Virus record (IMG/VR): IMGVR_UViG_3300043466_001519
Location: 1-64,000 of that record
Direction: 5' to 3' (one strand)
Source: a virus
Length of the DNA stretch: 64,000 bases
Numbering within the stretch: position 1 is the stretch's first letter; each line of letters opens with the position of its first letter. This document shows positions 1-64,000 of this stretch, piece after piece. The notes below the pieces were generated by a model. That model was not told where the DNA came from and searched no databases. It worked only from the letters and a program-made list of their open reading frames with translations. Made by a program: the position numbers and the translations under genes.

Positions 1-219
1 CATATAGAACTTATCATCAAATAGATGAGGTTCCATAAGTAGGGTTTCAACAATTCTACCCATATTAGCAGCAGCTGTATCTTTGTCTTCTATCGTTTCA
101 TTAAGTATATACTTTCTGTAATACTTCTTTCTGTCCATTGAGAAGTCTTTCAATGAACTTGAACTATCGAGCATCACTGCTCTATAGTTTGCTTCTGTTT
201 TTGCTTTTCCTGTTATCAT
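1..219 (-). CDS. PD-(D/E)XK-type nuclease, N-terminal part (partial)
   Basis: The gene starts at 219 and runs off the left edge, so only 73 residues are visible. The segment has a Ser-rich helix followed by KDFSMDRKKYYRKYI and then NMGRIVETLLMEPHLFDD. This resembles the start of phage RecE/lambda-exonuclease-like PD-(D/E)XK nucleases, where a conserved G-x-x-x-E/H-x-L helix precedes the catalytic core. The catalytic Asp and Glu/Gln-x-Lys lie outside the window, so activity cannot be judged. Such enzymes usually act in end resection or recombination, which would fit the SSB-like and Sak4-like genes further upstream. Family assignment is moderate, from the N-terminus only. Confidence 0.55.
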   Translation of the reverse strand, partial: MITGKAKTEANYRAVMLDSSSSLKDFSMDRKKYYRKYILNETIEDKDTAAANMGRIVETLLMEPHLFDDKFYM

Positions 220-220
220 A

Positions 221-511
221 TTAATTAATTTTTATTAATTTACCATCCCACTCTTTTCCATTTAAATACAATTGACCTAACTTAGTTCTTACTGTAACAC
301 CTTTTAAAGCACTAAGTCTATCTCTAGTTGTATTTGTATTGTATCCACATGTTGTTATCTCTAACACTCTATTATCATTTAGAATTGCTATTGTATTTCC
401 ATGTAGTCTCAATTGAGTTGAAAACTCTCCTACATACACTTCCATGTTTCTTTTTTTAAATCTCTTATTTGCATAAAAAGCATTTACAGATTCTTCTGTT
501 ATTTTTCTCAT
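221..511 (-). CDS. conserved small phage protein, unknown function
   Basis: This 96-residue protein has a basic N-terminus (KRFKKRNMEVY), then a beta-rich stretch containing LRLHGNTIA, and a C-terminal TTRDRLSALKGV segment ending in a short strand. The LHGN..IA...T.T.RL.AL pattern is one I associate with small phage proteins of unknown role. No catalytic motif is visible. It lies one base upstream of the nuclease gene on the same strand and is therefore likely co-transcribed with it. Function is not assigned. Confidence 0.7.
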   Translation of the reverse strand: MRKITEESVNAFYANKRFKKRNMEVYVGEFSTQLRLHGNTIAILNDNRVLEITTCGYNTNTTRDRLSALKGVTVRTKLGQLYLNGKEWDGKLIKIN

Positions 512-513
512 AG

Positions 514-681
514 CTATTTATAAATTAAGATTGCACTATATAATGATATTGAGCTTGTTGGACTTTCAACAGCTACTAAAGACATTGATACCACTGTCTT
601 TACTATTTTAGTATCAATTAACTCATTTAACTCTTTCTGTATTATAAAGAGTCTTTCGTCTTCCCATATGTGTGTTTTCAT
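514..681 (-). CDS. hypothetical protein, 55 aa
   Basis: This short reading frame begins at 681 (MKTHIWEDERLF) and ends with TAG at 514-516. It has a charged helix (FIIQKELNELIDTKIVK) followed by a hydrophobic stretch rich in V, S and L (VVSMSLVAVESP). Its start overlaps the stop of the upstream 50-residue gene in an ATGA arrangement and it nearly abuts the next gene. This operon spacing is the main evidence that it is real. No family is recognised. Confidence 0.6.
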   Translation of the reverse strand: MKTHIWEDERLFIIQKELNELIDTKIVKTVVSMSLVAVESPTSSISLYSAILIYK

Positions 682-830
682 AATTTAATTGATTTTAAAC
701 TGTCGTTCTTTCTATAAGCCATTATATCAAATGTAACTCCTGATTCTGAATTGTCTGTTCTAGTCTTATGAATAAGTCTTCCATTCATATAGATATAACA
801 TTCATTTCCTTGTATCACTGTGTGTGTCAT
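678..830 (-). CDS. hypothetical protein, 50 aa
   Basis: It starts at 830 and ends with TGA at 678-680. The protein is beta-rich (MTHTVIQGNECYIYMNGRLI) with a basic tail ending KSIKL. Both ends overlap their neighbours by four bases (ATGA), typical of translational coupling in this genome. No domain is recognised. Confidence 0.6.
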   Translation of the reverse strand: MTHTVIQGNECYIYMNGRLIHKTRTDNSESGVTFDIMAYRKNDSLKSIKL

Positions 831-1057
831 AATGTTTGTTTAAATGCTTCAATAATTTGAGGATAGAGTGCTCTCACCTCCCTTGGTACTCTTGAGAAAA
901 ACCATCTCACTTCTAATTCATACTGATCACCTTTGTCATCCAGTCCTTGTGGATGTATTAACCAGAAGTAATGAAATTTACCTTCATGTTCTACATGACC
1001 TTCATGATAAATTTCATTAAATGAAGGTGTCTTGTTTATTGTAATTGCGTTTTTCAT
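827..1057 (-). CDS. hypothetical protein, 76 aa
   Basis: This is a small soluble protein with a central aromatic stretch (FHYFWLIHPQG) and an amphipathic C-terminal helix (EVRALYPQIIEAFKQTL). It lies in a chain of minus-strand genes joined by four-base overlaps at both ends. No catalytic motif or membrane segment is seen. Function is unknown; coding status is well supported by length and overlap. Confidence 0.7.
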   Translation of the reverse strand: MKNAITINKTPSFNEIYHEGHVEHEGKFHYFWLIHPQGLDDKGDQYELEVRWFFSRVPREVRALYPQIIEAFKQTL

Positions 1058-1386
1058 AAGTTAAGTTTTTTTAAATCTTCATCAATTCTTTTTAAAAATG
1101 ATTCTTCACCATCATCTCCTGATAGTAACCAATCCATTCTCTGTATATAAACTTGAGCTATTCTAACAGCTTCTGCAGCTTTCTTAAACTGTTCAATGGC
1201 TTCTTGAGGATATTCATAATGATATCTATCTTCTGGGTATTTATTATACCAATCATCATCATGCCAACTATTCTCTTTAAGTTCTTGTTCAGATTTAAGC
1301 TTACCATTCTGTTCAATTAACTTATCTATATCCTCTGCTATATCAGTAAATCTATACTGTATATACTCCCAATGTCCTCCACTCAT
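1054..1386 (-). CDS. conserved phage protein beginning MSGGHWEY, 110 aa
   Basis: The N-terminus MSGGHWEYIQYRF is like that of a widespread family of small phage proteins that begin MSGGHW, none with a known role to my knowledge. The rest is acidic and helical, with many D, E and Y residues (WHDDDWYNKYPEDRYHYEYP) and a C-terminal helix IDEDLKKLNL. It overlaps the next gene by four bases. A small regulatory or inhibitory protein is possible but not shown. Confidence 0.7.
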   Translation of the reverse strand: MSGGHWEYIQYRFTDIAEDIDKLIEQNGKLKSEQELKENSWHDDDWYNKYPEDRYHYEYPQEAIEQFKKAAEAVRIAQVYIQRMDWLLSGDDGEESFLKRIDEDLKKLNL

Positions 1387-1388
1387 AA

Positions 1389-1547
1389 TTAATTTAATTT
1401 AATTCTATAGCTCCATGGTGATGCAGCCATATATTGTTCAAAATAACAGTCTTGCCAGTAATATATCATTTTACCAGCCACTTTATCATAGAATGGTGTT
1501 CTTGTAGTTTTGACCATGGTCCATCTACTTATAAGATTTTTTATCAT
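1389..1547 (-). CDS. hypothetical protein, 52 aa
   Basis: It starts at 1547 and ends with TAA at 1389-1391. The product is basic and aromatic (KMIYYWQDCYFEQYM), with no recognised domain. Its start overlaps the stop of the HNH endonuclease gene by four bases and its end lies two bases before the next gene, so it fits the operon. Too short for a confident family call. Confidence 0.55.
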   Translation of the reverse strand: MIKNLISRWTMVKTTRTPFYDKVAGKMIYYWQDCYFEQYMAASPWSYRIKLN

Positions 1548-1933
1548 AATGTCTTCTTTTTAGATTGTTTCTCTTTAAGTGTCTTCTTATCATGACACGT
1601 TACACAAAGCACCTGAAGATTATCTTGTTCACAGAATAAACGTTCTACAAATAAAGGTAAGTCTTGTGCACAGTTTAAACTCCCTGCAGGAATAATGTGA
1701 TCCACGTTGATTTGTTTCTCTGGATGCCACTTCTTACATTTCTTACATTGATATTCATACTTCTGACGTTTACCAGGTCCAGTATAATCTCTTCGTGCAT
1801 TTAATTTACATATTGATATGGGCTTCCACCATCTACTCTTTTGTCTCAAAGCACTTCTTATGAAACTCCAAAAGGCTGCTTCACTCATTGTACCACTGCA
1901 TCTTGTCTTTGGGACTAACACTCTCTTTGCCAT
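1544..1933 (-). CDS. HNH endonuclease
   Basis: This 129-residue protein carries a zinc pair CKKCKKWH near residue 67, then INVDHIIPAG with the catalytic-type DH, and a closing LQVLCVTCHDKKT with the second Cys pair and the final His-Asp. That order (CxxC, DH, N, CxxCH) is the classic HNH nuclease core with a structural zinc. It may be a free-standing homing endonuclease or a packaging-type HNH. It is far from terminase, so the homing reading is favoured. A promoter-like site lies just upstream, inside a 10-bp inverted repeat. Confidence 0.85.
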   Translation of the reverse strand: MAKRVLVPKTRCSGTMSEAAFWSFIRSALRQKSRWWKPISICKLNARRDYTGPGKRQKYEYQCKKCKKWHPEKQINVDHIIPAGSLNCAQDLPLFVERLFCEQDNLQVLCVTCHDKKTLKEKQSKKKTL

Positions 1934-1946
1934 ATTCTTATAATTA

Positions 1947-1986
1947 AGTTATGCCACAAATATAATAAAATATTCATGGCATAACT
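1947..1986 (-). promoter_or_regulatory. promoter -7 box inside a 10-bp inverted repeat
   Basis: A perfect 10-bp inverted repeat (AGTTATGCCA at 1947-1956 and TGGCATAACT at 1977-1986) flanks 20 bases. On the minus strand those bases contain TATATTTG (1957-1964), an exact match to the Bacteroidota TAnnTTTG -7 element, 23 bases upstream of the HNH gene. No clear TTTG -33 is seen. The layout suggests an operator over a promoter, or a hairpin at the end of rIIB. Confidence 0.5.
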
Positions 1987-1996
1987 ATATTAATTA

Positions 1997-3514
1997 TTAT
2001 TTAATTGTGCTAACACGTTTGCTTATAACATCTTTCATTTGATTAAGAGTTGCAACAATGTTTCCAATTTCTATAGCTGATATAGCTGGCATGTTGAATT
2101 CATATTTCTTAGATTCAGTAGCAAATCCTTCTTTAGCTTTCTCAGCAAGAGATTCTAATTCACGGATAGCATATTCTTCATCTAATTCCAATGTGTCAAA
2201 CATTCCATCATGTAGAATTCTTGTAGCCTCTTCTCTTGGAACAGTCATAATTGGAAGATATTCATAACATCTACCTTTATGTGTACCAATACCAACCACC
2301 TTCATAGGATTAATAAGAACAATAACAGATTGATCACCACAACCTACATAGTGAATCTGGTCAGCTGTGAAGTGTAATCCTGCAGCAGCACAATCTTGTG
2401 TACTCCAGTTACATTCTTCCATAGGCATACTAGTCACTTGTCCAATACGGATATCAAATGTTTTGGTCCAGTCATCTGTAAATCTGTTCTCTTCTCTATT
2501 AGGAAGATCAAGATAAAGATCTACAAGATTACCAATCTTCTCACCATGATTTACAGGAACTGTAATTGTATATTCATATTCTTCCACTTCTCCTGTTCCA
2601 TTACAGTTTTCACATTCTTCAGTCCATTCCTCATCCCATTCATCATAAAATTGACCTTCGCCCTCACATTCTGGACATGTTGTAGATGTAAAAGTTTCTT
2701 CTTTGAACAATTTATCATCATGTACAAGTTTGTATTCACCATTCTCTAAGAACACTGTATATTCATTTGGATTCTTTTTCCATACAGCTTTCACTTTATT
2801 GTATACATTAGATACAAAGTGTACAAGTTCTGGACTTCCATGTAATGTCACAACATTTCTTAATGCTACAACAAATCCTTGTTTTGTAATTCTAAAAGAA
2901 TTCTCTGTTAAGAATCTGTATAACTCATGTGCCACTTCAGCTCTTGGATTTAAACAACACCACATGAAGAAGTTTTTTAATGCTACATATTCATCATCTT
3001 GATTCAATTGTACTTGAAATACTTCTTGAGATGGTTCACTAGCCACTCTATCCACTACACGAATGAATTCTTCTACTAATATCTGAGGAAGACTTCTAGA
3101 TGTACCAGCTAAATAAACTGTACTTCCTTCTACAGTGAAATCATCAAGTATAGCAAGTATTTCTATTCCCTGTTGTAAAGCTTTTATTCTAGCTGTTTCA
3201 ACTCTCACTTTCTCTACATCTTGTAACACTTCAGTAGAAGCTACAATAGCTTGTATTTCATGTACACTTCTTGCATCTACAACAGCATAATAATGTTCTT
3301 CTGTTGCTCCAGGTTTAGTTAGAATGTTTCCATCATTCAACACTACAGTTAGTGTATCATTAATCAGCTTAAGACTGAAATATGGTTTTACATATTCTTC
3401 TCTAGGAGATTCTTCTTGCTCCATTAAACTTTCCAATTTGTTAGCTACCACTTTAGCTATTGCGTTCTCTGCTGTTTGCTTGAACCAGTCAAGACTTAAA
3501 AATTTGTTACTCAT
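1997..3514 (-). CDS. rIIB-like protein with DnaJ-type zinc motif
   Basis: This 505-residue protein resembles the T4 rIIB-like family of large phages. A helical stretch with LYRFLTENSFRITKQGFVVA (near residue 195) is followed, after residue 360, by CAAAGLHFTADQIHYVG, then VIVLINPMKVVGIG and RCYEY. That is the conserved C..GLH, VNP..VV, CxY series of the family. Between them, at about residues 276-312, lie two DnaJ-type CxxCxGxG knuckles (CPECEGEG and CENCNGTG), apparently an inserted zinc domain. In T4, rIIA and rIIB together protect against lysis triggered by the lambda Rex system; the biochemical role is unclear. The rIIA homologue is its direct upstream neighbour, which supports the pairing. 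Confidence 0.75.
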   Translation of the reverse strand: MSNKFLSLDWFKQTAENAIAKVVANKLESLMEQEESPREEYVKPYFSLKLINDTLTVVLNDGNILTKPGATEEHYYAVVDARSVHEIQAIVASTEVLQDVEKVRVETARIKALQQGIEILAILDDFTVEGSTVYLAGTSRSLPQILVEEFIRVVDRVASEPSQEVFQVQLNQDDEYVALKNFFMWCCLNPRAEVAHELYRFLTENSFRITKQGFVVALRNVVTLHGSPELVHFVSNVYNKVKAVWKKNPNEYTVFLENGEYKLVHDDKLFKEETFTSTTCPECEGEGQFYDEWDEEWTEECENCNGTGEVEEYEYTITVPVNHGEKIGNLVDLYLDLPNREENRFTDDWTKTFDIRIGQVTSMPMEECNWSTQDCAAAGLHFTADQIHYVGCGDQSVIVLINPMKVVGIGTHKGRCYEYLPIMTVPREEATRILHDGMFDTLELDEEYAIRELESLAEKAKEGFATESKKYEFNMPAISAIEIGNIVATLNQMKDVISKRVSTIK

Positions 3515-3552
3515 GATTTTTATTTATTTAATTAATTGTTACTTGTTAATAA

Positions 3553-3572
3553 GAGGGACACGAATGTCCCTC
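3553..3572 (-). terminator. hairpin between the 38-aa gene and rIIB
   Basis: GAGGGACA and TGTCCCTC form a perfect 8-bp stem closing a CGAA tetraloop. On the minus strand it follows the stop of the small zinc protein and is followed by an A/T-rich stretch rather than a clean U-run. It may be a weak or partial terminator, or an mRNA stabiliser ahead of rIIB. Confidence 0.5.
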
Positions 3573-3575
3573 TGT

Positions 3576-3692
3576 TTATTCTTCTTCTTCTTCATCATCC
3601 CAAAACTCACAATGTTCCATACATGATGGACATAAATCTATGTCATCTGCATATTCTGAATATGCACCACAACAATCACTTATCTTTGCCAT
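3576..3692 (-). CDS. small Cys-rich acidic protein, 38 aa
   Basis: The frame starts at 3692 and ends with TAA at 3576-3578. The product has Cys pairs CC, CPSC and a further C (MEHC), consistent with a small zinc-binding fold, and ends in a run of five Glu. It sits between rIIA (start two bases after the rIIA stop) and the hairpin before rIIB, so it belongs to the rII transcript. No family is recognised. Confidence 0.55.
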   Translation of the reverse strand: MAKISDCCGAYSEYADDIDLCPSCMEHCEFWDDEEEEE

Positions 3693-3694
3693 AA

Positions 3695-5653
3695 TTAGTC
3701 TATTAATTGTTCAACGGTTTCTTCTGTTAACACTTCATCATTGATTCTAATGTTGTAATGTTTTAAGTTCACTCTGTGTTTGTAATACTTGAAAAGATCA
3801 GTCATTACATTAACTATTGGATCTTGATCATTATAATATCCAGCTTTTGCACATAAAGGATTTAAGAATACTAATTTAGTTAATAATTCTCTCATTTCCA
3901 AGGCTTCAGGATACATATTCATATCAAATAAATTATTTTGTTCAGCTACAGATAACATAGAATCTAAGAATTCTTTTGCTTGACTGCTTCCTCCAGAATA
4001 CCCAGGAACAACATAGTTGTCATTAACATATTTAGATAGAGCAAGTAACTTATTACTAATATCTGTTGATACATATCCTATTTGACTGATTCTTTCAAAT
4101 ACAGGTTTGTATTCGTCCATCATTTTCTTAATGTACCATGCTGTTGCCATTCTTTTAAATGGTGCTGTATTTCCTTCCATAAATGTTTCTAATGATATTA
4201 AATTGTGAATCTCTGAATCTTTCAATATAGTTAATTCTCTTTGAGAGAATGTAACCACTTCCATTTTTTGTTTGCTTATAAGACCATATAATGCATCTAT
4301 TTTTAAATAGTCATCATGGTGAGCATACACTCTCAACTTCTTGTGAGTGTGCATCTCTTCTAACTTATAAGTAATAGGAACGAATTTACAGTTTCTACCA
4401 TCACTCCATTTCATAAGTTCTTCAGCACGTTTACCAATCACCTCTCCTTTAAGTTTAGGTTTTCTTGATGATGCTTGACCATTGGTAGTTACAAATGCTT
4501 TCACTTTCTTTTTAGAATCAACAAATGCTTGTGGCACCTCTAACTCATCTAGATTTATAAAAGATGCAGATAACATACTTACAATAGATTGATATTCTTT
4601 AATAACATCTCTCCATTGATTTTTAGGATAGTTCTTCAAGTTTAATAAATGATAATATGTTCTGATGTCAAACTTAGCAGGAATTCCTAATGTCATAGGC
4701 TTGCTTGGTTTTACAATAAACACTTTTTCATAATGATATAAACTTCTCAAATAATCTTTCTTGATTCCTGGCACCTTGTCTTCATAGATATACACCTTTA
4801 TATCATTAGAAGCTAAAGCTTGAGGTTTCCAATGCCAATTGTATCCTTTTGTAGCATCCATCATTCTCTTGTTGTGCAAATAGAATTTAGGAGAGAAGTC
4901 TTCTAATAAATATTGTCTTCTAGATGAATAGAATGTTGGAAAATCAATAAGAGAAATTCCTTCTAGTTGTGGATCTTTAAGTTGAACAGTTGAATATTCT
5001 GAAAGATTATCAATGTTAATAGACGAACCATTGAAATCAATATATCTTCCTGATTTCTCTAAGTGGTTAATCATAGATCTAATATCACATCCACTTTCAA
5101 CTCCTTCGTTGTATTTATTTATAAAATAATCAGCAATATCTGAAAGCTTAGCTTTAATAATCTCTTTTGCCTCTTGAGTGTATCTAATAGATTCTCTGTT
5201 TGGTGTTGGATAGATTCCATCTGTTAGAGAAAATCTAAGAGCAATAGGAAAATCTATTGACTTCACACCTATCTTATCAAAGTCTAATGGATAGTAGACA
5301 TTATCTAAACATAAGTGTAATCGATTTGCTTCAGATAATTCAGAAAATTGAAAATCAGGATGTCTAGAAATAACAAACTCATTATGAATACTGCTATCAG
5401 ATGGAACATCAAAATATACATCTTCGAAATAACAAAGTTGTTCTTTGATTTTTCTTCTAAATTGATATTGATCTTGATATTTCACTGGTACAATCACCTT
5501 AACACCATTTCTTTCTGTTGTTGGTGTTTCATATAAAAGATCAATAGTGTTAACATCTTCTCCTTCATACATCATATACTTACGTTCTATTCCATCTTTT
5601 CTACATACAAAGTAGAAACTACTAGAGTATGCAAGAGGTGCTTTAAAACCTAG
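3695..5653 (-). CDS. rIIA-like GHKL ATPase, exon 2
   Basis: The 3' exon encodes 652 residues and begins, at 5653, with LGFKAPLAYSSSFYFVCR. This completes the GxGFK/AP lid motif of rIIA-like GHKL ATPases. An unspliced frame opening at MMYEGE (5575) exists but lacks that motif and is unlikely to be the true start. Joined to exon 1 the protein is 773 residues, close to T4 rIIA (about 725). The rest contains the second ATPase-fold half (for example LSLTDGIYPTPNRESIRYT, around residue 225 of the joined protein) and a long helical C-terminal region. In T4 rIIA acts with rIIB at the membrane in exclusion and lysis control; here rIIB lies just downstream. The splice junction is predicted from intron pairing and needs cDNA confirmation. 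Confidence 0.8.
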   Translation of the reverse strand, partial: LGFKAPLAYSSSFYFVCRKDGIERKYMMYEGEDVNTIDLLYETPTTERNGVKVIVPVKYQDQYQFRRKIKEQLCYFEDVYFDVPSDSSIHNEFVISRHPDFQFSELSEANRLHLCLDNVYYPLDFDKIGVKSIDFPIALRFSLTDGIYPTPNRESIRYTQEAKEIIKAKLSDIADYFINKYNEGVESGCDIRSMINHLEKSGRYIDFNGSSINIDNLSEYSTVQLKDPQLEGISLIDFPTFYSSRRQYLLEDFSPKFYLHNKRMMDATKGYNWHWKPQALASNDIKVYIYEDKVPGIKKDYLRSLYHYEKVFIVKPSKPMTLGIPAKFDIRTYYHLLNLKNYPKNQWRDVIKEYQSIVSMLSASFINLDELEVPQAFVDSKKKVKAFVTTNGQASSRKPKLKGEVIGKRAEELMKWSDGRNCKFVPITYKLEEMHTHKKLRVYAHHDDYLKIDALYGLISKQKMEVVTFSQRELTILKDSEIHNLISLETFMEGNTAPFKRMATAWYIKKMMDEYKPVFERISQIGYVSTDISNKLLALSKYVNDNYVVPGYSGGSSQAKEFLDSMLSVAEQNNLFDMNMYPEALEMRELLTKLVFLNPLCAKAGYYNDQDPIVNVMTDLFKYYKHRVNLKHYNIRINDEVLTEETVEQLID

Positions 5654-5779
5654 CGGTTCTGTTAATCTCTGGTTTCCCAGAGTGTCGGACTATATCATCA
5701 CCCTATAAATAGGGGTTGGACGCTTTTTCATATGGTTACTAACCCATACTACTTCCTGTTATTAAGCAGACTTTACTGC

Positions 5780-6541
5780 TCAGGTAGTCTCTAAACGTTC
5801 TGAAGATGTATCTTCAGCTTCGCTTTTGATTGTCATGTTAAATTCTACTACTTTGTCATATTTTCTTTTAAGAAAATAAGTAGCATCACTATACAAATAA
5901 TCTATACTATCTAAAACTTCTTGTTTATTTTCTATCCACAATATATAATTAACCTGTTTTCTAACTTTTTCAGTTATGTAAGGTTTACTTATATTTAAAC
6001 ATTTTGCTATTTCTAATAGAAATTCTTTATCGGTTGAGCAAAAAGCTAATTTAAGTTTATACTGTTGTTTATGTGGTTTAAAAATACTATGATTAGTTTT
6101 TCTAATATACTTATATTGTAATTTTTTCAATATTACACTTCCATCACCATCCAAAAATCCTCTAATGAAATGAGGTATTAAATGTTTTTCTAGTTTAGGA
6201 AAAGTCATTCCTAATTTACTTTTATTGATGTTGCATCCTAAATCAATTAGGTTGTTACCTATTAGATTTGATACTATATTGACACAATGTTGAGGTTTAT
6301 AACCTTTTTTAATACTTGAAGGAGTATTAACAATATTTTTTTGTCCTCCTGCAGCTTCTCTAGATAATTCATCAAGAATATAACCATCCTCTTCTTGAAC
6401 TCCTATTCTGAGATTAAGTTTTCTATTACCTGAAGGTTGTGATATGCAACCGTCAGCATATATAAAACCTAAAATATAAGCTTTGTATTCTGTGTCAATT
6501 ATATTGAAATAATTGTGATTAACTTTGTACTTGTATCCCAT
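5780..6541 (-). CDS. intron-encoded LAGLIDADG homing endonuclease
   Basis: The 253-residue protein has two LAGLIDADG helices: AYILGFIYADGCI near residue 20 and PHFIRGFLDGDGSV near residue 129, each with the catalytic-type acidic residue after the G. It is therefore a single-chain, two-motif enzyme, within the usual 200-300 residue range. It lies wholly inside the rIIA intron and would spread the intron into intronless rIIA alleles by cutting at the insertion site. It has its own promoter-like sequence upstream, within the intron. Confidence 0.9.
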   Translation of the reverse strand: MGYKYKVNHNYFNIIDTEYKAYILGFIYADGCISQPSGNRKLNLRIGVQEEDGYILDELSREAAGGQKNIVNTPSSIKKGYKPQHCVNIVSNLIGNNLIDLGCNINKSKLGMTFPKLEKHLIPHFIRGFLDGDGSVILKKLQYKYIRKTNHSIFKPHKQQYKLKLAFCSTDKEFLLEIAKCLNISKPYITEKVRKQVNYILWIENKQEVLDSIDYLYSDATYFLKRKYDKVVEFNMTIKSEAEDTSSERLETT

Positions 6542-6561
6542 GGTGTGTTATGTTTAGGTTA

Positions 6562-6592
6562 CAAAGTTAATAATTTAATTTAGATTTCCAAA
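6562..6592 (-). promoter_or_regulatory. promoter for the intron endonuclease
   Basis: On the minus strand TTTG (6589-6592), a 19-base spacer and TAACTTTG (6562-6569) match the Bacteroidota TTTG-N19-TAnnTTTG promoter. It lies about 20 bases before the LAGLIDADG start and inside the intron, so the endonuclease could be expressed independently of rIIA. Confidence 0.6.
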
Positions 6593-6648
6593 AATTCATC
6601 CAATATTTTTAACGTAAAATTACTTTTACGCTGGGCCTAGTTTTGTTG

Positions 6649-7011
6649 ACCCATCATACCTAATTCTGTAGCAGAATTACGTTTGGTAGATTTACCATAC
6701 TTACTAATAATGTTCTTCACATCATCAGCATCTAGACCAATACCAAAATCCTCTACAGAGAATTCATAATTGTAGCTACTACTTTCCTTAAAGGAAACAA
6801 CAATTGGATCTTTCACTCCAGCTCTTCTATGACTATCTAGAGCATTACTTGCACATTCTCTGATAGTAGAGCCTATATCATCTGAATACAGATTCTTACT
6901 TAACATCTGCATCAATATTTGTGCAGAATCTAAGTCTAGTGACATTCCAATTGATTCTTGTGCTTGTCCATCAACTAGGACATTTGCTTCTTTCTGTTTT
7001 TCTAATATCAT
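6649..7011 (-). CDS. rIIA-like GHKL ATPase, exon 1
   Basis: The 5' exon gives the first 121 residues. It contains the GHKL N-box, ...TIRECASNALDSHRRAG (conserved E..xNA.D), and the G1 box VEDFGIGLDADDV (D-x-G-x-G), then KYGKSTKRNS and ELGMMG. These are the ATP- and Mg-binding motifs of the rIIA-type ATPase fold. Without splicing the frame would read only QQN after GMMG and stop, giving a truncated 124-residue product. Splicing to the exon starting at 5653 restores the third motif. It follows a 109-residue gene on the same strand. Confidence 0.85.
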
Positions 7012-7021
7012 CTTTCTAGTT

Positions 7022-7351
7022 TTAAATTGTTTCTCTTTTTACTAACCAAATCTGTCTACCACTAAGATCTTGAGAGATTCTCATGTTGTGACCTTCAGCT
7101 GAAGGTATCCATTTTTTCTCTGTTCTTGTGTATGTCTGACCATTGTATCCTGTATGAATGCTTGTAATAACATCTTGTCTTGTAGAACATCTAACATTTG
7201 CATACATAGGTTGACCTGTTTTCCAATGTTTCTTAGTTTTACTAAATGTTGGTGGTGTTAACACCTTTAAATATTTGAAGTATGACTGACAAGATATCAT
7301 TATCTCATCACCTACTTGTAAATCTTGAATTTCAATTAATTGATTTTCCAT
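7022..7351 (-). CDS. hypothetical protein, 109 aa
   Basis: I place the start at 7351 (MENQLIEIQDLQVGDEI). The longer frame would overlap the UDG gene and has an atypical leader, whereas this ATG is preceded by an A-rich stretch as for other genes here. The protein is beta-rich with a QVGDEI segment reminiscent of small SH3-like folds and a C-terminal GRQIWLVKRE strand. No family is recognised. It is co-oriented between the UDG-like gene and rIIA. Confidence 0.65.
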   Translation of the reverse strand: MENQLIEIQDLQVGDEIMISCQSYFKYLKVLTPPTFSKTKKHWKTGQPMYANVRCSTRQDVITSIHTGYNGQTYTRTEKKWIPSAEGHNMRISQDLSGRQIWLVKRETI

Positions 7352-7362
7352 GTTTTCTAATT

Positions 7363-8082
7363 TTAAAAGGGCAAGTCCACGTCTAACCATTGAACACTAA
7401 ACCCATTGTTTTCTTCTAATAATCTATTCACCTTTGTAAACACACCTTCTGTATCCCATTCTATTCCTTTATAAGAAGCACTAGCTGGATGACTAATTTC
7501 AAATACATGTGTAAATATACCTGTGTATTTTTTGTATCTAGCTGCATCTTTACCAAGAAAGACAACTGGAACACCTAAGTGGTTTATAATTTCCTCAAAA
7601 AGATATTTTACAAGTGGTTCCCATATTTCCATATGACTACCAGCTTTGTTCATCTCTGTTGTTAATGCTGCATTAAACATTAGAACACCCTGATGAGCTA
7701 AGAAGCTCACATCTGGATTCTCTATAATGTTCAAATTTAGCCCATCATAGAATTCTTTCTCCATAGCTCTATAAAACTGATCTAATGAAGGTTGAACTTG
7801 TTCTGTTATAGAACAACCCATAAGAAGTCCATCTGCTACAGGAGCATCATTCTTAAATGTGTGATAGGGACACATACCTACTAACACCACTTTAAGATCA
7901 TCTAATGATGTTTCTTTAAAGCATCTCCATACATGCATAGAAATAGGAGCAACCTTCTTGCCTCTCTTACTCTCTGCTTTTAAGAATGCATAAATCTTAT
8001 CACATTCTTCACTCTCTATGAATGGACGCATTTTTGCATGCCAGCTTGGATGAAACTTGTCTTTAAATGTTTCCCAATTCAT
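7363..8082 (-). CDS. uracil-DNA glycosylase fold protein with altered active-site loop
   Basis: The 239-residue protein matches family 1 UDG in order and size. The water-activating loop is VVLVGMCPYHTF near residue 87 followed by ADGLLMGCS, a central VPVVFLGKDAA strand, and the Leu-loop region EISHPASASYKG. The canonical loop is GQDPYH; here Gln is Met and the catalytic Asp is Cys, while Pro, Tyr, His and the HP(S/A)xS loop remain. Either activity is reduced or absent, or it has a DNA-binding role, as for poxvirus D4, whose UDG doubles as a processivity factor. It lies in the replication block. Confidence 0.82.
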   Translation of the reverse strand: MNWETFKDKFHPSWHAKMRPFIESEECDKIYAFLKAESKRGKKVAPISMHVWRCFKETSLDDLKVVLVGMCPYHTFKNDAPVADGLLMGCSITEQVQPSLDQFYRAMEKEFYDGLNLNIIENPDVSFLAHQGVLMFNAALTTEMNKAGSHMEIWEPLVKYLFEEIINHLGVPVVFLGKDAARYKKYTGIFTHVFEISHPASASYKGIEWDTEGVFTKVNRLLEENNGFSVQWLDVDLPF

Positions 8083-8255
8083 GACGATAATGATATTTTT
8101 CTATGAAAGAACTTAGTCAATACAGATTCTAAGTTCTCAATGCTTATACACTCTACTTCATTGCCACGAGTTGTTTGTAACCATTCAACTTCTTCTCTAA
8201 TGCTTTCTTCAAGTATATCTAAATATTTTTCTTCTACTGTTAAAAAATCACTCAT
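8079..8255 (-). CDS. hypothetical protein, 58 aa
   Basis: It starts at 8255 (MSDFLTVEEKYLDILEESI) and ends with TGA at 8079-8081, overlapping the UDG start by four bases. The product is almost entirely helical and acidic, with a basic C-terminal end (FFHRKISLSS). Overlap and codon usage support it. No family is recognised. Confidence 0.6.
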   Translation of the reverse strand: MSDFLTVEEKYLDILEESIREEVEWLQTTRGNEVECISIENLESVLTKFFHRKISLSS

Positions 8256-8284
8256 ATTATTTCTTTTTTTGTTAAATATTTAAA

Positions 8285-8491
8285 TTAGCATTCTCTTCCG
8301 TATTCATCATAATCTGTTGAACCACAAGGACCTCCCCAATTAACTGTTGAACTTCCATCAGAATAATGTGTTTGGTTCACATAACCACCACCAGCAGTTT
8401 TTTCTCTTGTTTCTTCTTTTTTAGGATCGTTAAAACGCTTATCGTTTCTAGTACGTTGAGCATTATTTTCAGTTTTACTATTTTTATACAT
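8285..8491 (-). CDS. hypothetical protein, 68 aa, Gly/Asn-rich
   Basis: The N-terminal half is charged and basic (NAQRTRNDKRFNDPKKEETREK); the C-terminal half is Gly/Ser/Thr-rich with WGGPCGSTDYDEYGREC. It looks largely disordered. It sits between the primase and a 58-residue gene. No function can be assigned. Confidence 0.6.
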   Translation of the reverse strand: MYKNSKTENNAQRTRNDKRFNDPKKEETREKTAGGGYVNQTHYSDGSSTVNWGGPCGSTDYDEYGREC

Positions 8492-8504
8492 AATTTTTAA
8501 ATTT

Positions 8505-9506
8505 TTAGATTAATTCTTTTTGTGTTAAATATTTTTCAATTGTTTTTAATCCATGTGCCTTAGCAAGGTCACTCCAGTCTTTAATTCCTTCATCTAAATA
8601 GATTCTTGGTACATTGCAATATTCAAACCCGTACTTATTTGTCACGAGTTGAGAATTCTTTACACCAGTTTCATCAGAATCAAAACTTAAGATTTGTCTT
8701 TCAGAATTTTCCTTTATGTATTCAACGTTCTCTTCAGAGAAACATCCCATACCTTCATTCTGAACTGCACAACAACACGGAAATATTTTTTTCATCACCA
8801 TGTAATCCTTCTTACTCTTATTGATGAATGCAACATCACAATCTCTGATGTCATCTAATCCATCCATCATGGTAATAGGCACATTATTAGGCATCCACTT
8901 ATTCTTTTTATCAGCAAATGGTCTGTAGATCTTCCAATGTCCTTCATATAGATAACCAAATCTAAGCTCAGAGTCCTTTAGAGGAAACTTCTGTTTGTTT
9001 AGATATACAGTGTCTATTGAATATACATTGTTAGCTCTAAGATCATCTATGTCTTGATAATACGCATTCCAATATGCTAGTTCTTCGTGTGTGAACTTTC
9101 TTGTCTTCACTTGAATGAAATACTCACGTTTAGATGTAGCTGTTGGTTGTGCATAATCAGAAACAATCCTCTCGTAATTTCTTGTAGAGGACCCACTGAT
9201 AATCCCTAGGTCAAAATCTCTATCAATCATTAACAAGGCATCATTGAGACCTACATTAAACAACATCATTACAAAATTGAAACATCCACCTTTCTTGCTG
9301 GAATCTCCAAAATCTATAAAGTTTAATGCTCCTCCTCTATATCCTATAATGAATGATGGATTCTTTTCATTTCTAAAAGGAGAATAAGTAACTACATTAA
9401 TTTTCCAATTCTGATGTGGCATATACATCTTGTAAATATCATAATCAGATATCTTTTCTAGTATACTATCAGGTGTTAATTTTACTTTCTTTCTTCCTGT
9501 TATCAT
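8505..9506 (-). CDS. DnaG-like primase (TOPRIM)
   Basis: The start is taken at 9506 (MITGRKKVKLTPD); nine further in-frame upstream codons lie inside the preceding terminator. The 333-residue protein begins with a CHC2-like fold: YSPFRNEKNPSF matches the usual CPFHxEKTPSF, and FIDFGDSSKKGGCFNFV the usual second ligand region, but the zinc Cys/His positions are Ser and Arg. The TOPRIM part follows, with FINKSKKDYMVMKK and, near residue 280, ILSFDSDETGVKNS (DxD) then GIKDWSDLAKAHG. It would lay RNA primers for the replisome with the DnaB-like helicase at 13005-14069. Confidence 0.8.
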   Translation of the reverse strand: MITGRKKVKLTPDSILEKISDYDIYKMYMPHQNWKINVVTYSPFRNEKNPSFIIGYRGGALNFIDFGDSSKKGGCFNFVMMLFNVGLNDALLMIDRDFDLGIISGSSTRNYERIVSDYAQPTATSKREYFIQVKTRKFTHEELAYWNAYYQDIDDLRANNVYSIDTVYLNKQKFPLKDSELRFGYLYEGHWKIYRPFADKKNKWMPNNVPITMMDGLDDIRDCDVAFINKSKKDYMVMKKIFPCCCAVQNEGMGCFSEENVEYIKENSERQILSFDSDETGVKNSQLVTNKYGFEYCNVPRIYLDEGIKDWSDLAKAHGLKTIEKYLTQKELI

Positions 9507-9512
9507 AATTTT

Positions 9513-9546
9513 AAAATAAAAAAGCCTCACCATTTCTGATGAGGCT
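9513..9546 (-). terminator. rho-independent terminator after the SSB-like gene
   Basis: Minus-strand AGCCTCA (9540-9546) and TGAGGCT (9523-9529) form a 7-bp stem with a 10-base loop, followed by a run of six U and more U-rich sequence. It closes the transcript of the SSB-like gene and argues that the primase starts downstream, at 9506. Confidence 0.85.
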
Positions 9547-9567
9547 ATTTATTAACAATTAATTTAA

Positions 9568-10440
9568 TTAATAATCATCACCATCTTCAGAAATATATGC
9601 ATCAGAGGCAACTAAGTTATCATCAGGATTGTAATCTTGAAGATCTTTTAATATGTAGTGGTCTTTACAACCATATTCACCTGTAACATTTACAACAAAC
9701 TTCTCGTGAGCTTTTAAATCTTTAGGTTTTTTGTTCTTAAGACCTTCTTGTACTTTTTTACTTGAATAATCAACAAGTCTAAATTGTTTTAATGTATATC
9801 CACCTAAGAATGCTTTATTGTAGATTCCTTGGTATTCCTTAGACTCTCCATCTCTCTCTTTAACAATCACTGTAGCTAAAGCAACAATAGATTTAGCCCA
9901 TTCTCCATTAACTTGGTCTCTAAGATCTTTTACATTACCTCTCATCAACTTCTTCCATTCTAATTGTAGAACAGTGTCTGCATCACGATAATCTAATTCA
10001 CTCAACCATGTACGCATGAAATTGTAGAAATCTTCTTCACCTGTATATGCTACACGATAATCTCTTCCTTTTGTAAACCATTCAGCAAGATCATTTTCAT
10101 CTGCAGCCCAAGAACACATACCAATAGAATTGATATATTGTTTCTTAGTACCATCTTTGTTTTCTCTTTCTTTATCTTCTAAGAAGAATGATGTTTTAAA
10201 CTTGTCATCAGAATTAACCTTCTGTAACCAAACATCAATACGAAGATAGCTATTTCCATCTTTAGTATCACCTAAATACTCAGCAGCTTTGCTGTCTTCT
10301 TTAAGATCCATACCAAGAACATCTTTAAACTCTTCTAATGTTGGATTAATTGCAATTACGTTGCACTCAAATAATCCCACTTTTTTTCCGAAATCTCCAC
10401 CACCTGTGTTTTCTCTCTTTTTTCCTCCGATACTACTCAT
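9568..10440 (-). CDS. probable single-stranded DNA-binding protein
   Basis: The 290-residue protein has a basic, Gly-rich start (MSSIGGKKRENTGGGDFGKK), a long beta-containing middle with YLRIDVWLQKV and SFFLEDKERENKDG, and a strongly acidic, aromatic C-terminal tail (SDAYISEDGDDY). That tail is the hallmark of replication SSBs, which recruit partners through it. Position directly downstream of the Sak4-like ATPase supports an SSB role, since these two are commonly paired. Fold assignment is inferred, not seen as an OB motif. A strong terminator follows. Confidence 0.6.
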   Translation of the reverse strand: MSSIGGKKRENTGGGDFGKKVGLFECNVIAINPTLEEFKDVLGMDLKEDSKAAEYLGDTKDGNSYLRIDVWLQKVNSDDKFKTSFFLEDKERENKDGTKKQYINSIGMCSWAADENDLAEWFTKGRDYRVAYTGEEDFYNFMRTWLSELDYRDADTVLQLEWKKLMRGNVKDLRDQVNGEWAKSIVALATVIVKERDGESKEYQGIYNKAFLGGYTLKQFRLVDYSSKKVQEGLKNKKPKDLKAHEKFVVNVTGEYGCKDHYILKDLQDYNPDDNLVASDAYISEDGDDY

Positions 10441-10456
10441 TGTAATTTAATTTAAT

Positions 10457-11128
10457 TTAGTTATAATATTCATTTAATGTTTCAACTACCAACTGTAAGT
10501 TGTTAGGTATTTTTGTTTCTGCAAACATTCCATCTGGACTTTTTGCTGGAATCTTTTTGTAACGATTTGTTACAAATTCATAATTCACAGTTCCATCTTT
10601 GTTCTCTTCTACATTAGTGTATAACACCACTGTAAATAGTCCTTCAAGATTTATTTGAGAATCTATAAGTTTTCCTGATGTTTTCATTTTGTATCCAATA
10701 ATCTCTCCACTATCTTCAATAGTATCAGGATGAGAAAAATAGAAAACAGTCAAATCATCTCTTAACTGTCTAGCAGTTTTAATCATTGTAACAGTGTCTT
10801 TTGCCATCAAACTGAATTTTTCATAACCTTTTTCAGTTGCTTTATCAAGCATTGTGAAGCCCATTACATAATTACTATCCTCAAGAATCACTTGTTTAAT
10901 GTGAGGAGCTTTTTCAGAGATAGTTTTTAACAAACGAGAAATCTCATTAGCATCATCTATTTCTTTGTAATTTTTGTTTTCTGTGTTGTAAAGTTTTTCA
11001 GATCCTTTGAAAGGAAGCTCTTTCTTTGCAACATTGATAATGTACGTTTCTTCTGGATTTAAGTGTTTGATACTGGTTGATTTACCTGTACCTGTAGCAC
11101 CAACAATCCCTACTAATTTACTTGCCAT
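10457..11128 (-). CDS. Sak4-like RecA-fold ATPase (AAA_24 type)
   Basis: A P-loop GATGTGKSTS lies at residues 10-19, with a Walker B-like strand KQVILEDSNYV near residue 79 and a further strand LTVFYFSHPD near 127. At 223 residues it has the size of Sak4 phage single-strand annealing or recombination ATPases. The neighbouring SSB-like gene is the typical partner. It would load onto SSB-coated DNA for recombination or replication fork repair. A promoter-like TATCTTTA lies upstream in the 65-base gap. Confidence 0.78.
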   Translation of the reverse strand: MASKLVGIVGATGTGKSTSIKHLNPEETYIINVAKKELPFKGSEKLYNTENKNYKEIDDANEISRLLKTISEKAPHIKQVILEDSNYVMGFTMLDKATEKGYEKFSLMAKDTVTMIKTARQLRDDLTVFYFSHPDTIEDSGEIIGYKMKTSGKLIDSQINLEGLFTVVLYTNVEENKDGTVNYEFVTNRYKKIPAKSPDGMFAETKIPNNLQLVVETLNEYYN

Positions 11129-11193
11129 TGTTTTACTTGCTTTAATTATTAATATTTAGTTTTAAAATATAAAGATACGAATAATTTTTTTAA

Positions 11194-12273
11194 TTATACA
11201 TATTTTATCTTAGTTTCATCAAAGAATTCTAATGCTTTTTGCAACCACTTAAGCTCTGTAGGCTCAGTGGTGCTAATAATATAGATGTGTGCTTTCTTAT
11301 CAGGAGTGTTATACTCCATGGCCATACATCTATTTATCTTTTGTGCTAGATTCTCTGCATTGCTATCGAAATAGTTTATAATCACCTTGTCTAAGGGTTT
11401 ATATGTCACACCTGTGTTACCAATCTTTACAACAGCCAAATGATTACCTTTACCTTCAGCAAAATCTTCAAAGACTTGTTTCTCTTTAGATTTATTATGA
11501 TAGGAAGGAATACCAAGACCATCTGCCACTTTGGTAGTACCACAGAACACTAACACCCTTTCATCTTTATGTTTTTTTAATAATGCCTTTGTAGCATTTC
11601 TTTTTGCAAAAGATGATTGAATAATTCTCATTCTAGCAAGACGCATAAACATTGTATCAGACCCACTGTTTTGTAACTTATTAATTACCCAAGTGAGAGC
11701 ATCAAACTGTTTCTTTTCAGTCTTAAGTTTTCCTTTGTAATTTTGCGTAACAATATTGTCTAATGGCACTCTGATAACATGTATTTCATAATCAACTATA
11801 ACTCCTTCTTCAATTGCTTTTTCAATTGGATAGGTAGCTAGTACATGAAGATCTAATTCTTCTTCAAGGGTTCGTTCTGTCCAACTGGATAATGTACCAG
11901 TTAGACCAAGAATCTGTCCATTTACATCAAACAAATCCTTACACACTTCTATTTGAGCCTCGCTCAATAGATGTATCTCATCAATGATTACAACATCAAA
12001 GCTCTGATCAGCATACTTCTTTAGAGATAGATGGGTTGTATATGTGACAATGCTGTCATCAAACCCTAGCTCCTCAAAATCAGCTTGCCAAGACTCTTTA
12101 ATCTTGTTATCTGGATAGGCAATTAATATGCTCTCAGGTTTAAGTTTAGCTAAAGCATGTATGCTAGTTCTACATTTCCCGAACCTAGGAGCGAGCAAAA
12201 GTATCCCATGCTTACTTTTAAGCCAAACTTTTGCAAATTCCTCTTGTCTGAGGTCTCTAATACTTTTACTCAT
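11194..12273 (-). CDS. SF2 DNA helicase
   Basis: The 359-residue protein shows superfamily 2 motifs in order: Q-like GILLLAPRFGKCRTS with a variant Walker A (GKCRT) near residue 30, motif II VVIIDEIHLL (DEIH) near 95, motif III LGLTGTLS near 117, and C-terminal motifs around RVLVFCGTTKVADG and LAQKINRCM (motif VI-like QkinR). It is short for a SNF2 protein and lacks obvious extra domains. It probably unwinds or remodels DNA during replication. The start overlaps the end of the HNH gene by four bases, suggesting the HNH gene was inserted just before it. Confidence 0.85.
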   Translation of the reverse strand: MSKSIRDLRQEEFAKVWLKSKHGILLLAPRFGKCRTSIHALAKLKPESILIAYPDNKIKESWQADFEELGFDDSIVTYTTHLSLKKYADQSFDVVIIDEIHLLSEAQIEVCKDLFDVNGQILGLTGTLSSWTERTLEEELDLHVLATYPIEKAIEEGVIVDYEIHVIRVPLDNIVTQNYKGKLKTEKKQFDALTWVINKLQNSGSDTMFMRLARMRIIQSSFAKRNATKALLKKHKDERVLVFCGTTKVADGLGIPSYHNKSKEKQVFEDFAEGKGNHLAVVKIGNTGVTYKPLDKVIINYFDSNAENLAQKINRCMAMEYNTPDKKAHIYIISTTEPTELKWLQKALEFFDETKIKYV

Positions 12274-12944
12274 ATTTTTTTAAATTTATAATGTTGAGGA
12301 TATTTTGCAGCCTCTTCAAATGGAATACCAAGATCATAAACTCTATGTCTCATTGTAGAATAAGGTAAATTTAACAGTTTACATAAATCAGTTAGACAAT
12401 GTTCTTTACCATTATAAGCAATAAGTTTTACTCTTCTACAGTTTTTAGTTTGTTCTGATTTAAGAATCCATTTACAGTTATCAGGACAATAGTCTTCGTT
12501 ATAGTTTATTCGTTCTATTGAATATTTGTTATTTGGTCTCCATCCCATATCATCTATAAATGATGTAAAAGATTTTTGCCAAGATTCACAAACTTTAATA
12601 CCTCTACCGCCATAGTTTTTGTAAGATTTATCATTAGGATTTAAACATCTTGATTTCATTTTCATCCAAATACAATAGTCAGGATGTCTTATTCCTGTAG
12701 ATAACATTGCTAGACCATGTTTAGTATGTAGTTTAGTAGATATTTCTTTACTTAAACATCCACAAGACTTACTTTTACTTGTTCTTATAGAGTTGAAATC
12801 TATAACTTTCTCTTTACCACAATCACACTTACATAATACTCTTCTAGCTGCTCCTTTTTTATATAAAATAGGCTCTACTTCTTTTAGTATTGTAAGTCTA
12901 TTGTGTTTCGTACCAATAAAATCGGTAATATCAATCTTTTTCAT
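12270..12944 (-). CDS. free-standing HNH-type homing endonuclease
   Basis: The 224-residue protein has an N-terminal zinc module (LCKCDCGKEKV, then KSCGCL) followed by the conserved WMKMKSRCLNPN, SYKNYGGRGIKVCESW, SFIDDMGWRP, SIERINYNEDYCPDNCKW series. This is typical of mobile AP2/HNH-like nucleases found free-standing in phages and bacteria. The C-terminal third resembles a small DNA-binding HTH (LPYSTMRHRVYDLG). It sits between DnaB-like and SF2 helicase genes and has its own promoter, as expected for a selfish insertion. Confidence 0.85.
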   Translation of the reverse strand: MKKIDITDFIGTKHNRLTILKEVEPILYKKGAARRVLCKCDCGKEKVIDFNSIRTSKSKSCGCLSKEISTKLHTKHGLAMLSTGIRHPDYCIWMKMKSRCLNPNDKSYKNYGGRGIKVCESWQKSFTSFIDDMGWRPNNKYSIERINYNEDYCPDNCKWILKSEQTKNCRRVKLIAYNGKEHCLTDLCKLLNLPYSTMRHRVYDLGIPFEEAAKYPQHYKFKKI

Positions 12945-12957
12945 AATAAATTTTTTG

Positions 12958-12989
12958 TAAATATAAAAGAAAGATTTGATACTACCAAA
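12958..12989 (-). promoter_or_regulatory. promoter upstream of the HNH gene
   Basis: On the minus strand TTTG (12986-12989), a 20-base spacer and TATATTTA (12958-12965) match the Bacteroidota promoter with one change in the -7 box. It lies just upstream of the HNH start at 12944. Confidence 0.5.
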
Positions 12990-13004
12990 TATTATTGTTA
13001 TTAT

Positions 13005-14069
13005 TTATTGCAAAAAGAAACTTTTATTTGTAATATTTGTATAGTCTGATTCTGTAATATCTTTTTTACGAGGCATTTCACGAAACATTCCTATTTCTCC
13101 TAAAAAGGCCATACCTATTCTCACGTCGTCCGCACCATAACTATTTTTAATAAGTCTAACACTTCTGAAATACTTAGCTCCATATTGATCTTTTAATTTA
13201 TCAAGGTCATAACCACTTGGGTCTGCCACTTTATATCTCATAGGATCAAATAAAGCCATAACAACATCAGCATCATTTTGTGTTGATGAACTGTCGCTAA
13301 AATCTTCTAGTTGAGGTTCAACATCACCATTCTTAATCCTCATTGGATTAGAAATAGATCTGTTAAACTGAGAGACCACTACAGGACTATATCCATAGAA
13401 ATCTCTAGCAAACCTAAGTTCATCAGACATTTTATCAATAGCATCTTTTTTAGTTGGTTGATCTTTTGTTGTTTTAAGAAGACCAATGTGGTCTATAACA
13501 ACCATAGTTATTTGACTTGGATCATCTGGAACATATATTTTGTTCCATTCATCTAATTGTTCAATCTTACCATTTTGTAAAGCATAAGTTTTTAATTCTT
13601 TTGCTATACCTACAGGATTTTCTGGTCCATCAATAATAGTTACAATCTCACTAAGCTGATCTATGTAGTCTTTATAATAAAGAAAAAGATCATGTTCGTC
13701 TTTAGTTAGTTTATCAGTCCAACCTAATAACTTACCTACAGGAATAATTATTCCTTGGTCTAGAAATATCTTACGAGATACCCACTTGGCCATCTTGTAT
13801 GTTCTACTTCTTTCCATAGATCTATACCAAACCTTCACCTTAATACCTGAAGCTTGTCCTTCTTTAGAAAGAGCCCAATCAACAGGATTAAGAACAAATG
13901 CATCATCAATAAAAGATGTCTTACCTGAACCAGTGTTACCACCTATAAGATAATAGAGTCCTTTACGAATACCTACATATTTAGTTAGTCGATCAAATCC
14001 CATAGGAATTCCTCTATTTAGACTATTAAGACCTTTGTCAACTTCTGCATTTAATAGTTCAAAACTCAT
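13005..14069 (-). CDS. DnaB-like replicative helicase
   Basis: The 354-residue protein is the RecA-like ATPase half of DnaB-type helicases. Walker A GGNTGSGKTS lies at residues 43-52, Walker B MVVIDHIGLL near 190, a DnaB motif 3 region SPVVVSQFNR (conserved Q-x-N-R) near 230, and SSSTQNDADVVMAL near 258 (S..iEqdAD-like). The N-terminal DnaB domain is absent, as in several phage helicases. It would form a hexamer at the fork with the TOPRIM primase. The gene just upstream (14066-14170) overlaps it by four bases. Confidence 0.88.
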   Translation of the reverse strand: MSFELLNAEVDKGLNSLNRGIPMGFDRLTKYVGIRKGLYYLIGGNTGSGKTSFIDDAFVLNPVDWALSKEGQASGIKVKVWYRSMERSRTYKMAKWVSRKIFLDQGIIIPVGKLLGWTDKLTKDEHDLFLYYKDYIDQLSEIVTIIDGPENPVGIAKELKTYALQNGKIEQLDEWNKIYVPDDPSQITMVVIDHIGLLKTTKDQPTKKDAIDKMSDELRFARDFYGYSPVVVSQFNRSISNPMRIKNGDVEPQLEDFSDSSSTQNDADVVMALFDPMRYKVADPSGYDLDKLKDQYGAKYFRSVRLIKNSYGADDVRIGMAFLGEIGMFREMPRKKDITESDYTNITNKSFFLQ

Positions 14070-14170
14070 TTGTTATCAATTTTAAAAACTGACACAATGG
14101 AAATGATCATTATAAAGACAAAGAATGTTGTCCATGGATAGTCGTTAATTGTTTCAAAAAATTCTCTCAT
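14066..14170 (-). CDS. 34-aa single-pass membrane protein
   Basis: It starts at 14170 (MREFFETINDYPWTTFF) and ends with TGA at 14066-14068. After a short soluble lead, residues 14-29 (TTFFVFIMIISIVSVF) form one strongly hydrophobic helix, with a basic KIDNK end. It overlaps genes on both sides by four to five bases, strong evidence of coupling despite its size. Function unknown. Confidence 0.6.
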   Translation of the reverse strand: MREFFETINDYPWTTFFVFIMIISIVSVFKIDNK

Positions 14171-14796
14171 ATGTCAGTTCCTCCTGTTGGTTTCTGTGGT
14201 GCTACATCAACATTAGCTCCATCGTTGATTAATTCAATATAAGCCTCAAAAGCTCTCTGGTTCAAATAAGTTACACTGTTCTGCATGAATGTCATTCTAT
14301 TGCTATTAGTAGCTATAGAAGTTTCTTTCTTTTGTAGCAATTCATAGTTTAAAGCATCTATAAGCTGTGCAGCTGTATATTCTCCTTCCAATAGAATTTT
14401 ATCAAACTTTAGTCTACATTCATCTTTACCTTTTCTAACAGATCTGGTGCCTGTGAATTTCTTTCCTTTGTATTCAAATGAATCAGTGCCTGGATAAGTT
14501 TTCCACCACTCTTCAAAATCTGTTGTTGGAGGTTTTCTCTTTATTATCTTTCCAGTGCTTTTTACATCCATGAATTCTAAAAGATCTTTACCTACTAATG
14601 TAAGCTTTTCATCATCTTTGGTTATCAATGCTTTCCTTATCAAAGACTGATAGATAGAAGCAATCTTCATACTTCCCTCACATAGTGAAGAAACATCATA
14701 TTGTTCATCTATCAACTTTAATAAGAATATTACATCTAAATTATAACCTTTTTTGATGAGCTCCTCGAATTGTTCTGCTGTTACGTTCAGTTTCAT
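14167..14796 (-). CDS. possible replication initiation or helicase-loader protein
   Basis: The 209-residue protein has a winged-helix-like N-terminal half (IYQSLIRKALITKDDEKLTLVG) and a C-terminal region with FEEWWKTYPG, RSVRKGKDECRLKF and MTFMQNSVTYLNQRAFEAY. The W..YP, RGK...C/A...F, TFLNQR..E pattern resembles the C-terminal domain of phage replisome organiser or helicase-loading proteins. Its position directly before the DnaB-like helicase supports that role. This is an inference from pattern and context; no catalytic motif is present. Confidence 0.5.
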   Translation of the reverse strand: MKLNVTAEQFEELIKKGYNLDVIFLLKLIDEQYDVSSLCEGSMKIASIYQSLIRKALITKDDEKLTLVGKDLLEFMDVKSTGKIIKRKPPTTDFEEWWKTYPGTDSFEYKGKKFTGTRSVRKGKDECRLKFDKILLEGEYTAAQLIDALNYELLQKKETSIATNSNRMTFMQNSVTYLNQRAFEAYIELINDGANVDVAPQKPTGGTDI

Positions 14797-14956
14797 CTGT
14801 TAATATTGGTGTTACAATTTTAATTAATGCAGGTAAACGTTTCTTACGTTCCTCTTCCTCTTCCCATTGTTGCCATGCCATTTGAACATCATGTTCTCTT
14901 TCCATAGCATAGATATGGTCGTTAGGATATTCCCAATCTTCCAATATCCAATCCAT
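14741..14956 (-). CDS. hypothetical protein, 71 aa, Trp/Glu-rich
   Basis: It begins MDWILEDWEYPNDHIYAM at 14956, overlapping the stop of the upstream gene (TAATG). The middle is a charged helix (VQMAWQQWEEEEERKKRL) and the tail is basic. It overlaps the next gene by 56 bases, which is unusual here. Either both are real, or the downstream gene starts later. Function unknown. Confidence 0.55.
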   Translation of the reverse strand: MDWILEDWEYPNDHIYAMEREHDVQMAWQQWEEEEERKKRLPALIKIVTPILTDETERNSRTIRGAHQKRL

Positions 14957-15216
14957 TATTCAGATTTTCTAGGTCTTCCAACAGGTTTTTTCTCAACTTG
15001 TGTAACAGGTTTCTTTCTTTTCTTCTTGTACTTTCTTTTAGGCTTTTCTGTTGGAGCAGCGTCTGTACAATGTTGAAAAGTAATCTTTCTGGGTTCAAAC
15101 TTAGGACCTCGTTCTTCTTCAGGATATTCCTTACTGGAATTTTTTAGTAATATAAAACTTAGTATTGACAATAATGCCAATATAAATCCTATTACAATAA
15201 TGTTAGATGTTGTCAT
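14956..15216 (-). CDS. membrane-anchored basic protein with AT-hook-like tail
   Basis: Residues 5-24 (NIIVIGFILALLSILSFILL) form a single N-terminal transmembrane helix. The rest is highly basic (RKYKKKRKKPV) and ends in KKPVGRPRKSE, which contains an AT-hook-like G-R-P core. A membrane-tethered DNA-binding protein is possible, for example for anchoring replicating DNA, but this is inference. It precedes a chain leading to the helicase genes. Confidence 0.6.
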   Translation of the reverse strand: MTTSNIIVIGFILALLSILSFILLKNSSKEYPEEERGPKFEPRKITFQHCTDAAPTEKPKRKYKKKRKKPVTQVEKKPVGRPRKSE

Positions 15217-15221
15217 AATTT

Positions 15222-15479
15222 TTAGTTTTTAATTCTTAAGCCAAACTGCAAATCAAACCATTGAAATGTTTGTTCAGCTTTTCCTTTGTTAAATTTAAAA
15301 ATCTTCTTTAGTAGAGGAATAGCATAACGCTTGAATTCCTCATGTTGTTCTTCTGTCATAGTATTATTATAATACCAATCTTCATCACTCTCTATATCTA
15401 AGAGTGTCTTTCCTACTATTTTTAGTTGATATTCAACTAAATGTTCAGAAATGTTTGTTCGATTCACTTTTGCTTTCAT
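15222..15479 (-). CDS. hypothetical protein, 85 aa
   Basis: The protein begins with a basic beta-like segment (MKAKVNRTNISEHLVEYQLKIVGK) and continues with helices including EEQHEEFKRYAIPLLKKIF. The family is unknown, though such acidic-helical proteins are common beside phage polymerases. It overlaps the stop of the DNA polymerase gene by four bases and is probably translated with it. Confidence 0.65.
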   Translation of the reverse strand: MKAKVNRTNISEHLVEYQLKIVGKTLLDIESDEDWYYNNTMTEEQHEEFKRYAIPLLKKIFKFNKGKAEQTFQWFDLQFGLRIKN

Positions 15480-17440
15480 TCAAATAGATTTAATTGATTA
15501 GGAATATACACTGTTTTTATTCTTTTACCTTCAGTGGCAATCTTGTTCACCATCCTATTAGCTTTTTCAATATAATAATCATAATTAACATTGTCAATAG
15601 GTGAATTCTTTGGTAAGAAGTTACGCACTTCACACACCCATTCACCAGCTTCCACTTGACTAATAGCAGCAGCTCTAGTTTGACATTCAGGATTTTTCAC
15701 CTTAAATATCTTCTCACCAGTGTTAGACACATAATATCTGATTAACTTATTGTACATTGTAACTTCTCCTGTAGATCTATTAGTTCCTTCATAATGGAAA
15801 CTTCTTGTAGCTTTCTGTCTTATACAAAAATCATAAAGATTTTTATGATTGCGTATCGTATGCTCAACAGGAATGTTATGTACAAACCACTGCTCAAGAG
15901 CAATAGGAACTACTCTGGCTGACTTATTTTTATGTAACTCAAAGTCAGTAAGGAAATCACCTTTCTTTTTAATTTCTCCATTAGTCATAATTGCTAAGTA
16001 ATCATTCACCGTACTAAAGATAATCTTTGAATAGTCAGTTCGTTCTAACTCATATTGAGTTAGATTACACCACCATTCATTAAGCTTATGCATTAATGGA
16101 ATCAGTTCTTTCTTAATCTTGATAGTTACACCATCTGTATTTGCAGAGATCACCTGTATGCCATTCAATTCATATTGTTCAATAAGCATCATCAAACTAA
16201 GCTCACCAGTTATTGTGGTGAACATAGTAAGTTGCCTATCGTAAATCCATGATTGCATATCAGATGATTTACCATATACAGAGTTAACTGCAAGTTTAAG
16301 GGCTCCTACGATTCCTTTAATCTTTTTGTCTTTCTTTGCAAGTGGTTTAAGCTCCAATCTTTTATCAAACATCTGTTTATATCCCCTAAGGAATTCCTTT
16401 CCTAAATGAGCAGGAAACTGCCCATTATTGATGATGATGGCTGGATAGTAGGAACTAACATCCCAATCGATTATCTCACACTCTTCATCAGCCTCAAACA
16501 TTTTAGGTTTGTTCTCTGTATGAAGACCTCCTTTCATAAAAGAATACACATTTCCATAGAAATGCAGTTCTTCTTTGAAATCATCTTGAAGACCTAACTG
16601 GGTCTTCTTTATTCTTTTTAAGAAATCACTAAGTTCTGGTGTCTCAAATACAACATATTTAGCAATGCACTTCTTAAGATCTATGTTCTTTCTGAAATAT
16701 CCTTTTCTAGGAAGTTCTCTATAGTCAATACTTTTCTCTTGACAATAGTACTTCTTGATTATTTCATCACCTATCTTACTATCTGAATAGTTAAGACATG
16801 GAATACCAAACTCAGTTTCAATATCTCTTCGAAGTTCTATTTGATTGTTTCCTTTGTAAAGTGGGTGTTCAGTATCACCAGTTGTCACTTTATAGAATTC
16901 ATAAGTGGCATCAACATCATTAAAACAATAGTCTATGGTGAGTTCTATCTCTTCCTTAGTCATATTTGTTTTAGTATGATGTATAGGCATCTCTTCAATG
17001 TTCTCTAAGTCCATCTCAAACTCAAGTCTTTTAAGAGAAACGAGGCGATTCTTATTATCGTAGTGATTGATTTTGAAAAGATCTATCTGTTTAAGACTTA
17101 ATTCATGTTCTCTATATTCAGGAAACACATCAAAGTTAGCATCATGAATAACATCAGCTGCTTTCTGTGCTATTCTAGCACATATTTCTAAATTAGATAG
17201 TTCATGCCAATTGTCATAGTTTCTCAAGATCCATTCAACAACCTGACTGTCAAAGCGTAGATTATTATATCCTACCCAATAAGCATCAGCATGTTCTTCT
17301 GTATATCTAACGAATTTATCTAACTGATTCTTCCATTTAGACACTTGAAAACTCTTACCTGCTTTACCAGGCACCATACAAACTATTAAGAATAATTCTT
17401 GCATAGTTTCTATGTCGTAACATATTATACGTTCTTTCAT
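15476..17440 (-). CDS. family B DNA polymerase
   Basis: The start is set at 17440 (MKERIICYDIETM), where ATGA overlap with the upstream gene occurs; the longer frame is not needed. The 654-residue protein has the 3'-5' exonuclease motifs CYDIETM (Exo I), GYNNLRFDS (Exo II) and YCFNDVDATYEFYK (Exo III). Polymerase motif A is DWDVSSYYPAII, motif B is LKLAVNSVYGKS, and motif C is SANTDGVTI. Motif C has Asn where the canonical DTD has its first Asp; the second Asp remains. It is the replicative polymerase of this phage. Length is short for the family but consistent with crAss-like PolB. Confidence 0.9.
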   Translation of the reverse strand: MKERIICYDIETMQELFLIVCMVPGKAGKSFQVSKWKNQLDKFVRYTEEHADAYWVGYNNLRFDSQVVEWILRNYDNWHELSNLEICARIAQKAADVIHDANFDVFPEYREHELSLKQIDLFKINHYDNKNRLVSLKRLEFEMDLENIEEMPIHHTKTNMTKEEIELTIDYCFNDVDATYEFYKVTTGDTEHPLYKGNNQIELRRDIETEFGIPCLNYSDSKIGDEIIKKYYCQEKSIDYRELPRKGYFRKNIDLKKCIAKYVVFETPELSDFLKRIKKTQLGLQDDFKEELHFYGNVYSFMKGGLHTENKPKMFEADEECEIIDWDVSSYYPAIIINNGQFPAHLGKEFLRGYKQMFDKRLELKPLAKKDKKIKGIVGALKLAVNSVYGKSSDMQSWIYDRQLTMFTTITGELSLMMLIEQYELNGIQVISANTDGVTIKIKKELIPLMHKLNEWWCNLTQYELERTDYSKIIFSTVNDYLAIMTNGEIKKKGDFLTDFELHKNKSARVVPIALEQWFVHNIPVEHTIRNHKNLYDFCIRQKATRSFHYEGTNRSTGEVTMYNKLIRYYVSNTGEKIFKVKNPECQTRAAAISQVEAGEWVCEVRNFLPKNSPIDNVNYDYYIEKANRMVNKIATEGKRIKTVYIPNQLNLFE

Positions 17441-17634
17441 TCTCTTGTTGTTTTTTTGTGATCTTTCCAATCTAGCCAAAAGCCAATTGCTACAATAATA
17501 TTCATACCAAATGAAGCTATTATCTCGTATACATCTTCATAGATATTCAAAGATAGGTGGACATGTCCTACCATCCAAAAAGGAACAGCAAGATTATTTG
17601 ATATCCACCTAACTAAGTAATTTATAAACTTCAT
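17437..17634 (-). CDS. small two-helix membrane protein, 65 aa
   Basis: Two hydrophobic stretches are visible, around residues 4-24 (weak, INYLVRWISNNLAVPFWMVG) and 38-54 (IIASFGMNIIVAIGFWL), followed by a charged tail. Its stop overlaps the polymerase start by four bases, so it leads the polymerase transcript. The -7 box lies only 7-14 bases before its ATG, so translation may be nearly leaderless. Confidence 0.55.
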   Translation of the reverse strand: MKFINYLVRWISNNLAVPFWMVGHVHLSLNIYEDVYEIIASFGMNIIVAIGFWLDWKDHKKTTRE

Positions 17635-17640
17635 AGCTTA

Positions 17641-17648
17641 CAAAGATA
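17641..17648 (-). promoter_or_regulatory. -7 promoter box ahead of the polymerase transcript
   Basis: Minus-strand TATCTTTG matches TAnnTTTG exactly. It lies 7 bases before the start codon at 17634. No clear TTTG -33 element is present at the usual spacing, so strength is uncertain. Confidence 0.45.
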
Positions 17649-17677
17649 ATTAAAAATATTATATAGAAATAATAATT

Positions 17678-18178
17678 TTAGTTATCAAAGTAATATCTAA
17701 CATGATCTTCATACACCACTATTCTATTTGGTACACCAGTGAATGACATTACACCAACAGGCACTTCAATACCTATTTCTGCAGGTTGTCTTTGAATTGG
17801 TTTTTCAACAATCTCTTCACAGATCTCTCTTACAGTTTGTGCTGCTTCAGTTGCTTCAATATCTTCAATTATCTCTACAATTCTTTTGTCGAATTTATCC
17901 ATTAAAGAACCTGGCATTGGTTCAAGATTCATTACCACTTGCTCTATATCAGTTTGATTAGAAGCTTTAGGTTTTCTACCTCTTTTTTTGCTAATAGGAC
18001 CTGTCCATGTATTATTAACTCTTCTTGTTTGTTTAGCAAGTAATACCACTTTAGTGTAAATGCCAGACAATGGTCTGTCAAACTCTTCTGATAATTCATC
18101 AGCAATAATAGGTAATGGTTTACCTGTTCTAATCTCTTGTTTAATTCGATTAACTTCTTTTGGTGTGTAATGTTTCAT
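17678..18178 (-). CDS. HTH and AT-hook DNA-binding protein
   Basis: The first 50 residues look like a helix-turn-helix (YTPKEVNRIKQEIRTGK, IYTKVVLLAKQTRR), then comes KKRGRKPKA, an AT-hook core, near residue 67. A helical acidic middle and a C-terminal beta segment (IGIEVPVGVMSFTG) follow. A transcription or nucleoid role is likely. It is the first gene after the polymerase promoter region and could regulate the replication block. Confidence 0.55.
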   Translation of the reverse strand: MKHYTPKEVNRIKQEIRTGKPLPIIADELSEEFDRPLSGIYTKVVLLAKQTRRVNNTWTGPISKKRGRKPKASNQTDIEQVVMNLEPMPGSLMDKFDKRIVEIIEDIEATEAAQTVREICEEIVEKPIQRQPAEIGIEVPVGVMSFTGVPNRIVVYEDHVRYYFDN

Positions 18179-18201
18179 AATTTTAAAAATTTAATTAATA
18201 T

Positions 18202-18654
18202 TTATTCCTCTTCTAATCCATCGTTTAATGTTTCATCCCAGTCATCCCATTCTTCTTCTGGTACCAGTGATAAAACTACTTTGCCTTCTATTAAGACAAT
18301 ATCTTCATCATCATCAAACTCAATATCCACATATCCATCAAACTCTCTTAATAGATAGTTTATATCGTCTAATGTAACCTCTCTGTATTCATCTGAATCC
18401 TCACCTTCATCCCACCAACCTATTTCATCTTGTGTAGCACGTACATTATCATCATCAGGAGTGATAATTATCACTTTTACAGGAGCACCATGTTTGGCCA
18501 TAAATGCATCTTGATCTTCAGGAACCTCTTCTAGCTCAAATAGCTCAATGTAAGGATCAACAACACCAACAGATATTCTATTGATGAAAAGCATACCTTC
18601 CTCCAATTCTGAAGGAAGATAGCTTGACAATGATATTTCTGCTGGATACCACAT
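18202..18654 (-). CDS. acidic hypothetical protein, 150 aa
   Basis: The protein is very acidic, especially in IGWWDEGEDSDEYREVTLDD, DIEFDDDEDIVLIEG and the C-terminal EEEWDDWDETLNDGLEEE. The N-terminal half has beta strands (MLFINRISVGVV). DNA-mimic behaviour is possible for such composition but unproven. It overlaps the upstream gene by one base. Confidence 0.6.
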   Translation of the reverse strand: MWYPAEISLSSYLPSELEEGMLFINRISVGVVDPYIELFELEEVPEDQDAFMAKHGAPVKVIIITPDDDNVRATQDEIGWWDEGEDSDEYREVTLDDINYLLREFDGYVDIEFDDDEDIVLIEGKVVLSLVPEEEWDDWDETLNDGLEEE

Positions 18655-19010
18655 TAGAAATCTTTTTTAGGTGTTGGTTCAGCTATTTGATATATAGAAT
18701 GAGTGCTAGATAGTCTCAACAATATATGAAGCTGTTCAGTTTCTAAATAATTAAGTTGTTTTTTAGTATTAATGCCAATGATTTCTATACCATCACCGTT
18801 ATCAACTAATTGCATAGCCACTTGTTTCTTCATACTGTCACTCCATTCATCATCATCACTAAAATACAATGTGTGTACAGTTACACTTGGTGTAGCTTCA
18901 AGTTTATGATAATCATATTCATGTCTACTGTTGATGTAGATTTCTTCTCTGTATAACACTTCACTAGCGTTATCAACTATTTTTTGAATTTCTTCTGTTA
19001 ATTTTGGCAT
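18654..19010 (-). CDS. hypothetical protein, 118 aa
   Basis: It combines an N-terminal helix (LTEEIQKIVDNASEVLYREE) with a beta-rich middle (SVTVHTLYFSDDDEW) and a C-terminal helical segment. No membrane segment or catalytic motif is visible. The gene touches the start of the acidic protein downstream. Function unknown. Confidence 0.65.
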   Translation of the reverse strand: MPKLTEEIQKIVDNASEVLYREEIYINSRHEYDYHKLEATPSVTVHTLYFSDDDEWSDSMKKQVAMQLVDNGDGIEIIGINTKKQLNYLETEQLHILLRLSSTHSIYQIAEPTPKKDF

Positions 19011-19029
19011 ATTCTTTTGTTATTAAGGA

Positions 19030-19326
19030 TTATATTCTTGATGTTAATTGTTTCATTTCAGAGAGAATATCATCAATAGACATATTCTCTCTTTCTTTTT
19101 TCTCAATTTGCTCTATAACTAATTCTTTTGGAAAGTGTTTTATAAACATTTTACCTATAGATGGATAAACTTTACATCTAACAAGGTGTTCATATGAAGA
19201 ATTTACACGTATCACTTTACATCTAATTCCTATATACTTTTCAAAACTATCTTCCCAAGTAAGATACTTGACAGTTTCATATTTAAAGAATTCAAATTCT
19301 TTATCTATTAGTTCTTCATCTTTCAT
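19030..19326 (-). CDS. hypothetical protein, 98 aa
   Basis: The protein starts MKDEELIDKEFEFFKYE and contains a strand-rich centre (KYIGIRCKVIRVNSSYEHLVRCKV), then helices with IEQIEKKERENMSIDDILSEMK. Soluble and otherwise unrecognised. It is two bases from the upstream 77-residue gene. Confidence 0.6.
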   Translation of the reverse strand: MKDEELIDKEFEFFKYETVKYLTWEDSFEKYIGIRCKVIRVNSSYEHLVRCKVYPSIGKMFIKHFPKELVIEQIEKKERENMSIDDILSEMKQLTSRI

Positions 19327-19328
19327 AG

Positions 19329-19562
19329 TTAATAACCTGCAAGTTTAGATAGTGTACCAGTTTGTTCTAAAATGTTAGAAAGACCATTTTCTTCTTTATG
19401 TGTAAGATTGTTTAAAGAAGAAATAAGATTGATTCTGTCATAAGTGATAGCTTCTCCATACACTGCTTTCACTTTCTCACCTATTTCTACAAGCTTTGAG
19501 ACATTAAAATTGTTTATAGGGCCATTATCTTCATCAACCCATCTACCGTTAATTATTTTCAT
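19329..19562 (-). CDS. hypothetical protein, 77 aa
   Basis: A short N-terminal beta segment (MKIINGRWVDEDNGPINNF) precedes helices (KLVEIGEKVKAVYGEAI) and a C-terminal SNILEQTGTLSKLAGY. No family is recognised. Placement in a same-strand gene chain supports it as real. Confidence 0.6.
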   Translation of the reverse strand: MKIINGRWVDEDNGPINNFNVSKLVEIGEKVKAVYGEAITYDRINLISSLNNLTHKEENGLSNILEQTGTLSKLAGY

Positions 19563-19583
19563 TGTTTTATGATTTTAGTAACA

Positions 19584-19748
19584 TTACGCATAACAAAGTT
19601 CTGTTATGGTGGTTATTGATTTATAAACTCTCACTTCTTTTTTGAACTCTTTAATTGCTTCTTCCATGTTGTTAGCTTTCACGATAATTTCAAGATCTGT
19701 TGATTCATCGTTTCTTTCTGTCCAGTAGTATATTAAATATCTTTTCAT
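19584..19748 (-). CDS. hypothetical protein, 54 aa
   Basis: The frame starts at 19748 (MKRYLIYYWTERNDESTDLE) and ends with TAA at 19584-19586. It has a beta-strand start, then a helix (KANNMEEAIKEFKKEVR) and a final strand. The beta-alpha-beta pattern with EEAIKEF is seen in many tiny phage proteins. It lies eight bases after the signal-peptide protein gene ends upstream. Confidence 0.6.
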   Translation of the reverse strand: MKRYLIYYWTERNDESTDLEIIVKANNMEEAIKEFKKEVRVYKSITTITELCYA

Positions 19749-19756
19749 GTGTGTTA

Positions 19757-20134
19757 TTACTGATAAAATTCAATTGTGTTTCCTTTAGAGAATAATAGTC
19801 TTAATACACCATCATCATCAAATAGCTGTAATGAAATCTCATGTCCATCTTTTTTATCAAGAATTTCAATTAACTGATATTTATATCCACCTGTTGTGGT
19901 TCCTTCAGTTAAATCAGACACTTGTAAGTATTCAGCAGTTTCTCCTGATCCATAGTATAATTTAACACCTCTATTCCCATTTGGATTAAATACAACTGTT
20001 AAATCAGCAGCTTTCACTGCTTCTTCTACATCATTTCTTGTAACCATCATAGATGTATATTTTCTAACAAATGTCTCTTGTGCAAATGTCATTGTTCCAA
20101 ACAACAACATTGCTAATAATAATAATTTTTTCAT
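19757..20134 (-). CDS. secreted or periplasmic protein with flavobacterial signal peptide
   Basis: The first 18 residues MKKLLLLAMLLFGTMTFA form a type I signal peptide with cleavage expected before QETF, a style frequent in Flavobacteriia. The mature part (about 107 residues) is beta-rich and ends LRLLFSKGNTIEFYQ. An envelope-located product such as a superinfection exclusion or receptor-masking protein is possible, but not shown. It could be a host-derived gene. Confidence 0.65.
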   Translation of the reverse strand: MKKLLLLAMLLFGTMTFAQETFVRKYTSMMVTRNDVEEAVKAADLTVVFNPNGNRGVKLYYGSGETAEYLQVSDLTEGTTTGGYKYQLIEILDKKDGHEISLQLFDDDGVLRLLFSKGNTIEFYQ

Positions 20135-20137
20135 GTT

Positions 20138-20314
20138 TTATTTCTTTTTAAAAATTAAATAGTTTTTACCGTATCTTTTACAATGTAGAGGATAAGAATC
20201 ATCTTCTTCAAAAGATTCATCATATTTAAAAATAATAGATTTTCCTGTTTCTATTTCTAATCTGTCTCTAAGATTTTCTAATTCTTCTGAATTGTTTATG
20301 ATATGTTCTGTCAT
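20138..20314 (-). CDS. hypothetical protein, 58 aa
   Basis: The frame runs from 20314 (MTEHIINNSEELENLRDRLEI) to TAA at 20138-20140. A helical acidic first half is followed by a beta-type SIIFKYDESFEEDD and a basic tail NYLIFKKK. No family is recognised. It ends three bases before the signal-peptide gene begins. Confidence 0.6.
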   Translation of the reverse strand: MTEHIINNSEELENLRDRLEIETGKSIIFKYDESFEEDDSYPLHCKRYGKNYLIFKKK

Positions 20315-20338
20315 AATTTTATTTCTTTTTAAATTGTT

Positions 20339-20548
20339 TTAATGAGTCCAACATATATAAGTGTATGTGTTTGAATGTGTGATTAAATAACCCTTTTTTT
20401 CTAACTTTTTTAATTGTGGGTCATTGTCATTCATTCTTGGTACATGAGATGCTGGGTAACCTTTTTTTATATCTTTTTCAATTATCTCCTCTAATGTTAA
20501 TGGTTTATTTAATTTTTTAAAAATCTTTTTTGCTTTACTTGCCTTCAT
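20339..20548 (-). CDS. possible small winged-helix protein, 69 aa
   Basis: The protein is basic at the N-terminus (MKASKAKKIFKKLNKPLTLEEI) and has a helix-wing-like second half (PQLKKLEKKGYLITHSNTYTY). This pattern resembles a miniature winged helix, with the wing formed by the last strands. DNA binding is inferred only. It is three bases from the upstream gene. Confidence 0.5.
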   Translation of the reverse strand: MKASKAKKIFKKLNKPLTLEEIIEKDIKKGYPASHVPRMNDNDPQLKKLEKKGYLITHSNTYTYICWTH

Positions 20549-20551
20549 ATT

Positions 20552-21229
20552 TTATTTCTTTTTAAATTGTTCAATAATATAATTAACACCTTTCTCTGTT
20601 AATTCATAACTATCAGGAAACTCTCCATAACCACTGCGTAGCATTGTGAGATGTTTAGGATTAACTAATTCAATAGCTAATAAGACTTTTTTAACTTCTT
20701 CCTCACTATACTTATTCTTGTCTTGTTCTTGTTGCCATTTAGCACCTCTAACAAAAGCATCTACTTCATCTCCATAATAAGATAATTCAGCATACTTTTT
20801 AGCTTCTTCAAGTGTTTCTTGTTTCCCAACGTGAGTAATTTTAATACCTCTTTCAAGTTCTTGTTTAGGTTCTTCTTTTGGAATGATTATTTCCCATACA
20901 TCGTGATAATGACCATCTACTCTATCAAACTTTGATTCTATTTCAACCTCAACCTCCTCACAACTTGGATTCTTAACAAACCATTCTAAAAATTCATCAG
21001 GAATAGCTTGTATACCATCTTTTATTAAGTCTTGGTCTGTTGTTGAGATGATTTTTTTACAGTCAGATAAACTATACCCTCTGATAAAGTTGTTTAAAGG
21101 TATTTGAACTAATCCTGTAGGTAAAATTATTATTTCATTATTAGGTAATAAAATACAATCTCCTTCTTTAATTTCTTCATCATTAGTGATAAACAATTCT
21201 TTTCCTATTTTGTAGATATTTTTTTCCAT
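20552..21229 (-). CDS. conserved flavobacterial-phage protein, 225 aa
   Basis: I place the start at 21229 (MEKNIYKIGKELFITND); this N-terminus, with EEIKEGD soon after, is the usual start of a family I associate with Flavobacterium phages. The middle holds IISTTDQDLIKDGIQAIPDEFLEWFVKNPSCEEVEVE, and the C-terminus has a winged-helix-like segment (LTEKGVNYIIEQFKKK). The start lies 25 bases inside the end of the HNH gene, so the HNH insertion may have occurred at the gene's 5' end. Function unknown. Confidence 0.7.
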   Translation of the reverse strand: MEKNIYKIGKELFITNDEEIKEGDCILLPNNEIIILPTGLVQIPLNNFIRGYSLSDCKKIISTTDQDLIKDGIQAIPDEFLEWFVKNPSCEEVEVEIESKFDRVDGHYHDVWEIIIPKEEPKQELERGIKITHVGKQETLEEAKKYAELSYYGDEVDAFVRGAKWQQEQDKNKYSEEEVKKVLLAIELVNPKHLTMLRSGYGEFPDSYELTEKGVNYIIEQFKKK

Positions 21230-21804
21230 GATGTATTGTTTAAAATATGTGTTATACAAGATTCACTTACATTGTACTCTTTTGATAGCTTTTTAGCTGA
21301 ATACTTATAAGGAATATATTTTTGTTTTATTTCTAAAACTTGTTCTTTAGTTAATAATGACCTACCATTTTTTTCTCCTGAATATGCAACTCTATGTAAA
21401 TGAAGTTTGTTTAATCCGTTTTTAGAAGCGTGTATATGATTTTGTGAATTAGTACACCATTCAAGATTATACATTCTGTTATTTGTTTTATCACAATCTA
21501 TATGGTTTACTTGCGGATAATCATTCATATTCGTAATAAATGCTTCTGCAACTAACCTATGCACATACTTATTTACTTTCTTATTATTAACGGTAAACCC
21601 AACAGTCATGTACCCAAGATTACTTTTAGATTGTTTACATATCTTACCTTTTCTCCAATAAGGAGCTCTATTGTTTGGTGCAACTTCTCTATCTAAAGAT
21701 TTAACATTTCCAAAATTAGAAACTTGATATAATCCTTCATATCCAATAATATCTTTCCAAACTTCAAAATCTTTTGGCGTTGATAATATGTGTACGTTTT
21801 TCAT
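21205..21804 (-). CDS. NUMOD4-HNH homing endonuclease
   Basis: Near the N-terminus is the NUMOD4 motif EVWKDIIGYEGLYQVSNFGNVKSLDRE. The HNH core follows: VHRLVAEAFI, YPQVNHIDCDKTNNR and LEWCTNSQNHIHAS (N-H and N..N..H). The C-terminal 50 residues form a NUMOD/HTH segment (LTKEQVLEIKQKYI, LSKEYNVSESCITHIL). This is the standard free-standing HNH homing endonuclease architecture, about 200 residues. It would cut and copy itself into related genomes. It overlaps the start of the downstream gene. Confidence 0.9.
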   Translation of the reverse strand: MKNVHILSTPKDFEVWKDIIGYEGLYQVSNFGNVKSLDREVAPNNRAPYWRKGKICKQSKSNLGYMTVGFTVNNKKVNKYVHRLVAEAFITNMNDYPQVNHIDCDKTNNRMYNLEWCTNSQNHIHASKNGLNKLHLHRVAYSGEKNGRSLLTKEQVLEIKQKYIPYKYSAKKLSKEYNVSESCITHILNNTSWKKISTK

Positions 21805-21806
21805 AA

Positions 21807-22115
21807 CTACTTAATATTAGTTAATGGGTAAGCATTTAAGATTGAATTTTTACTAATCTTACCTTTTAAACCATTTAAATCGTACTCATTAATACGTGTT
21901 TCATCTTCAGAAGTTCCAAATACATAAAAATCATCAATTTCTGCATTTTGACTAGCTGCTTTTAAAGCTGCTTCTACATGAAGTTTAGCAAATTCAATCA
22001 TTGCTTCTTGAACATCATCTGAAAAACAACTCATTCTGTTATATTTGTCATTATAGAAATGACTAATGGTAAAACTGTCTTGTAAAAATTCTTCTGCTGT
22101 TGGTATATTACTCAT
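21807..22115 (-). CDS. conserved flavobacterial-phage protein, 102 aa
   Basis: The protein carries the segments AMIEFAKLHVEAALKAAS and, at the C-terminus, SILNAYPLTNIK, both recurring in a family common to Flavobacterium phages. The middle (DDFYVFGTSEDETRIN) is acidic. No enzymatic motif is seen. It lies two bases upstream of the HNH gene, and its start overlaps the lipoprotein gene's end. Confidence 0.65.
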   Translation of the reverse strand: MSNIPTAEEFLQDSFTISHFYNDKYNRMSCFSDDVQEAMIEFAKLHVEAALKAASQNAEIDDFYVFGTSEDETRINEYDLNGLKGKISKNSILNAYPLTNIK

Positions 22116-22395
22116 AATTTATTTCTTCTTTAATGATTTCATATTTTTCAATAATCAACAAACAACTATCTCCTACCTTCCATCTATTTTCATACTCAAA
22201 TGGAATATCTATTTCTTGAGTTGTTTTATTATTCTGAATCCATAATGTAGGATTTTGACTTGCTCCTCTACCATGATGTCCTTCTCTAACAGCAGAAACT
22301 TTACCATCAATTATTTCTTGACCTATGGATTTGTATTTAGGTTGTGTGCAAGACAACAACACTAAAGTTGTTATTAATAAATAAATATTTCTCAT
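22108..22395 (-). CDS. small lipoprotein
   Basis: The N-terminus MRNIYLLITTLVLLSCTQP is a lipoprotein signal peptide with lipobox LLSC and Cys at residue 16, so it would be anchored in the host envelope. The mature part (about 80 residues) contains TQEIDIPFEYENRWKVGDSCLLIIEKYEI, a small beta-barrel-like pattern. A role in superinfection exclusion is plausible, as for other phage lipoproteins, but not shown. It overlaps the downstream gene by eight bases. Confidence 0.7.
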   Translation of the reverse strand: MRNIYLLITTLVLLSCTQPKYKSIGQEIIDGKVSAVREGHHGRGASQNPTLWIQNNKTTQEIDIPFEYENRWKVGDSCLLIIEKYEIIKEEINYE

Positions 22396-22398
22396 AAT

Positions 22399-22659
22399 CT
22401 AACTAGTTATTTGTTCGTAATTCTTTCTTATCACTGTATCCACTCTATGAAACATTTCAGTTAAATAGGTTCCACTTCTCACTTGCTCACTGTCAAATGA
22501 TGCTTCTATAAATGGTTCTAATGCTTCACTGAACTCTTTAGCCTTCTGGTGCATGTTTGCACCGACCTCTGCTGAAGGATTCATGTCATCTAATTCTATT
22601 ATCAATAGATTAGTTAATACAGCTAGTTTGTGATATCTTATTCTTTCTGCTTTGTTCAT
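22399..22659 (-). CDS. hypothetical helical protein, 86 aa
   Basis: Almost entirely helical by composition, with LAVLTNLLIIELDDMNPS, MHQKAKEFSEALEPFIEA and a C-terminal TEMFHRVDTVIRKNYEQ. It overlaps the metallophosphoesterase gene stop by four bases and is probably co-translated with it. No family is recognised. Confidence 0.6.
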   Translation of the reverse strand: MNKAERIRYHKLAVLTNLLIIELDDMNPSAEVGANMHQKAKEFSEALEPFIEASFDSEQVRSGTYLTEMFHRVDTVIRKNYEQITS

Positions 22660-23129
22660 AGTTTTATTAATTTACTAAATTCAACTGGTGTGTAATTTAT
22701 CATCTCAGCACACACATTAATGTATCTTTCATCATCAATACTGTTTTCATGAACATGTCCATGAATGTTGTATGGATATCTAAACTCAAGTTGTGATGGA
22801 TGAACAGGACAATGTGTAAGTATAGCTTTCTTCTTATAGTCAATTATACCTGATACACTATGTACATAGTTTAACATCTCTCTTACATGTTGTCTTTGAT
22901 CATGATTACCTAAAACAACGTGTATCGTTCCTTGTAATCTACTTAAGATTTCATATTGTTTCTTCTCCATTGTAATATCACCTAACAAAAACACAGCATC
23001 TCTTTTTGAGACAGTGTTGTTCCAGTTCTTTACAATGAGCTCATTCATCTCTTCTGCAGATGAAAACCCTCTTCTGATAGCCATCTTTTCATGATGAAAA
23101 TGTGGATCACTAAATATATACGTACTCAT
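22656..23129 (-). CDS. calcineurin-like metallophosphoesterase
   Basis: The 157-residue protein has the metallophosphoesterase motifs: SDPHFHHE (DxH) near residue 8, LLGDITM (GD) near 49, VLGNHDQR (GNHD) near 73, and HGHVHEN (GHxH-type) near 123. It resembles compact bacterial or phage phosphodiesterases acting on nucleotides or RNA ends. The substrate is unknown. A second, larger phosphoesterase is encoded at 51336-52550. It overlaps genes on both sides by four bases. Confidence 0.85.
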   Translation of the reverse strand: MSTYIFSDPHFHHEKMAIRRGFSSAEEMNELIVKNWNNTVSKRDAVFLLGDITMEKKQYEILSRLQGTIHVVLGNHDQRQHVREMLNYVHSVSGIIDYKKKAILTHCPVHPSQLEFRYPYNIHGHVHENSIDDERYINVCAEMINYTPVEFSKLIKL

Positions 23130-23245
23130 GATTTTACAGGTTTAGGTGTACATACATGTCCATCACTCCATTTGATTCCTGGAGGTGGTGTTGTTTCTGG
23201 TGAGCTGTATTTTGTACCACACTCACTACATTCAAATTTATTCAT
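23126..23245 (-). CDS. small zinc-ribbon-like protein, 39 aa
   Basis: It starts at 23245 (MNKFECSECGTKYSSPETTP) and ends with TGA at 23126-23128. The CSEC pair and the later C near residue 32 suggest a partial zinc knuckle. Its stop overlaps the phosphoesterase start by four bases. Function unknown. Confidence 0.5.
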   Translation of the reverse strand: MNKFECSECGTKYSSPETTPPPGIKWSDGHVCTPKPVKS

Positions 23246-23271
23246 CTCTGTTTCTTTTATTAGTTATAAGA

Positions 23272-23298
23272 AATAAGGGCTCCACTACAGAGCCCTTT
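23272..23298 (-). terminator. terminator hairpin
   Basis: Minus-strand AAGGGCTC (23290-23297) and GAGCCCTT (23275-23282) form an 8-bp stem with loop TGTAGTG, then a U-containing tail (ATTTCTTAT). It lies between the 48-residue gene and the zinc-knuckle gene and would end transcripts from upstream. Confidence 0.6.
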
Positions 23299-23309
23299 AA
23301 TTTCCCTCC

Positions 23310-23456
23310 TTAATAACCCAACTGTTCTAGTTGGTCTATACTGGCCTCTACAATATACACACCATGTGATATTGTACATCCGAATGCAAGACTAATTGCA
23401 AACGCTAATTTTCTGAAGTGGTAAAAATCCACTGGATCAAGTTCGATTGTTTTCAT
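23310..23456 (-). CDS. hypothetical protein, 48 aa
   Basis: It starts at 23456 (MKTIELDPVDFYHFRKLAFA) and ends with TAA at 23310-23312, just before the terminator. A short amphipathic or weakly hydrophobic helix (FRKLAFAISLAFGCTI) is the only feature. It begins with the same MK(K)TIEL lead as the next gene upstream, which may be chance. Function unknown. Confidence 0.55.
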   Translation of the reverse strand: MKTIELDPVDFYHFRKLAFAISLAFGCTISHGVYIVEASIDQLEQLGY

Positions 23457-23467
23457 TTTATTTATTA

Positions 23468-23743
23468 TTAAGGATTAACTTTTTTTGGTAACAAAACTAT
23501 ATCTAATGTAGCTTTATAAGCAGCAGATGAAAAAATTCTAGTGTCTGTATCTGAGCTTTCTTTACATTCAATGTATGCATTTTCAAATAACTCAATTGCA
23601 TAATCAATACCATTATGTTCTGCAATTAATTTACCAGCAGATGGAACAGTTAAAGGTTGTTTTAAATTGTTCTGTTCACAAATAATGTCAACTGCTTGTT
23701 TGATCTTGTCAACATGTGGCTGTAATTCAATTGTTTTTTTCAT
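23468..23743 (-). CDS. hypothetical protein, 91 aa
   Basis: The protein begins MKKTIELQPHVDKIKQAVDI and is mostly helical, with AIELFENAYIECKES near the middle. No domain is recognised. It is the last gene before the tmRNA terminator and is separated from the 48-residue gene by eleven bases. Confidence 0.6.
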   Translation of the reverse strand: MKKTIELQPHVDKIKQAVDIICEQNNLKQPLTVPSAGKLIAEHNGIDYAIELFENAYIECKESSDTDTRIFSSAAYKATLDIVLLPKKVNP

Positions 23744-23774
23744 GTTTTATAATTATTAAGGATTAATACATAAT

Positions 23775-23808
23775 AAAAATCCCTACACACTTGAGACATG
23801 TGTAGGGA
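23775..23808 (-). terminator. terminator downstream of tmRNA
   Basis: TCCCTACACA and TGTGTAGGGA form a perfect 10-bp stem with a 9-base loop, followed on the minus strand by UUUUU. It lies 38 bases after the mature tmRNA 3' end and is a convincing rho-independent terminator for that transcript. Confidence 0.85.
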
Positions 23809-23845
23809 ATGGTAAATGGTAAATAGTCTTACAATGCGAGACTAG

Positions 23846-24232
23846 TGGAGCTAGAGGGAATTGAACCCTCGTCCAAAATTATTTTCAAAAATACAATTTA
23901 TACAGCTTTTTTGATGTATTTTTTAAGTTGGAAACATCATTCAACTAGGATCGACTGATAACAGTCGAGAAACCACCACTCTGTTTAATCTAACAGAGAA
24001 ATCTTTAACTTAGGCTGCTAATTCAAATTCAACAATGTCATTTGATTTAACTTCAGTACCACCATTTAAAATGTTGTGTACTACAGTCATGTTAGCTACG
24101 ATTTGTGCGTTGTCTCCTTGAGATACTACACTGTTTGTGTTTTTGCCATTTAATTATATTCATCTTAGTTTACAGTTATCTCTCTGGCTGATTGTATTAA
24201 TTACTGGTAACCTGTCAAAACCTGTTAGCCCC
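23846..24232 (-). ncRNA. ssrA: tmRNA with long predicted tag frame
   Basis: Mature ends pair: GGGGCTA at the 5' end (24232) with TAGCTCC near the 3' end, and discriminator A (23846); CCA is not encoded. The 5' part GGTTTTGACAGG and the T-arm GAGGG-TTCAATT-CCCTC are typical of tmRNA. A P2 helix is seen as AATACAAT pairing with ATTGTATT near the two ends. The tag frame ends ...VEFELAA then TAA (24010-24012), matching the LAA-type degrons. The frame stays open back to 24153; a GGA at 24117 would give a 35-residue tag starting GDNAQ. Known tags are often 8-30 residues, so this is long, and the resume codon is not certain. Hairpins after the stop fit the usual pseudoknot region. Length is 387 nt. 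It would rescue stalled ribosomes and mark products for degradation, with a phage-specific tag. Confidence 0.85.
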
Positions 24233-24560
24233 ATTTCCCTCATGTGAGGGCACTTATCAATTAGTTGTGTTGTTGACCAATGATCAACTTATTGAGCACC
24301 CTCTTTCTTATCAACAGCATCGGTTGACATAGCTATCCAAAGAGTAGGGTCAAGCTGAGAACTCATTACGTGAGTAGAGATCCTGATGACTCTCTTTTTA
24401 TAGGACATTGCTTTCTCAAGGCAACTCACGTTCTACCATTACTGATAGTATCTTTGATAGTTTCTCAAGGTACAAGTTATGCACACTATCAGGTTCAATG
24501 TTTAGCCTTTAGCTTCTAACAGATTATCAGTTCTGACGCTTTACACAGCTTAGCTATAAA
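24233..24560 (-). ncRNA. structured non-coding RNA upstream of tmRNA
   Basis: About 330 bases between a strong promoter and the tmRNA 5' end have no credible gene. On the minus strand several stems are visible: CTGATAGT with ACTATCAG, competing with a nearby second ACTATCA; TTGC/GCAA around a CTTGAGAAA loop; ACTCA/TGAGT; GTTGA/TCAAC; and CCCTCA/TGAGGG just before tmRNA. CCTTGAGAAA occurs twice, about 60 bases apart. It may be a leader that is processed off, or a separate structured RNA. It does not match RNase P or tRNA patterns that I know. Confidence 0.5.
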
Positions 24561-24566
24561 TCCCTG

Positions 24567-24598
24567 CAAATATAATTCACAGGGACTAATAAAACAAA
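24567..24598 (-). promoter_or_regulatory. promoter of the leader-tmRNA transcript
   Basis: On the minus strand TTTG (24595-24598), a 20-base spacer and TATATTTG (24567-24574) match the Bacteroidota TTTG/TAnnTTTG promoter exactly in both boxes. It lies right after the stop of the VWA gene, so the RNA region has its own promoter. Confidence 0.75.
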
Positions 24599-24601
24599 CA
24601 A

Positions 24602-25996
24602 TTAACTCTTAATCTCTTGTCTTCCTGCTTCTTTAGAATAACTGTAAACTTTTAAGTCATACGTAACTTCTATTTGTTTACCATCTGTAGCAAGACAAAG
24701 ATCTTTTAGTTCATCACTGAACTCCATCAATGATACAGCATTAACTTTATATGGAAATGCATCTGTACCAATACTATCCTGACCATCATTTATCACTAAT
24801 ATTTCTGGTTTTTCTTCAGATAGGTCTACATCAAGATTACACAATCTTCTAGATTGAATTTCATTAGCAATATGTTCAACCATATCACCAACAGCTGTAG
24901 TGCCACCATTTGGATCATTAGAAAAGGTTTGCCAAAAGTTAATTACATCTTCTCTATTCTTGATGTGTTGAAAATGTAATTGATCTGTATCATATACAAA
25001 ATAACTAAAGAACACTTCAGCTTCTCCTTTCATAACATATCTAAACCTGTCGATTAATATAGCATTAACCCACACTTGTTTTTCTGTCTCATTCATACTT
25101 CCTGAATAATCTAGAATAATAACAATCTTTTGAATCTGTTCTTTTCTATCAACAGGTACACTAACAGTAAGATCTTTGTTCAAGAATTTAGTTCTAAAGT
25201 TTGGATACACCTTCTGCATTAGATTCATCATATGAATTTGAGAATAATCTCTCATAATCATAGTAGAATACTGATCAGAATTAGCTACAATCTTTTCAGA
25301 TATTTCTTTCTCCACTTTGAACTCAGATCCAAACTTACCTACAAGAGATAGATGATTCATAATTTCCATCTTTCTGTTTTTACTAAGCTCATTAAGATCT
25401 AATTGTTCATTGATTGTTGGATCAAAATATAGTTCTCTATCAAAGTCTAATCCTTTAGTCATATCTGTATCATCTTCACTACTATTACTATGTTCTTTAT
25501 CATTATTCTGTAACTTCAGATAAATAGAAATAGCTTGTTCTAATGGAGAAAATCCAGGAATGAACTGATCATATATACTATCGTATAAAGATTTCTTTTG
25601 TGCAATAGCACCTTTATCTTCATCAGATAGATTATCATAATCTGCATATCGCTCAATTAGATATTCTTTCTCATCAATCATCTTGAAATAACACACACGT
25701 GCTAGTTCTTTGATTGTATCAACAGATGATTGTTTAGGAGCTCTCACTTTCTTTCTAATCTCTGCAGCAGTTGGTGTTAGATAGTTAACAGGATCTTTAA
25801 CAACAAGATCTTCATTGTTATCACTACTCCCATAGTCCCATGTATAAGAGAATGATGACCAACCTGATTTAGACCATCCACCACCTCCATATTTACTCTT
25901 CCAACCACCAGTAGTCTTTTTAGGACTATAGGTTGGGGCATAATAACTACCATAATAGTCGTCATCATACCCATCATCCCATAATTTTTTTGCCAT
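24602..25996 (-). CDS. VWA (CoxE/CobT-like) protein paired with MoxR ATPase
   Basis: The 464-residue protein has a low-complexity Gly/Tyr/Ser-rich N-terminus (about residues 1-60), a helical middle, and a von Willebrand A domain beginning near residue 290 with IVIILDYSGSMNE (DxSxS MIDAS). Further on are NGGTTAVGDMVEHI (the MIDAS Thr loop) and EILVINDGQDS. MIDAS residues appear intact, so metal-dependent ligand binding is expected. It is preceded, three bases upstream, by a MoxR-type AAA+ gene. Such pairs usually act as chaperone-like machines that remodel or insert metals into a partner, but the partner here is unknown. Confidence 0.85.
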   Translation of the reverse strand: MAKKLWDDGYDDDYYGSYYAPTYSPKKTTGGWKSKYGGGGWSKSGWSSFSYTWDYGSSDNNEDLVVKDPVNYLTPTAAEIRKKVRAPKQSSVDTIKELARVCYFKMIDEKEYLIERYADYDNLSDEDKGAIAQKKSLYDSIYDQFIPGFSPLEQAISIYLKLQNNDKEHSNSSEDDTDMTKGLDFDRELYFDPTINEQLDLNELSKNRKMEIMNHLSLVGKFGSEFKVEKEISEKIVANSDQYSTMIMRDYSQIHMMNLMQKVYPNFRTKFLNKDLTVSVPVDRKEQIQKIVIILDYSGSMNETEKQVWVNAILIDRFRYVMKGEAEVFFSYFVYDTDQLHFQHIKNREDVINFWQTFSNDPNGGTTAVGDMVEHIANEIQSRRLCNLDVDLSEEKPEILVINDGQDSIGTDAFPYKVNAVSLMEFSDELKDLCLATDGKQIEVTYDLKVYSYSKEAGRQEIKS

Positions 25997-25998
25997 AA

Positions 25999-27324
25999 TT
26001 ATACAAATGAAGCAATAGTTAAGTTTTTCTCAAATTTCTCAACAGCAGATGTAGCTGCTTTAACAAGTTGTGCATGTACATGTGCAACATCATCACCTAC
26101 AGTTAGGCCTTTGATATCAGCTAATTGTTTCTTAAGTGAACCAATAGCATCTTTATGCATCTTTTCATCATCTCTACTTACCAATGGCAGGTTAGTTAGA
26201 GTTTCGATGCTATATGTAATAGCTGCAGACAAGTCTCTAAACTTGATTGTAGATTCAAACTTCTTGATTGCTTCAGCAATTAAAGAAGGCTTTTTAGCAA
26301 ACTCTGCAATGAATGATAAAGACTCTGGTCCACATTCATCATACACTTGATATGCTGTTACAGCAACACGAGGACTAATAGTAATACCATTCTTAGCATA
26401 CTCTTGTAATAAATAAGGAATCACTGGATCCACTTCTCCTTCACCAAACTTACTCTCAAGCAACTTGTTGTAGCTGATTTCTGTGTAGTTGTCCCATATA
26501 ACATTAAGTTCTAATGGAAAACGCTCCATCAATGCTTTTAATGACATGTTCTTAGAGAATTCATCACGAGTTCTATTAGTACAACAGATGATGAACTTGG
26601 TGTTGATAGGAAATATCTGTGTACCATTTCTGAATACACCACTAGATAGAATGTCTTTCAATTGCTCTAAGATGAAATCAGGAGCATCAAACAACTCCTC
26701 GAAGATAACATATTCATGATTCATGAATGAATTGTGTACAAGATATTCAATCTTACCTGTTGTTTCGAATGTTGGTATATCAAGACCACCAAACAATCTG
26801 TCTGTAGTCATACCTGTACCCATAGTTTGGATGAAAGGCTCAATACCTTTTGCTTTTAAGAAGTCAAGAGTTATCTCTGATTTACCATGTCCACCTGGAC
26901 CATACAAGATAACATTCTTAGCTGTAGAAAATCCTACATTTAATATGCTAACTGTTTTGTCCATGAATACGAATTTCTCTTCTACTGGATTCTTTTTTGC
27001 TGTTGTTTTTGCTGTTTTTGCCATTGTTTTCTTTGTTTTTAAGGAGTTTAATTGTTTTACTTGTTCTAATGTTTCTTCGATGTTTACTTCTGGTTCTTCT
27101 ATAACATCATCTGGTTCAAAATGCCAATTGTCAATTCTGAAACTTATGCGTTTTTCAATATATATATTATATTTATCTGGAAGTTCTTGACCTAGATATT
27201 TATTCATAGCACCATCATCAGCCCAACCTGATGGATGACCACGTAAATTACCTGCCCATGAATCATTATTCCAACAACCATCATCTTGAAACTCTTCTTT
27301 AGTTTTAAATCTATATTTCTTCAT
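25999..27324 (-). CDS. MoxR-type AAA+ ATPase with N-terminal MNKYLGQ module
   Basis: The 441-residue protein has an AAA+ core from about residue 115: Walker A YGPGGHGKSE near 142, Walker B-like HEYVIFEELFDAP near 207, sensor 1 KFIICCTNRTRDEF near 247, and SLKALMERFPL with the arginine-finger-type ER. Before it, residues 1-80 carry YRFKTKEEF, MNKYLGQELPDKYN and WHFEPDD, a module shared with the 406-residue protein at 30064-31284. An internal ATG at MAKTAKTTAKKN (about residue 100) could start an ATPase without the module. The partner VWA gene follows directly. Confidence 0.85.
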   Translation of the reverse strand: MKKYRFKTKEEFQDDGCWNNDSWAGNLRGHPSGWADDGAMNKYLGQELPDKYNIYIEKRISFRIDNWHFEPDDVIEEPEVNIEETLEQVKQLNSLKTKKTMAKTAKTTAKKNPVEEKFVFMDKTVSILNVGFSTAKNVILYGPGGHGKSEITLDFLKAKGIEPFIQTMGTGMTTDRLFGGLDIPTFETTGKIEYLVHNSFMNHEYVIFEELFDAPDFILEQLKDILSSGVFRNGTQIFPINTKFIICCTNRTRDEFSKNMSLKALMERFPLELNVIWDNYTEISYNKLLESKFGEGEVDPVIPYLLQEYAKNGITISPRVAVTAYQVYDECGPESLSFIAEFAKKPSLIAEAIKKFESTIKFRDLSAAITYSIETLTNLPLVSRDDEKMHKDAIGSLKKQLADIKGLTVGDDVAHVHAQLVKAATSAVEKFEKNLTIASFV

Positions 27325-27332
27325 AAATTTGA

Positions 27333-27362
27333 TATAAAAAGAGAGCCATTACAGCTCTCTTA
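27333..27362 (-). terminator. rho-independent terminator upstream of MoxR
   Basis: Minus-strand AGAGAGC (27354-27360) and GCTCTCT (27340-27346) form a 7-bp stem with loop TGTAATG, followed by UUUUUAUA. It ends the transcript from 28.1 kb so that MoxR needs its own initiation or read-through. Confidence 0.8.
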
Positions 27363-27366
27363 TTAA

Positions 27367-27600
27367 CTATTCTTCTTCTTCTCCACATATGATGTCAAAC
27401 TGATCACCAATAGTTCTTAATGTCTTTGCTAATTGCTTAGAAAGACTCTTAATTGCTTCAGGAGATAAACTTTCTAACCATTCATCTTGTTTTTCTTCTG
27501 TACAATCTTCAAAACATGTGGGTTTTCTTCTTTCATCACCTGGTAAGACATCAAATATGTATATGCCAGATAGATTTCTACGTGTTGGATTAGTCTTCAT
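27367..27600 (-). CDS. hypothetical protein, 77 aa
   Basis: I set the start at 27600 (MKTNPTRRNLSGIYIFDVLP), since the longer frame overlaps the upstream gene by more than 120 bases. The protein has a strand segment, a CFEDCTEEKQDEWLESLS region, and a helical end with acidic tail GEEEE. It lies right before the terminator. Family unknown. Confidence 0.65.
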   Translation of the reverse strand: MKTNPTRRNLSGIYIFDVLPGDERRKPTCFEDCTEEKQDEWLESLSPEAIKSLSKQLAKTLRTIGDQFDIICGEEEE

Positions 27601-28078
27601 CATCTTCTGCATCTTCTGATTTACGAGCAAGATGATCAAGAAAATCTTTAATCTCCTGTGGAAGATCTTCACCTCTAACAGCAGTTGCTTTTTTGTCTCC
27701 TTGTCCATCTTTAGCAAGATTCATAAGAAACTCTCTAATATGTTCAGGAATATCATCTGCATCTAATGAAATCTTTTTAACTGCACCTTCAAGTTTTTTA
27801 TTCAGCGTTTGTGCAAAATCATCTAACTTGTTCTGTAAGAAAAATGATGCCATTATAACCAATTGGTTATAACTAAATTCATGAAGACATGTTTCTACCA
27901 ACATACTTGGTGATAAATCATCTTTGATGTTTCTATCTTCATCAAATAGATGATTCTTTAACACATTAGCAATTTGTTCTTGTAAATCATCTAAATAAGA
28001 ATCTTCTACACCGATTGCTTTGTGAAGTTTCTTTTGACCATGGTCAAAACTAAAAATACTTGTTGTTGTTTCACTCAT
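27590..28078 (-). CDS. hypothetical acidic helical protein, 162 aa
   Basis: The start is set at 28078 (MSETTTSIFSFDHGQKKLHK), preceded by an A-rich stretch. A longer frame exists but would reach into the upstream gap. The protein is helical, with QEQIANVLKNHLF and SYNQLVIMASFFLQNKLDDF, two similar segments DIPEHIREFLMNLA and DLPQEIKDFLDHLA, and a DED-rich tail. The pair of internal repeats is visible. Function unknown. Confidence 0.65.
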   Translation of the reverse strand: MSETTTSIFSFDHGQKKLHKAIGVEDSYLDDLQEQIANVLKNHLFDEDRNIKDDLSPSMLVETCLHEFSYNQLVIMASFFLQNKLDDFAQTLNKKLEGAVKKISLDADDIPEHIREFLMNLAKDGQGDKKATAVRGEDLPQEIKDFLDHLARKSEDAEDDED

Positions 28079-28103
28079 TTTGTTTGTTATTAAGGAATTA
28101 AAA

Positions 28104-28259
28104 TTATTGTTCAAGTGTTTCTCGAACATCTATTATACGCTCTTTTACAATTCCTTTTCTGAAATTGTATAAGACTTCTATAATTAATCGTTTTGATTTA
28201 ATATGTCTAAAAGGATTAGTTGAACACACTAATGTACCTTCACTCACTCTAGGTCTCAT
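28104..28259 (-). CDS. basic hypothetical protein, 51 aa
   Basis: It starts at 28259 (MRPRVSEGTLVCSTNPFRHI) and ends with TAA at 28104-28106. The composition is basic (KSKRLIIEVLYNFRKGIVKER) with beta-like runs; nucleic-acid binding is possible but not shown. It abuts the upstream coiled-coil gene stop. Confidence 0.55.
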   Translation of the reverse strand: MRPRVSEGTLVCSTNPFRHIKSKRLIIEVLYNFRKGIVKERIIDVRETLEQ

Positions 28260-28502
28260 TTATTTAATAATTAAATACACAAGATTTACTAAAATGACAA
28301 TTGAAGAAAATGCAAGACATGTAATACTTATTGCTGCTAATTTTTTGTTTTGCTTTTTGTAGATTTCCACTTCTTCTTCACATAGCTCAACTAATTTTGT
28401 TTTCAAATTAAGAAGTTGATCTGCTGCTTTTAACGCTTTGTCTTGATTGATTGCTAATTCTTCTAGCATTTCAAGTTTGTCCAATAATGCTTTGTCTGTC
28501 AT
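28260..28502 (-). CDS. coiled-coil protein with C-terminal membrane anchor
   Basis: Residues 1-55 form a heptad-rich helix (LLDKLEMLEELA, DQLLNLKTKLVELCEEEVE). Residues 56-79 (AISITCLAFSSIVILVNLVYLI) are a transmembrane helix, so this is a tail-anchored coiled coil. It could tether a phage complex to the inner membrane. Function unknown. Confidence 0.65.
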   Translation of the reverse strand: MTDKALLDKLEMLEELAINQDKALKAADQLLNLKTKLVELCEEEVEIYKKQNKKLAAISITCLAFSSIVILVNLVYLIIK

Positions 28503-28503
28503 G

Positions 28504-28680
28504 TTAATTAGGTTTTTGTTGTTTATCTGCTATTTCCATTCCAATTATCACTGGAAATGATATTGGACTTAATGCCCATATAATCCACGCTTCTGTTGGT
28601 ACATCATGAGTCTTTCTAAAAGACTCAATTAACATACCTAGCATAACTAGGTATGTTATCATTACATATAATATCATCAT
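28504..28680 (-). CDS. two-helix membrane protein, 58 aa
   Basis: The start is placed at 28680 (MMILYVMITYLVML), since the longer frame overlaps the next gene's end. Two hydrophobic helices lie at residues 1-18 and 33-51 (WIIWALSPISFPVIIGMEI), with a short charged tail. A membrane role is likely, otherwise unassigned. It lies one base upstream of the coiled-coil gene. Confidence 0.6.
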   Translation of the reverse strand: MMILYVMITYLVMLGMLIESFRKTHDVPTEAWIIWALSPISFPVIIGMEIADKQQKPN

Positions 28681-28684
28681 TGTA

Positions 28685-28924
28685 TTATTTTTTAAATGTG
28701 TCATTGTAATATTCTTGAGCTCCTTTTGGAATATGTGAATTTATTGAAAAGCTTTTTCTCATAGTTTCAATTCCAGAACCATAAGCAGTCTTAATCTGCT
28801 GTTCTTCCATTTCTTTGGCTTGTTCAAATAAACTTTCCATTAATTCAGAGTCACCTTCTAATATTACTTTCTTTAGATTTGCTTTTAGTTCCTCTTCTAA
28901 CCATTCTACTGCTGTTTGTTTCAT
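28685..28924 (-). CDS. conserved flavobacterial-phage protein, 79 aa
   Basis: The protein starts MKQTAVEWLEEEL and has FEQAKEMEEQQIKTAYGSG and GAQEYYNDTFKK. These phrases recur in a small-protein family common in phages of flavobacteria. It is helical, with no catalytic motif. The start overlaps the upstream gene by four bases. Function unknown. Confidence 0.7.
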   Translation of the reverse strand: MKQTAVEWLEEELKANLKKVILEGDSELMESLFEQAKEMEEQQIKTAYGSGIETMRKSFSINSHIPKGAQEYYNDTFKK

Positions 28925-29112
28925 AATCCTATCATTTCATCAAAACAATTATCTAATAATTGTTGTAGGTTAAACTTCTCTTCTTGTAACTCTTCTATTC
29001 TCTTCTCAATGATGTGTATGTTTACATCATCATGTGAATCTTTAAGACTGTCTAATGAATGTATCTCCATATTGACATCTTGTAATCTCTGTTGGATTTC
29101 TTCTGTTCTCAA
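28921..29112 (-). CDS. small coiled-coil protein, 63 aa
   Basis: Nearly the whole sequence is a heptad-rich helix (EEIQQRLQDVNMEIHSL, HIIEKRIEELQEEKFNLQQ). It overlaps both neighbours by four bases. It may form dimers or join a larger complex. No family is recognised. Confidence 0.6.
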   Translation of the reverse strand: MRTEEIQQRLQDVNMEIHSLDSLKDSHDDVNIHIIEKRIEELQEEKFNLQQLLDNCFDEMIGL

Positions 29113-29498
29113 AATAATATGTATTTAGAATATTTCTCTGTTACTAATCGTACTTGTTCTCTAGCATAAGCATCTGCATCATAATCTGTGTATGCATCAA
29201 CTAATGCTTTAATTGCATTGGCTTGTGCTATAACATATGCTTCATCATGTGAATCATTGTTATAACTATGAGCTGTATCAAAACCTATTATAAGATATTC
29301 TTTCTCTTTGTCCCAATTAGTGTATGTTATTTCTTCAGGACAATCTTTAGGTTGTAAATAGTTTCCCCAACCTTCTTCAAGCTCAACCAATATTGGATGA
29401 TCTTTTGGAATGTGAACATATCCACATCCCCAACCAGTTTTACAAGATGTTTTAAAATCATCTTCATACTTCATTGTACTAATAAATGTTTCTTTCAT
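29109..29498 (-). CDS. conserved phage protein, 129 aa
   Basis: The N-terminal half is beta-rich with TGWGCGYVHIPKDHPI and LIIGFDTAHSYNNDS; the C-terminal half is helical (EAYVIAQANAIKALVDAYTD). The pattern GYVHIPKDHP...GFDTAHSYN resembles a widely spread phage protein of unknown function. It lies nine bases before a run of genes ending with the tRNA. Confidence 0.65.
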   Translation of the reverse strand: MKETFISTMKYEDDFKTSCKTGWGCGYVHIPKDHPILVELEEGWGNYLQPKDCPEEITYTNWDKEKEYLIIGFDTAHSYNNDSHDEAYVIAQANAIKALVDAYTDYDADAYAREQVRLVTEKYSKYILF

Positions 29499-29524
29499 GT
29501 TATTTAATGTTTATTAAGGATTAG

Positions 29525-29618
29525 TTCCAGAGACAGGATTCGAACCTGTAAATAGATTTATTTGTCATATTAGTCCAACCCACATTGTGGCTGCGTCTAC
29601 CAATTTCGCCACTCTGGA
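29525..29618 (-). tRNA. class II tRNA-like gene, Leu-type D arm, anticodon not assignable
   Basis: The acceptor stem TCCAGAG/CTCTGGA is perfect, with discriminator A (29525) and no encoded CCA. The D arm TGGCGAAATTGGTAGACGC is the sequence typical of tRNA-Leu. The T arm ACAGG-TTCGAAT-CCTGT is perfect. A variable-arm hairpin AAATA-AATC-TATTT fits class II. The region between D arm and variable arm has CCAC-AAT-GTGG instead of a 5-bp stem and 7-base loop, and the expected U33 is missing, so no anticodon is reliable. It may be degenerate, or carry an insertion. Confidence 0.7.
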
Positions 29619-29623
29619 ATAAA

Positions 29624-29696
29624 AAAAGCATGTGACGCTTTCCCCAAATAAGTTAATTAACCTAGTTATATTAATTTATTCTTATCACATGCTTTT
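29624..29696 (-). terminator. 12-bp inverted repeat upstream of the tRNA
   Basis: AAAAGCATGTGA and TCACATGCTTTT form a perfect 12-bp stem around 49 bases, with a U-run on the minus strand (UUUUUUUAU) immediately before the tRNA. It could terminate the gene upstream, or form a long stem that protects or controls tRNA processing. The large loop is unusual for a terminator. Confidence 0.55.
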
Positions 29697-29707
29697 AATT
29701 TGTTTGA

Positions 29708-30052
29708 TTATTTATCTAAAGAATCATATTGCTCTTGTAAGAAAGCAATTTTCTCTAAATGTACTTCAAGAGCTTCTTCAGCATCAATTAATGAACGTTT
29801 AGCTATTAATAAGTTTCTTACATAATCATTTCTGTCTGTAATTAACTTACCATTGTTCACTCTTGCAAGTCTTAATGATTCTTGTGCATCTTCAACTCTG
29901 TCTTCTAAAGAGATTGTATCTCCGTTTAATGAAGCAATTTGTGTTTTTAAAGCACTGTCTGCTTGTCTTAAGATTTTTTGACCTGTTGCTTCAGCATTGT
30001 CACCACTAATAATTGCTACTACTTCTTTTACGAAACTTTTCATTTTGTTCAT
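29708..30052 (-). CDS. coiled-coil phage protein, 114 aa
   Basis: The protein starts MNKMKSFVKEVVAIIS and is helical throughout, with heptads in ASLNGDTISLEDRVEDAQES and VHLEKIAFLQEQYDSL. Similar short coiled-coil proteins of unknown role are common in Flavobacterium phages. Two ATGs lie close together (30052 and 30043), either of which could be used. It is twelve bases from the upstream gene. Confidence 0.65.
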   Translation of the reverse strand: MNKMKSFVKEVVAIISGDNAEATGQKILRQADSALKTQIASLNGDTISLEDRVEDAQESLRLARVNNGKLITDRNDYVRNLLIAKRSLIDAEEALEVHLEKIAFLQEQYDSLDK

Positions 30053-30063
30053 GTTTTTAAGGA

Positions 30064-31284
30064 TTAAAATTTAATTGATTTTCTTTTTGTGCGTAATATT
30101 ACATCTACAGACTGCACATTATCTATAAATGTTTCTTTTTTAATACTAGGAGTGTTTATTCTTTGTTCTACAATAGGATCAGAAGGCCACATTACATCAG
30201 ATTTACTATTTCTTTCTATTTCACGTCTTAACGAAGCTTTTTGTTCTTCTGTTGCATGTGTAATAGGTAAAGACCATATCCATTTTGGATTAGGGATGTA
30301 ATGATGTTCATTAATTCCAAGACAAGGACCTTCTGGATAAGTAGAAATTTGTGAACCATCATAGATATAAATCTCTCCTTCAACAAGGTCTTTCTTTGCT
30401 AATTGCTTAGATGCATTTTGAGCTTCATAAGCTTCTTTTGTTGATGGTTTGAACAATTTAGTACCATCAGTATCAACTAACCTTGTATATAAAATGTTAT
30501 GTTCTTCATAATCTTTAAGAATATTACATTTTAATTCTGCAGAAGAAATAGGTGAAGCTTTTACAACTTTATAGATATTTCCTTTTATAAAATAAGGCTC
30601 AGTATCTTTTGATGCTGTACATTCTATATACTCTGGAATAGATTCTTCTTTAGATTCAGGACTAGAAACTAATGTTGCCCATTTACCATTATTATAAAGA
30701 GTTCCATGTGCATCATGTGCCCAAATTTGTTTATCATTAATGCTATAAGTAAACCTATCTTCTATTAATGTGTAAGTTTGTGTATCTCCTACAGGAATAA
30801 ACTTACAACCAATAGGAAATCTTTTTTTAGCTTCTTCTTGAATGTCTTTCATGTCTATTTCTTTAGGAGATTCTACAACAGGAGATTCTTTTAATACATG
30901 CTGTTTGAATTGTTCAAAAGTAATTTCTGTATGATTAGAGTGAACACGATGGTCCCAACTTTTACCATAACATATATACCCAGCATCAACCCAACTCATT
31001 TTTCTCCATTTATACACTTCTTCAGGTTGACAATGTCTATCAACTTTAACACACCATTTAAAAGGAAGAACAAAAGCTGTTTCTTTTAAGACATAATCAT
31101 TAGGATTAAAAGACCAAGTTTCATAATGAAGCTGTTCCTGTTCATCACAAATTCTATTATAACTATCAGGAATATCTTGTCCAAGATATTTATTCATTAC
31201 GGTTATCCAGAATTTAGGAGTACCTTCACCCCAATGCCCTTCTTTTTTAAACTCTTTTTCAGTTTTAAATCTATACTTGCTCAT
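30064..31284 (-). CDS. 406-aa protein with N-terminal MNKYLGQ module
   Basis: Residues 1-65 (YRFKTEKEFKKEGHWGEG, MNKYLGQDIPDSYN, WSFNPNDY) are clearly related to the first 80 residues of the MoxR ATPase at 25999-27324. After them come further beta-rich segments, such as FVLPFKWCVKVDRHCQPEEV, GCKFIPVGDTQTYTLIED, and IKGNIYKVVKASP, which look like repeated small domains. No catalytic motif is seen. The shared lead suggests interaction with the same partner or a common recombinational origin. Function unknown. Confidence 0.65.
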   Translation of the reverse strand: MSKYRFKTEKEFKKEGHWGEGTPKFWITVMNKYLGQDIPDSYNRICDEQEQLHYETWSFNPNDYVLKETAFVLPFKWCVKVDRHCQPEEVYKWRKMSWVDAGYICYGKSWDHRVHSNHTEITFEQFKQHVLKESPVVESPKEIDMKDIQEEAKKRFPIGCKFIPVGDTQTYTLIEDRFTYSINDKQIWAHDAHGTLYNNGKWATLVSSPESKEESIPEYIECTASKDTEPYFIKGNIYKVVKASPISSAELKCNILKDYEEHNILYTRLVDTDGTKLFKPSTKEAYEAQNASKQLAKKDLVEGEIYIYDGSQISTYPEGPCLGINEHHYIPNPKWIWSLPITHATEEQKASLRREIERNSKSDVMWPSDPIVEQRINTPSIKKETFIDNVQSVDVILRTKRKSIKF

Positions 31285-31459
31285 GTCTTTCTATCATATA
31301 GTTAATCCATAATATTGTAGACAACAATGTAGAAATAGCAAGAATGAATTTGTACATGTTTTGCGCTGGTTCCTCCATATATGTCATATTAAGAGCAACA
31401 GAACAAACCATTGCTATTAATATGAACATAATAGAGAAATAGAACTTCAAATTTTTCAT
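31271..31459 (-). CDS. two-helix membrane protein, 62 aa
   Basis: Hydrophobic segments lie at residues 6-24 (YFSIMFILIAMVCSVAL) and 37-53 (KFILAISTLLSTILWI), with a charged end. It overlaps the next gene by 14 bases. Membrane placement is clear; function is not. Confidence 0.55.
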   Translation of the reverse strand: MKNLKFYFSIMFILIAMVCSVALNMTYMEEPAQNMYKFILAISTLLSTILWINYMIERHEQV

Positions 31460-31463
31460 AATG

Positions 31464-31670
31464 TTATTTATTATCGTTATTGATTAGTTTTTTTAACTCA
31501 CCATCAAGTTTAATGGTTCCTACGTGTCTATCATAATCTTTCACTGATACAGAATCATCTGTTACAATGAATTGATATTCTTCATCATGTAAAGGAAAAG
31601 AGATTCCTGCATAAAATCCACTACCATAACATATTATTGATAGTAGTAGTATAAATACAATCTTTTTCAT
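31464..31670 (-). CDS. membrane-anchored or secreted protein, 68 aa
   Basis: Residues 1-26 (MKKIVFILLLSIICYGSGFYAGI) form an N-terminal transmembrane or signal segment without a clear cleavage site. The rest is soluble and acidic (IVTDDSVSVKDYDRHVG) and ends KKLINNDNK. It overlaps the upstream membrane gene stop by four bases. Function unknown. Confidence 0.6.
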   Translation of the reverse strand: MKKIVFILLLSIICYGSGFYAGISFPLHDEEYQFIVTDDSVSVKDYDRHVGTIKLDGELKKLINNDNK

Positions 31671-31864
31671 AAGTTTTCATTAAGATCAGATCCAATTATA
31701 ATACATGGTATCCAACCAAATATTAACATGCAGAACAATGTTCCACTATTTGTCATAGATTCTTTGTATGATAGGTCAGATAACATCCAACCTATGCTTC
31801 CTATTACACACCATGTAATAAGAAGTGTAGCTATTATAGCTAACATAATTTTTGTTGATTTCAT
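31667..31864 (-). CDS. two-helix membrane protein, 65 aa
   Basis: Hydrophobic stretches at residues 7-28 (MLAIIATLLITWCVIGSIGWML) and 41-57 (GTLFCMLIFGWIPCIIIG) mark two membrane helices. Three successive membrane genes (31271, 31464, 31667) form a small cluster; they may act on the host envelope or in lysis, though no lysis motif is seen. Confidence 0.6.
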   Translation of the reverse strand: MKSTKIMLAIIATLLITWCVIGSIGWMLSDLSYKESMTNSGTLFCMLIFGWIPCIIIGSDLNENL

Positions 31865-31866
31865 TG

Positions 31867-32232
31867 TTATTTGTTATTAATGAGATTATTTAATTCTTTC
31901 ATTGTAGACAATATGTCTTCCATATTGTCAAATTGTGGATTGTAATCATTAGCTAATGCTTCAAACTCTTCTATTGATAATATATCATACTCATTTATAT
32001 CTCGATCTAAATTATCTACATAGAAACCAATATGATCTTCATCAGCAGTTCTATCATCTGGTTGATGTTGTAAATATGTAGGATCATCATCGTAATCTAC
32101 ATAATCAAATGCAAGAGTGACATCATTCCACATAGGAAGTTCATATCTCTCACATATCTCACGAGCTATGTCACAGTCTTCTTGATTATCAACTTGTACA
32201 ATAGCTTTGAATATTGAATGTTCTTTTTTCAT
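31867..32232 (-). CDS. acidic hypothetical protein, 121 aa
   Basis: The protein begins with a beta-alpha unit (FKAIVQVDNQEDCDIAREICERYELP), then an acidic, Asp-rich middle (YDDDPTYLQHQPDDRTADEDHIG) and a helical end. It lies two bases from the membrane gene downstream. No family is recognised. Confidence 0.6.
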   Translation of the reverse strand: MKKEHSIFKAIVQVDNQEDCDIAREICERYELPMWNDVTLAFDYVDYDDDPTYLQHQPDDRTADEDHIGFYVDNLDRDINEYDILSIEEFEALANDYNPQFDNMEDILSTMKELNNLINNK

Positions 32233-32260
32233 AGTTATTAAGGAATTTAAAATTCATTTA

Positions 32261-32536
32261 TTATATATCACAAGGATAATCATCACAATTACAAACATCA
32301 TCATGACTGTGTAATGTACCATGTGAACATTCCCAATCACTCTCCATTATATAATTTATAGGAGAATATTGTTCAAATACTGTTTCTTCAAGAATATAAT
32401 ATTTCTCTATAGCATCGTAGTTGATAATATCATCTAAGAATGTATTAGCTAATTCTCTTGTTGTAAACATTTTTCTATTATATGGAGCATAATAATCATC
32501 TGTATAATGTTTCCAATGTGCTGTGTATATTTTCAT
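32261..32536 (-). CDS. hypothetical Tyr/His/Cys-rich protein, 91 aa
   Basis: The sequence is rich in Tyr and acidic residues (HYTDDYYAPYNRKMF), and the C-terminus has four Cys and three His (CSHGTLHSHDDVCNCDDYPC) that could bind a metal. It is the last larger gene before two tiny ones. Function unknown. Confidence 0.6.
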   Translation of the reverse strand: MKIYTAHWKHYTDDYYAPYNRKMFTTRELANTFLDDIINYDAIEKYYILEETVFEQYSPINYIMESDWECSHGTLHSHDDVCNCDDYPCDI

Positions 32537-32574
32537 GTTATTAAGGATTTGCGGTTGAAGAGCCTATTAATATT

Positions 32575-32706
32575 CTATATATAAAAAGATAATAGATAAA
32601 CAATAACAGATCTATCTTCAATAAGAGACTGAAGTTTGTTATAACATCTCTCTAATACTATTTGTTGTTCTATGGCAATTAGCTTTGATTCTATGTATTG
32701 TTTCAT
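32575..32706 (-). CDS. hypothetical protein, 43 aa
   Basis: It starts at 32706 (MKQYIESKLIAIEQQIVLER) and ends with TAG at 32575-32577. It is helical with a hydrophobic end (VIVYLLSFYI). Its start is preceded by the end of another short frame. Coding is likely but not certain. Confidence 0.45.
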   Translation of the reverse strand: MKQYIESKLIAIEQQIVLERCYNKLQSLIEDRSVIVYLLSFYI

Positions 32707-32714
32707 TGTTATTG

Positions 32715-32840
32715 CTATATATATTTCGTTAGTTGATTGATTTTGGTCATTGATGATTGTGCTTTGTTTATGTCCTTATGTACCCACGTCAACAAGTAAA
32801 CACCTATAAACACTACAAAATATTCTACATGTATATTCAT
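32715..32840 (-). CDS. 41-aa membrane protein
   Basis: It runs from 32840 (MNIHVEYFVVFIGVYLLTWV) to TAG at 32715-32717. Residues 6-19 are a hydrophobic helix, followed by a basic, helical tail (HKDINKAQSSMTKINQ). Short single-pass proteins of this type occur elsewhere in this arm. Moderate support. Confidence 0.45.
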   Translation of the reverse strand: MNIHVEYFVVFIGVYLLTWVHKDINKAQSSMTKINQLTKYI

Positions 32841-33015
32841 TTTACACTGATTCATACATTATTATAAGAATACACTTACAATAACATATGAAAACAGCAT
32901 AAAAAGTTTTTTTCTCCCTCGTAGAAAGTTTTGTTTTTACACATTATGTATATATATGTGTTAATTTAGTATACATGAAATGTGTGATGATGATATATAG
33001 ATATATATGAATCAA

Positions 33016-33031
33016 CAGGCTTAGTAGCCTG
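33016..33031 (-). terminator. hairpin at the end of the first leftward gene
   Basis: CAGGCT and AGCCTG form a 6-bp stem with loop TAGT, overlapping the stop codon of the gene at 33021-33395. No strong U-run follows, so it is a weak terminator or a transcript-end structure. Between this hairpin and the tiny gene at 32840 lie about 175 bases in which I see no gene or exact promoter box. Confidence 0.5.
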
Positions 33032-33395
33032 CTAATTCATTATAACTTACAGCATCAAGTTGTTGAATCTCTGTATCATCAACATTACCCAATGCTCTAG
33101 CTTTAGGTGCAACAAAGTAAAGACCATCATTGTCTCCTCTTAGTACAGTAAACCCAAGCAAGTGATTGATTGTAATCTTACCTGCTCTAACAGGTTGCTC
33201 TAAGTCTTTCTCAACACATACAGTGATTGACTTGTTTGTCTCTTCATCAATGAAAGTGACCGAAGGTCGCTTGTCTTTTCTAATGTTAAGGATATAACTT
33301 AATCCTTTAAATAAATCTTTTGCAATACCACTTTCAGTAGTTCCTGTACTTGCTGTTAAGCCTAATTCTTCTCTTGTTTTTAATACGATTTCCAT
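33021..33395 (-). CDS. hypothetical protein, first leftward gene, 124 aa
   Basis: The protein has a Gly/Thr-rich start (MEIVLKTREELGLTASTGTT), then beta-rich segments (RPSVTFIDEETNKSITVCVE, INHLLGFTVLRGDNDGLYFVAPKAR). It is the first gene on the left arm, facing the likely origin, so an early role is plausible, but none can be read from motifs. It is monocistronic by the weak terminator at its end. Confidence 0.65.
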   Translation of the reverse strand: MEIVLKTREELGLTASTGTTESGIAKDLFKGLSYILNIRKDKRPSVTFIDEETNKSITVCVEKDLEQPVRAGKITINHLLGFTVLRGDNDGLYFVAPKARALGNVDDTEIQQLDAVSYNELAGY

Positions 33396-33419
33396 TTTTC
33401 TGTTTTTAAATGTTTATAT

Positions 33420-33560
33420 TAACTATGTAGGGGGTATCCCCACATTCCAAAAACTAGGTGGGGTTGTTGGTTGGAATGGGTCTAACACCCCACACACACA
33501 ATGGGTTTCTAAATTTTGAAAAAAATTTTTGAAAAAAAATTTGGTGGGAACATGAAATGT
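33420..33560. other. candidate replication origin in the divergent region
   Basis: This part of the 313-base gap between the two arms has an 8-bp inverted repeat CATTCCAA/TTGGAATG (33443-33450 and 33471-33478), a GGGG-TATCCCC element, G/C clusters unlike the AT-rich surroundings, and a tandem AT repeat, TTTTGAAAAAAA (33514-33525) followed by a second copy (33527-33539). Such an inverted repeat beside an AT-rich tandem repeat is typical of initiation sites, and both arms diverge here. It could also be a shared operator. No initiator gene is adjacent except the small wHTH gene. Confidence 0.4.
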
Positions 33561-33654
33561 TTTATACCTTTGGCTGGGTGGGTGGGTATGTCTATGTAAG
33601 AAGATAGTCTTTCATAATATAGCATAGGGATTTAAATATTTCTTTTGTAATGTA

Positions 33655-33684
33655 TTGATTATAAGTTTTTATTATATATCTTTG
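33655..33684 (+). promoter_or_regulatory. rightward promoter of the late arm
   Basis: TTG (33655-33657), a 19-base gap and TATCTTTG (33677-33684) match the Bacteroidota form. It lies 25 bases before the first rightward gene at 33709, and probably drives the packaging and capsid block. Confidence 0.6.
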
Positions 33685-33708
33685 TCTTTATAATGTCAAA
33701 ACTAAATT

Positions 33709-34113
33709 ATGAGTCAAACAAAGATTATAGTACAAAGACTAAAGAAAGAGACATATAGTGATATGGAATTAGCTATAAAGTATTATTCTATTCTATCTGC
33801 TATAAACACTCTTCATCTAACTGAAAGAGAAATTCAACTTATTTCTTTTACAGCTATTAAAGGAAACATTACATATGCTAATGTAAGAGAAGAATTCTGT
33901 AAGACATACAATACAACATCTCCTACAATTAATAACATTATTTCTAAGTTGAAGAAGATAGGTATATTTGTGAAGGAGAATGGAAAGGTGAAGGTGAATC
34001 CTGTCATTGTTATTGATTTCAAGAAAGATTTAATGTTAGATATAAAACTAGTACATGGAGAAACCACAATCAATGTCAATGAAGGAGTGGATCATCAAGA
34101 AGATGTCCATTAA
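33709..34113 (+). CDS. small winged-helix transcription regulator
   Basis: The 134-residue protein has a helical first half (LHLTEREIQLISFTAIKGNIT, with the SFTAIKGN motif) and a winged-helix segment CKTYNTTSPTINNIISKLKKIGIFVKENGKVKVNP, where TINNIISKLKKIG is the recognition helix and KENGKVKV the wing. Similar proteins sit at the head of late blocks in crAss-like and flavobacterial phages. It is the first gene after the divergent region and may control late transcription. It overlaps the next gene by 59 bases. Confidence 0.65.
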   Translation: MSQTKIIVQRLKKETYSDMELAIKYYSILSAINTLHLTEREIQLISFTAIKGNITYANVREEFCKTYNTTSPTINNIISKLKKIGIFVKENGKVKVNPVIVIDFKKDLMLDIKLVHGETTINVNEGVDHQEDVH

Positions 34114-34444
34114 TATGGTGATATCAGAGAAGGTGATTGACGCTATTGTTGTACATCAATTTGATTCAGCTAATGATGCTTTGAATATACATAAGAGTGT
34201 AGAGATTTCTGGATTTGGAAAATTCTATTTCAATGATAAGAAAGCTCTTGCACAATATAATAAGTTATTAGCTATCAAAAAGGCATATGAAAGAATGCTT
34301 TCAGATGAGAACATTACAGCTACAAAAAAGAATGCTGTAGAATTTAAATTACAAATATTAGAATCTAGTATAAAGACACTAAAACCAAAAATCAATGAGT
34401 CTGAATCAAATGATCGAGGGATGGAAGAATCATCTTCTTCCTGA
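34055..34444 (+). CDS. HU/IHF-like DNA-binding protein
   Basis: The 129-residue protein resembles the HU/IHF family: VISEKVIDAIVVHQFDSANDAL, then KSVEISGFGKFYFNDKKALAQ, the conserved VEISGFGKF strand-turn. The usual beta-arm tip is replaced, and a helical C-terminal region follows. crAss-like phages often carry IHF-like genes. It may bend DNA for packaging or replication. It overlaps the upstream wHTH gene. Confidence 0.65.
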   Translation: MEKPQSMSMKEWIIKKMSINMVISEKVIDAIVVHQFDSANDALNIHKSVEISGFGKFYFNDKKALAQYNKLLAIKKAYERMLSDENITATKKNAVEFKLQILESSIKTLKPKINESESNDRGMEESSSS

Positions 34445-34676
34445 AGAAAGAAAAAGAGCTTTTATAGAACACGTTAGTTCTACAAGATTAGCTACATGTA
34501 ACGAATGTGAAGAACATTCTTCTAATAAGAAAGAGTATAAGAGCTTAAGGCTAGATGCACATTGCACAAATTGTGGATGTACGTTAGCTGCAAAGACTAA
34601 ATGTTTAACCTGTGAATGTCCATTAAAGAAATGGCTTCCACAACCAATGCCAGAAGACAATGGATCCACTACGTAA
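34395..34676 (+). CDS. zinc-ribbon phage protein, 93 aa
   Basis: Three metal-binding pairs are visible: CNEC near residue 35, HCTNCGC near residue 56, and CLTCECPLKKW near residue 69. The ending CECPLKKW is typical of a small zinc-binding family found in many phages near terminase. Function unknown. It overlaps the HU/IHF-like gene by 50 bases. Confidence 0.7.
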   Translation: MSLNQMIEGWKNHLLPEERKRAFIEHVSSTRLATCNECEEHSSNKKEYKSLRLDAHCTNCGCTLAAKTKCLTCECPLKKWLPQPMPEDNGSTT

Positions 34677-34932
34677 AATTCCTTTGGAAATGCTTATTCA
34701 AATTCTTCAAGAGCTCTACGATGGTGGAGCTGATTATGTTGATATATCAGGAGACACAGATGTTGATGGTGTTCCAAGAGATACAATTAAGATTACAGTG
34801 AAGCCTGAATACATATCTGATATAGATGATGGTCTAACTTTAGAACAAGAACTAACTATGGAGTGGACAGAAGAAGATGATGATGACCAACCATCAGGTC
34901 TTTCTGACGAGGATATAAATGATTTAATATAA
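34660..34932 (+). CDS. acidic hypothetical protein, 90 aa
   Basis: An N-terminal helix (PLEMLIQILQELYDGGADY) precedes a strand-rich region and an acidic tail (ELTMEWTEEDDDDQPSGLSDEDINDLI). It overlaps both neighbours by one to seventeen bases and is part of the packaging operon. No function is recognised. Confidence 0.65.
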   Translation: MDPLRKIPLEMLIQILQELYDGGADYVDISGDTDVDGVPRDTIKITVKPEYISDIDDGLTLEQELTMEWTEEDDDDQPSGLSDEDINDLI

Positions 34933-35207
34933 TGGCAAAACCAAACTACTATAGCCAAATTACAAAAACGCTCAATCGTTTACAAAAGGCCTATCCAACA
35001 TACAATATGGGAAGACATCTCTCAACAGCATTGTATGAATATAATGACCTTTGGGGTGTAAGTGATAAAGAGCTTCTTCTTGCTTTAGAGAAATATGAAA
35101 TAGAGCTTAACATAGATTATCCACATGAAGATGAAGATGATTTAAAGAAGATAATAAAAGGTGGCATGAATTTAGAAAGAATGTTCCTTGAGGAAGACGA
35201 GGACTAA
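34932..35207 (+). CDS. hypothetical protein, 91 aa
   Basis: It starts with MAKPNYYSQITKTLNRLQKA, continues through MGRHLSTALYEYNDLWGVSDKELLLALEKYE and ends in the acidic EEDED. The helical, acidic pattern is typical of small genes just before terminase in crAss-like phages. It overlaps the stop of the previous gene by one base. Function unknown. Confidence 0.65.
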   Translation: MAKPNYYSQITKTLNRLQKAYPTYNMGRHLSTALYEYNDLWGVSDKELLLALEKYEIELNIDYPHEDEDDLKKIIKGGMNLERMFLEEDED

Positions 35208-35220
35208 TAAAAACTACATA

Positions 35221-35553
35221 ATGGCAGTAAAAAAGAACACATATATCAATACAGAACTTGATTGGGCAGAACAGCAACTATCAAGTTGGAAAGAATACGT
35301 TGATGCAAATCCATTACATCTATTAAAAGATAGAATAGAATGGAAACCAACAGCTAAAGGAGGAATGTTACCTATGGTGATAGCCTCTATCGAGTCTCAA
35401 GGTAAGTTTGTTCAGGAAACAATGAAGAACTATTTAGCTCTTCTTGAACAAGTAGATAAGTTACGTGAGAAAGAAGAAGCAAAAGCAGTGCCTGTAAGAG
35501 GTGGTGTTGAACTAGGAAGTATGGCAGAGGATTTCTTAAAAGGACGTAAATAA
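35221..35553 (+). CDS. possible small terminase-type protein, 110 aa
   Basis: The start is placed at 35221 (MAVKKNTYINTELDWAEQQL), the first ATG outside the preceding gene. The protein is helical: WAEQQLSSWKEYVDANPLHLLKDRIE, then TMKNYLALLEQVDKLREKEE, and SMAEDFLKGR at the end. Lying two genes before the terminase large subunit, it could be a small subunit or DNA-recognition protein, though the sequence alone does not show this. Confidence 0.5.
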   Translation: MAVKKNTYINTELDWAEQQLSSWKEYVDANPLHLLKDRIEWKPTAKGGMLPMVIASIESQGKFVQETMKNYLALLEQVDKLREKEEAKAVPVRGGVELGSMAEDFLKGRK

Positions 35554-35783
35554 TGAATACACCAAAAATAAGTCTTAAAATTATAAGACATGAGTATGTT
35601 AAAAACTTATTAGGAGATTCTTACGATGAACATTCTAATCCTTTTCCAAAAGTAGTTAATGTAGGAACATATACATTAGCTCATATGGAAGGTATGCAAG
35701 AATCCTTAAGTCAAGAAGAGGATGTAACGTCTATTATTGAATATTTAGAAGAAGATGTTCTTAATTTTGAAAATATAAGATAA
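35553..35783 (+). CDS. hypothetical protein, 76 aa
   Basis: A beta-type start (KISLKIIRHEYVKNLLGDSYDE) is followed by a helix (YTLAHMEGMQESLSQEE) and an acidic helix end. It overlaps the previous stop by one base and the terminase start by one base. Function unknown. Confidence 0.6.
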   Translation: MNTPKISLKIIRHEYVKNLLGDSYDEHSNPFPKVVNVGTYTLAHMEGMQESLSQEEDVTSIIEYLEEDVLNFENIR

Positions 35784-37810
35784 TGATGAACGGATTACAA
35801 AGTATTGATTACAAAGACTGGTTTATTAACCAGAAAAGAGTTCCCAGTAAGGATTCAGAAGAGTATAAAGAATTCTATGCTTTCCATAAACAATTATGTA
35901 TGGATGGTTGTATGATGGGAGGCGTGTACATCAATCCTTTTTTATATTGGCATTTGAACTTCTGGAACACAGAGGTGGATGTTATAGATGATCGTGGTAG
36001 AATATCACAAAAATATGCCAATCCTTATCTACGTGATAATGAGTGGATTATAACAAATGAAATAGATAGAGCACATAACGAAAAGAAAGGCCTAGTAATT
36101 CTAGGAATCAGACGTTTAGCTAAGTCAGTAATTGAGAGTTCTTACATAGGTCTTGGAGCTACATTTGATGAAAACTCCCAGAACATTATTGCAGGATTGA
36201 ATGCTCCCGATATAAAGCTTATCACAGATAAGATTGACAAAGGACTTAACTTCTTACCAGAAGCCTGGAGATGGCAGAGAGTGGAAGACAATTGGAAAAA
36301 CCAAGTTACATTAGGAATCAAGACAAAAGCTGGAGAGAGAATACCGTTCTCTCAGATTCTTATTCGTAACTTAGATGGTGGTAACAATGAAGAGGCTATT
36401 GCAGGTACTAAGCCAAGAAGGCTTATTATTGATGAGATAGGTAAAGGTAACTTCTTGAGAGGTTTTCAAGCAGCTGTTCCTGGTTTTACAACACCATTTG
36501 GTTGGGGATGTAGCCCTATTCTTACAGGTACAGGTGGAGATATGCAGAATTTCATGGACGCAAAAAGCTTAATGTTTGATGTGGCCAATTTTAACTTCTT
36601 AGAATACAATAGTGCTAAGGATGAACAAAGAATCCATGGACTATTTATTTCACATAAATATAGAATGGAAGCTAAAGAGCCTTCTTCTTTAGGTGCTTTT
36701 TTAGAACAACCAGTAGGTTCAGATTTACATAATGTAAGTATGTTAGTTTCTAATGAAGAAACAGCAGACAAAATTACAAACGAAAATCTTGAGAGATTAA
36801 AGAAAGCTGGTGATAGACTAGCTTATTTAAAAGAAAAAATGTACTACCCACAAGAAGTGGATGATATATTCTTAAATGAGGATACAAACATATTTGATAT
36901 TGAAGCAGCTAAACGTCAGAAATCCAGACTGTTAATGCAAGAAAGAACAGGAACACCTGTTGTTCTATATGATGATGGTCAAGGAGTGAAACATGAGTTC
37001 ACAGATAAACTTCCTATATCAAATTTCCCTCTTAAGAATAGTGACATGAAAGATGCTCCTGTAGTGATATATGAGTTTCCTGTTGATAGTCCTCCATATG
37101 GATTATATGTAGCAGGAATTGACCCTTATAGACAAGGTAAGTCTGCATATTCAAGTTCATTAGGATCTGTCTATATATACAAACGTATGCATGCTATTTC
37201 TGGAGAGAAGTATCAAGATATGTTTGTGGCCAGCTATTGTGCTAGACCAGACAAGAAAGAAACATGGGAAGAACAAGCTAGATATCTAATCAAGTATTAT
37301 AATGCTAGAGCTTTATGTGAGAATGATGAAATATCTTTCATAGACTATATGATAGCTAAAGGAGACTCTCATTATTTAGAAAGACAACCAGATTGGTTAA
37401 AAGAAATAGTTCCAAACACCACTGTAAGAAGAGATTTTGGAATACATAGATCTTCTGAGAAAATACGAGACTTCTTACATGGAGCATTGAAGAAGTATAC
37501 AGAAGAAGCTATACATGTAGAGAAAGATGAAGATGGAAACATTATATCAGAGATAAAAGGTATGTCAAAGATATTTGATCCTGTCTTGTTAGAAGAGATG
37601 ATCCAATATAATGAACAAGGTAACTTTGACCGTATAATTGCTGCAGAGCTTGCAATAGCTTTAGCGATGAAACTAGATCCAATTATGGGAAAAATAGGTG
37701 GAGAGGAAGATGTAAGAATTAAATCAATGTTCACTAAGAACAAAAAGAATATGCTGTTCACAGAGAGCAGATCAATGTTTAACTCACCAAAAAATAAAAT
37801 GTTTAGATAA
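35783..37810 (+). CDS. terminase large subunit (TerL)
   Basis: The 675-residue protein has the packaging ATPase core with a Walker A-like GIRRLAKSVIES near residue 110, followed by the Walker B strand PRRLIIDEIGKG near 210. A coupling motif is likely near the following Ser/Thr-rich segment (SPILTGTGGD). The nuclease half has the first acidic position in YVAGIDPYRQGKS near 447 and further acidic residues in ARALCENDEISFIDYM near 510. It would cleave and pump DNA into the prohead through the portal encoded next. The length is typical of crAss-like TerL. Confidence 0.9.
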   Translation: MMNGLQSIDYKDWFINQKRVPSKDSEEYKEFYAFHKQLCMDGCMMGGVYINPFLYWHLNFWNTEVDVIDDRGRISQKYANPYLRDNEWIITNEIDRAHNEKKGLVILGIRRLAKSVIESSYIGLGATFDENSQNIIAGLNAPDIKLITDKIDKGLNFLPEAWRWQRVEDNWKNQVTLGIKTKAGERIPFSQILIRNLDGGNNEEAIAGTKPRRLIIDEIGKGNFLRGFQAAVPGFTTPFGWGCSPILTGTGGDMQNFMDAKSLMFDVANFNFLEYNSAKDEQRIHGLFISHKYRMEAKEPSSLGAFLEQPVGSDLHNVSMLVSNEETADKITNENLERLKKAGDRLAYLKEKMYYPQEVDDIFLNEDTNIFDIEAAKRQKSRLLMQERTGTPVVLYDDGQGVKHEFTDKLPISNFPLKNSDMKDAPVVIYEFPVDSPPYGLYVAGIDPYRQGKSAYSSSLGSVYIYKRMHAISGEKYQDMFVASYCARPDKKETWEEQARYLIKYYNARALCENDEISFIDYMIAKGDSHYLERQPDWLKEIVPNTTVRRDFGIHRSSEKIRDFLHGALKKYTEEAIHVEKDEDGNIISEIKGMSKIFDPVLLEEMIQYNEQGNFDRIIAAELAIALAMKLDPIMGKIGGEEDVRIKSMFTKNKKNMLFTESRSMFNSPKNKMFR

Positions 37811-37811
37811 C

Positions 37812-40397
37812 ATGGCAATAATTAGATATACAAAAGATGCAACAATCAGGTATGCATACTTAAACATCTTTCCTGATCAGTTTAAGACAGAGAAAGAAAA
37901 GCAAGACGAGAGTTGGATCAAGAACACAATGGATTATTTCTCCAACAAAGCATATGCTGAATATGTAAAGAATAGAGATACATTTGTTAAGAATTACGAT
38001 CTTATGAAAGGCATTCTTCGTATGGAAGATTTCTATCAAGAACCAGAGGTGAGAAGCTTTACAGATGTGTTAACATCTGATTTAGAACTTCCTGCTTATG
38101 TAAAGATGTATTCTATTATCACTACTCCTGTAAATGAATTGGTAGGAGAAATCAGCAAAAGACCTGATACATTTAGAGTGAAAGCTTTTGATGAGGATAG
38201 TCAATCAGAAGAGTTACAGTTTAAAACAGATACATTACAACAATATGTAATGAGTCAAGCTAGACAACAAATCATGGCAAAAGCTGCTATGGAAGGAAAT
38301 GAAATTCCTGAAGAAGAACTTGAACAAATGACAATGCAACAAGTTCAAGATCAGTTAGATAGCTACACTTCTGTTGCTGAAAAATGGGCAAACCACATTC
38401 TTACTTGTCAAAAAGCTGAATTCAATTTAAAAGAAAAATCAGAAGATGCATTCAGAGACATGCTTATTTCTGCTAGACAATTTTATCACATATATGAAGA
38501 CAACTCGAAACTTGGTTTCAACATCGAAGTGGCTAACCCAAAGAACACCTGGTTTCTTACTACTCCTGATAGAAAATGGATATCTGATCCCACAGGTAGA
38601 GCTCAGGGAGCCTATGCTGCTGGTACAGTACAAGTTATGGAGCTTTCAGAGATCATTGAAAGCATACCAGATCTTACGAAAGAGGAAATCGATCACTTAC
38701 GTTCATCGTTACAAGACTATGGATTAATCAATGTTAGAGAATCTAATCTTGGTAACCCAGATGCTATTCCTGGACAAGATTCTGTAATGTACGATACATT
38801 TGACCCTCTTGTTCTTCAGACACGTATGATTATAGAATCAGAAATGAAAGAGAACAATGATGGATTAAAAGACTTCTTAGGTTTAACTAATAACGTAAGT
38901 TCATTTGGTTATAAATATGTTGTTGTGCGTTCTTATTGGATTTCTAAAAGAAAGATAGGTAAGCTTATTTATATAGATGAGATGGGTAATGAACAATCTA
39001 TGCTTGTTGATGAAACTTATAAATCAGGCACAATGCCTACACAACAATCATTAGAATGGGGATGGATTAATGAATGGTATCAAGGAACTAAGATTGGACC
39101 AGACATCTATCACATTAAACCATTCAAGCTTTTAAACTATTGTCCTATTATAGGAACAACATATGAGGTGAAGAACACAGAAGCTAAAAGCTTAGTTGAT
39201 CTTATGAAACCTTTCCAAGTGTTATATAACGTATGTATGAACCAATTGTACAAACTTCTTGAGAAAGAAGTGGGTAAGGTTCAACTTATGTCATTAAGAC
39301 ATATTCCTATTCCTAAAGATGGAGATGCACAAGATGCTCTTGACATATGGGAAATGGAAGCACGTAACAGAGGAGTGGTATTTATTGATGACTCTCCAGA
39401 AAACATGAAGAGTCCTAGTTCATTTAATCAGTTTACAGCTCTTGATCTTACACGTACGCAGGAGATACAATCTAGATATACATTAGCACAACAACTTAAA
39501 GCTGAGTGTTGGGAACTTGTAGGTATGTCTAAACAACGTATGGGATCAATAGCTGCATCAGAAAGTGCTACAGGTACTAACACTGCTATGCAACAAAGTT
39601 ATTCTCAGACAGAGCCTCTATTTGTGGCACATGAATATGTAATGGGACAATTGTACCAAGCTATCATAGATGCTGCTCTTTATGTAGAATCATCTAAGCC
39701 ACAATCTACACTTTCATATATTACAAATGAAGGAGAAGCTGCCTTTGTACAAGTGAATGGATCAGATCTTAAATTCCGTGACTTGAAAGTATTCTTAACT
39801 AATAGACCTGAAGATACACAAATGTTTAATGAGCTTCGTCAATTGGCACAACCTTTGATGCAGAATGGTGGTTCATTATACGATGTTATTGAGCTTTACA
39901 GCACTAAGTCTATGAGAGAAATGAAGAAAACATTCAAAGACCTTAGAGATCAACAACTTGCTCAACAACAACAAGCTCAACAACTTGAACAACAAAAAGT
40001 TGAACAACAAGCTCAACAAGCACAAGCTCAAATGCAACAAGCTATTCAAATGAAACAAGCTGATCAAGCTCATGAGGATTACCAAAACGAACTTGATAGA
40101 ATCAATAAGAAAGAAGTTGCTCTTATTAACGCATTAGGTAGAAATGAAAATGCAGCAGCTGATGTTGATAATTCAGGAGTGGCTGATGCTTTAGAAGTTA
40201 GTAAATTATCAAATGATCAATCTAAAGCTGCTCAAGCATATCAATTAAAAATGCAAGAGATACAAGTTAAATCAAAAGAATCTAGCGACAAGAAGCAAAT
40301 AGAAATGGAGAAAATTGCTGTAGCTAGAGAGAATATGGTAAACGATCTTGCTGTTGCTAAAGAGAACGCAAAGGGTAGAAATAACAAAAAAGGTTAA
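37812..40397 (+). CDS. portal protein
   Basis: The 861-residue protein follows terminase directly and has the size of crAss-like portals. Segments such as LELPAYVKMYSIITTPVNELVGEISKRP and YNVCMNQLYKLLEKEVGK fit the stem and wing of the portal, and the last 180 residues are Gln-rich coiled coil (QLAQQQQAQQLEQQKV). The Q-rich tail may mediate assembly with scaffold or DNA. It ends in a terminator hairpin. It forms the dodecameric ring for DNA entry and exit. Confidence 0.85.
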   Translation: MAIIRYTKDATIRYAYLNIFPDQFKTEKEKQDESWIKNTMDYFSNKAYAEYVKNRDTFVKNYDLMKGILRMEDFYQEPEVRSFTDVLTSDLELPAYVKMYSIITTPVNELVGEISKRPDTFRVKAFDEDSQSEELQFKTDTLQQYVMSQARQQIMAKAAMEGNEIPEEELEQMTMQQVQDQLDSYTSVAEKWANHILTCQKAEFNLKEKSEDAFRDMLISARQFYHIYEDNSKLGFNIEVANPKNTWFLTTPDRKWISDPTGRAQGAYAAGTVQVMELSEIIESIPDLTKEEIDHLRSSLQDYGLINVRESNLGNPDAIPGQDSVMYDTFDPLVLQTRMIIESEMKENNDGLKDFLGLTNNVSSFGYKYVVVRSYWISKRKIGKLIYIDEMGNEQSMLVDETYKSGTMPTQQSLEWGWINEWYQGTKIGPDIYHIKPFKLLNYCPIIGTTYEVKNTEAKSLVDLMKPFQVLYNVCMNQLYKLLEKEVGKVQLMSLRHIPIPKDGDAQDALDIWEMEARNRGVVFIDDSPENMKSPSSFNQFTALDLTRTQEIQSRYTLAQQLKAECWELVGMSKQRMGSIAASESATGTNTAMQQSYSQTEPLFVAHEYVMGQLYQAIIDAALYVESSKPQSTLSYITNEGEAAFVQVNGSDLKFRDLKVFLTNRPEDTQMFNELRQLAQPLMQNGGSLYDVIELYSTKSMREMKKTFKDLRDQQLAQQQQAQQLEQQKVEQQAQQAQAQMQQAIQMKQADQAHEDYQNELDRINKKEVALINALGRNENAAADVDNSGVADALEVSKLSNDQSKAAQAYQLKMQEIQVKSKESSDKKQIEMEKIAVARENMVNDLAVAKENAKGRNNKKG

Positions 40398-40405
40398 AAA
40401 AGTTG

Positions 40406-40421
40406 CCCCTCTTCGGAGGGG
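40406..40421 (+). terminator. terminator after portal gene
   Basis: CCCCTC-TTCG-GAGGGG forms a 6-bp GC stem with a stable UUCG tetraloop, eight bases after the portal stop. No clear U-run follows (TAAATAATA), so termination may be partial. Confidence 0.65.
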
Positions 40422-40477
40422 TAAATAATATTAATGCTATATTATCTGGAAAATTGGATCACATTGATGCATATTCC

Positions 40478-40508
40478 TTTGATATTAAAAACTCTTATTA
40501 TACTTTTA
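40478..40508 (+). promoter_or_regulatory. promoter for scaffold and capsid genes
   Basis: TTTG (40478-40481), a 19-base spacer and TACTTTTA (40501-40508) fit TTTG-N19-TAnnTTTA, about 30 bases before the scaffold start. It would restart transcription after the terminator and boost capsid expression. Confidence 0.55.
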
Positions 40509-40539
40509 CATAATAAACCAAACATAAATACAACTACAT

Positions 40540-41802
40540 ATGGCTGATAATTTAGAAACTATGGGTAACTTTAGTATTCAAGATACTATGGAAATGGGTA
40601 TGGGTAACCAAGAATTGCTTCAAGGATTATTCGAACCTGAGACAGCATCTTCTAATCCAGATGATGTTCAACCTATTATTAAAAACGCAGATGCTCCTGC
40701 TGCACCAGATGCACCAGCAGTACCAAAAGGTAAGGACATTGTTCCTCCTAAAAGCGTTGATGGTAAAACAGATGAAGAAAAACAAGAAGGACAATCAATG
40801 ATTTCTGATTTCTTGAGTGATTCTGAAGATGATGATGAAGATGATACACCTGCTCCAGCAAAACCTGCAAAAGCTACAGAAGCTGCTGCTGATGGAGATG
40901 AGGATGAACCACAAGGTACACAATTCACTGCTCTTGCAAACGATCTTTATAAATTAGGAGTGTTTACTTCTGATGAAGATGAAGATCCACAACCAATTTC
41001 CACTGCAGAAGAGTTCTTAGAACGATTCAATGAAGAAAAGAAGAAAGGTGCAATTGAAACAGTTAATAATTTCATAGGACAATTTGGAGAAGATTATCAA
41101 CAAGCATTTGAAGCCATATTTGTAAAAGGAGTTAATCCTAAAGAGTATTTTGGAACTTACAATCAAGTAGTTAGTTTTGCTGAAATGGATCTTAGTGATG
41201 AAGATAATCAAGCAAGAGTAGTGAGACAAGCATTATTAGATCAAGGATTTGATAATGAAGATATTGATACAGAGATTGAAAGATTTAAAAATTATGGTGA
41301 TCTTGAAAGCGTAGCTACTAAACATCACAAGGTGTTAGTTAAAAAAGAAGCAGTTAAGTTGCAACAAATGGAAGTTAAGGCTGAACAAGAATTACAACAA
41401 AAAGCACAAATTAGAAATCAATACATTAAGAACGTTCAAGACATTCTTAATGATAAAATAAAATCAAAAGAGTTTGATGGTATTCCTATCAATCCAAAAT
41501 TAGCAGGCGAACTACAAGACTTCTTATTAGTTGATAAGTGGAAAACTCCTTCAGGAGAAACTCTTACAGACTTTGATCGTGCTATTCTGGATATGAAAAG
41601 ACCAGAGAATCATGCAATGAAAGTTAAGTTAGGACTCATCATGAAGATGTTAGAAAAAGATCCTACATTATCAACTATACAAAAAACAGGTGTGACTAAA
41701 AAGTCTAACGAGTTATTTGGAGAAGTTGCAAGACAAGTAACTAAAGTTAAATCAACTGGAGCTACTGGTTCAAAATCTAATCCTAATTCATGGTTCTTAT
41801 AA
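40540..41802 (+). CDS. acidic putative scaffolding protein
   Basis: The 420-residue protein is strongly acidic and low-complexity in its first 135 residues (PAAPDAPAVPKGKD, DSEDDDEDDTPAPAKPAKAT), then helical with a long charged coiled coil around residues 260-310 (VKLQQMEVKAEQELQQKAQ). Size, acidity, helix content and position directly before the major capsid gene fit a scaffold. No protease motif is seen. Confidence 0.7.
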   Translation: MADNLETMGNFSIQDTMEMGMGNQELLQGLFEPETASSNPDDVQPIIKNADAPAAPDAPAVPKGKDIVPPKSVDGKTDEEKQEGQSMISDFLSDSEDDDEDDTPAPAKPAKATEAAADGDEDEPQGTQFTALANDLYKLGVFTSDEDEDPQPISTAEEFLERFNEEKKKGAIETVNNFIGQFGEDYQQAFEAIFVKGVNPKEYFGTYNQVVSFAEMDLSDEDNQARVVRQALLDQGFDNEDIDTEIERFKNYGDLESVATKHHKVLVKKEAVKLQQMEVKAEQELQQKAQIRNQYIKNVQDILNDKIKSKEFDGIPINPKLAGELQDFLLVDKWKTPSGETLTDFDRAILDMKRPENHAMKVKLGLIMKMLEKDPTLSTIQKTGVTKKSNELFGEVARQVTKVKSTGATGSKSNPNSWFL

Positions 41803-41840
41803 CAAAACAAATTAATAATTAACAAAAAAACGAATAAACA

Positions 41841-43403
41841 ATGGCAATTCAAACTATCCCTGGGTTAACAGGTTTTACTTATGCTCGTGTTGCGTCTATG
41901 GACAAACGTGCAGTAGGAAAACTTACAGACTCAAATCACTTAGAGAGTTTTCACTCGACTGAGCCTGCAGATTATGATAAAAAGATTATCTCTTTATATA
42001 CTCAGAGCTCGTTGTACAGTAATGACTTCTTAGACATGATCAACAAAAGCACACCTTATTACATTGATAATAATAGTGATGCTTGGAAATGGCAAGTAGC
42101 TGTTCCTTACAAGTTCCCAAAAATTATTGACATTCCTTCTACCACACAAGATTTAATTACGTCTGGTAAAACAGGTATCGATGGTCAAGAATTCACTTTA
42201 GTATTAGATACTAATGAATTCTCTAAAAATGCTATCGTTTCTGTAGGTACACGTCAATATGGTCCTAGATTCTACGTAATCAAAGATCCTGTGCCTTGGA
42301 ACATGGGTTACTTATACACATTTACATTAGTAACTGACAACCCAGTTGTTGATTATGTAAATCCTATCTTTTTACAATATGGTGTTGAGTTAGAATTAGT
42401 TGACGCTGCTATTGGTGAGTTTGATCAAGATTTATTAGGATTACCAAGATTAGGTGAGCAAATCACTATGTTCGAATCTTTAGGTTCTGCATATGGATAT
42501 GAGCACAAAATTACTGAGTGGGCTGATGACAAAATGATGAGAGATGCTTCTGGTAAACCATTAGACATTTTAGTATATGCTCCACAAAGACGTAACCAAT
42601 TACCTTTAACTCGTAATGATGTTAAATGGGAACCGTTCATCGAATTCTGGATGCGTAAATCAATGTTAGAATTGAAAGTTAAACGTATGATTTGGGCTAA
42701 GCCTGGTACAGTTAAAACTAACGGTTCTAAACAAGAATTGAAACGTACATCTGCTGGTGTTTACCACAGAATGAGAAACAATGGTAACTTAGTACAATAC
42801 AACAGAGGTGAGTTCTCTGCTAACTTAATCCGTTCAGTATTTGGAGATTTATTCTACAGACGTGTGGATGTAAAAGATAGAAGTGTTAAAATGTATACTA
42901 ACGAGGCTGGTTTTGACGTGTTCCAACAAGCTTTGAAAAATGATGCATTAAACTCTGGATTAACTTTCATGGCAGATTCTGGAAACAGATATATGCAAGG
43001 TGAAGGACAACATATCACTTACAACTTTGCATTTGATGCAATGGTAACTCGTGAGACTGGTAGAGTTGAATTGATCCACTTAAAAGAATTAGATTTACCT
43101 CAAACTAACTTAGAGTTTGGACAAAACAAAAAATCTACTCCAGTATTTATGGTGTTTGATGTTTCTCCAATGTCTGATGGTTCAATGGTAAACAACATTA
43201 GAGAAGTGAGAATGAAAGGTGCTCCTTCTATGACATGGGGTTATATTGATGGTACTCGTCACCACTTAGGTTTTGCTAAATCTCAAGGTATGAGTTCTGC
43301 TAATAAATTCCCAGGATACGAAATCTGGATGAAAGACAGATGTGATGTATTTATTGAAGACTTATCTAGAACTGTGTTGATTGAGGAAATGCCACAATTC
43401 TAA
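41841..43403 (+). CDS. major capsid protein
   Basis: The 520-residue protein begins MAIQTIPGLTGFTYARVASM and has crAss-type capsid segments such as SVGTRQYGPRFYVIKDPVPW and NNIREVRMKGAPSMTWGYIDG. It lies downstream of portal and scaffold. Codons are regular and the gene is flanked by structured non-coding sequence after its stop, as expected for highly expressed capsid mRNA. The HK97-fold E-loop and spine are not readable by eye. Confidence rests on position, length and family resemblance. Confidence 0.85.
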   Translation: MAIQTIPGLTGFTYARVASMDKRAVGKLTDSNHLESFHSTEPADYDKKIISLYTQSSLYSNDFLDMINKSTPYYIDNNSDAWKWQVAVPYKFPKIIDIPSTTQDLITSGKTGIDGQEFTLVLDTNEFSKNAIVSVGTRQYGPRFYVIKDPVPWNMGYLYTFTLVTDNPVVDYVNPIFLQYGVELELVDAAIGEFDQDLLGLPRLGEQITMFESLGSAYGYEHKITEWADDKMMRDASGKPLDILVYAPQRRNQLPLTRNDVKWEPFIEFWMRKSMLELKVKRMIWAKPGTVKTNGSKQELKRTSAGVYHRMRNNGNLVQYNRGEFSANLIRSVFGDLFYRRVDVKDRSVKMYTNEAGFDVFQQALKNDALNSGLTFMADSGNRYMQGEGQHITYNFAFDAMVTRETGRVELIHLKELDLPQTNLEFGQNKKSTPVFMVFDVSPMSDGSMVNNIREVRMKGAPSMTWGYIDGTRHHLGFAKSQGMSSANKFPGYEIWMKDRCDVFIEDLSRTVLIEEMPQF

Positions 43404-43591
43404 TAATAAAAATCCGAGAAGAATCCCCTCAACTCCTCTCCCTCCTACGAGGGGATGATTCTCAAACCTAAAGCAGAACAACATCTGGACAGCTTAACAG
43501 CAGGATTTAGTTTGGACAGCTTTAGTAATAGTGCCCAACTAAGCATTTGCCTTAGCTCTGCACTTTAAAAAAATAAACAAGAGTGTTTGAT
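43404..43591 (+). ncRNA. structured RNA after the capsid gene
   Basis: This non-coding stretch has a strong hairpin at 43416-43463: GAGAA, tandem G.A mismatches, then AATCCCCTC paired with GAGGGGATGATTCTC. It is followed by two copies of TGGACAGCTT about 25 bases apart, a CTAAG/CTTAG hairpin, and closing GCAGA/TCTGC pairing (43473-43477 and 43557-43561). It might terminate most capsid transcripts, stabilise the mRNA, or be a processed small RNA. No gene fits. Confidence 0.5.
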
Positions 43592-44638
43592 ATGGATAGT
43601 ATCCAGGATCAAGTTCCTTCGATGGGACCACTCTACAAATTAAACCAAATATTATTAAATAACTACATTATGGGTAAAACAGGCAAAATTTCTACTATTA
43701 AGAGAGAATATAATAGTTCTCAGTTACAAACAATGGATAGTGGGTTAGCACAAAAAGGAATGACAAGAATCCCTGGAACAGGTGTATTCAAATATCCTTA
43801 TAAGGAATTAGATGGTAAGTATAGAACAGGACTTGATCCAGATGCTGCTTACATTAGACGTATCAAAGATGATACTGAAAGAGAACTTGAAGTTGAAAGA
43901 GTAACTGCTCTTAGAGCAAAACTTGAGAGTGAAATAGGTGATATTGACTTAGGACCACGTTCTAAATTTTGGAACTATGGATTGTCATTATCTCCAGATG
44001 ATCAAACTCACGTACAAGCAGTTAAATTAATGGATGGTGATAACTATTTTGATTTATCAAATGCTTTCCAAGAAATAGCCTTTTCATGGTTGAGAGTACA
44101 TCCAACTATTGCATCTTCTCACCAAGCATGGGAAAGAGGAGAATATCCAGCAGAAACACAGTTTTATGTTGTTGATGATGAGATTGAGAATGCAGTGATC
44201 TTCAAGAAAAAACAATTGATCAACAAAGCAATTGTTAAGTTTGATTCTATGACTCCTGAGAAGAAACGTAAAGTTGCAAGACTATTAGGTCTTCCAGTAT
44301 CAGAAGATTCAAAAGAAGAAGTGGTGTATAACTTAGTAGATAATGTATTGAAACAAACTGAATTCAAGAATGGTAAATATTCAGGATTAAATCCAGTTGA
44401 AGTGTTCAATAGATTTGCTGACATGAAAGAGAGTTTACTCCATATTAAAGATTTAGTAAAACAAGCTGTTGCACATTCTATCTACAGAATCAAACCTAAT
44501 GGTAAGGTTTATGAAGGAGAGTTTGAAATAGCTAAAGATGAAGAAGATTTAATTAAATTCCTTGCTGATGATGATAACCAAGATGAGTTATTAGTATTAG
44601 AAGGCAAATTAAAAACTAAAAAACTAGCTTCTATTTAA
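43592..44638 (+). CDS. crAss-like structural protein, 348 aa
   Basis: The start is set at the ATG 43592 (MDSIQDQVPSMGP); a GTG three codons earlier is possible. The protein is helical with segments such as IPGTGVFKYPYKELDG and HPTIASSHQAWERGEYPAE. It sits between the capsid protein and neck genes, so it is likely a head or neck component in crAss-like phages. No enzyme motif is seen. A terminator overlaps its stop. Confidence 0.6.
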   Translation: MDSIQDQVPSMGPLYKLNQILLNNYIMGKTGKISTIKREYNSSQLQTMDSGLAQKGMTRIPGTGVFKYPYKELDGKYRTGLDPDAAYIRRIKDDTERELEVERVTALRAKLESEIGDIDLGPRSKFWNYGLSLSPDDQTHVQAVKLMDGDNYFDLSNAFQEIAFSWLRVHPTIASSHQAWERGEYPAETQFYVVDDEIENAVIFKKKQLINKAIVKFDSMTPEKKRKVARLLGLPVSEDSKEEVVYNLVDNVLKQTEFKNGKYSGLNPVEVFNRFADMKESLLHIKDLVKQAVAHSIYRIKPNGKVYEGEFEIAKDEEDLIKFLADDDNQDELLVLEGKLKTKKLASI

Positions 44639-44649
44639 GAGGCTAGTTT
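44621..44649 (+). terminator. terminator overlapping the stop codon
   Basis: AAACTAGC and GCTAGTTT pair, extended by TTCT with AGAG, giving about twelve pairs around ATTTA. A short U-run follows the stem. It lies across the stop codon of the preceding gene. Confidence 0.7.
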
Positions 44650-44666
44650 TATAAATATAAAAGAAT

Positions 44667-45398
44667 ATGATACCAGTAGATAGTTTATTATATAAGATCG
44701 ATCAGAAACTAAATAAGCTATCAACTAATGAGCACCAACAGATTCAATTAGAAGACAAAATCTTAGCTTTGAATGAGGCTCAGATCAAGTTGATAAAACA
44801 AAAAGTTGATGGTCTTAGTGTTACTAGTGGATTAGGGATGGATTCGTTTAAGAAACGTTATGAAGACTTACAAAGTCTTATAATGAATTATAATCACCAA
44901 CCTCTAGATCTTGTATTAAAGAATCCTGAAATAAATCAATGGTGTACGTATGTACACAATCTTGAGCCACAATATATGTTCTATATAGATTCATATGTTT
45001 TAGCAGATAAAGGAAGATGTAAGAATAGAAAGATTTGGATTAATCGAGATCTTGCAAAACATGGTGATCTTCAGTTCATTATGAATAACGATCATTACAA
45101 ACCAAGTTTTGAATACCAAGAAACATTCAACTCTTTATCATCAGATGAGATAAGTTATTTTACAGATGGTACATTCACACCAACAAAAGTTTACATAATG
45201 TACATGAGATATCCTCAATATATAAATAAGACAGGATATATAATGTTAGATGGAACACCATCATTTGATCAAGATTGTGAACTTGAATTATATTTAGAAG
45301 ATGAATTGTTAGACTTAACAGTACAAAATCTAGCAATGTATACTGAAAATGCTTCTGCAGCTCAGAGTGCTCAATTCAGAATACAAACAAACGAATAA
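44667..45398 (+). CDS. conserved structural protein, 243 aa
   Basis: The protein has a coiled-coil N-terminus (LLYKIDQKLNKLSTNEHQQ, EDKILALNEAQIKLIKQ) and a beta-rich C-terminal half (KVYIMYMRYPQYINKTGYIML). Its position, between head and fibre genes, suggests a neck or tail adaptor role. No family motif is visible beyond the context. Confidence 0.55.
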   Translation: MIPVDSLLYKIDQKLNKLSTNEHQQIQLEDKILALNEAQIKLIKQKVDGLSVTSGLGMDSFKKRYEDLQSLIMNYNHQPLDLVLKNPEINQWCTYVHNLEPQYMFYIDSYVLADKGRCKNRKIWINRDLAKHGDLQFIMNNDHYKPSFEYQETFNSLSSDEISYFTDGTFTPTKVYIMYMRYPQYINKTGYIMLDGTPSFDQDCELELYLEDELLDLTVQNLAMYTENASAAQSAQFRIQTNE

Positions 45399-45426
45399 AC
45401 TTTATTAACATTTAAAATAAATAAAA

Positions 45427-46617
45427 ATGGCTGATTTTTCATTAACCACGTTATTCGTGGTTCCAGTAGGGCAAACTGCTGTCCCTAGCTCTGGCTCAAC
45501 ACAAGACCTTACTGCAGGTACTGTGGGAATCTTTAACAATTTGTATGCTACTGTAAATGCTACCACTATTAAAAGTGCTCCGTATTTTTACATTGCACAA
45601 GGTAGAACAAACACTTATTTACAAGGATCTAAAAGATCTGATAAGATTGGTGTTCAAACAACTGCATTAACAGGTAATGTTCAAACAATTTCAACAAAAA
45701 ATTCTAATGTAACAGAATGGTACAAAGTAACAGGATGTCCAACTGCGGCAAACCAAATTACTGATGTAACTGATTTCACTGTACAATGTGGAGAAGTTAT
45801 CACGTTAACTTTACGTGCTCACTCTTCTTATATTGATACATTATATTTCAATGGTTTCACTCGTTCAGTAACTGTTCAGGCTCCATGTTGTAATTGTGAT
45901 GACAATCCATGTGATGATGTAAGTGCTAACACTATCATCAATGACTTGATCTATCAATTAAACTTGAAAGCTCCAGGAAACAACCCTGACAACATTTCTT
46001 TCTCTACATTCTATACATTTGAAAATGTAGGTGGAACTATCTTACGTATTACAGGAAAACCATTAACTAAATATGGACAACCTTGTGATATCGCAGCGTT
46101 CCCTTTTGAATATGATAGAATGTCTTTTAGAACTTTTGTTTATTCTGGTCCAGCTACAACTGCTGACTTTATTGTAGCAGATGCTTGTAACTTTGTTGCT
46201 CAACCAATCATTACTCAACGTGCTTCTTATGCTACTGGTACATCTGCAGAAATTGCTCAATTAGAGAAAAACTTCTACAGTTACCAAGCTGGTTACTTGA
46301 AACATTTATATAGAATGAATGGTTACAACGAGAACTTTGAGTCTTGGGTATCTGATGGTGCTACTTATAACACTTTCTATATTAGATTTAACGAGTATAA
46401 CAGATCTGAGTACCAATGGGGTGATTATATCATGGAAGATTCTACAGTGATTCTTGCTGTACCTCAAGGTGGTAATGATCTTACAGATGAGTTCCAAGCT
46501 ATCTTAGAAGGTGCTTTAGGTGCTGTTGTTGATAACAATGCTTGTATCACAACTACAACAACTACTTCTAGTGCTCCTGCATCTACAACAACTACTACTT
46601 CTACTCTTATTCCTTAA
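45427..46617 (+). CDS. structural protein with C-terminal Thr/Ser tail
   Basis: The 396-residue protein is beta-rich, with VGTILRI-like strands and Cys clusters CCNCDDNPCDD near residue 156, and ends in a Thr/Ser/Ala tail (TTTTTTSSAPASTTTTT). The tail resembles the linkers of downstream fibre proteins. It may be a head decoration or tail protein. The Cys cluster could bind metal or form disulphides. A terminator follows. Confidence 0.6.
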   Translation: MADFSLTTLFVVPVGQTAVPSSGSTQDLTAGTVGIFNNLYATVNATTIKSAPYFYIAQGRTNTYLQGSKRSDKIGVQTTALTGNVQTISTKNSNVTEWYKVTGCPTAANQITDVTDFTVQCGEVITLTLRAHSSYIDTLYFNGFTRSVTVQAPCCNCDDNPCDDVSANTIINDLIYQLNLKAPGNNPDNISFSTFYTFENVGGTILRITGKPLTKYGQPCDIAAFPFEYDRMSFRTFVYSGPATTADFIVADACNFVAQPIITQRASYATGTSAEIAQLEKNFYSYQAGYLKHLYRMNGYNENFESWVSDGATYNTFYIRFNEYNRSEYQWGDYIMEDSTVILAVPQGGNDLTDEFQAILEGALGAVVDNNACITTTTTTSSAPASTTTTTSTLIP

Positions 46618-46649
46618 GAATAAAAGAAGAGAGTAAATTAATAATAACC

Positions 46650-46689
46650 TATGCCAGGGGATAGAGGATAACTCACATCCTCTGGCATA
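46650..46689 (+). terminator. terminator hairpin after 396-aa gene
   Basis: TATGCCAGGGGAT and ATCCTCTGGCATA form a 13-bp stem (one G.U) with a 14-base loop, then UUUAUUU. It lies 33 bases after the stop and precedes the next ATG by 17 bases. Confidence 0.8.
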
Positions 46690-46705
46690 TTTATTTAAAA
46701 ACAAC

Positions 46706-47269
46706 ATGGCAAACTTACAATTAGATATATTAGTAGTTCCTACTTATAGTGTACTTACACTTGGTGTTGCAGATGCTTCTGTATATCCTACCAATCCTCC
46801 AGTGGTTTCTGCACCATCTATTGAGATTGACATTCCTGGATTTGGAACCAAAATATTACCTTTTGTTCCTAATGAAATCAATGTATTTACATCATCTAAT
46901 TTAGGAATAACAGATCCTGGTTGCAATCAAGCTCTTCCTGATGGAATATATAGAATTAAATATTCCGTTGCTCCTGCATATGCAAATTATGTAGAGAAGA
47001 CAATTTTACGTGTTGATAAACTTCAAGAAAAGTTTGATACTGCATTTCTTCAATTAAATATGATGGAATGTGACAGAGCACTTAAAACACAATCTAGTGT
47101 ACAATTAAATACAATCAACTTCTTTATTCAAGGAGCTATTGCAGCAGCTAATAACTGTGCAGAATATGAATCAAACACATTATATGCTCAAGCAGATAAT
47201 ATGTTAAACAACTTTTTAAAATCCAACTGTGGTTGTTCTGGTAACAACTACCTAATAAACTTTTATTAA
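46706..47269 (+). CDS. conserved tail or neck protein, 187 aa
   Basis: The first half is beta-rich (LQLDILVVPTYSVLTLGVADA, IDIPGFGTKILPFVPNEINVF), the second helical (VDKLQEKFDTAFLQLNMMECD) with two Cys near the end (NCGCSG). The VDKLQEKFD..FL...EC pattern recurs in tail proteins of flavobacterial phages. Its position before fibres suggests a tail or adaptor role. Confidence 0.55.
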   Translation: MANLQLDILVVPTYSVLTLGVADASVYPTNPPVVSAPSIEIDIPGFGTKILPFVPNEINVFTSSNLGITDPGCNQALPDGIYRIKYSVAPAYANYVEKTILRVDKLQEKFDTAFLQLNMMECDRALKTQSSVQLNTINFFIQGAIAAANNCAEYESNTLYAQADNMLNNFLKSNCGCSGNNYLINFY

Positions 47270-47271
47270 TT

Positions 47272-47367
47272 ATGGCACAATGTACTTCATGCGGAGCTAG
47301 AGTGGGATGTGGATGTCAATTAACCAATGGGTTATGTGGACAATGTGCATCTAAAGTTGAAAAATAA
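47272..47367 (+). CDS. small Cys-rich protein, 31 aa
   Basis: It starts at 47272 (MAQCTSCGARVGCGCQLTNG) and ends at 47367. Six Cys (CTSC, CGC, CGQC) suggest zinc binding or disulphides. It lies two bases after the previous stop and eleven before the next start, so it belongs to the operon. Similar tiny CxxC proteins occur in fibre clusters. Confidence 0.55.
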   Translation: MAQCTSCGARVGCGCQLTNGLCGQCASKVEK

Positions 47368-47378
47368 AAAACCTGATT

Positions 47379-47741
47379 ATGTTATCACCAAGACTAACTA
47401 ATTGTCCAGAATGTGCAAACATTCCTTCTTTAATTAAGAAAATAGATTGCAAGTTGGCAGAACTTGGCAACAACTTATACAACAATATTTCATATATGTT
47501 GAATAAATCTGTGCCTTCTAATGACATACTTCAACTAATTGGATATAGAAGAATTCTTATGTACAAATATTACAATCCTAATTATGTACATACCTACTCT
47601 GTACAAATGATTGCTAGTAGAGTAATTCGTCTTACATCGGGATGTGTTAGTAAATGTAATGAACCAGAACGTTGTTTAGAAGAACCTTGTGACATAATTA
47701 TTGTACAAAATCCAACTACTACCACCACAACAACAGTTTAA
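47379..47741 (+). CDS. conserved phage protein with Thr tail, 120 aa
   Basis: The helical, Cys-containing protein (NCPECANIPSLIKKIDCKLAE) ends in a short Thr run (NPTTTTTTTV). The Tyr-rich middle (YRRILMYKYYNPNYVHTYSV) is unusual. It lies in the fibre cluster; a small adaptor is likely. Confidence 0.55.
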   Translation: MLSPRLTNCPECANIPSLIKKIDCKLAELGNNLYNNISYMLNKSVPSNDILQLIGYRRILMYKYYNPNYVHTYSVQMIASRVIRLTSGCVSKCNEPERCLEEPCDIIIVQNPTTTTTTTV

Positions 47742-47761
47742 ACTTTTTAAAATAAAATAAT

Positions 47762-48901
47762 ATGTCCAATTGCTCAAATTGTTATAACGGATGTACAGAG
47801 ATTGTCTCTGACAGATGTGTTAAATATACAGGAATTGATGTTCCTGTCTTAGGAATTCAAACTGGTGATTCTCTATCTTTTGTAGAACAAGCATTAATTA
47901 CGTTTCTTACATCTACATTAGATGGTACAGGAATTATACTAGATATTAACTCATCAATTATTTGTGATGTAGTGAAACAATATCTTCCAACATGTAAAGA
48001 TATTAATGTATTAGATCTTTCTATTGCTTTAATTAAAGCTACATGTAAATTACAGGAAGAATTAGATTTATTAGATGAAGCTATTGATGTTATAGAAGCT
48101 CCTTACACAACAAATTGTTTAGCAGGAGTTACCTCATCTTCTGGTACACATTCTATATTACAAGTTACAATTAATACATTGTGTACATTAAAAACAGATT
48201 TTAATGGACTTCTACTTAATTTACCTAATACATATGTGCAGATAGATGATCTAGATGCTTTAATTCAAGATTACATAGATGCGTCTGGTCAAACTACATT
48301 AATCAAAAACAGAATGGTTCCTTATGCTGCTGTTCCTTATTATGGTCCAATAACATATTTTAATGGATCTGGAGCTGGTACAGGAGATTGGATTAATATT
48401 TATTTATGTAATGGTAACAATGGTACTCCTGATTTAAGAGGTAGAACATTAGTTGGTGTTACAGATGGTACAATGTTAGGAGGAACAATGGCAGCAGCAG
48501 TTGATCCTACTATTGCAGGTAATCCTAATTATTCTATAGGAACTGTTACAGGAGCAAATCAAATTGTATTAAATGATAATCAAATTCCTTCACATACACA
48601 TACTATTACAAATGCTGTAACAGTTACAGATGATGGACATAGACATAAATTTTCTGATGATTCTACTAATCCTACAAATACTTTAAGATCTACAAATGAT
48701 ATTATTCCTTTTGTAACAACTCCTTCTAGTGCAATAATCAGTGGAACTGGTACAGGAAGTGGTCAAATTTATGAAACATCTAACGAAGAAACAGGTGTAA
48801 CTGTAAGTGTGAGTTCTAGTGCTGCACCATTTGGTGGAGGTTTAGCTCACTCAAATATTCAACCATCAATTGGTTGTCGTTATATTATTTATATTCCTTA
48901 A
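47762..48901 (+). CDS. tail fibre protein with tail-collar-type domain
   Basis: The 379-residue protein has an N-terminal region with CVKYTGIDVPVLGIQTGDSL and helical stretches. Its C-terminal part has the tail-collar series: APVYYGPITYFNGSG-like MVPYAAVPYYGPITYF, then GWINIYLCNGNNGTPDLRGR, HTHTITNA and FGGGLAHSNIQPSIGCRYIIYIP. Collar domains adjoin receptor-binding parts in many phage fibres. It is a probable fibre or fibre-attachment protein. Confidence 0.8.
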   Translation: MSNCSNCYNGCTEIVSDRCVKYTGIDVPVLGIQTGDSLSFVEQALITFLTSTLDGTGIILDINSSIICDVVKQYLPTCKDINVLDLSIALIKATCKLQEELDLLDEAIDVIEAPYTTNCLAGVTSSSGTHSILQVTINTLCTLKTDFNGLLLNLPNTYVQIDDLDALIQDYIDASGQTTLIKNRMVPYAAVPYYGPITYFNGSGAGTGDWINIYLCNGNNGTPDLRGRTLVGVTDGTMLGGTMAAAVDPTIAGNPNYSIGTVTGANQIVLNDNQIPSHTHTITNAVTVTDDGHRHKFSDDSTNPTNTLRSTNDIIPFVTTPSSAIISGTGTGSGQIYETSNEETGVTVSVSSSAAPFGGGLAHSNIQPSIGCRYIIYIP

Positions 48902-48913
48902 CAACTTATCAAA

Positions 48914-50062
48914 ATGGCATATCCTTTTTTACCAGTTAATCCTTGCTGCACAGATGTAGTTTTAAATGATCCTTGTGGATGTAGTTCTACAATCACTAAT
49001 AATGGTTGTAACAACAACAATCCATGTTCAACACATTTAACTATATCTAGTACTATTGTTTATGATGGTCCTGAATTACCATGTATAGTGGCTGAACCAT
49101 GTGATACACTTAATGTAGTGTTACAAAAGATAGATGAGATTATTTGTAATTTGATAACGCAGATAAATTATCTAACTAACCAAGTTACAAACATCACTAA
49201 TCAAGTGATTAACATTAATGGTGATATAATTAATATATACAATACATTAGGTCAATGTTGTTCTGCAACTACTACTAGTACATCCACTACAATACGTATT
49301 TGTGAAAACTTCTCTTTAGATAATACAGGAGATGATCCTGTAGCTATAATCATTACTGATTGTACTACACAAGAACAAGAAGCTATAGTGTTATTGCCAG
49401 GAGATACAAATATTTGTGTTGTAACAAATAGTCCTTTAACTGTTCCAGGTACAGTGATTGTTACACCAAACGGTCCTTGTACTCCTTCAACAACTACCAC
49501 TACATCATCTTCTACCACTAGTACAACTTCAACTAGTTCTACAACCACTACAACTACAACAGCAATTCCTTGTGAATGTTTAACTTTATATAATGCAGAT
49601 AATATAACACGTGGTTATAGATTTACAGATTGTAATGGTGTTGTAAGTTCAGCTCTTGATATTCTTTCTAAAGAAACTATAAATGTATGTGGATGCTGTG
49701 TATTAACTGATGACCCTTTAGTTACTGTAACAATAGGAGCTAATTGTATTGATAACCAATGTCCAACTACTACCACTACTACCACTGCAGAAGTATCTTG
49801 TATAGAAATATCAATTGATGTTAGTACAAATTGTCCAGATCAAGATTATGCATTAGTTCAATATACAGATTGTGAAGGAAATGTTCAAACGGTTGAAACT
49901 GATTCAGGTGAATTACTTACATTCTGTATGTTAAATTATCCACCTCCTGTATATTTATGTGGAACTGGAGGCTTTCAATATGGTGAAGTTTGTGCATTAA
50001 CAACTACTACCACAACTACAATTCCGCTAACTACTACTACTACTACTACTAATATAACATAA
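48914..50062 (+). CDS. multi-domain fibre protein with poly-Thr linkers
   Basis: A Cys-rich N-terminus (CCTDVVLNDPCGCSS) is followed by an attachment segment (YDGPELPCIVAEPCDTLNVVLQKIDEII) and a short coiled coil. Then three similar beta-sandwich-like modules, each about 60 residues with pairs of Cys, are separated by Thr/Ser linkers (about residues 195-216, 288-297 and the C-terminus). The modules contain patterns like YTDCEGNVQTV and FTDCNGVVSSA. It is probably a fibre or spike. The linker DNA is repetitive ACN. Confidence 0.7.
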   Translation: MAYPFLPVNPCCTDVVLNDPCGCSSTITNNGCNNNNPCSTHLTISSTIVYDGPELPCIVAEPCDTLNVVLQKIDEIICNLITQINYLTNQVTNITNQVININGDIINIYNTLGQCCSATTTSTSTTIRICENFSLDNTGDDPVAIIITDCTTQEQEAIVLLPGDTNICVVTNSPLTVPGTVIVTPNGPCTPSTTTTTSSSTTSTTSTSSTTTTTTTAIPCECLTLYNADNITRGYRFTDCNGVVSSALDILSKETINVCGCCVLTDDPLVTVTIGANCIDNQCPTTTTTTTAEVSCIEISIDVSTNCPDQDYALVQYTDCEGNVQTVETDSGELLTFCMLNYPPPVYLCGTGGFQYGEVCALTTTTTTTIPLTTTTTTTNIT

Positions 50063-50072
50063 ACATTAAGTA

Positions 50073-50840
50073 ATGGCAAATTGCTCTCAAATAAATAATA
50101 CAACTATAAAAGGAACGAGTGCTGTCAAATATGATAGCACTCCACTTCCTTGTACAGATGTAAGTACATGTGATGGGTTAAATGATATTCTTAGTAAGTT
50201 TGATGCTGTTATATGTGATGTTAAAACTAGTGTTGATTCTATTACAGAAGATGTGATAAATCTTACAGAAGACATAATGATTATAACAGAAGATGTAATC
50301 AATATAAATAATCAATTAGAGATATGTTGTCCTACCACAACTACAACAACAACATTACCTCCAACAACTACCACTACCACTACGTTACCTGTAACTACAA
50401 CTACAACTAGTAGCAGTAGTTCAACTACTACCACTACTTCTTCTTCTACAAGTACATCAACTAGTACGACTAGTAGCACATCTACAAGTACATCTACTAG
50501 TACATCAACAACCACTAGTACAACTACTACATTGACTCCAACAACCACTACCACTACAACTACTAGTGGTCTAATGCAAGGTTCAATATCAAGTACATCT
50601 CATCCAACAGATGCTTGTAGTTCAACTTTAGATACTGGATGTTGGATTTCTAATACTGGAGGTTTTCCTGGTAGTGAAGTAATTACAGTAAGTAGTGTTG
50701 TTTATACAAATCCTGGAGGAACAATTCCATTTGCAGGTGATGGTGACTTTTATCATGTAGAAATTGATTTTAGTCCAGTTTCTACAAATTGTCAAATTAA
50801 TTCAACTGGAAACGTTGTTTCTGCAATAGACCTATGTTAG
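50073..50840 (+). CDS. fibre protein with long Thr/Ser linker, 255 aa
   Basis: The first 85 residues have the same module as the preceding gene (YDSTPLPCTDVSTCDGLNDIL then DVININNQLEICC). A Thr/Ser-only linker of nearly 80 residues follows (about residues 88-166), then a beta-type C-terminal domain (GSISSTSHPTDACSSTLDTG). The length of the linker is striking; it may be O-glycosylated or simply extended. The protein likely presents its C-terminal domain to the host. Confidence 0.7.
   Translation: MANCSQINNTTIKGTSAVKYDSTPLPCTDVSTCDGLNDILSKFDAVICDVKTSVDSITEDVINLTEDIMIITEDVININNQLEICCPTTTTTTTLPPTTTTTTTLPVTTTTTSSSSSTTTTTSSSTSTSTSTTSSTSTSTSTSTSTTTSTTTTLTPTTTTTTTTSGLMQGSISSTSHPTDACSSTLDTGCWISNTGGFPGSEVITVSSVVYTNPGGTIPFAGDGDFYHVEIDFSPVSTNCQINSTGNVVSAIDLC
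50334..50569 (+). repeat. ACN/TCN triplet repeat encoding Thr/Ser linker
   Basis: Within the coding region, triplets ACT, ACC, ACA, AGT and TCN alternate for about 235 bases, giving only Thr, Ser and a few Pro/Leu. Such repeats can expand or contract by slippage and so vary linker length between phages. Similar but shorter runs lie in the genes at 45427, 47379, 48914, 50871 and 54747. Confidence 0.8.
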
Positions 50841-50870
50841 TTTAAATAATAATTTAAAAATCAATAACTT

Positions 50871-51155
50871 ATGACAGTATTAATAACATTAACAACCGCT
50901 GGAACTGATTCAGGACCATTTGATTTATATTCAAACTTAGATGGCTATTCATCAGCTTTTGAATCAGGAGTCTCTAAAGCATCCTTGCTTGCAGGATATG
51001 CTTCTGCTCTTGTTCCTGATTATACAACAACCGTTAGAATAAAATCAAATGGGACGTGTGTGAATTATGTAGATATTGTATTAGAAAATACAACTACTAC
51101 TACTACAACAGTTGCACCAAGTACTACAACTACTACCACCACTATAGTACCTTAA
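50871..51155 (+). CDS. small fibre-associated protein with GPF module
   Basis: The 94-residue protein has ITLTTAGTDSGPFDLYSNLDG, GVSKASLLAGYASAL and TVRIKSNGTC, then a Thr-rich end (TTTTTTVAPSTTTTTTTIVP). The same module starts the 288-residue protein at 60071. This suggests a shared binding part for virion proteins. It is the last gene before a strong terminator. Confidence 0.65.
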   Translation: MTVLITLTTAGTDSGPFDLYSNLDGYSSAFESGVSKASLLAGYASALVPDYTTTVRIKSNGTCVNYVDIVLENTTTTTTTVAPSTTTTTTTIVP

Positions 51156-51196
51156 CAAAAATATAAAAACTTTGTTTTGTTGGTTTTACAAAGTTT

Positions 51197-51231
51197 CTCC
51201 TCGAGGTTATCCTCGGGGAGTTTTTGTTTTT
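51197..51231 (+). terminator. strong rho-independent terminator after the fibre cluster
   Basis: CTCCTCGAGG and CCTCGGGGAG form a 10-bp stem (one G.U) with loop TTAT, followed by UUUUUGUUUUU. It closes the fibre transcript. A smaller hairpin AAACTTTG/CAAAGTTT lies just before it. Confidence 0.9.
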
Positions 51232-51273
51232 AACTAATTTGATTATAAATAATTACAGCTCTAATTAAAATTA

Positions 51274-51306
51274 TTTGGAATATATAAAAACTATTAATTA
51301 TCTTTA
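51274..51306 (+). promoter_or_regulatory. promoter for the phosphoesterase and tail genes
   Basis: TTTG (51274-51277), a 21-base gap and TATCTTTA (51299-51306) resemble the genome's promoter pattern, 30 bases before the start at 51336. The spacer is two bases longer than others, so strength is uncertain. Confidence 0.45.
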
Positions 51307-51335
51307 CAATATTTTTTTAACTAATATGAATATAT

Positions 51336-52550
51336 ATGTCTGAAAATCAAAGCTTATTAGGTCAATTGGAAGAACTACTTAGACAAAAAAAGAGTAAAAA
51401 ATTCTATGCTGAAAGACTTGGAATAAGCGAGTTTGAAGTTAATGAGCTTTTAAAAGAGCTTAGGGAAAAAGACAATGAAGATGTAATAAAAACTATTGCA
51501 GAAGAACGCAAAGTAAATGTTGAGAGAGGTACAATAGAGAGTACAATTGTATCTGACTTTGATCCTAAAGATGATCTTGAGTTAGCTAAGCTACACAAGA
51601 TAAACTTAGACAAATATGTAATAACAAACTATTGGTCTAAGATGTTACCAAGTGGTAAATTTACTTCCTCAGTGTTTTCAAAAAGAAAACAAGCAGAAGA
51701 TTACTCTCCTGAAGACTTTGCTAAGTTTTTAGAAAACTACAAACCAACTAACATAGAAGTTAAAAAACCAAATCCATTAGCTAATAAAGATCATGTAGAT
51801 GTAGAAATCTCAATAGCAGATTATCATTTAGCTAAGAGAACAGTAGATGGTGATAATGACCCAACAACTAGAGCTTTAAGATATGTTATAATGGCTCAGT
51901 CTTTGATTGAGAAAGTTAAAGCAAACTACAACATAAACACTGTTGTTCTACCTATATCAAACGATTTCTTCCACACTGATAACTATCAACATCAAACTAC
52001 AAACGGTACTCCACAAGACACTATAATGGATTATGCAGAAGAATATGAATTAGGTTTTGGAGTTCTTGTAGATACAATCAATATGTTGAGACAACATGCT
52101 AACAATGTCACTGTTGTTCTTGTACAAGGAAATCATGACAGAACTAAATCTTATTATCTAGCACATGCATTAGATGTGTTCTTTAGAGATGCATTAGATG
52201 TAGAGTTTATAAGAGAACATTCTGTTATAAAAGGAATCACATTAGGAAATACATTTATTGGATGGCACCATGGTAATTGTAAGATAGAAGATCTTCCATT
52301 ATTATTTGCAACACATTCTAAATATAGTCATCAATTTGGTGATGCTGTTTACAGAGAAGTTCATACAGGCGATAAACATCACTATATGGCTAAAGAAGTG
52401 AAGGGAGTAAGAATACAACAAATGCCTAGCTTATCTGGAACAGATAGATGGCACTTAGATAATAACTACGTACATTCAGTGCGTGCAGCTCTTGCTTTAG
52501 TCTATGATCGTAATCTAGGTAAAATAGCAGAGTTTGAAACTCGAATATAA
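51336..52550 (+). CDS. metallophosphoesterase-like protein with N-terminal HTH
   Basis: The 404-residue protein starts with a helix-turn-helix (FYAERLGISEFEVNELLKEL). The rest shows metallophosphoesterase motifs: VEISIADYHLAKR (D-x-H), SNDFFH (metal-binding D), VLVQGNHDRTKS (GNHD) near residue 267, GWHHGN near 307, and EVHTGDKHH (G-D-x-H) near 344. The family is often called DNA repair exonuclease-like in phages. It may process nucleic acid ends in the virion or during infection. It precedes tail genes here, so a virion-linked role is possible. Confidence 0.8.
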   Translation: MSENQSLLGQLEELLRQKKSKKFYAERLGISEFEVNELLKELREKDNEDVIKTIAEERKVNVERGTIESTIVSDFDPKDDLELAKLHKINLDKYVITNYWSKMLPSGKFTSSVFSKRKQAEDYSPEDFAKFLENYKPTNIEVKKPNPLANKDHVDVEISIADYHLAKRTVDGDNDPTTRALRYVIMAQSLIEKVKANYNINTVVLPISNDFFHTDNYQHQTTNGTPQDTIMDYAEEYELGFGVLVDTINMLRQHANNVTVVLVQGNHDRTKSYYLAHALDVFFRDALDVEFIREHSVIKGITLGNTFIGWHHGNCKIEDLPLLFATHSKYSHQFGDAVYREVHTGDKHHYMAKEVKGVRIQQMPSLSGTDRWHLDNNYVHSVRAALALVYDRNLGKIAEFETRI

Positions 52551-52552
52551 AT

Positions 52553-53281
52553 ATGGCAACATTAAGAAAATTAGTATCAGATGTTAGAAGTGTCCACAAG
52601 ATACTTTCTACAGATAGTCTTATTACAGATAGAGCAATTGCTTCTGAAATAAGAAACAATGCTTTGTTACTTATAAAAAGAGAAACCAATCTTAGAAAAC
52701 TTTGGGCAACTGATACATTGTTCACTACTATTCCTTGTTTAGAGATGATAGAAGTGCCTATCTCTGAATGTTGTAATTATGTAGATGAATGCACTATTGC
52801 TAGAACAAAATTTAAACTCCCACGTATATCAGAAGGTAATTACCAATATGTAATACAAGGAGTTTATTCTATTAATGCATTAGGTGGTCAAGGAAAGAAG
52901 TTAAAAGAAATTACTATTAATAGATATATCAATCTTTTAAGACTTCCTATAATCAAGAAAGAAGAGTATTATTGGATTACTAATGGATATCTATATGTAA
53001 ACAATCCAATGATTAAATCAATTAGGTTTGTAGCATTATTTGAAGAAGATGTAGAAAATGAAATCATGTATCCAGAATGTGGATGTGGATCTCCAGAGTA
53101 TACATTAGATGAGATATGTAAGAATCCATTAGATAAAGAGTTTCCTCTTCCTGGATACTTAGAGCAACAAACATTACAACTTACATCTCAAAAACTTTTA
53201 TCTACATACTTCAATCTTAAAACAGATATGAGTGCAGAAGGAATAGATGGACAAGCACCTAACTCAAAACCAAATAGTTAA
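52553..53281 (+). CDS. crAss-like tail ring or adaptor protein, 242 aa
   Basis: The helical N-terminus (SDVRSVHKILSTDSLITDRAIASEIR, LLLIKRETNLRKL) is followed by beta segments and ICKNPLDKEFPLPGYLEQQTLQLT. This arrangement fits the conserved crAss-like gene block that precedes the tail tube and nozzle. A ring or gateway protein between portal and tail is likely. No motif gives a direct function. Confidence 0.6.
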   Translation: MATLRKLVSDVRSVHKILSTDSLITDRAIASEIRNNALLLIKRETNLRKLWATDTLFTTIPCLEMIEVPISECCNYVDECTIARTKFKLPRISEGNYQYVIQGVYSINALGGQGKKLKEITINRYINLLRLPIIKKEEYYWITNGYLYVNNPMIKSIRFVALFEEDVENEIMYPECGCGSPEYTLDEICKNPLDKEFPLPGYLEQQTLQLTSQKLLSTYFNLKTDMSAEGIDGQAPNSKPNS

Positions 53282-53760
53282 TGAGAACGAAGATTGATTG
53301 GAGAAGCTCTAGTAAAGAAAACTATAATCAGTTTTGTAAAAAACACCCTTCTATAAAACTTACATATGATGAGTGGAGAAATATTCTCTATACATTCAAT
53401 GAGTTATTTAAAGAATACATTTTAGAAACAGGTGATAAAGCAAAACTACCTTATGGGTTTGGAGAGTTCTCAATCAATAAAAAGAAAAGAAGAAAACTAA
53501 AAAATAATATAGATGGCAAAGAGTTTGTAAACCTACCTATTGACTGGCAAAAAACTAAAGAGAAAGGTAAGGTTATATACAACTTCAATTATCACACAGA
53601 AGGATTTTTCTTTGGATGGATGTGGTTTAAATCAACAGCACGTTTTAAACATTCTGATCTATGGTATTTCAAACCTTCTAGACTTACATCAAGACTTTTA
53701 TCGCATTACTTAAAAACCAACGACAAGTATCAACACATTTATCGTGAATGGAAAAAATAA
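53281..53760 (+). CDS. conserved tail-block protein, HU/IHF-like pattern
   Basis: The 159-residue basic protein has YTFNELFKEYILETGDKAKLPYGFGEFSINKKKRR: a helix followed by LP-x-G-x-G-F-x-I-x-K, as in IHF-like or related DNA-binding folds. The C-terminal half is rich in aromatic and basic residues (GFFFGWMWFKSTARFKH). The crAss block often includes IHF-like genes here. A structural or DNA-binding role are both possible. Confidence 0.5.
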   Translation: MRTKIDWRSSSKENYNQFCKKHPSIKLTYDEWRNILYTFNELFKEYILETGDKAKLPYGFGEFSINKKKRRKLKNNIDGKEFVNLPIDWQKTKEKGKVIYNFNYHTEGFFFGWMWFKSTARFKHSDLWYFKPSRLTSRLLSHYLKTNDKYQHIYREWKK

Positions 53761-53766
53761 TAAACT

Positions 53767-54741
53767 ATGTCATACTACTATAAATATAATTTCGTATCAC
53801 CAGAACCTGTTTATGCCACTGTTAAAGAAGAACTTAAAAGTTATTTCGATACTGGTGCAATAGATGATCTTTTATTTCCTACTTATTTAGATAAAGCTCT
53901 AAAGAAGTTAGGAAGAACTACATTTGTAATAAGTGAAGAAATCTTGTTTATAGAAGATTTTCAAGCTAGACTTCCTGATAACTTTTATGCTGTAAGAGAA
54001 GCTTGGATGTGTACAGAAGTTTCTGGATATCCATATCAATCAGCTAATTCATTTTATTCACAAGCTGCTAGTGCAACCACTATTCAAGTGGCTCCATTAA
54101 CTATTGGAGGAACTCCTTGTAACAGACCAGGTTGTCAAGATCCTGCATGTAATGGTACATGTATGCCAGAATTAGTACAAGCTGTATACAAAACAAACAA
54201 CACTGTTGCTAGAGGATTTACTCATCAGTATTTACTTAAACCTGGTAATATATCTGCAAAACAAAACTGTGGAGTGGAATATACAAACAATTGGGACTTC
54301 TATGCTGAAGCTCCTCCTATTCATGAATTCACTCCTGGTGCTGCTAGTTACGATAGTTTTGATATTAGAGACAATAAGTTTGTAACTAATTTTAGAAATG
54401 GTGTTGTACATTTATTATTCTATGCTACAGAATATGATGAAATAGGTAATCAAATGATTCCAGACAATTATCGTATTAGAGAATATGTAGAAGCATTCAT
54501 TAAATTTAAAATGTTTGAAACTCTTACTAATCAAACTAATGATGAAACTTTCAATCAGTTGCAACAAAAAATGATGTATCATAAACAAGCTTATGAAGAA
54601 TCTTACATCATGGCTGAGATTGAAATGAAGAAACAAACTCCTTGGGAGAAACAAAGAAGAATTAAAAACGATCTTAAAAGATTTAATATGTATGAGCTTC
54701 CTAACCGTACTAATAGATATGGTAGAAGACGTAACAATTAA
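53767..54741 (+). CDS. crAss-like tail ring protein, 324 aa
   Basis: The N-terminus (ATVKEELKSYFDTGAIDDLLFPTYLDKALKKLG) and VISEEILFIEDFQARLPDNFYAVREAWMC resemble the conserved tail-adaptor gene of crAss-like phages. The C-terminal part is long helical (FIKFKMFETLTNQTNDETF). A zinc-type Cys cluster (CNRPGCQDPACNGTC) near residue 125 is an addition. It likely forms a ring connecting neck and nozzle. Confidence 0.6.
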   Translation: MSYYYKYNFVSPEPVYATVKEELKSYFDTGAIDDLLFPTYLDKALKKLGRTTFVISEEILFIEDFQARLPDNFYAVREAWMCTEVSGYPYQSANSFYSQAASATTIQVAPLTIGGTPCNRPGCQDPACNGTCMPELVQAVYKTNNTVARGFTHQYLLKPGNISAKQNCGVEYTNNWDFYAEAPPIHEFTPGAASYDSFDIRDNKFVTNFRNGVVHLLFYATEYDEIGNQMIPDNYRIREYVEAFIKFKMFETLTNQTNDETFNQLQQKMMYHKQAYEESYIMAEIEMKKQTPWEKQRRIKNDLKRFNMYELPNRTNRYGRRRNN

Positions 54742-54746
54742 TAACC

Positions 54747-57700
54747 ATGGCTGAAGAACAACAACAAGGAAACATTAAGCAGGAGTATAATAATGCCACT
54801 GTAGGACTGAACATGGATCAATCTGTTAATCAGATTAAACCAGGTACTCTTACATATGCATTGAATGCTGCTGTTGAAAACTTTGATGCTAATTCTGTAA
54901 ACTACCAGAATGAGCCAGGGAATGAATTATGTATTAGTTTCCCTAACGGATATTCCTTAATTGGAAGTCATTTTATACAGGAAAGAAACAAGTTTATTTT
55001 CTTTTTAGCTAACTCTTCTACAGGAGAAAGTGAAATAGGACAGATGATTAATAATGATTGTATTTACAGAACAATTGTAAATGCTAATTGTTTAAACTTT
55101 AACATTGACCATCCTATACCTAAAGTTGTTCATAGAATAACAAACTGCTCTACAGAGATTTATTGGACAGATGGATTTAATCCTAGAAGATATATGGACA
55201 TTGATAATGTGCCTTATGTAACAGAGATTATTCCTAATTCTTGTAGTGTACTTACATTAGATGAATTAGATTGTAATAAATTAAAAATACAACCTAATTT
55301 TAATATTCCTCAATTAGAAATTATAGATGTAATTTCAGGAGGAGATTTAATTGCAGGTACTTATCAATTTGGTATACAATATACAGATGCACAAGGTAGT
55401 CCATACACTTCTTTCTATTCTATAACAAATCCTACACCTATTGCAGATCCAGACTTCACTACAGTGAATTTTAACTATCCTGTAGGAAAGTCAATAGTTA
55501 TTGATATAACTAATTTAGATACAACAGGAAAGTATCAATATTATAACTTAGCTGTAATAAAAACAATTAATGGTATTTCATCAGTTGAACTTGTTGGAAC
55601 ATACTTCATAGATAATTTTACACAACAAATAACTTATACAGGACAAAGTAAAACTGATATAAGACTTTCTATAAATGATATATTTGAAAAGTTTCCATAC
55701 TATGATGTAGCAGGAGATTTAACTGCAGTGCAAGATGTTTTAGTTTGGGATAAACTATCTACAATAGATAGAGTGAATTATCAAAAAATAGCTAATCAAA
55801 TAACTCTTCAGTGGGAAAGTTGGAGAATACCTTCTACAGAAAGTTATGCAGATGAAGTGAATGCAACAAACTTACGTGGGTACTTGCGTGATGAAGTGTA
55901 TGCACTTGAGATTGTATTCTTATTAAGAAATGGAAAACAAACAGATGGTTTTCATATTCCAGGTAGAAAACAAACAAACAATGAGATAGTAAGTCAACCA
56001 GATGTTCCAAACACCAATCCTGATTTTATAGGAGAAGGAACTTCTGCTCCTTATTGGAAAATATATAATACAGCTTCTGTAATAGGAACATCTCCACAAT
56101 TCTCTGATGAGCCTAGTTATAAAGGACCATATCAATTTGGTCAATTTGCTTATTGGGAATCTACAGAAACTTATCCTTGTAATGTAGAAGTTTGGGGAGA
56201 CTTAGCTAATCAACAAATTAGACATCATAAGTTTCCTGATATATTAATTAGTCCTTCATTTGAATCTTCTGTTCCTGTAATTGTTTCAGATAGATATCAA
56301 GTGGAAATGCAACAATCTAGTGCAATTTATCCTATTGGTATAAAAATTAACAACGAACAGGTTATAGAATTAATTAGAGAGTCTAATTTAACAAATGAAG
56401 AGAAAGATGATATTGTAGGATATAAAATTGTTCGTGGTGATAGAAGTACAAATAGATCTATTGTTGCTAAAGGTATTCTTCGTAACGTAGGAAGCTATGT
56501 TAAAGAAGAAGAAACATATTACTATCCAAACTATCCATATAATGATCTTAGTGAAGATGCATTTTTAAATGCTAATAATAATGCATATTTTGAATCATGT
56601 GAATCTTTTGATATCATTGTTCGTAGTTTTAATAATGAAGATGAATTAGGTCCATATACAGCAGTTAGATATACTGATTGTAATACAAACAAAGAAATAA
56701 TAAAAAAAATATATGAACTTCATCTTGAAAACAATCCTTTAAAAATTTGTTCAATTATAAAACCTACATTCTTAGGAGAAGGTGTATTTAATAAAGTGGA
56801 ACAAGTAAGATGGGATTCTGGTCCTGTAGCTTATGGATATGCTTCTTATCAAATTACACCAGGAATTCCAGGATATGTTCCAGATGATAAAAAATGTGTA
56901 GCTTATTCTAGATATGCAAATTATGACATTTGGACTGTTGGAGCTGAAAATGGTAGAGCTGGTATAACTGTATATTTTGATGATGCTGTAGAAGGACCTA
57001 TAGAAAGTCCTTGGATAGGTTCTGGTCATAATCTTAAAATATATGTAAGAGTTGGAACTTTTCCTACATTAGGTAGAGGAAAAAGAAAAAACTTTTCAAA
57101 AGATTCTGAAGTAAGAGATCCAGGTTGTAAAGAAGAAGAACCTCTAGCTCCATTATCAGAATCTCTTACAAACAGACAAATATTTAATTCTCCAGAAACA
57201 TCTTTTGGACAACCGTTCTTAGGTGATGTATTAAAGCTTGAGAATGTAATGTATGGTGGTGGTAGAGCTCACTTTGTTGAAGTGAGAGACAATGCTAAGT
57301 ATAGATTATTAAGTAAAGAAGCTCAACAAGTTGCATTACAAAGTTCTTCAAACATTGCTGGAGGAGATATTGTTGCATTGTTTGCAGCTTATCAGGCTTA
57401 TTTAGAAATATACATTAATGGTATAACTAGAAAAAACTATGCATACTCATTTAATTCTATAGCTAGTTACAGTTATCATTCTCCTGTATACAATAATTTA
57501 GGAATCAAACAAAGAAATCTTGATATAAAAAGATATTTAATTCCTGGATTACAAAACGTTGGTGATGATAACAATATTAATAATTACAATAGAGAAACTT
57601 CTGTCTATTTAAAAACAGATGATAGTCTTCCTTTTCCTAGTAAAACAGATTCATTAGTTTACTTAGGGAATTCTTTAATTGAAGATAATTCTAGATTTAC

Positions 57701-60071
57701 AATTGGGGGAACTAACGCTTGTGCCACTCCACAGAGAGAACAAGACATTAATGTTGTTTCATATTATGGATCAATTAAAAATATTGTTCCTGGACAATGG
57801 GGTCAAATATATTCATATGAGAAAGTGGATACAGGGTTTCAAGTGATATTTTCACAATTTACTCCTACAGAATCCACTATATTTGGAGGAGATACATTCA
57901 TTGGTAAATTTGCATTTAAAACAAAACTTCCTTTCTTTTTACAAAATAGAGTGAATGCTCCTGATGATTCAGATGTGTTTTATGATGCAATTGGAAACAT
58001 TGCTTATCCAAAATACTGGCATTCTGCAAGAAGCGTATTACGTAATGCAACAGCTGCGAACCAGCAATTAGTAAACTTTATTTCATATAAAGCTCATAAT
58101 TTTGATTGCCCTAATGATACAACACAATACACAAGTATTAATTCACCTAGTGAGTTAACTTATTATGATGGATATTTTTATATGTTTGCATATGGTGTTC
58201 CTAACTTCTATTGTGAGAGTTCTTATAATTTAGATCTTAGACAAGCATTCAATAATAGAGAAGGTGATTTCTGGCCACATGTATCTACAAGTATTCCTGA
58301 TGCATGGGTGCAACAATCATTTGTTCCTATTGAGCAAGATAATACATATTATTATAATGTAACTTTCTCAAAACAAAATAAAGAAAATTCATTTACGAAT
58401 CTTCCTATTGATTGGAATTCAATCTGTTCTACGTATTATCCTTTTAGAACTATTTATTCTGAAAAGCAATTTACAGATGCAGATAATAAAGTGAATAACT
58501 GGTTAATATACAGAGCTCTTTCTTTTTATGATTTTCCACAAAACTATGGAAATCTTATATCATTAGATGGTATTCAAAACAGAGCAATCCTTGCTAGGTT
58601 TGAAAACAAATCATTAATGTATAATAACTTATTAACTATTGATACAAGTAATCCACAAGCAGCATATGTAGGTAACCCTAACATGTTTAGTGCACCTCCT
58701 ATTGATTTTGCTGAAACAGATCTTGGATATGTAGGAACACAGAATAAGTTTTTATTAAAGATTCCTCAAGGACAAATAACCATTGATGCTAAACGTGGAC
58801 AAATATTTCTTATACAAGGAACAGAAGCTGTAGATATGACAGCATTTGGTTCTGGTGTAAATAGATTTATGACAGACAATTTACCATTTAAAATATTAAA
58901 ATATTTTCCAAATGTAGACACTGATAACAATTTTAATGGAATAGGTTTACATGGAGTGTTTGATGCTAAATTTGATAGAGTGATAATTACAAAATTAGAT
59001 TATGTGCCTTTAGATGAAGATATTAAATATGACGAAGTTAATAAAGAATTTTATGTTGAAAACATAATTAATGATGTTGTTTTTAGAGATGTAGTTTATT
59101 TAGATGATGCTGAATTTTTCTGTAACAGATCATTTACAATATCATTTAATTTTAATACAAAATCTTGGGTTTCTTTCCATAGCTATGTTCCTAATTTTTA
59201 TATAGCAGAAAATAACTTCTTTTATACAGGACTTAATGGATGTTGTGATTCTGTAAATGGAGAAGCTACATTTACTGCTTTAGTAGGAGAGATAGATAGA
59301 ACTAAACCAACAACAACCTCCACTACAAGTGCTGCACCTATACCTTTACCTACTACAACAACAACTAGTACATTAGCATTAGATTGTGAATTAGAAGGAA
59401 CAATTATTGAAACATATTGTAACCTTGAAGGAGATGCTATAATAACTGTTCCTCCTACAACTACCACTACAATATGTCAAAGAGGTAATCTTTCCAGTGA
59501 TAATTTATTTATAACAGGATATTCTGAAAGTTGTGATACAAATATATTAGATACAACAGGAAGTTTTGAAGATGCTTGTTTAGGAATAGAGTATTTGAAT
59601 ACAAATGAAGATTGGTCTTACATAAATATAGAAACAATATCTGTAGCATATAATGAATTAGAAATAGGACAAATTGTTTATCTTGATGCATATTCTACAG
59701 ATTGTACATTAGTTCCTGATGGTTTTTATTTTACAGAAGAAAGTGCGTTTGATACCACTGTTTATCAAGTAGAATCAGGAGTGATTGTAGGAATTTATAA
59801 TTGTGGTACAACAACTACTACTACAACATTTGTTCCTGATACATATTGTTATAACGTAACTATTTATGGTAGCGTAGTTTTAATCTGGACAGATGGATCA
59901 AATGTCACTCATTATGATGAATATTCAGATACATTTGTAACGTTATGTGCACAATACGAATCTATATCATTTGAAACAGATTCTGATGGATATATATTTA
60001 TTCAAGCTTGTGGAGATCCTTGTACAGAAGTTATAGATTGTCCAACCACAACAACAACCACTACTATATAA
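54747..60071 (+). CDS. giant tail nozzle-like protein, 1774 aa
   Basis: This 1774-residue protein starts LNMDQSVNQIKPGTLTYALNAAVE and continues with NGYSLIGSHFIQERNKFIFFL and EIYWTDGFNPRRYMDID, which fit the T7 gp12-like nozzle or tail-tube-B family with a beta-propeller start. The long central part is beta-rich with repeated blades. The last about 270 residues carry Thr-rich linkers (TTTSTTSAAP; TTTTTSTL; TTTTTTT) between small Cys-containing modules like those in the fibre genes. It would form the end of the short tail and display fibre-like modules. Confidence 0.75.
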   Translation: MAEEQQQGNIKQEYNNATVGLNMDQSVNQIKPGTLTYALNAAVENFDANSVNYQNEPGNELCISFPNGYSLIGSHFIQERNKFIFFLANSSTGESEIGQMINNDCIYRTIVNANCLNFNIDHPIPKVVHRITNCSTEIYWTDGFNPRRYMDIDNVPYVTEIIPNSCSVLTLDELDCNKLKIQPNFNIPQLEIIDVISGGDLIAGTYQFGIQYTDAQGSPYTSFYSITNPTPIADPDFTTVNFNYPVGKSIVIDITNLDTTGKYQYYNLAVIKTINGISSVELVGTYFIDNFTQQITYTGQSKTDIRLSINDIFEKFPYYDVAGDLTAVQDVLVWDKLSTIDRVNYQKIANQITLQWESWRIPSTESYADEVNATNLRGYLRDEVYALEIVFLLRNGKQTDGFHIPGRKQTNNEIVSQPDVPNTNPDFIGEGTSAPYWKIYNTASVIGTSPQFSDEPSYKGPYQFGQFAYWESTETYPCNVEVWGDLANQQIRHHKFPDILISPSFESSVPVIVSDRYQVEMQQSSAIYPIGIKINNEQVIELIRESNLTNEEKDDIVGYKIVRGDRSTNRSIVAKGILRNVGSYVKEEETYYYPNYPYNDLSEDAFLNANNNAYFESCESFDIIVRSFNNEDELGPYTAVRYTDCNTNKEIIKKIYELHLENNPLKICSIIKPTFLGEGVFNKVEQVRWDSGPVAYGYASYQITPGIPGYVPDDKKCVAYSRYANYDIWTVGAENGRAGITVYFDDAVEGPIESPWIGSGHNLKIYVRVGTFPTLGRGKRKNFSKDSEVRDPGCKEEEPLAPLSESLTNRQIFNSPETSFGQPFLGDVLKLENVMYGGGRAHFVEVRDNAKYRLLSKEAQQVALQSSSNIAGGDIVALFAAYQAYLEIYINGITRKNYAYSFNSIASYSYHSPVYNNLGIKQRNLDIKRYLIPGLQNVGDDNNINNYNRETSVYLKTDDSLPFPSKTDSLVYLGNSLIEDNSRFTIGGTNACATPQREQDINVVSYYGSIKNIVPGQWGQIYSYEKVDTGFQVIFSQFTPTESTIFGGDTFIGKFAFKTKLPFFLQNRVNAPDDSDVFYDAIGNIAYPKYWHSARSVLRNATAANQQLVNFISYKAHNFDCPNDTTQYTSINSPSELTYYDGYFYMFAYGVPNFYCESSYNLDLRQAFNNREGDFWPHVSTSIPDAWVQQSFVPIEQDNTYYYNVTFSKQNKENSFTNLPIDWNSICSTYYPFRTIYSEKQFTDADNKVNNWLIYRALSFYDFPQNYGNLISLDGIQNRAILARFENKSLMYNNLLTIDTSNPQAAYVGNPNMFSAPPIDFAETDLGYVGTQNKFLLKIPQGQITIDAKRGQIFLIQGTEAVDMTAFGSGVNRFMTDNLPFKILKYFPNVDTDNNFNGIGLHGVFDAKFDRVIITKLDYVPLDEDIKYDEVNKEFYVENIINDVVFRDVVYLDDAEFFCNRSFTISFNFNTKSWVSFHSYVPNFYIAENNFFYTGLNGCCDSVNGEATFTALVGEIDRTKPTTTSTTSAAPIPLPTTTTTSTLALDCELEGTIIETYCNLEGDAIITVPPTTTTTICQRGNLSSDNLFITGYSESCDTNILDTTGSFEDACLGIEYLNTNEDWSYINIETISVAYNELEIGQIVYLDAYSTDCTLVPDGFYFTEESAFDTTVYQVESGVIVGIYNCGTTTTTTTFVPDTYCYNVTIYGSVVLIWTDGSNVTHYDEYSDTFVTLCAQYESISFETDSDGYIFIQACGDPCTEVIDCPTTTTTTTI

Positions 60072-60937
60072 TGAAAAGAGAAATTACAATAAAGATAACA
60101 CAGACAGGTCCTAATACAGGACCTTTCAGTGTTTACGATAATTATAATAATCTACTAGATGAAAATGTAAGTAGAAAACAGTTAATTAAAGGTAGGACAT
60201 ATCTAGTAGATAATGAAGTAACAAATGTAAGACTAGTATCAAATGGAGAATGTGGGTTTGAAAAAACCTTTCCATTAAGAGAAATTCCTTATTTAGAATA
60301 TTCTAAGAGTGGATATAAACAAACTAAAACTGCTTGTTTGTGGAAACATTTAACCAACACGCAAATCTATAATTATTTTTATGGAAATATAAAACCATAC
60401 GTAATAGAATATCCATTTGCTTATCAATTCCAAGATGAGATATTACAGAACGTTAAAGACTATACAAAAGCGTATGAATACATAAGAAATCCATATGAAG
60501 CATATGATAGTAATTTAAAAATTGAAACAAACGACAAATGGTTTAATAAAGCTATTCTATATAATGGACAACAGAGTTCTGGAATATTAAATCTTGTTGC
60601 AAAACCACTTCATAACTTACAAGCATATGGACAATATCCAATATACAATACAGACAGTAAAACAATCACTTATACAAAGAGTGATAACTTCTATCAGTAT
60701 AATACATTCTGGGCTTTAGAGAAGAGTTCTCAGGTTCCATTGTTTAGATCATCATGTGAGTCTATGTCAATAGATAAAGAAGTGAATCAAGAGAACATGG
60801 ACTACGGATTGAGAAGCTTTAAGAAAGCAACATTAAGAGCAAAAGAATTGAAAGTGAGACACATTCTTGATAACTCATCAACAGTACATTTAGTGTCTCA
60901 ATTTATATTAACACCTGCACAAATATCTTATAAATAA
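60071..60937 (+). CDS. tail-associated protein with GPF module, 288 aa
   Basis: The start is at 60071 in a TAATG overlap with the nozzle gene. Residues 1-65 hold ITIKITQTGPNTGPFSVYDNY, ENVSRKQLIKGRTYLV and VRLVSNGECGF, the same module as the protein at 50871-51155. The rest is rich in aromatic residues (NYFYGNIKPYVIEYPFAYQFQ). It is likely a tail or fibre component attached to the nozzle. Confidence 0.65.
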   Translation: MKREITIKITQTGPNTGPFSVYDNYNNLLDENVSRKQLIKGRTYLVDNEVTNVRLVSNGECGFEKTFPLREIPYLEYSKSGYKQTKTACLWKHLTNTQIYNYFYGNIKPYVIEYPFAYQFQDEILQNVKDYTKAYEYIRNPYEAYDSNLKIETNDKWFNKAILYNGQQSSGILNLVAKPLHNLQAYGQYPIYNTDSKTITYTKSDNFYQYNTFWALEKSSQVPLFRSSCESMSIDKEVNQENMDYGLRSFKKATLRAKELKVRHILDNSSTVHLVSQFILTPAQISYK

Positions 60938-62769
60938 TGAATAATGGTAAAGTAAAATGTACATGCGGATGGAGCTGGAACAAATCTGATTCTAGTAAGA
61001 AAGACATGTATGTATGTCATGAGTGTGGTAGAGATAATTCTAACAACATGAAAAATGGTGGTTGGTTAGATAGCTATGCTGATGGTGGATCTATGCAAGA
61101 ACACCAAGAGAACTATAATGATAATTCTGTTTCTTTACCAGAAGGATATGTAGGTGAAGGATATAATACCAAAGGTAGAGATTATTCTCCTGCATGGGGA
61201 GGGCAGTTTCAAATGGGTGGATCTGTATATCCAGTTAATTATGTTCCTCAAGCACAAATGGGTGGTTCTATTCCAGGAGCTGTAGGTTTCTCATATGCAC
61301 GTACAAACAATCCTGCTCCAAGCAATGGTCCTTATGCAAAGAAAACAATGGCTAGTGCACAGAATGGAACTGTTAAAGAATCTACTTCTGTAAATAGAGA
61401 TAGAAGAATTCCTTCAGTAAAAGATGTTATTAAAAAAGTTCCAGGTACAAAAGCTTACAAAGATGTATATGGAAACTTATTAGAAAAAGATGATGATGGA
61501 GTTTATAAACCTCGACAAAAAGAAAAAGAAGAAGTTAGAAAACATGTTCCTCAATCTAAATTATCTAAAGCAAAAGAAATAGCACTTAATCCAATGACTG
61601 CTGCAGGATATAAAGTGAGAAACGAAGATATTCCTGACAATTTTAGTTCAGGAGAAAGAAACAATCTTGATACAGCTGTTGATTTTATTAATCCTGTATA
61701 TTATGCTGAGTCTGCAAAAAATCTTGCAGAAAGTCAAGGACAAGTGTTTAGTGATTTGTCTGAAGGTAACTTTGGAGATGCTGCTTTAAATCAAACAATG
61801 GCAGGTGTAGAAGCTCTTAATTTTATTCCTATAGCAAAAGGAGCAAAACCATTTGTTCAAAAAGGAATGAAACAATTAGGAAATATTAAAACAAGTATAT
61901 CTCCTGAGTTAAGACAAGGATTAAGAGCTAATGGATTTTCAGAAATTTTTAAATCTAAACCTAAATCAGAAATAAATTGGGGAAATTGGAATAAAGAAAT
62001 TCCTGATAATCCTCAATTAATGAAAGAATATGATGCGATAGAACAAACAACTAAAGCTAATGGCAGTTGGATGAAGAATCCTGATGGTTCTGCTTTTCAA
62101 GGAACGCCTGAACAATTTGTACAACAGAATAGTGAGAATTTTAAAAAAGCTTTTGGTAATACAAAAGTAAGAGATGTAGATGGAAATATACAAATAGCAA
62201 ACCACAGTACAAATGCAGAGTTTGATGAATTTGATTTAAGTAAATTTGGGACATCTACAGATGATGGTTTTTATGGAAAAGGAGTGTACTTTCATCCTAA
62301 GACCAACAACGTAGCACTATACGGAGATAAAAATATCAATGCTTACTTAAACATTGAAAACCCAATGCCAAAGGATATAGTACCTTATTTTGGAAGAGAA
62401 GGAAAAGGATCTTTTTGGAATGAAGACTATACAAAACAGACGGTGGTAGATGATGTAAGCTCCCTATGGAAAAATAAACACGATGGGGTAATAACAGACC
62501 ACCTTGAAAAATACGGAGATTTTAACTCAACAGAATATGTAACAAACCCTAAAAATATAAAATCAGCAATAGGTAATAATGGAATGTTTGATATGACTAA
62601 TCCTAATATATATAAATCTGTATTACCAATAGGTTTAGGATTAGGAGCAGCTTCTCAAATAGAACAAAAGAAACAAGGAGGAATAATTAAAGATGATAGA
62701 GGACAATGGGCAAAAAATAAAAAAAATTTACTACCTTTACAATCTAACTGGTTAAATAAATTTGAATAA
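60937..62769 (+). CDS. probable ejected protein with ADP-ribosyltransferase-like domain
   Basis: The 610-residue protein has an N-terminal zinc ribbon (CTCGWSWNKSDSS, then CHECGRDN) and a Gly-rich region (PAWGGQFQMGG). The C-terminal third, from about residue 427 to 545, has ANHSTNAEFDEFDLSKFG, DGFYGKGVYFHPKTNNVALYG, NAYLNIENPM, KHDGVITDHLEKYG and YVTNPKNIKSAIG. These resemble ART-PolyVal ADP-ribosyltransferases of phage polyvalent proteins. It ends in KDDRGQWAKNKKN. Such proteins are often injected and modify host targets. Catalytic R/H, S/Y and E positions are not proven. Confidence 0.7.
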   Translation: MNNGKVKCTCGWSWNKSDSSKKDMYVCHECGRDNSNNMKNGGWLDSYADGGSMQEHQENYNDNSVSLPEGYVGEGYNTKGRDYSPAWGGQFQMGGSVYPVNYVPQAQMGGSIPGAVGFSYARTNNPAPSNGPYAKKTMASAQNGTVKESTSVNRDRRIPSVKDVIKKVPGTKAYKDVYGNLLEKDDDGVYKPRQKEKEEVRKHVPQSKLSKAKEIALNPMTAAGYKVRNEDIPDNFSSGERNNLDTAVDFINPVYYAESAKNLAESQGQVFSDLSEGNFGDAALNQTMAGVEALNFIPIAKGAKPFVQKGMKQLGNIKTSISPELRQGLRANGFSEIFKSKPKSEINWGNWNKEIPDNPQLMKEYDAIEQTTKANGSWMKNPDGSAFQGTPEQFVQQNSENFKKAFGNTKVRDVDGNIQIANHSTNAEFDEFDLSKFGTSTDDGFYGKGVYFHPKTNNVALYGDKNINAYLNIENPMPKDIVPYFGREGKGSFWNEDYTKQTVVDDVSSLWKNKHDGVITDHLEKYGDFNSTEYVTNPKNIKSAIGNNGMFDMTNPNIYKSVLPIGLGLGAASQIEQKKQGGIIKDDRGQWAKNKKNLLPLQSNWLNKFE

Positions 62770-62770
62770 A

Positions 62771-63457
62771 ATGGTAACACAAGATTATAAATATCAAACT
62801 ATAGAAGGTGTAGTAAACAAAAGATGTTCAAGATGTAGAGTTTTTAAACCTATTACTTTTGAGTATTATGCTAAAGGACAAGATAGTAAATATGGAATTA
62901 AATCACATTGTTTAGAATGTAACGACAAGCCTAAATTTAACTTTCCTAACTTTAATGAAAAAGGGTTATTATTTTGTAGAAAATGTGAAATATATAAAAC
63001 TGAAGAGGAGTTTCATACACAAAAAGAAAACAAGCATAGAAATGGTAAAACTAGTCATTGTAAACAATGTAATAATGATTATAAAACTAATTTTAGAAAA
63101 TCTACAAAAGGTGAAGACTTAGAGAGACATTTAAGTAAAATACTTTCTACATGTAAACTTAGAAGCAAAAAATTAAAATTATCAAGTTTTGAATTTGAAT
63201 TAGATGTAAATTTTTTAAAACAATTATTTAAAACACAAAATAAAAAGTGTAAATTATCTGGACTAGAAATGACATATATTATTAACAATGGTAAATCCAT
63301 ATATAATATTTCTGTAGATAGAATTAAAAGTAATAAAGGATATACAAAAGACAATGTACAGTTAGTTTGTAATCAAATTAATACAATGAAAAATTCTTTA
63401 GAAGAAGAGGATTTTTTATTTTTTTGCAAAACAATAGTTAATAATTATGAAAGGTAA
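62771..63457 (+). CDS. HNH endonuclease inserted in a virion gene
   Basis: The start is the ATG at 62771 (MVTQDYKYQTIEGVV). Two zinc ribbons lie near residues 17-50 (CSRCRVFKP, HCLECND) and 66-100 (FCRKCEIYKTEEEF, HCKQCNND). The C-terminal part has CKLSGLEMT, NISVDRIKSNKGYTKDNVQLVCNQINTMKN, matching the DRI..GYT.DNVqLVC..IN.mK series of HNH homing enzymes. It sits between two parts of what looks like one virion gene and overlaps the following start by eleven bases. Confidence 0.85.
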   Translation: MVTQDYKYQTIEGVVNKRCSRCRVFKPITFEYYAKGQDSKYGIKSHCLECNDKPKFNFPNFNEKGLLFCRKCEIYKTEEEFHTQKENKHRNGKTSHCKQCNNDYKTNFRKSTKGEDLERHLSKILSTCKLRSKKLKLSSFEFELDVNFLKQLFKTQNKKCKLSGLEMTYIINNGKSIYNISVDRIKSNKGYTKDNVQLVCNQINTMKNSLEEEDFLFFCKTIVNNYER

Positions 63458-64000
63458 AGTTAGTAATACAGGGTATAAAAAAAATTCTAAAGATAAGAAT
63501 AATGATTACAACATTATTCCTACTAACAGAATTACTATGAAAAATGTTGATTTTCCAGTTTTAGGAATATCTGATAAGAATGATGTAAGAGTAATGTATC
63601 CAGGAGAAGAACATTTATTTGATGGAAACTCTGTTTTAGAATATCGTATGGCAAAAAATGGAATTAATCAACAAGATCAAAAAGTTGATGAACAATTAAA
63701 ACAATTAACTGATTTTTCTAATAATCAAATGAATATTGGAGGAAATATAAAAAAATCATATAATATGAAATCAGAATTTCTTAAAATAGCAGGAGTAAAA
63801 AGTGACTCTGCTTTTTACAAAAAATATCCAACTGAAGCAGCATTCTTCAAAGCTCATCCAGAAGCTAAGAAAATGATAAAGAAAGCACAACAAGGAGCAA
63901 TGATGTCAGGTATGAGTTCTTATTTGCAAGGAATGCAAGGAATGAATAATCTTCCTAACATGCAGAACATGATGCAAGGACAAACACAATCTGTTGGTGT
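63447..64000 (+). CDS. virion protein fragment following HNH insertion (partial)
   Basis: This frame starts at 63447 and runs off the right edge (184 residues visible). It opens MKGKVSNTGYKKNSKDKNND and then NIIPTNRITMKNVDFPVLGISD and YPGEEHLFDGNSVLEY. These are segments I associate with the same protein as KDDRGQWA in flavobacterial phages. The later part has MKSEFLKIAGVKSDSAFYKKYPTEAAF and Met/Gln-rich repeats. It seems to be the second half of the gene ending at 62769, now with its own start. Confidence 0.6.
   Translation, partial: MKGKVSNTGYKKNSKDKNNDYNIIPTNRITMKNVDFPVLGISDKNDVRVMYPGEEHLFDGNSVLEYRMAKNGINQQDQKVDEQLKQLTDFSNNQMNIGGNIKKSYNMKSEFLKIAGVKSDSAFYKKYPTEAAFFKAHPEAKKMIKKAQQGAMMSGMSSYLQGMQGMNNLPNMQNMMQGQTQSVG

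Follow-up and report, generated by a model that had tools for sequence, protein, structure and literature searches.

Background

The tag encoded by a tmRNA is usually a short degron of about ten residues (PMC11915505). In the 2025 tmRNA database, tags most often have ten residues; this database holds 79 phage sequences and places all group I introns of tmRNAs in the T loop (PMC11915505). An earlier list of phage tmRNAs names mycobacteriophages Bxz1, Wildcat and DS6A, and Bacillus phage G (PMC4131195). With the locus described here, these catalogued RNAs share a tmRNA gene situated on a phage genome. A long or conserved tag motif is not mentioned in the text of PMC11915505 and PMC4131195 as consulted, and a search of the open-access literature, which is no proof of absence, returned no published description of such phage tags. 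The DS6A tmRNA lacks a tag frame, whereas a tag frame is present and under selection here; thus, the RNA is not of the CDS-less inhibitory DS6A type. The tmRNA of Cellulophaga phage Calle_1 (PMC8776804) carries the tag GNNTNAVNAQIEANMEAVNAILNLEVAVGV and is a member of the group described below, but was annotated merely as tmRNA, and that paper mentions one tmRNA gene only.

Among bacteria, the long ssrA tags of Mycoplasma and Mesoplasma are recognised by Lon (PMC8138137, citing Gur and Sauer 2008a). They resemble the present tag in unusual length and sequence and set a precedent for altered protease specificity, the likeness being an analogy and not a sequence comparison. They are bacterial and occur in organisms without ClpXP, whereas the present tag is viral.

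The window analysed is a stretch of 64,000 nucleotides taken from IMG/VR virus record IMGVR_UViG_3300043466_001519, which contains 113,985 bases.

Identification of the tmRNA gene

A complete tmRNA was detected on the minus strand (24232-23846) by both ARAGORN and the Rfam model RF00023, the latter matching over the complete model (positions 1-374) with 72.2 bits (E 3.9e-26), where the gathering score is 47. Relatives score 58-88 bits with the same model. The Rfam alignment covers the pseudoknot region, with low posterior in its middle part. The initial annotation had proposed a phage tmRNA at 23846-24232, to be checked by a covariance search, in which a poor score would have counted against it; the proposal is borne out by both programs. 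Its ends are exact for the mature RNA of 387 nt without CCA, which extends from G1 at 24232 to the discriminator A73 at 23846, and the paired ends, the T arm and a frame ending in ELAA before TAA were all found as described. Together with the covariation of the tRNA-like domain (TLD) in relatives, this makes the existence of the tmRNA itself virtually certain.

The acceptor stem is formed by GGGGCUA (24226-24232, minus strand) and UAGCUCC (23847-23853), the latter followed by the discriminator A (together 23846-23853). The T arm, GAGGG-UUCAAUU-CCCUC, occupies 23854-23870 on the minus strand, and all five of its stem pairs have compensatory changes across the relatives. The alanine identity element G3-U70 is present, and together with A73 it was found in all 60 distinct tRNA-like domains collected, despite 19 different acceptor-stem pairings; CCA is not encoded in 59 of these 60 phage relatives. 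In 38 distinct domains, each of the 456 pair cells was a standard pair (100%, compared to 73% in shuffled sequences and no more than 63% when structures were slid), a percentage that is inflated because the 60 domains had been chosen for good pairing (≥ 6/7 and ≥ 4/5 pairs). Such a choice cannot yield many different complementary pairs, and compensatory changes were seen at 9 of the 12 pairs; hence, a functional and chargeable tRNA-like domain is well supported by the alignment. Between acceptor stem and tag, a conserved hairpin CAG-AGAGAUAA-CUG (24173-24186, minus strand) covaries in the relatives, where CGG/CCG, CCG/CGG and CUAG/CUAG stems have both sides changed.

Apart from the tmRNA, ARAGORN reported a tRNA at window positions 29524-29618, which has an unreadable anticodon and no Rfam support and is probably false.

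Reading frame of the tag

The tag frame comprises 45 codons on the minus strand (24013-24147), from the resume codon GGC (24147-24145) to the stop codon TAA (24012-24010), and encodes (Ala)-GKNTNSVVSQGDNAQIVANMTVVHNILNGGTEVKSNDIVEFELAA. The resume codon was assigned by homology, by the TTAAA[TC] context shared with the hosts and by an in-frame stop codon just 5' of GGC. In the relatives, the frame nearly always begins with GGN or GAC directly behind TTAAAT, TTAAAC, ATAAAT or GTAATT. In Bacteroidota hosts, the hexamer preceding the resume codon of a GENNYALAA-type tag was TTAAAC in 45, TTAATT in 26 and TTAAAT in 22 of 146 cases. Two shorter readings, a start at GGA 24117 giving 35 codons and the ARAGORN call at GGT 24063 giving the 17-residue tag GGTEVKSNDIVEFELAA, were rejected on the family alignment and the host resume-codon context. 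The former had been suggested initially and was wrong, and the unusual tag length that had been claimed with it was understated. ARAGORN shortens the tags of several relatives likewise.

As in other tmRNAs, the resume frame ends in a hydrophobic C-terminus ahead of the stop codon. The degron-like LAA is encoded at 24013-24021 (minus strand). Of the 98 distinct tags, 91 have Ala-Ala at their terminus and 7 have VA or GV. Tags of the group have 24-50 residues, with a median of 35.

Comparison with host tmRNA

An ssrA gene was found in 57 of the 61 Flavobacteriaceae genomes sampled, and the host tag at readable loci is GENNYALAA or a near variant of nine codons. Phage and host RNAs share the tRNA-like domain with G3-U70, the TTAAA[CT] context (-6) before GGN, the Ala-Ala end of the tag and the match to RF00023. 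The phage RNA differs in the hairpin CAG-AGAGAUAA-CUG, in the unencoded CCA of nearly all relatives and in a tag about five times as long, to which a conserved helical core is added. The window tag is therefore not of the short GENNYALAA type, differing in both length and sequence. Identity with a normal short host tag had been named at the outset as an outcome that would speak against a special phage tag; the comparison gave a tag that is neither short nor identical to that of the host. As the hosts possess their own ssrA with a GENNYALAA-type tag, the phage RNA is not a copy of the host gene.

Conservation of the tag core

For the family analysis, 85 distinct tags were gathered via the RNA motif 5' of the tag and not via the tag sequence itself. 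The core Q[IVL]xANMxxV[FHYN][SN][LI][LI] (broader form Q..ANM..[VA]..[LI][LIM]) is present in 84 of them, with I or V as the predominant residue after Q; a single relative (L041) lacks it. In the window, this core reads QIVANMTVVHNIL (24067-24105, minus strand).

Codon usage within the core varies at invariant residues: alanine is written GCT, GCA, GCC or GCG, asparagine AAC or AAT, valine GTA, GTT or GTG, leucine and isoleucine with many codons, and the invariant glutamine also with varied synonymous codons. Nei-Gojobori calculations over all pairs give a dN/dS of 0.61 for the N-terminal part, 0.20 for the core, 1.29 for the linker and 0.28 for the C-terminal end; it falls to 0.10 at the conserved core positions (pS 0.69). 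Because the pairs are phylogenetically non-independent, these ratios are descriptive, but the contrast between adjoining regions of one molecule is unaffected. With pS 0.65-0.69, the core has the highest synonymous diversity of all tag regions. These substitution patterns indicate that the core, unlike the linker next to it, is under protein-level selection.

The core lies 2-14 residues after the start and 8-24 residues before the end of the tag. Since its distance to both ends varies, it behaves as a portable motif, as would be the case for a movable docking motif. Differing N- and C-terminal halves are found combined around ANM; for instance, QVVHNILNTKTSIKTEMLIAA is found behind both DKNTIAQTR and GKDQVS. 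AlphaFold2, run on the single sequence of the window tag, predicted one helix covering tag residues 10-27 (mean pLDDT 75). The predicted helix is amphipathic, with a moderate helical hydrophobic moment of 0.26 in the window core and a family mean of 0.34 compared to 0.24 in shuffled sequences. A search for known domains in the tag gave one insignificant match in Pfam and none in the PDB.

Distribution among phages

The DNA pattern CAGAGAGATAACTG..AAACTAAG, situated just 5' of the tag, was matched in at least 119 IMG/VR contigs. Among 84,980 bacterial and archaeal genomes it had no match, for which reason the idea that the exact motif came from bacteria was rejected; the group is apparently restricted to viruses. 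The initial statement that phage-borne tmRNAs are uncommon does not hold for this group. Scanning with the tag peptide yielded 98 confirmed stretches; all those inspected are in a tmRNA-like context, including hairpin stems with both sides changed.

Relatives without annotation or with a wrong one were found by blastn in Cellulophaga phages phi14:2 (Crassvirales) and phi38:1, phi40:1 and Calle (Pervagoviridae), and in phages of F. psychrophilum, where the tag occurs in 29 records. In phi14:2 and phi40:1, hypothetical open reading frames are annotated over the tmRNA. The group thus spans crAss-like phages, including the window phage, Fipvunavirus and Pervagoviridae.

The window phage has in common with phi14:2 the genes for DNA polymerase, DnaB, primase, uracil-DNA glycosylase, an SNF2 helicase, terminase, portal and a giant putative RNA polymerase protein, most of which are also shared with Flavobacterium phage FpV4. 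Based on these common genes, the window phage is classed as crAss-like and Bacteroidota-infecting, and its host is probably a flavobacterium. RIIA- and RIIB-like genes were also noted in this crAss-like phage (window 1997-5575).

Probable promoter, leader and terminator

A probable Bacteroidota-type promoter, TTTG-N20-TATATTTG, is located at 24567-24598 on the minus strand, as judged by its sequence match and by the relatives, several of which (L042, L084, L092 and L106) have the promoter-like element P directly ahead of the tmRNA. The general pattern TTTG-N15-21-TANNTTTG has 11 matches in the whole window versus 5.6 expected, a number reached by 1 of 100 shuffles.

Between promoter and tmRNA, the leader (24236-24557, minus strand) contains the conserved structured modules M1, M2a, M2b, M3a and M3b. 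The 370 nt upstream of the tmRNA are a module mosaic of fixed orientation, in the order P, M1, M2a, M2b, M3a, M3b, of which dozens of phage contigs carry varying subsets, always on one strand. Paired changes support the module folds; in M2b, ACGTGAGT/ACTCACGT is replaced by TGTGTTGT/ACAACACA. Over this region, the tmRNA is the only Rfam family to pass its cut-off. M1 was found in 35 viral contigs, in many of which no tmRNA was detected, and stands beside tRNA-Ala in Elemovirus. Downstream, the tmRNA is followed by an intrinsic terminator (23780-23808, minus strand). Directly upstream of the RNA cluster (window 24602-27324) are genes for a MoxR-like AAA ATPase (25999-27324) and for a 464-residue protein without Pfam match.

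Proposed function and alternative explanations

The reading that we favour by a narrow measure is a working phage tmRNA whose tag combines an Ala-Ala degron with an inserted helix, on which a host protease or adaptor would dock. The tmRNA would be transcribed from the Bacteroidota-type promoter together with the leader of small RNA modules, charged with alanine by the host AlaRS and bound by the host SmpB. By trans-translation on ribosomes that stall in the course of infection, it would give the stalled products a 46-residue tag, made up of Ala and the 45 encoded residues. This tag would retain the C-terminal Ala-Ala degron and gain the amphipathic helix Q-[IV]-x-A-N-M-x-x-V-x-x-[LI]-[LI], to which a host AAA+ protease (e.g. 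Lon, ClpXP) or an adaptor may dock; products tagged by the phage would then be cleared faster, or by another route, than products with the host tag. For the docking step, the chances are roughly even. Four carriers from different phage families were compared (G000, phi14:2, FpV4 and phi38:1) and had no gene in common, so that a phage-encoded partner shared by all carriers was dismissed; as the window phage also has no SmpB, the partners are probably encoded by the host, and a host factor is the more likely docking partner.

The helix could instead protect or redirect the tagged proteins, acting in assembly, in membrane or chaperone binding or in evasion of ClpXP, with the phage gaining by keeping stalled products or sequestering host factors. 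This is unlikely, though it deserves some weight: amphipathic helices often mediate assembly, GroEL is annotated in some carriers, and the few tags ending in VA or GV depart from the degron. Against it stand the Ala-Ala end of the great majority of tags and the purifying selection at the C-terminal end. Because that end is conserved, proteolysis with an added docking helix is favoured over protection, and the selection acting on the last two alanines points to breakdown by a modified route more than to protection alone. We consider it improbable that competition with the host tmRNA, or its replacement, is the main role of the phage tmRNA and that tag length matters in the ribosome and not for docking. 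Helices can fold inside the ribosomal exit tunnel, which tags of this length would be long enough to fill. However, the distance of the core to resume codon and stop codon is not fixed, so that its tunnel position would differ between phages, and a mere need for length would leave the conservation of Q, A, N and M unexplained.

Conservation of the core as RNA, either as a structure or as an internal start at the invariant ATG of ANM, is disfavoured and highly improbable, since synonymous diversity peaks in the core, Q, A and N ahead of the ATG are as invariant as M, and tmRNA is the only Rfam family that passes its cut-off. Hardly any credence is given to the RNA being a passenger or relic, i.e. 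a host tmRNA copy that serves as integration site or lies in a tRNA array and whose tag drifts. Integration-site copies have been discussed for phage tmRNAs (PMC11590407), and tRNA clusters adjoin the tmRNA in some relatives (L017). A drifting copy, however, is at odds with selection on both the tRNA-like domain and the tag, with the absence of the 5' motif from the 84,980 bacterial and archaeal genomes and with the short-tag tmRNA that the hosts keep for themselves.

The near-constancy of the helix-like core in about a hundred related viruses suggests that the virus alters the fate of half-made proteins during infection. Whether Bacteroidota phages encode a class of tags with a dedicated amphipathic recognition helix, mosaic around the invariant ANM core, that reprogram the fate of stalled proteins in infected cells by sending them to some protease, adaptor or compartment unused by the host tag, we regard as evenly balanced. 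Compared to the usual degron, the tags of this group are long and contain an internal motif selected as protein, probably a new degron or docking peptide for Bacteroidota. The question of why phages carry a tmRNA becomes directly testable, as cultured Cellulophaga phages are among the carriers; the prediction is an altered tag function and not just a changed number of rescued ribosomes. Annotation tools overlook or shorten such tags.

Introns and further RNAs in relatives

The tmRNA of the window has no group I intron. In nine relatives (L043, L046, L106, L111, L126, L294, L355, L361 and L367), an insertion follows UU in the T loop; in L043, L046, L106 and L111 it is a group I intron according to Rfam. 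L111 and L294 are close relatives of the window tmRNA. The insertion point is apparently subsite 3, according to the numbering as interpreted here, and PMC11915505 gives this subsite from Bacteroidia bacteria only.

In the crAss-like phage cr125_1 (L007, 1286-1890), ARAGORN predicted a permuted tmRNA, the 5' end of which is overlapped by a RAGATH-9 match of 154 bits. Phage cr128_1 (L006, 1501-1533) contains 33 nt with 94% identity to the tmRNA segment right after the tag stop codon, located in an open frame that precedes a group I intron; this similarity may be due to chance. A Hatchet ribozyme (75 bits) was detected at 3304-3454 of L112, a contig which also carries a tmRNA of this group.
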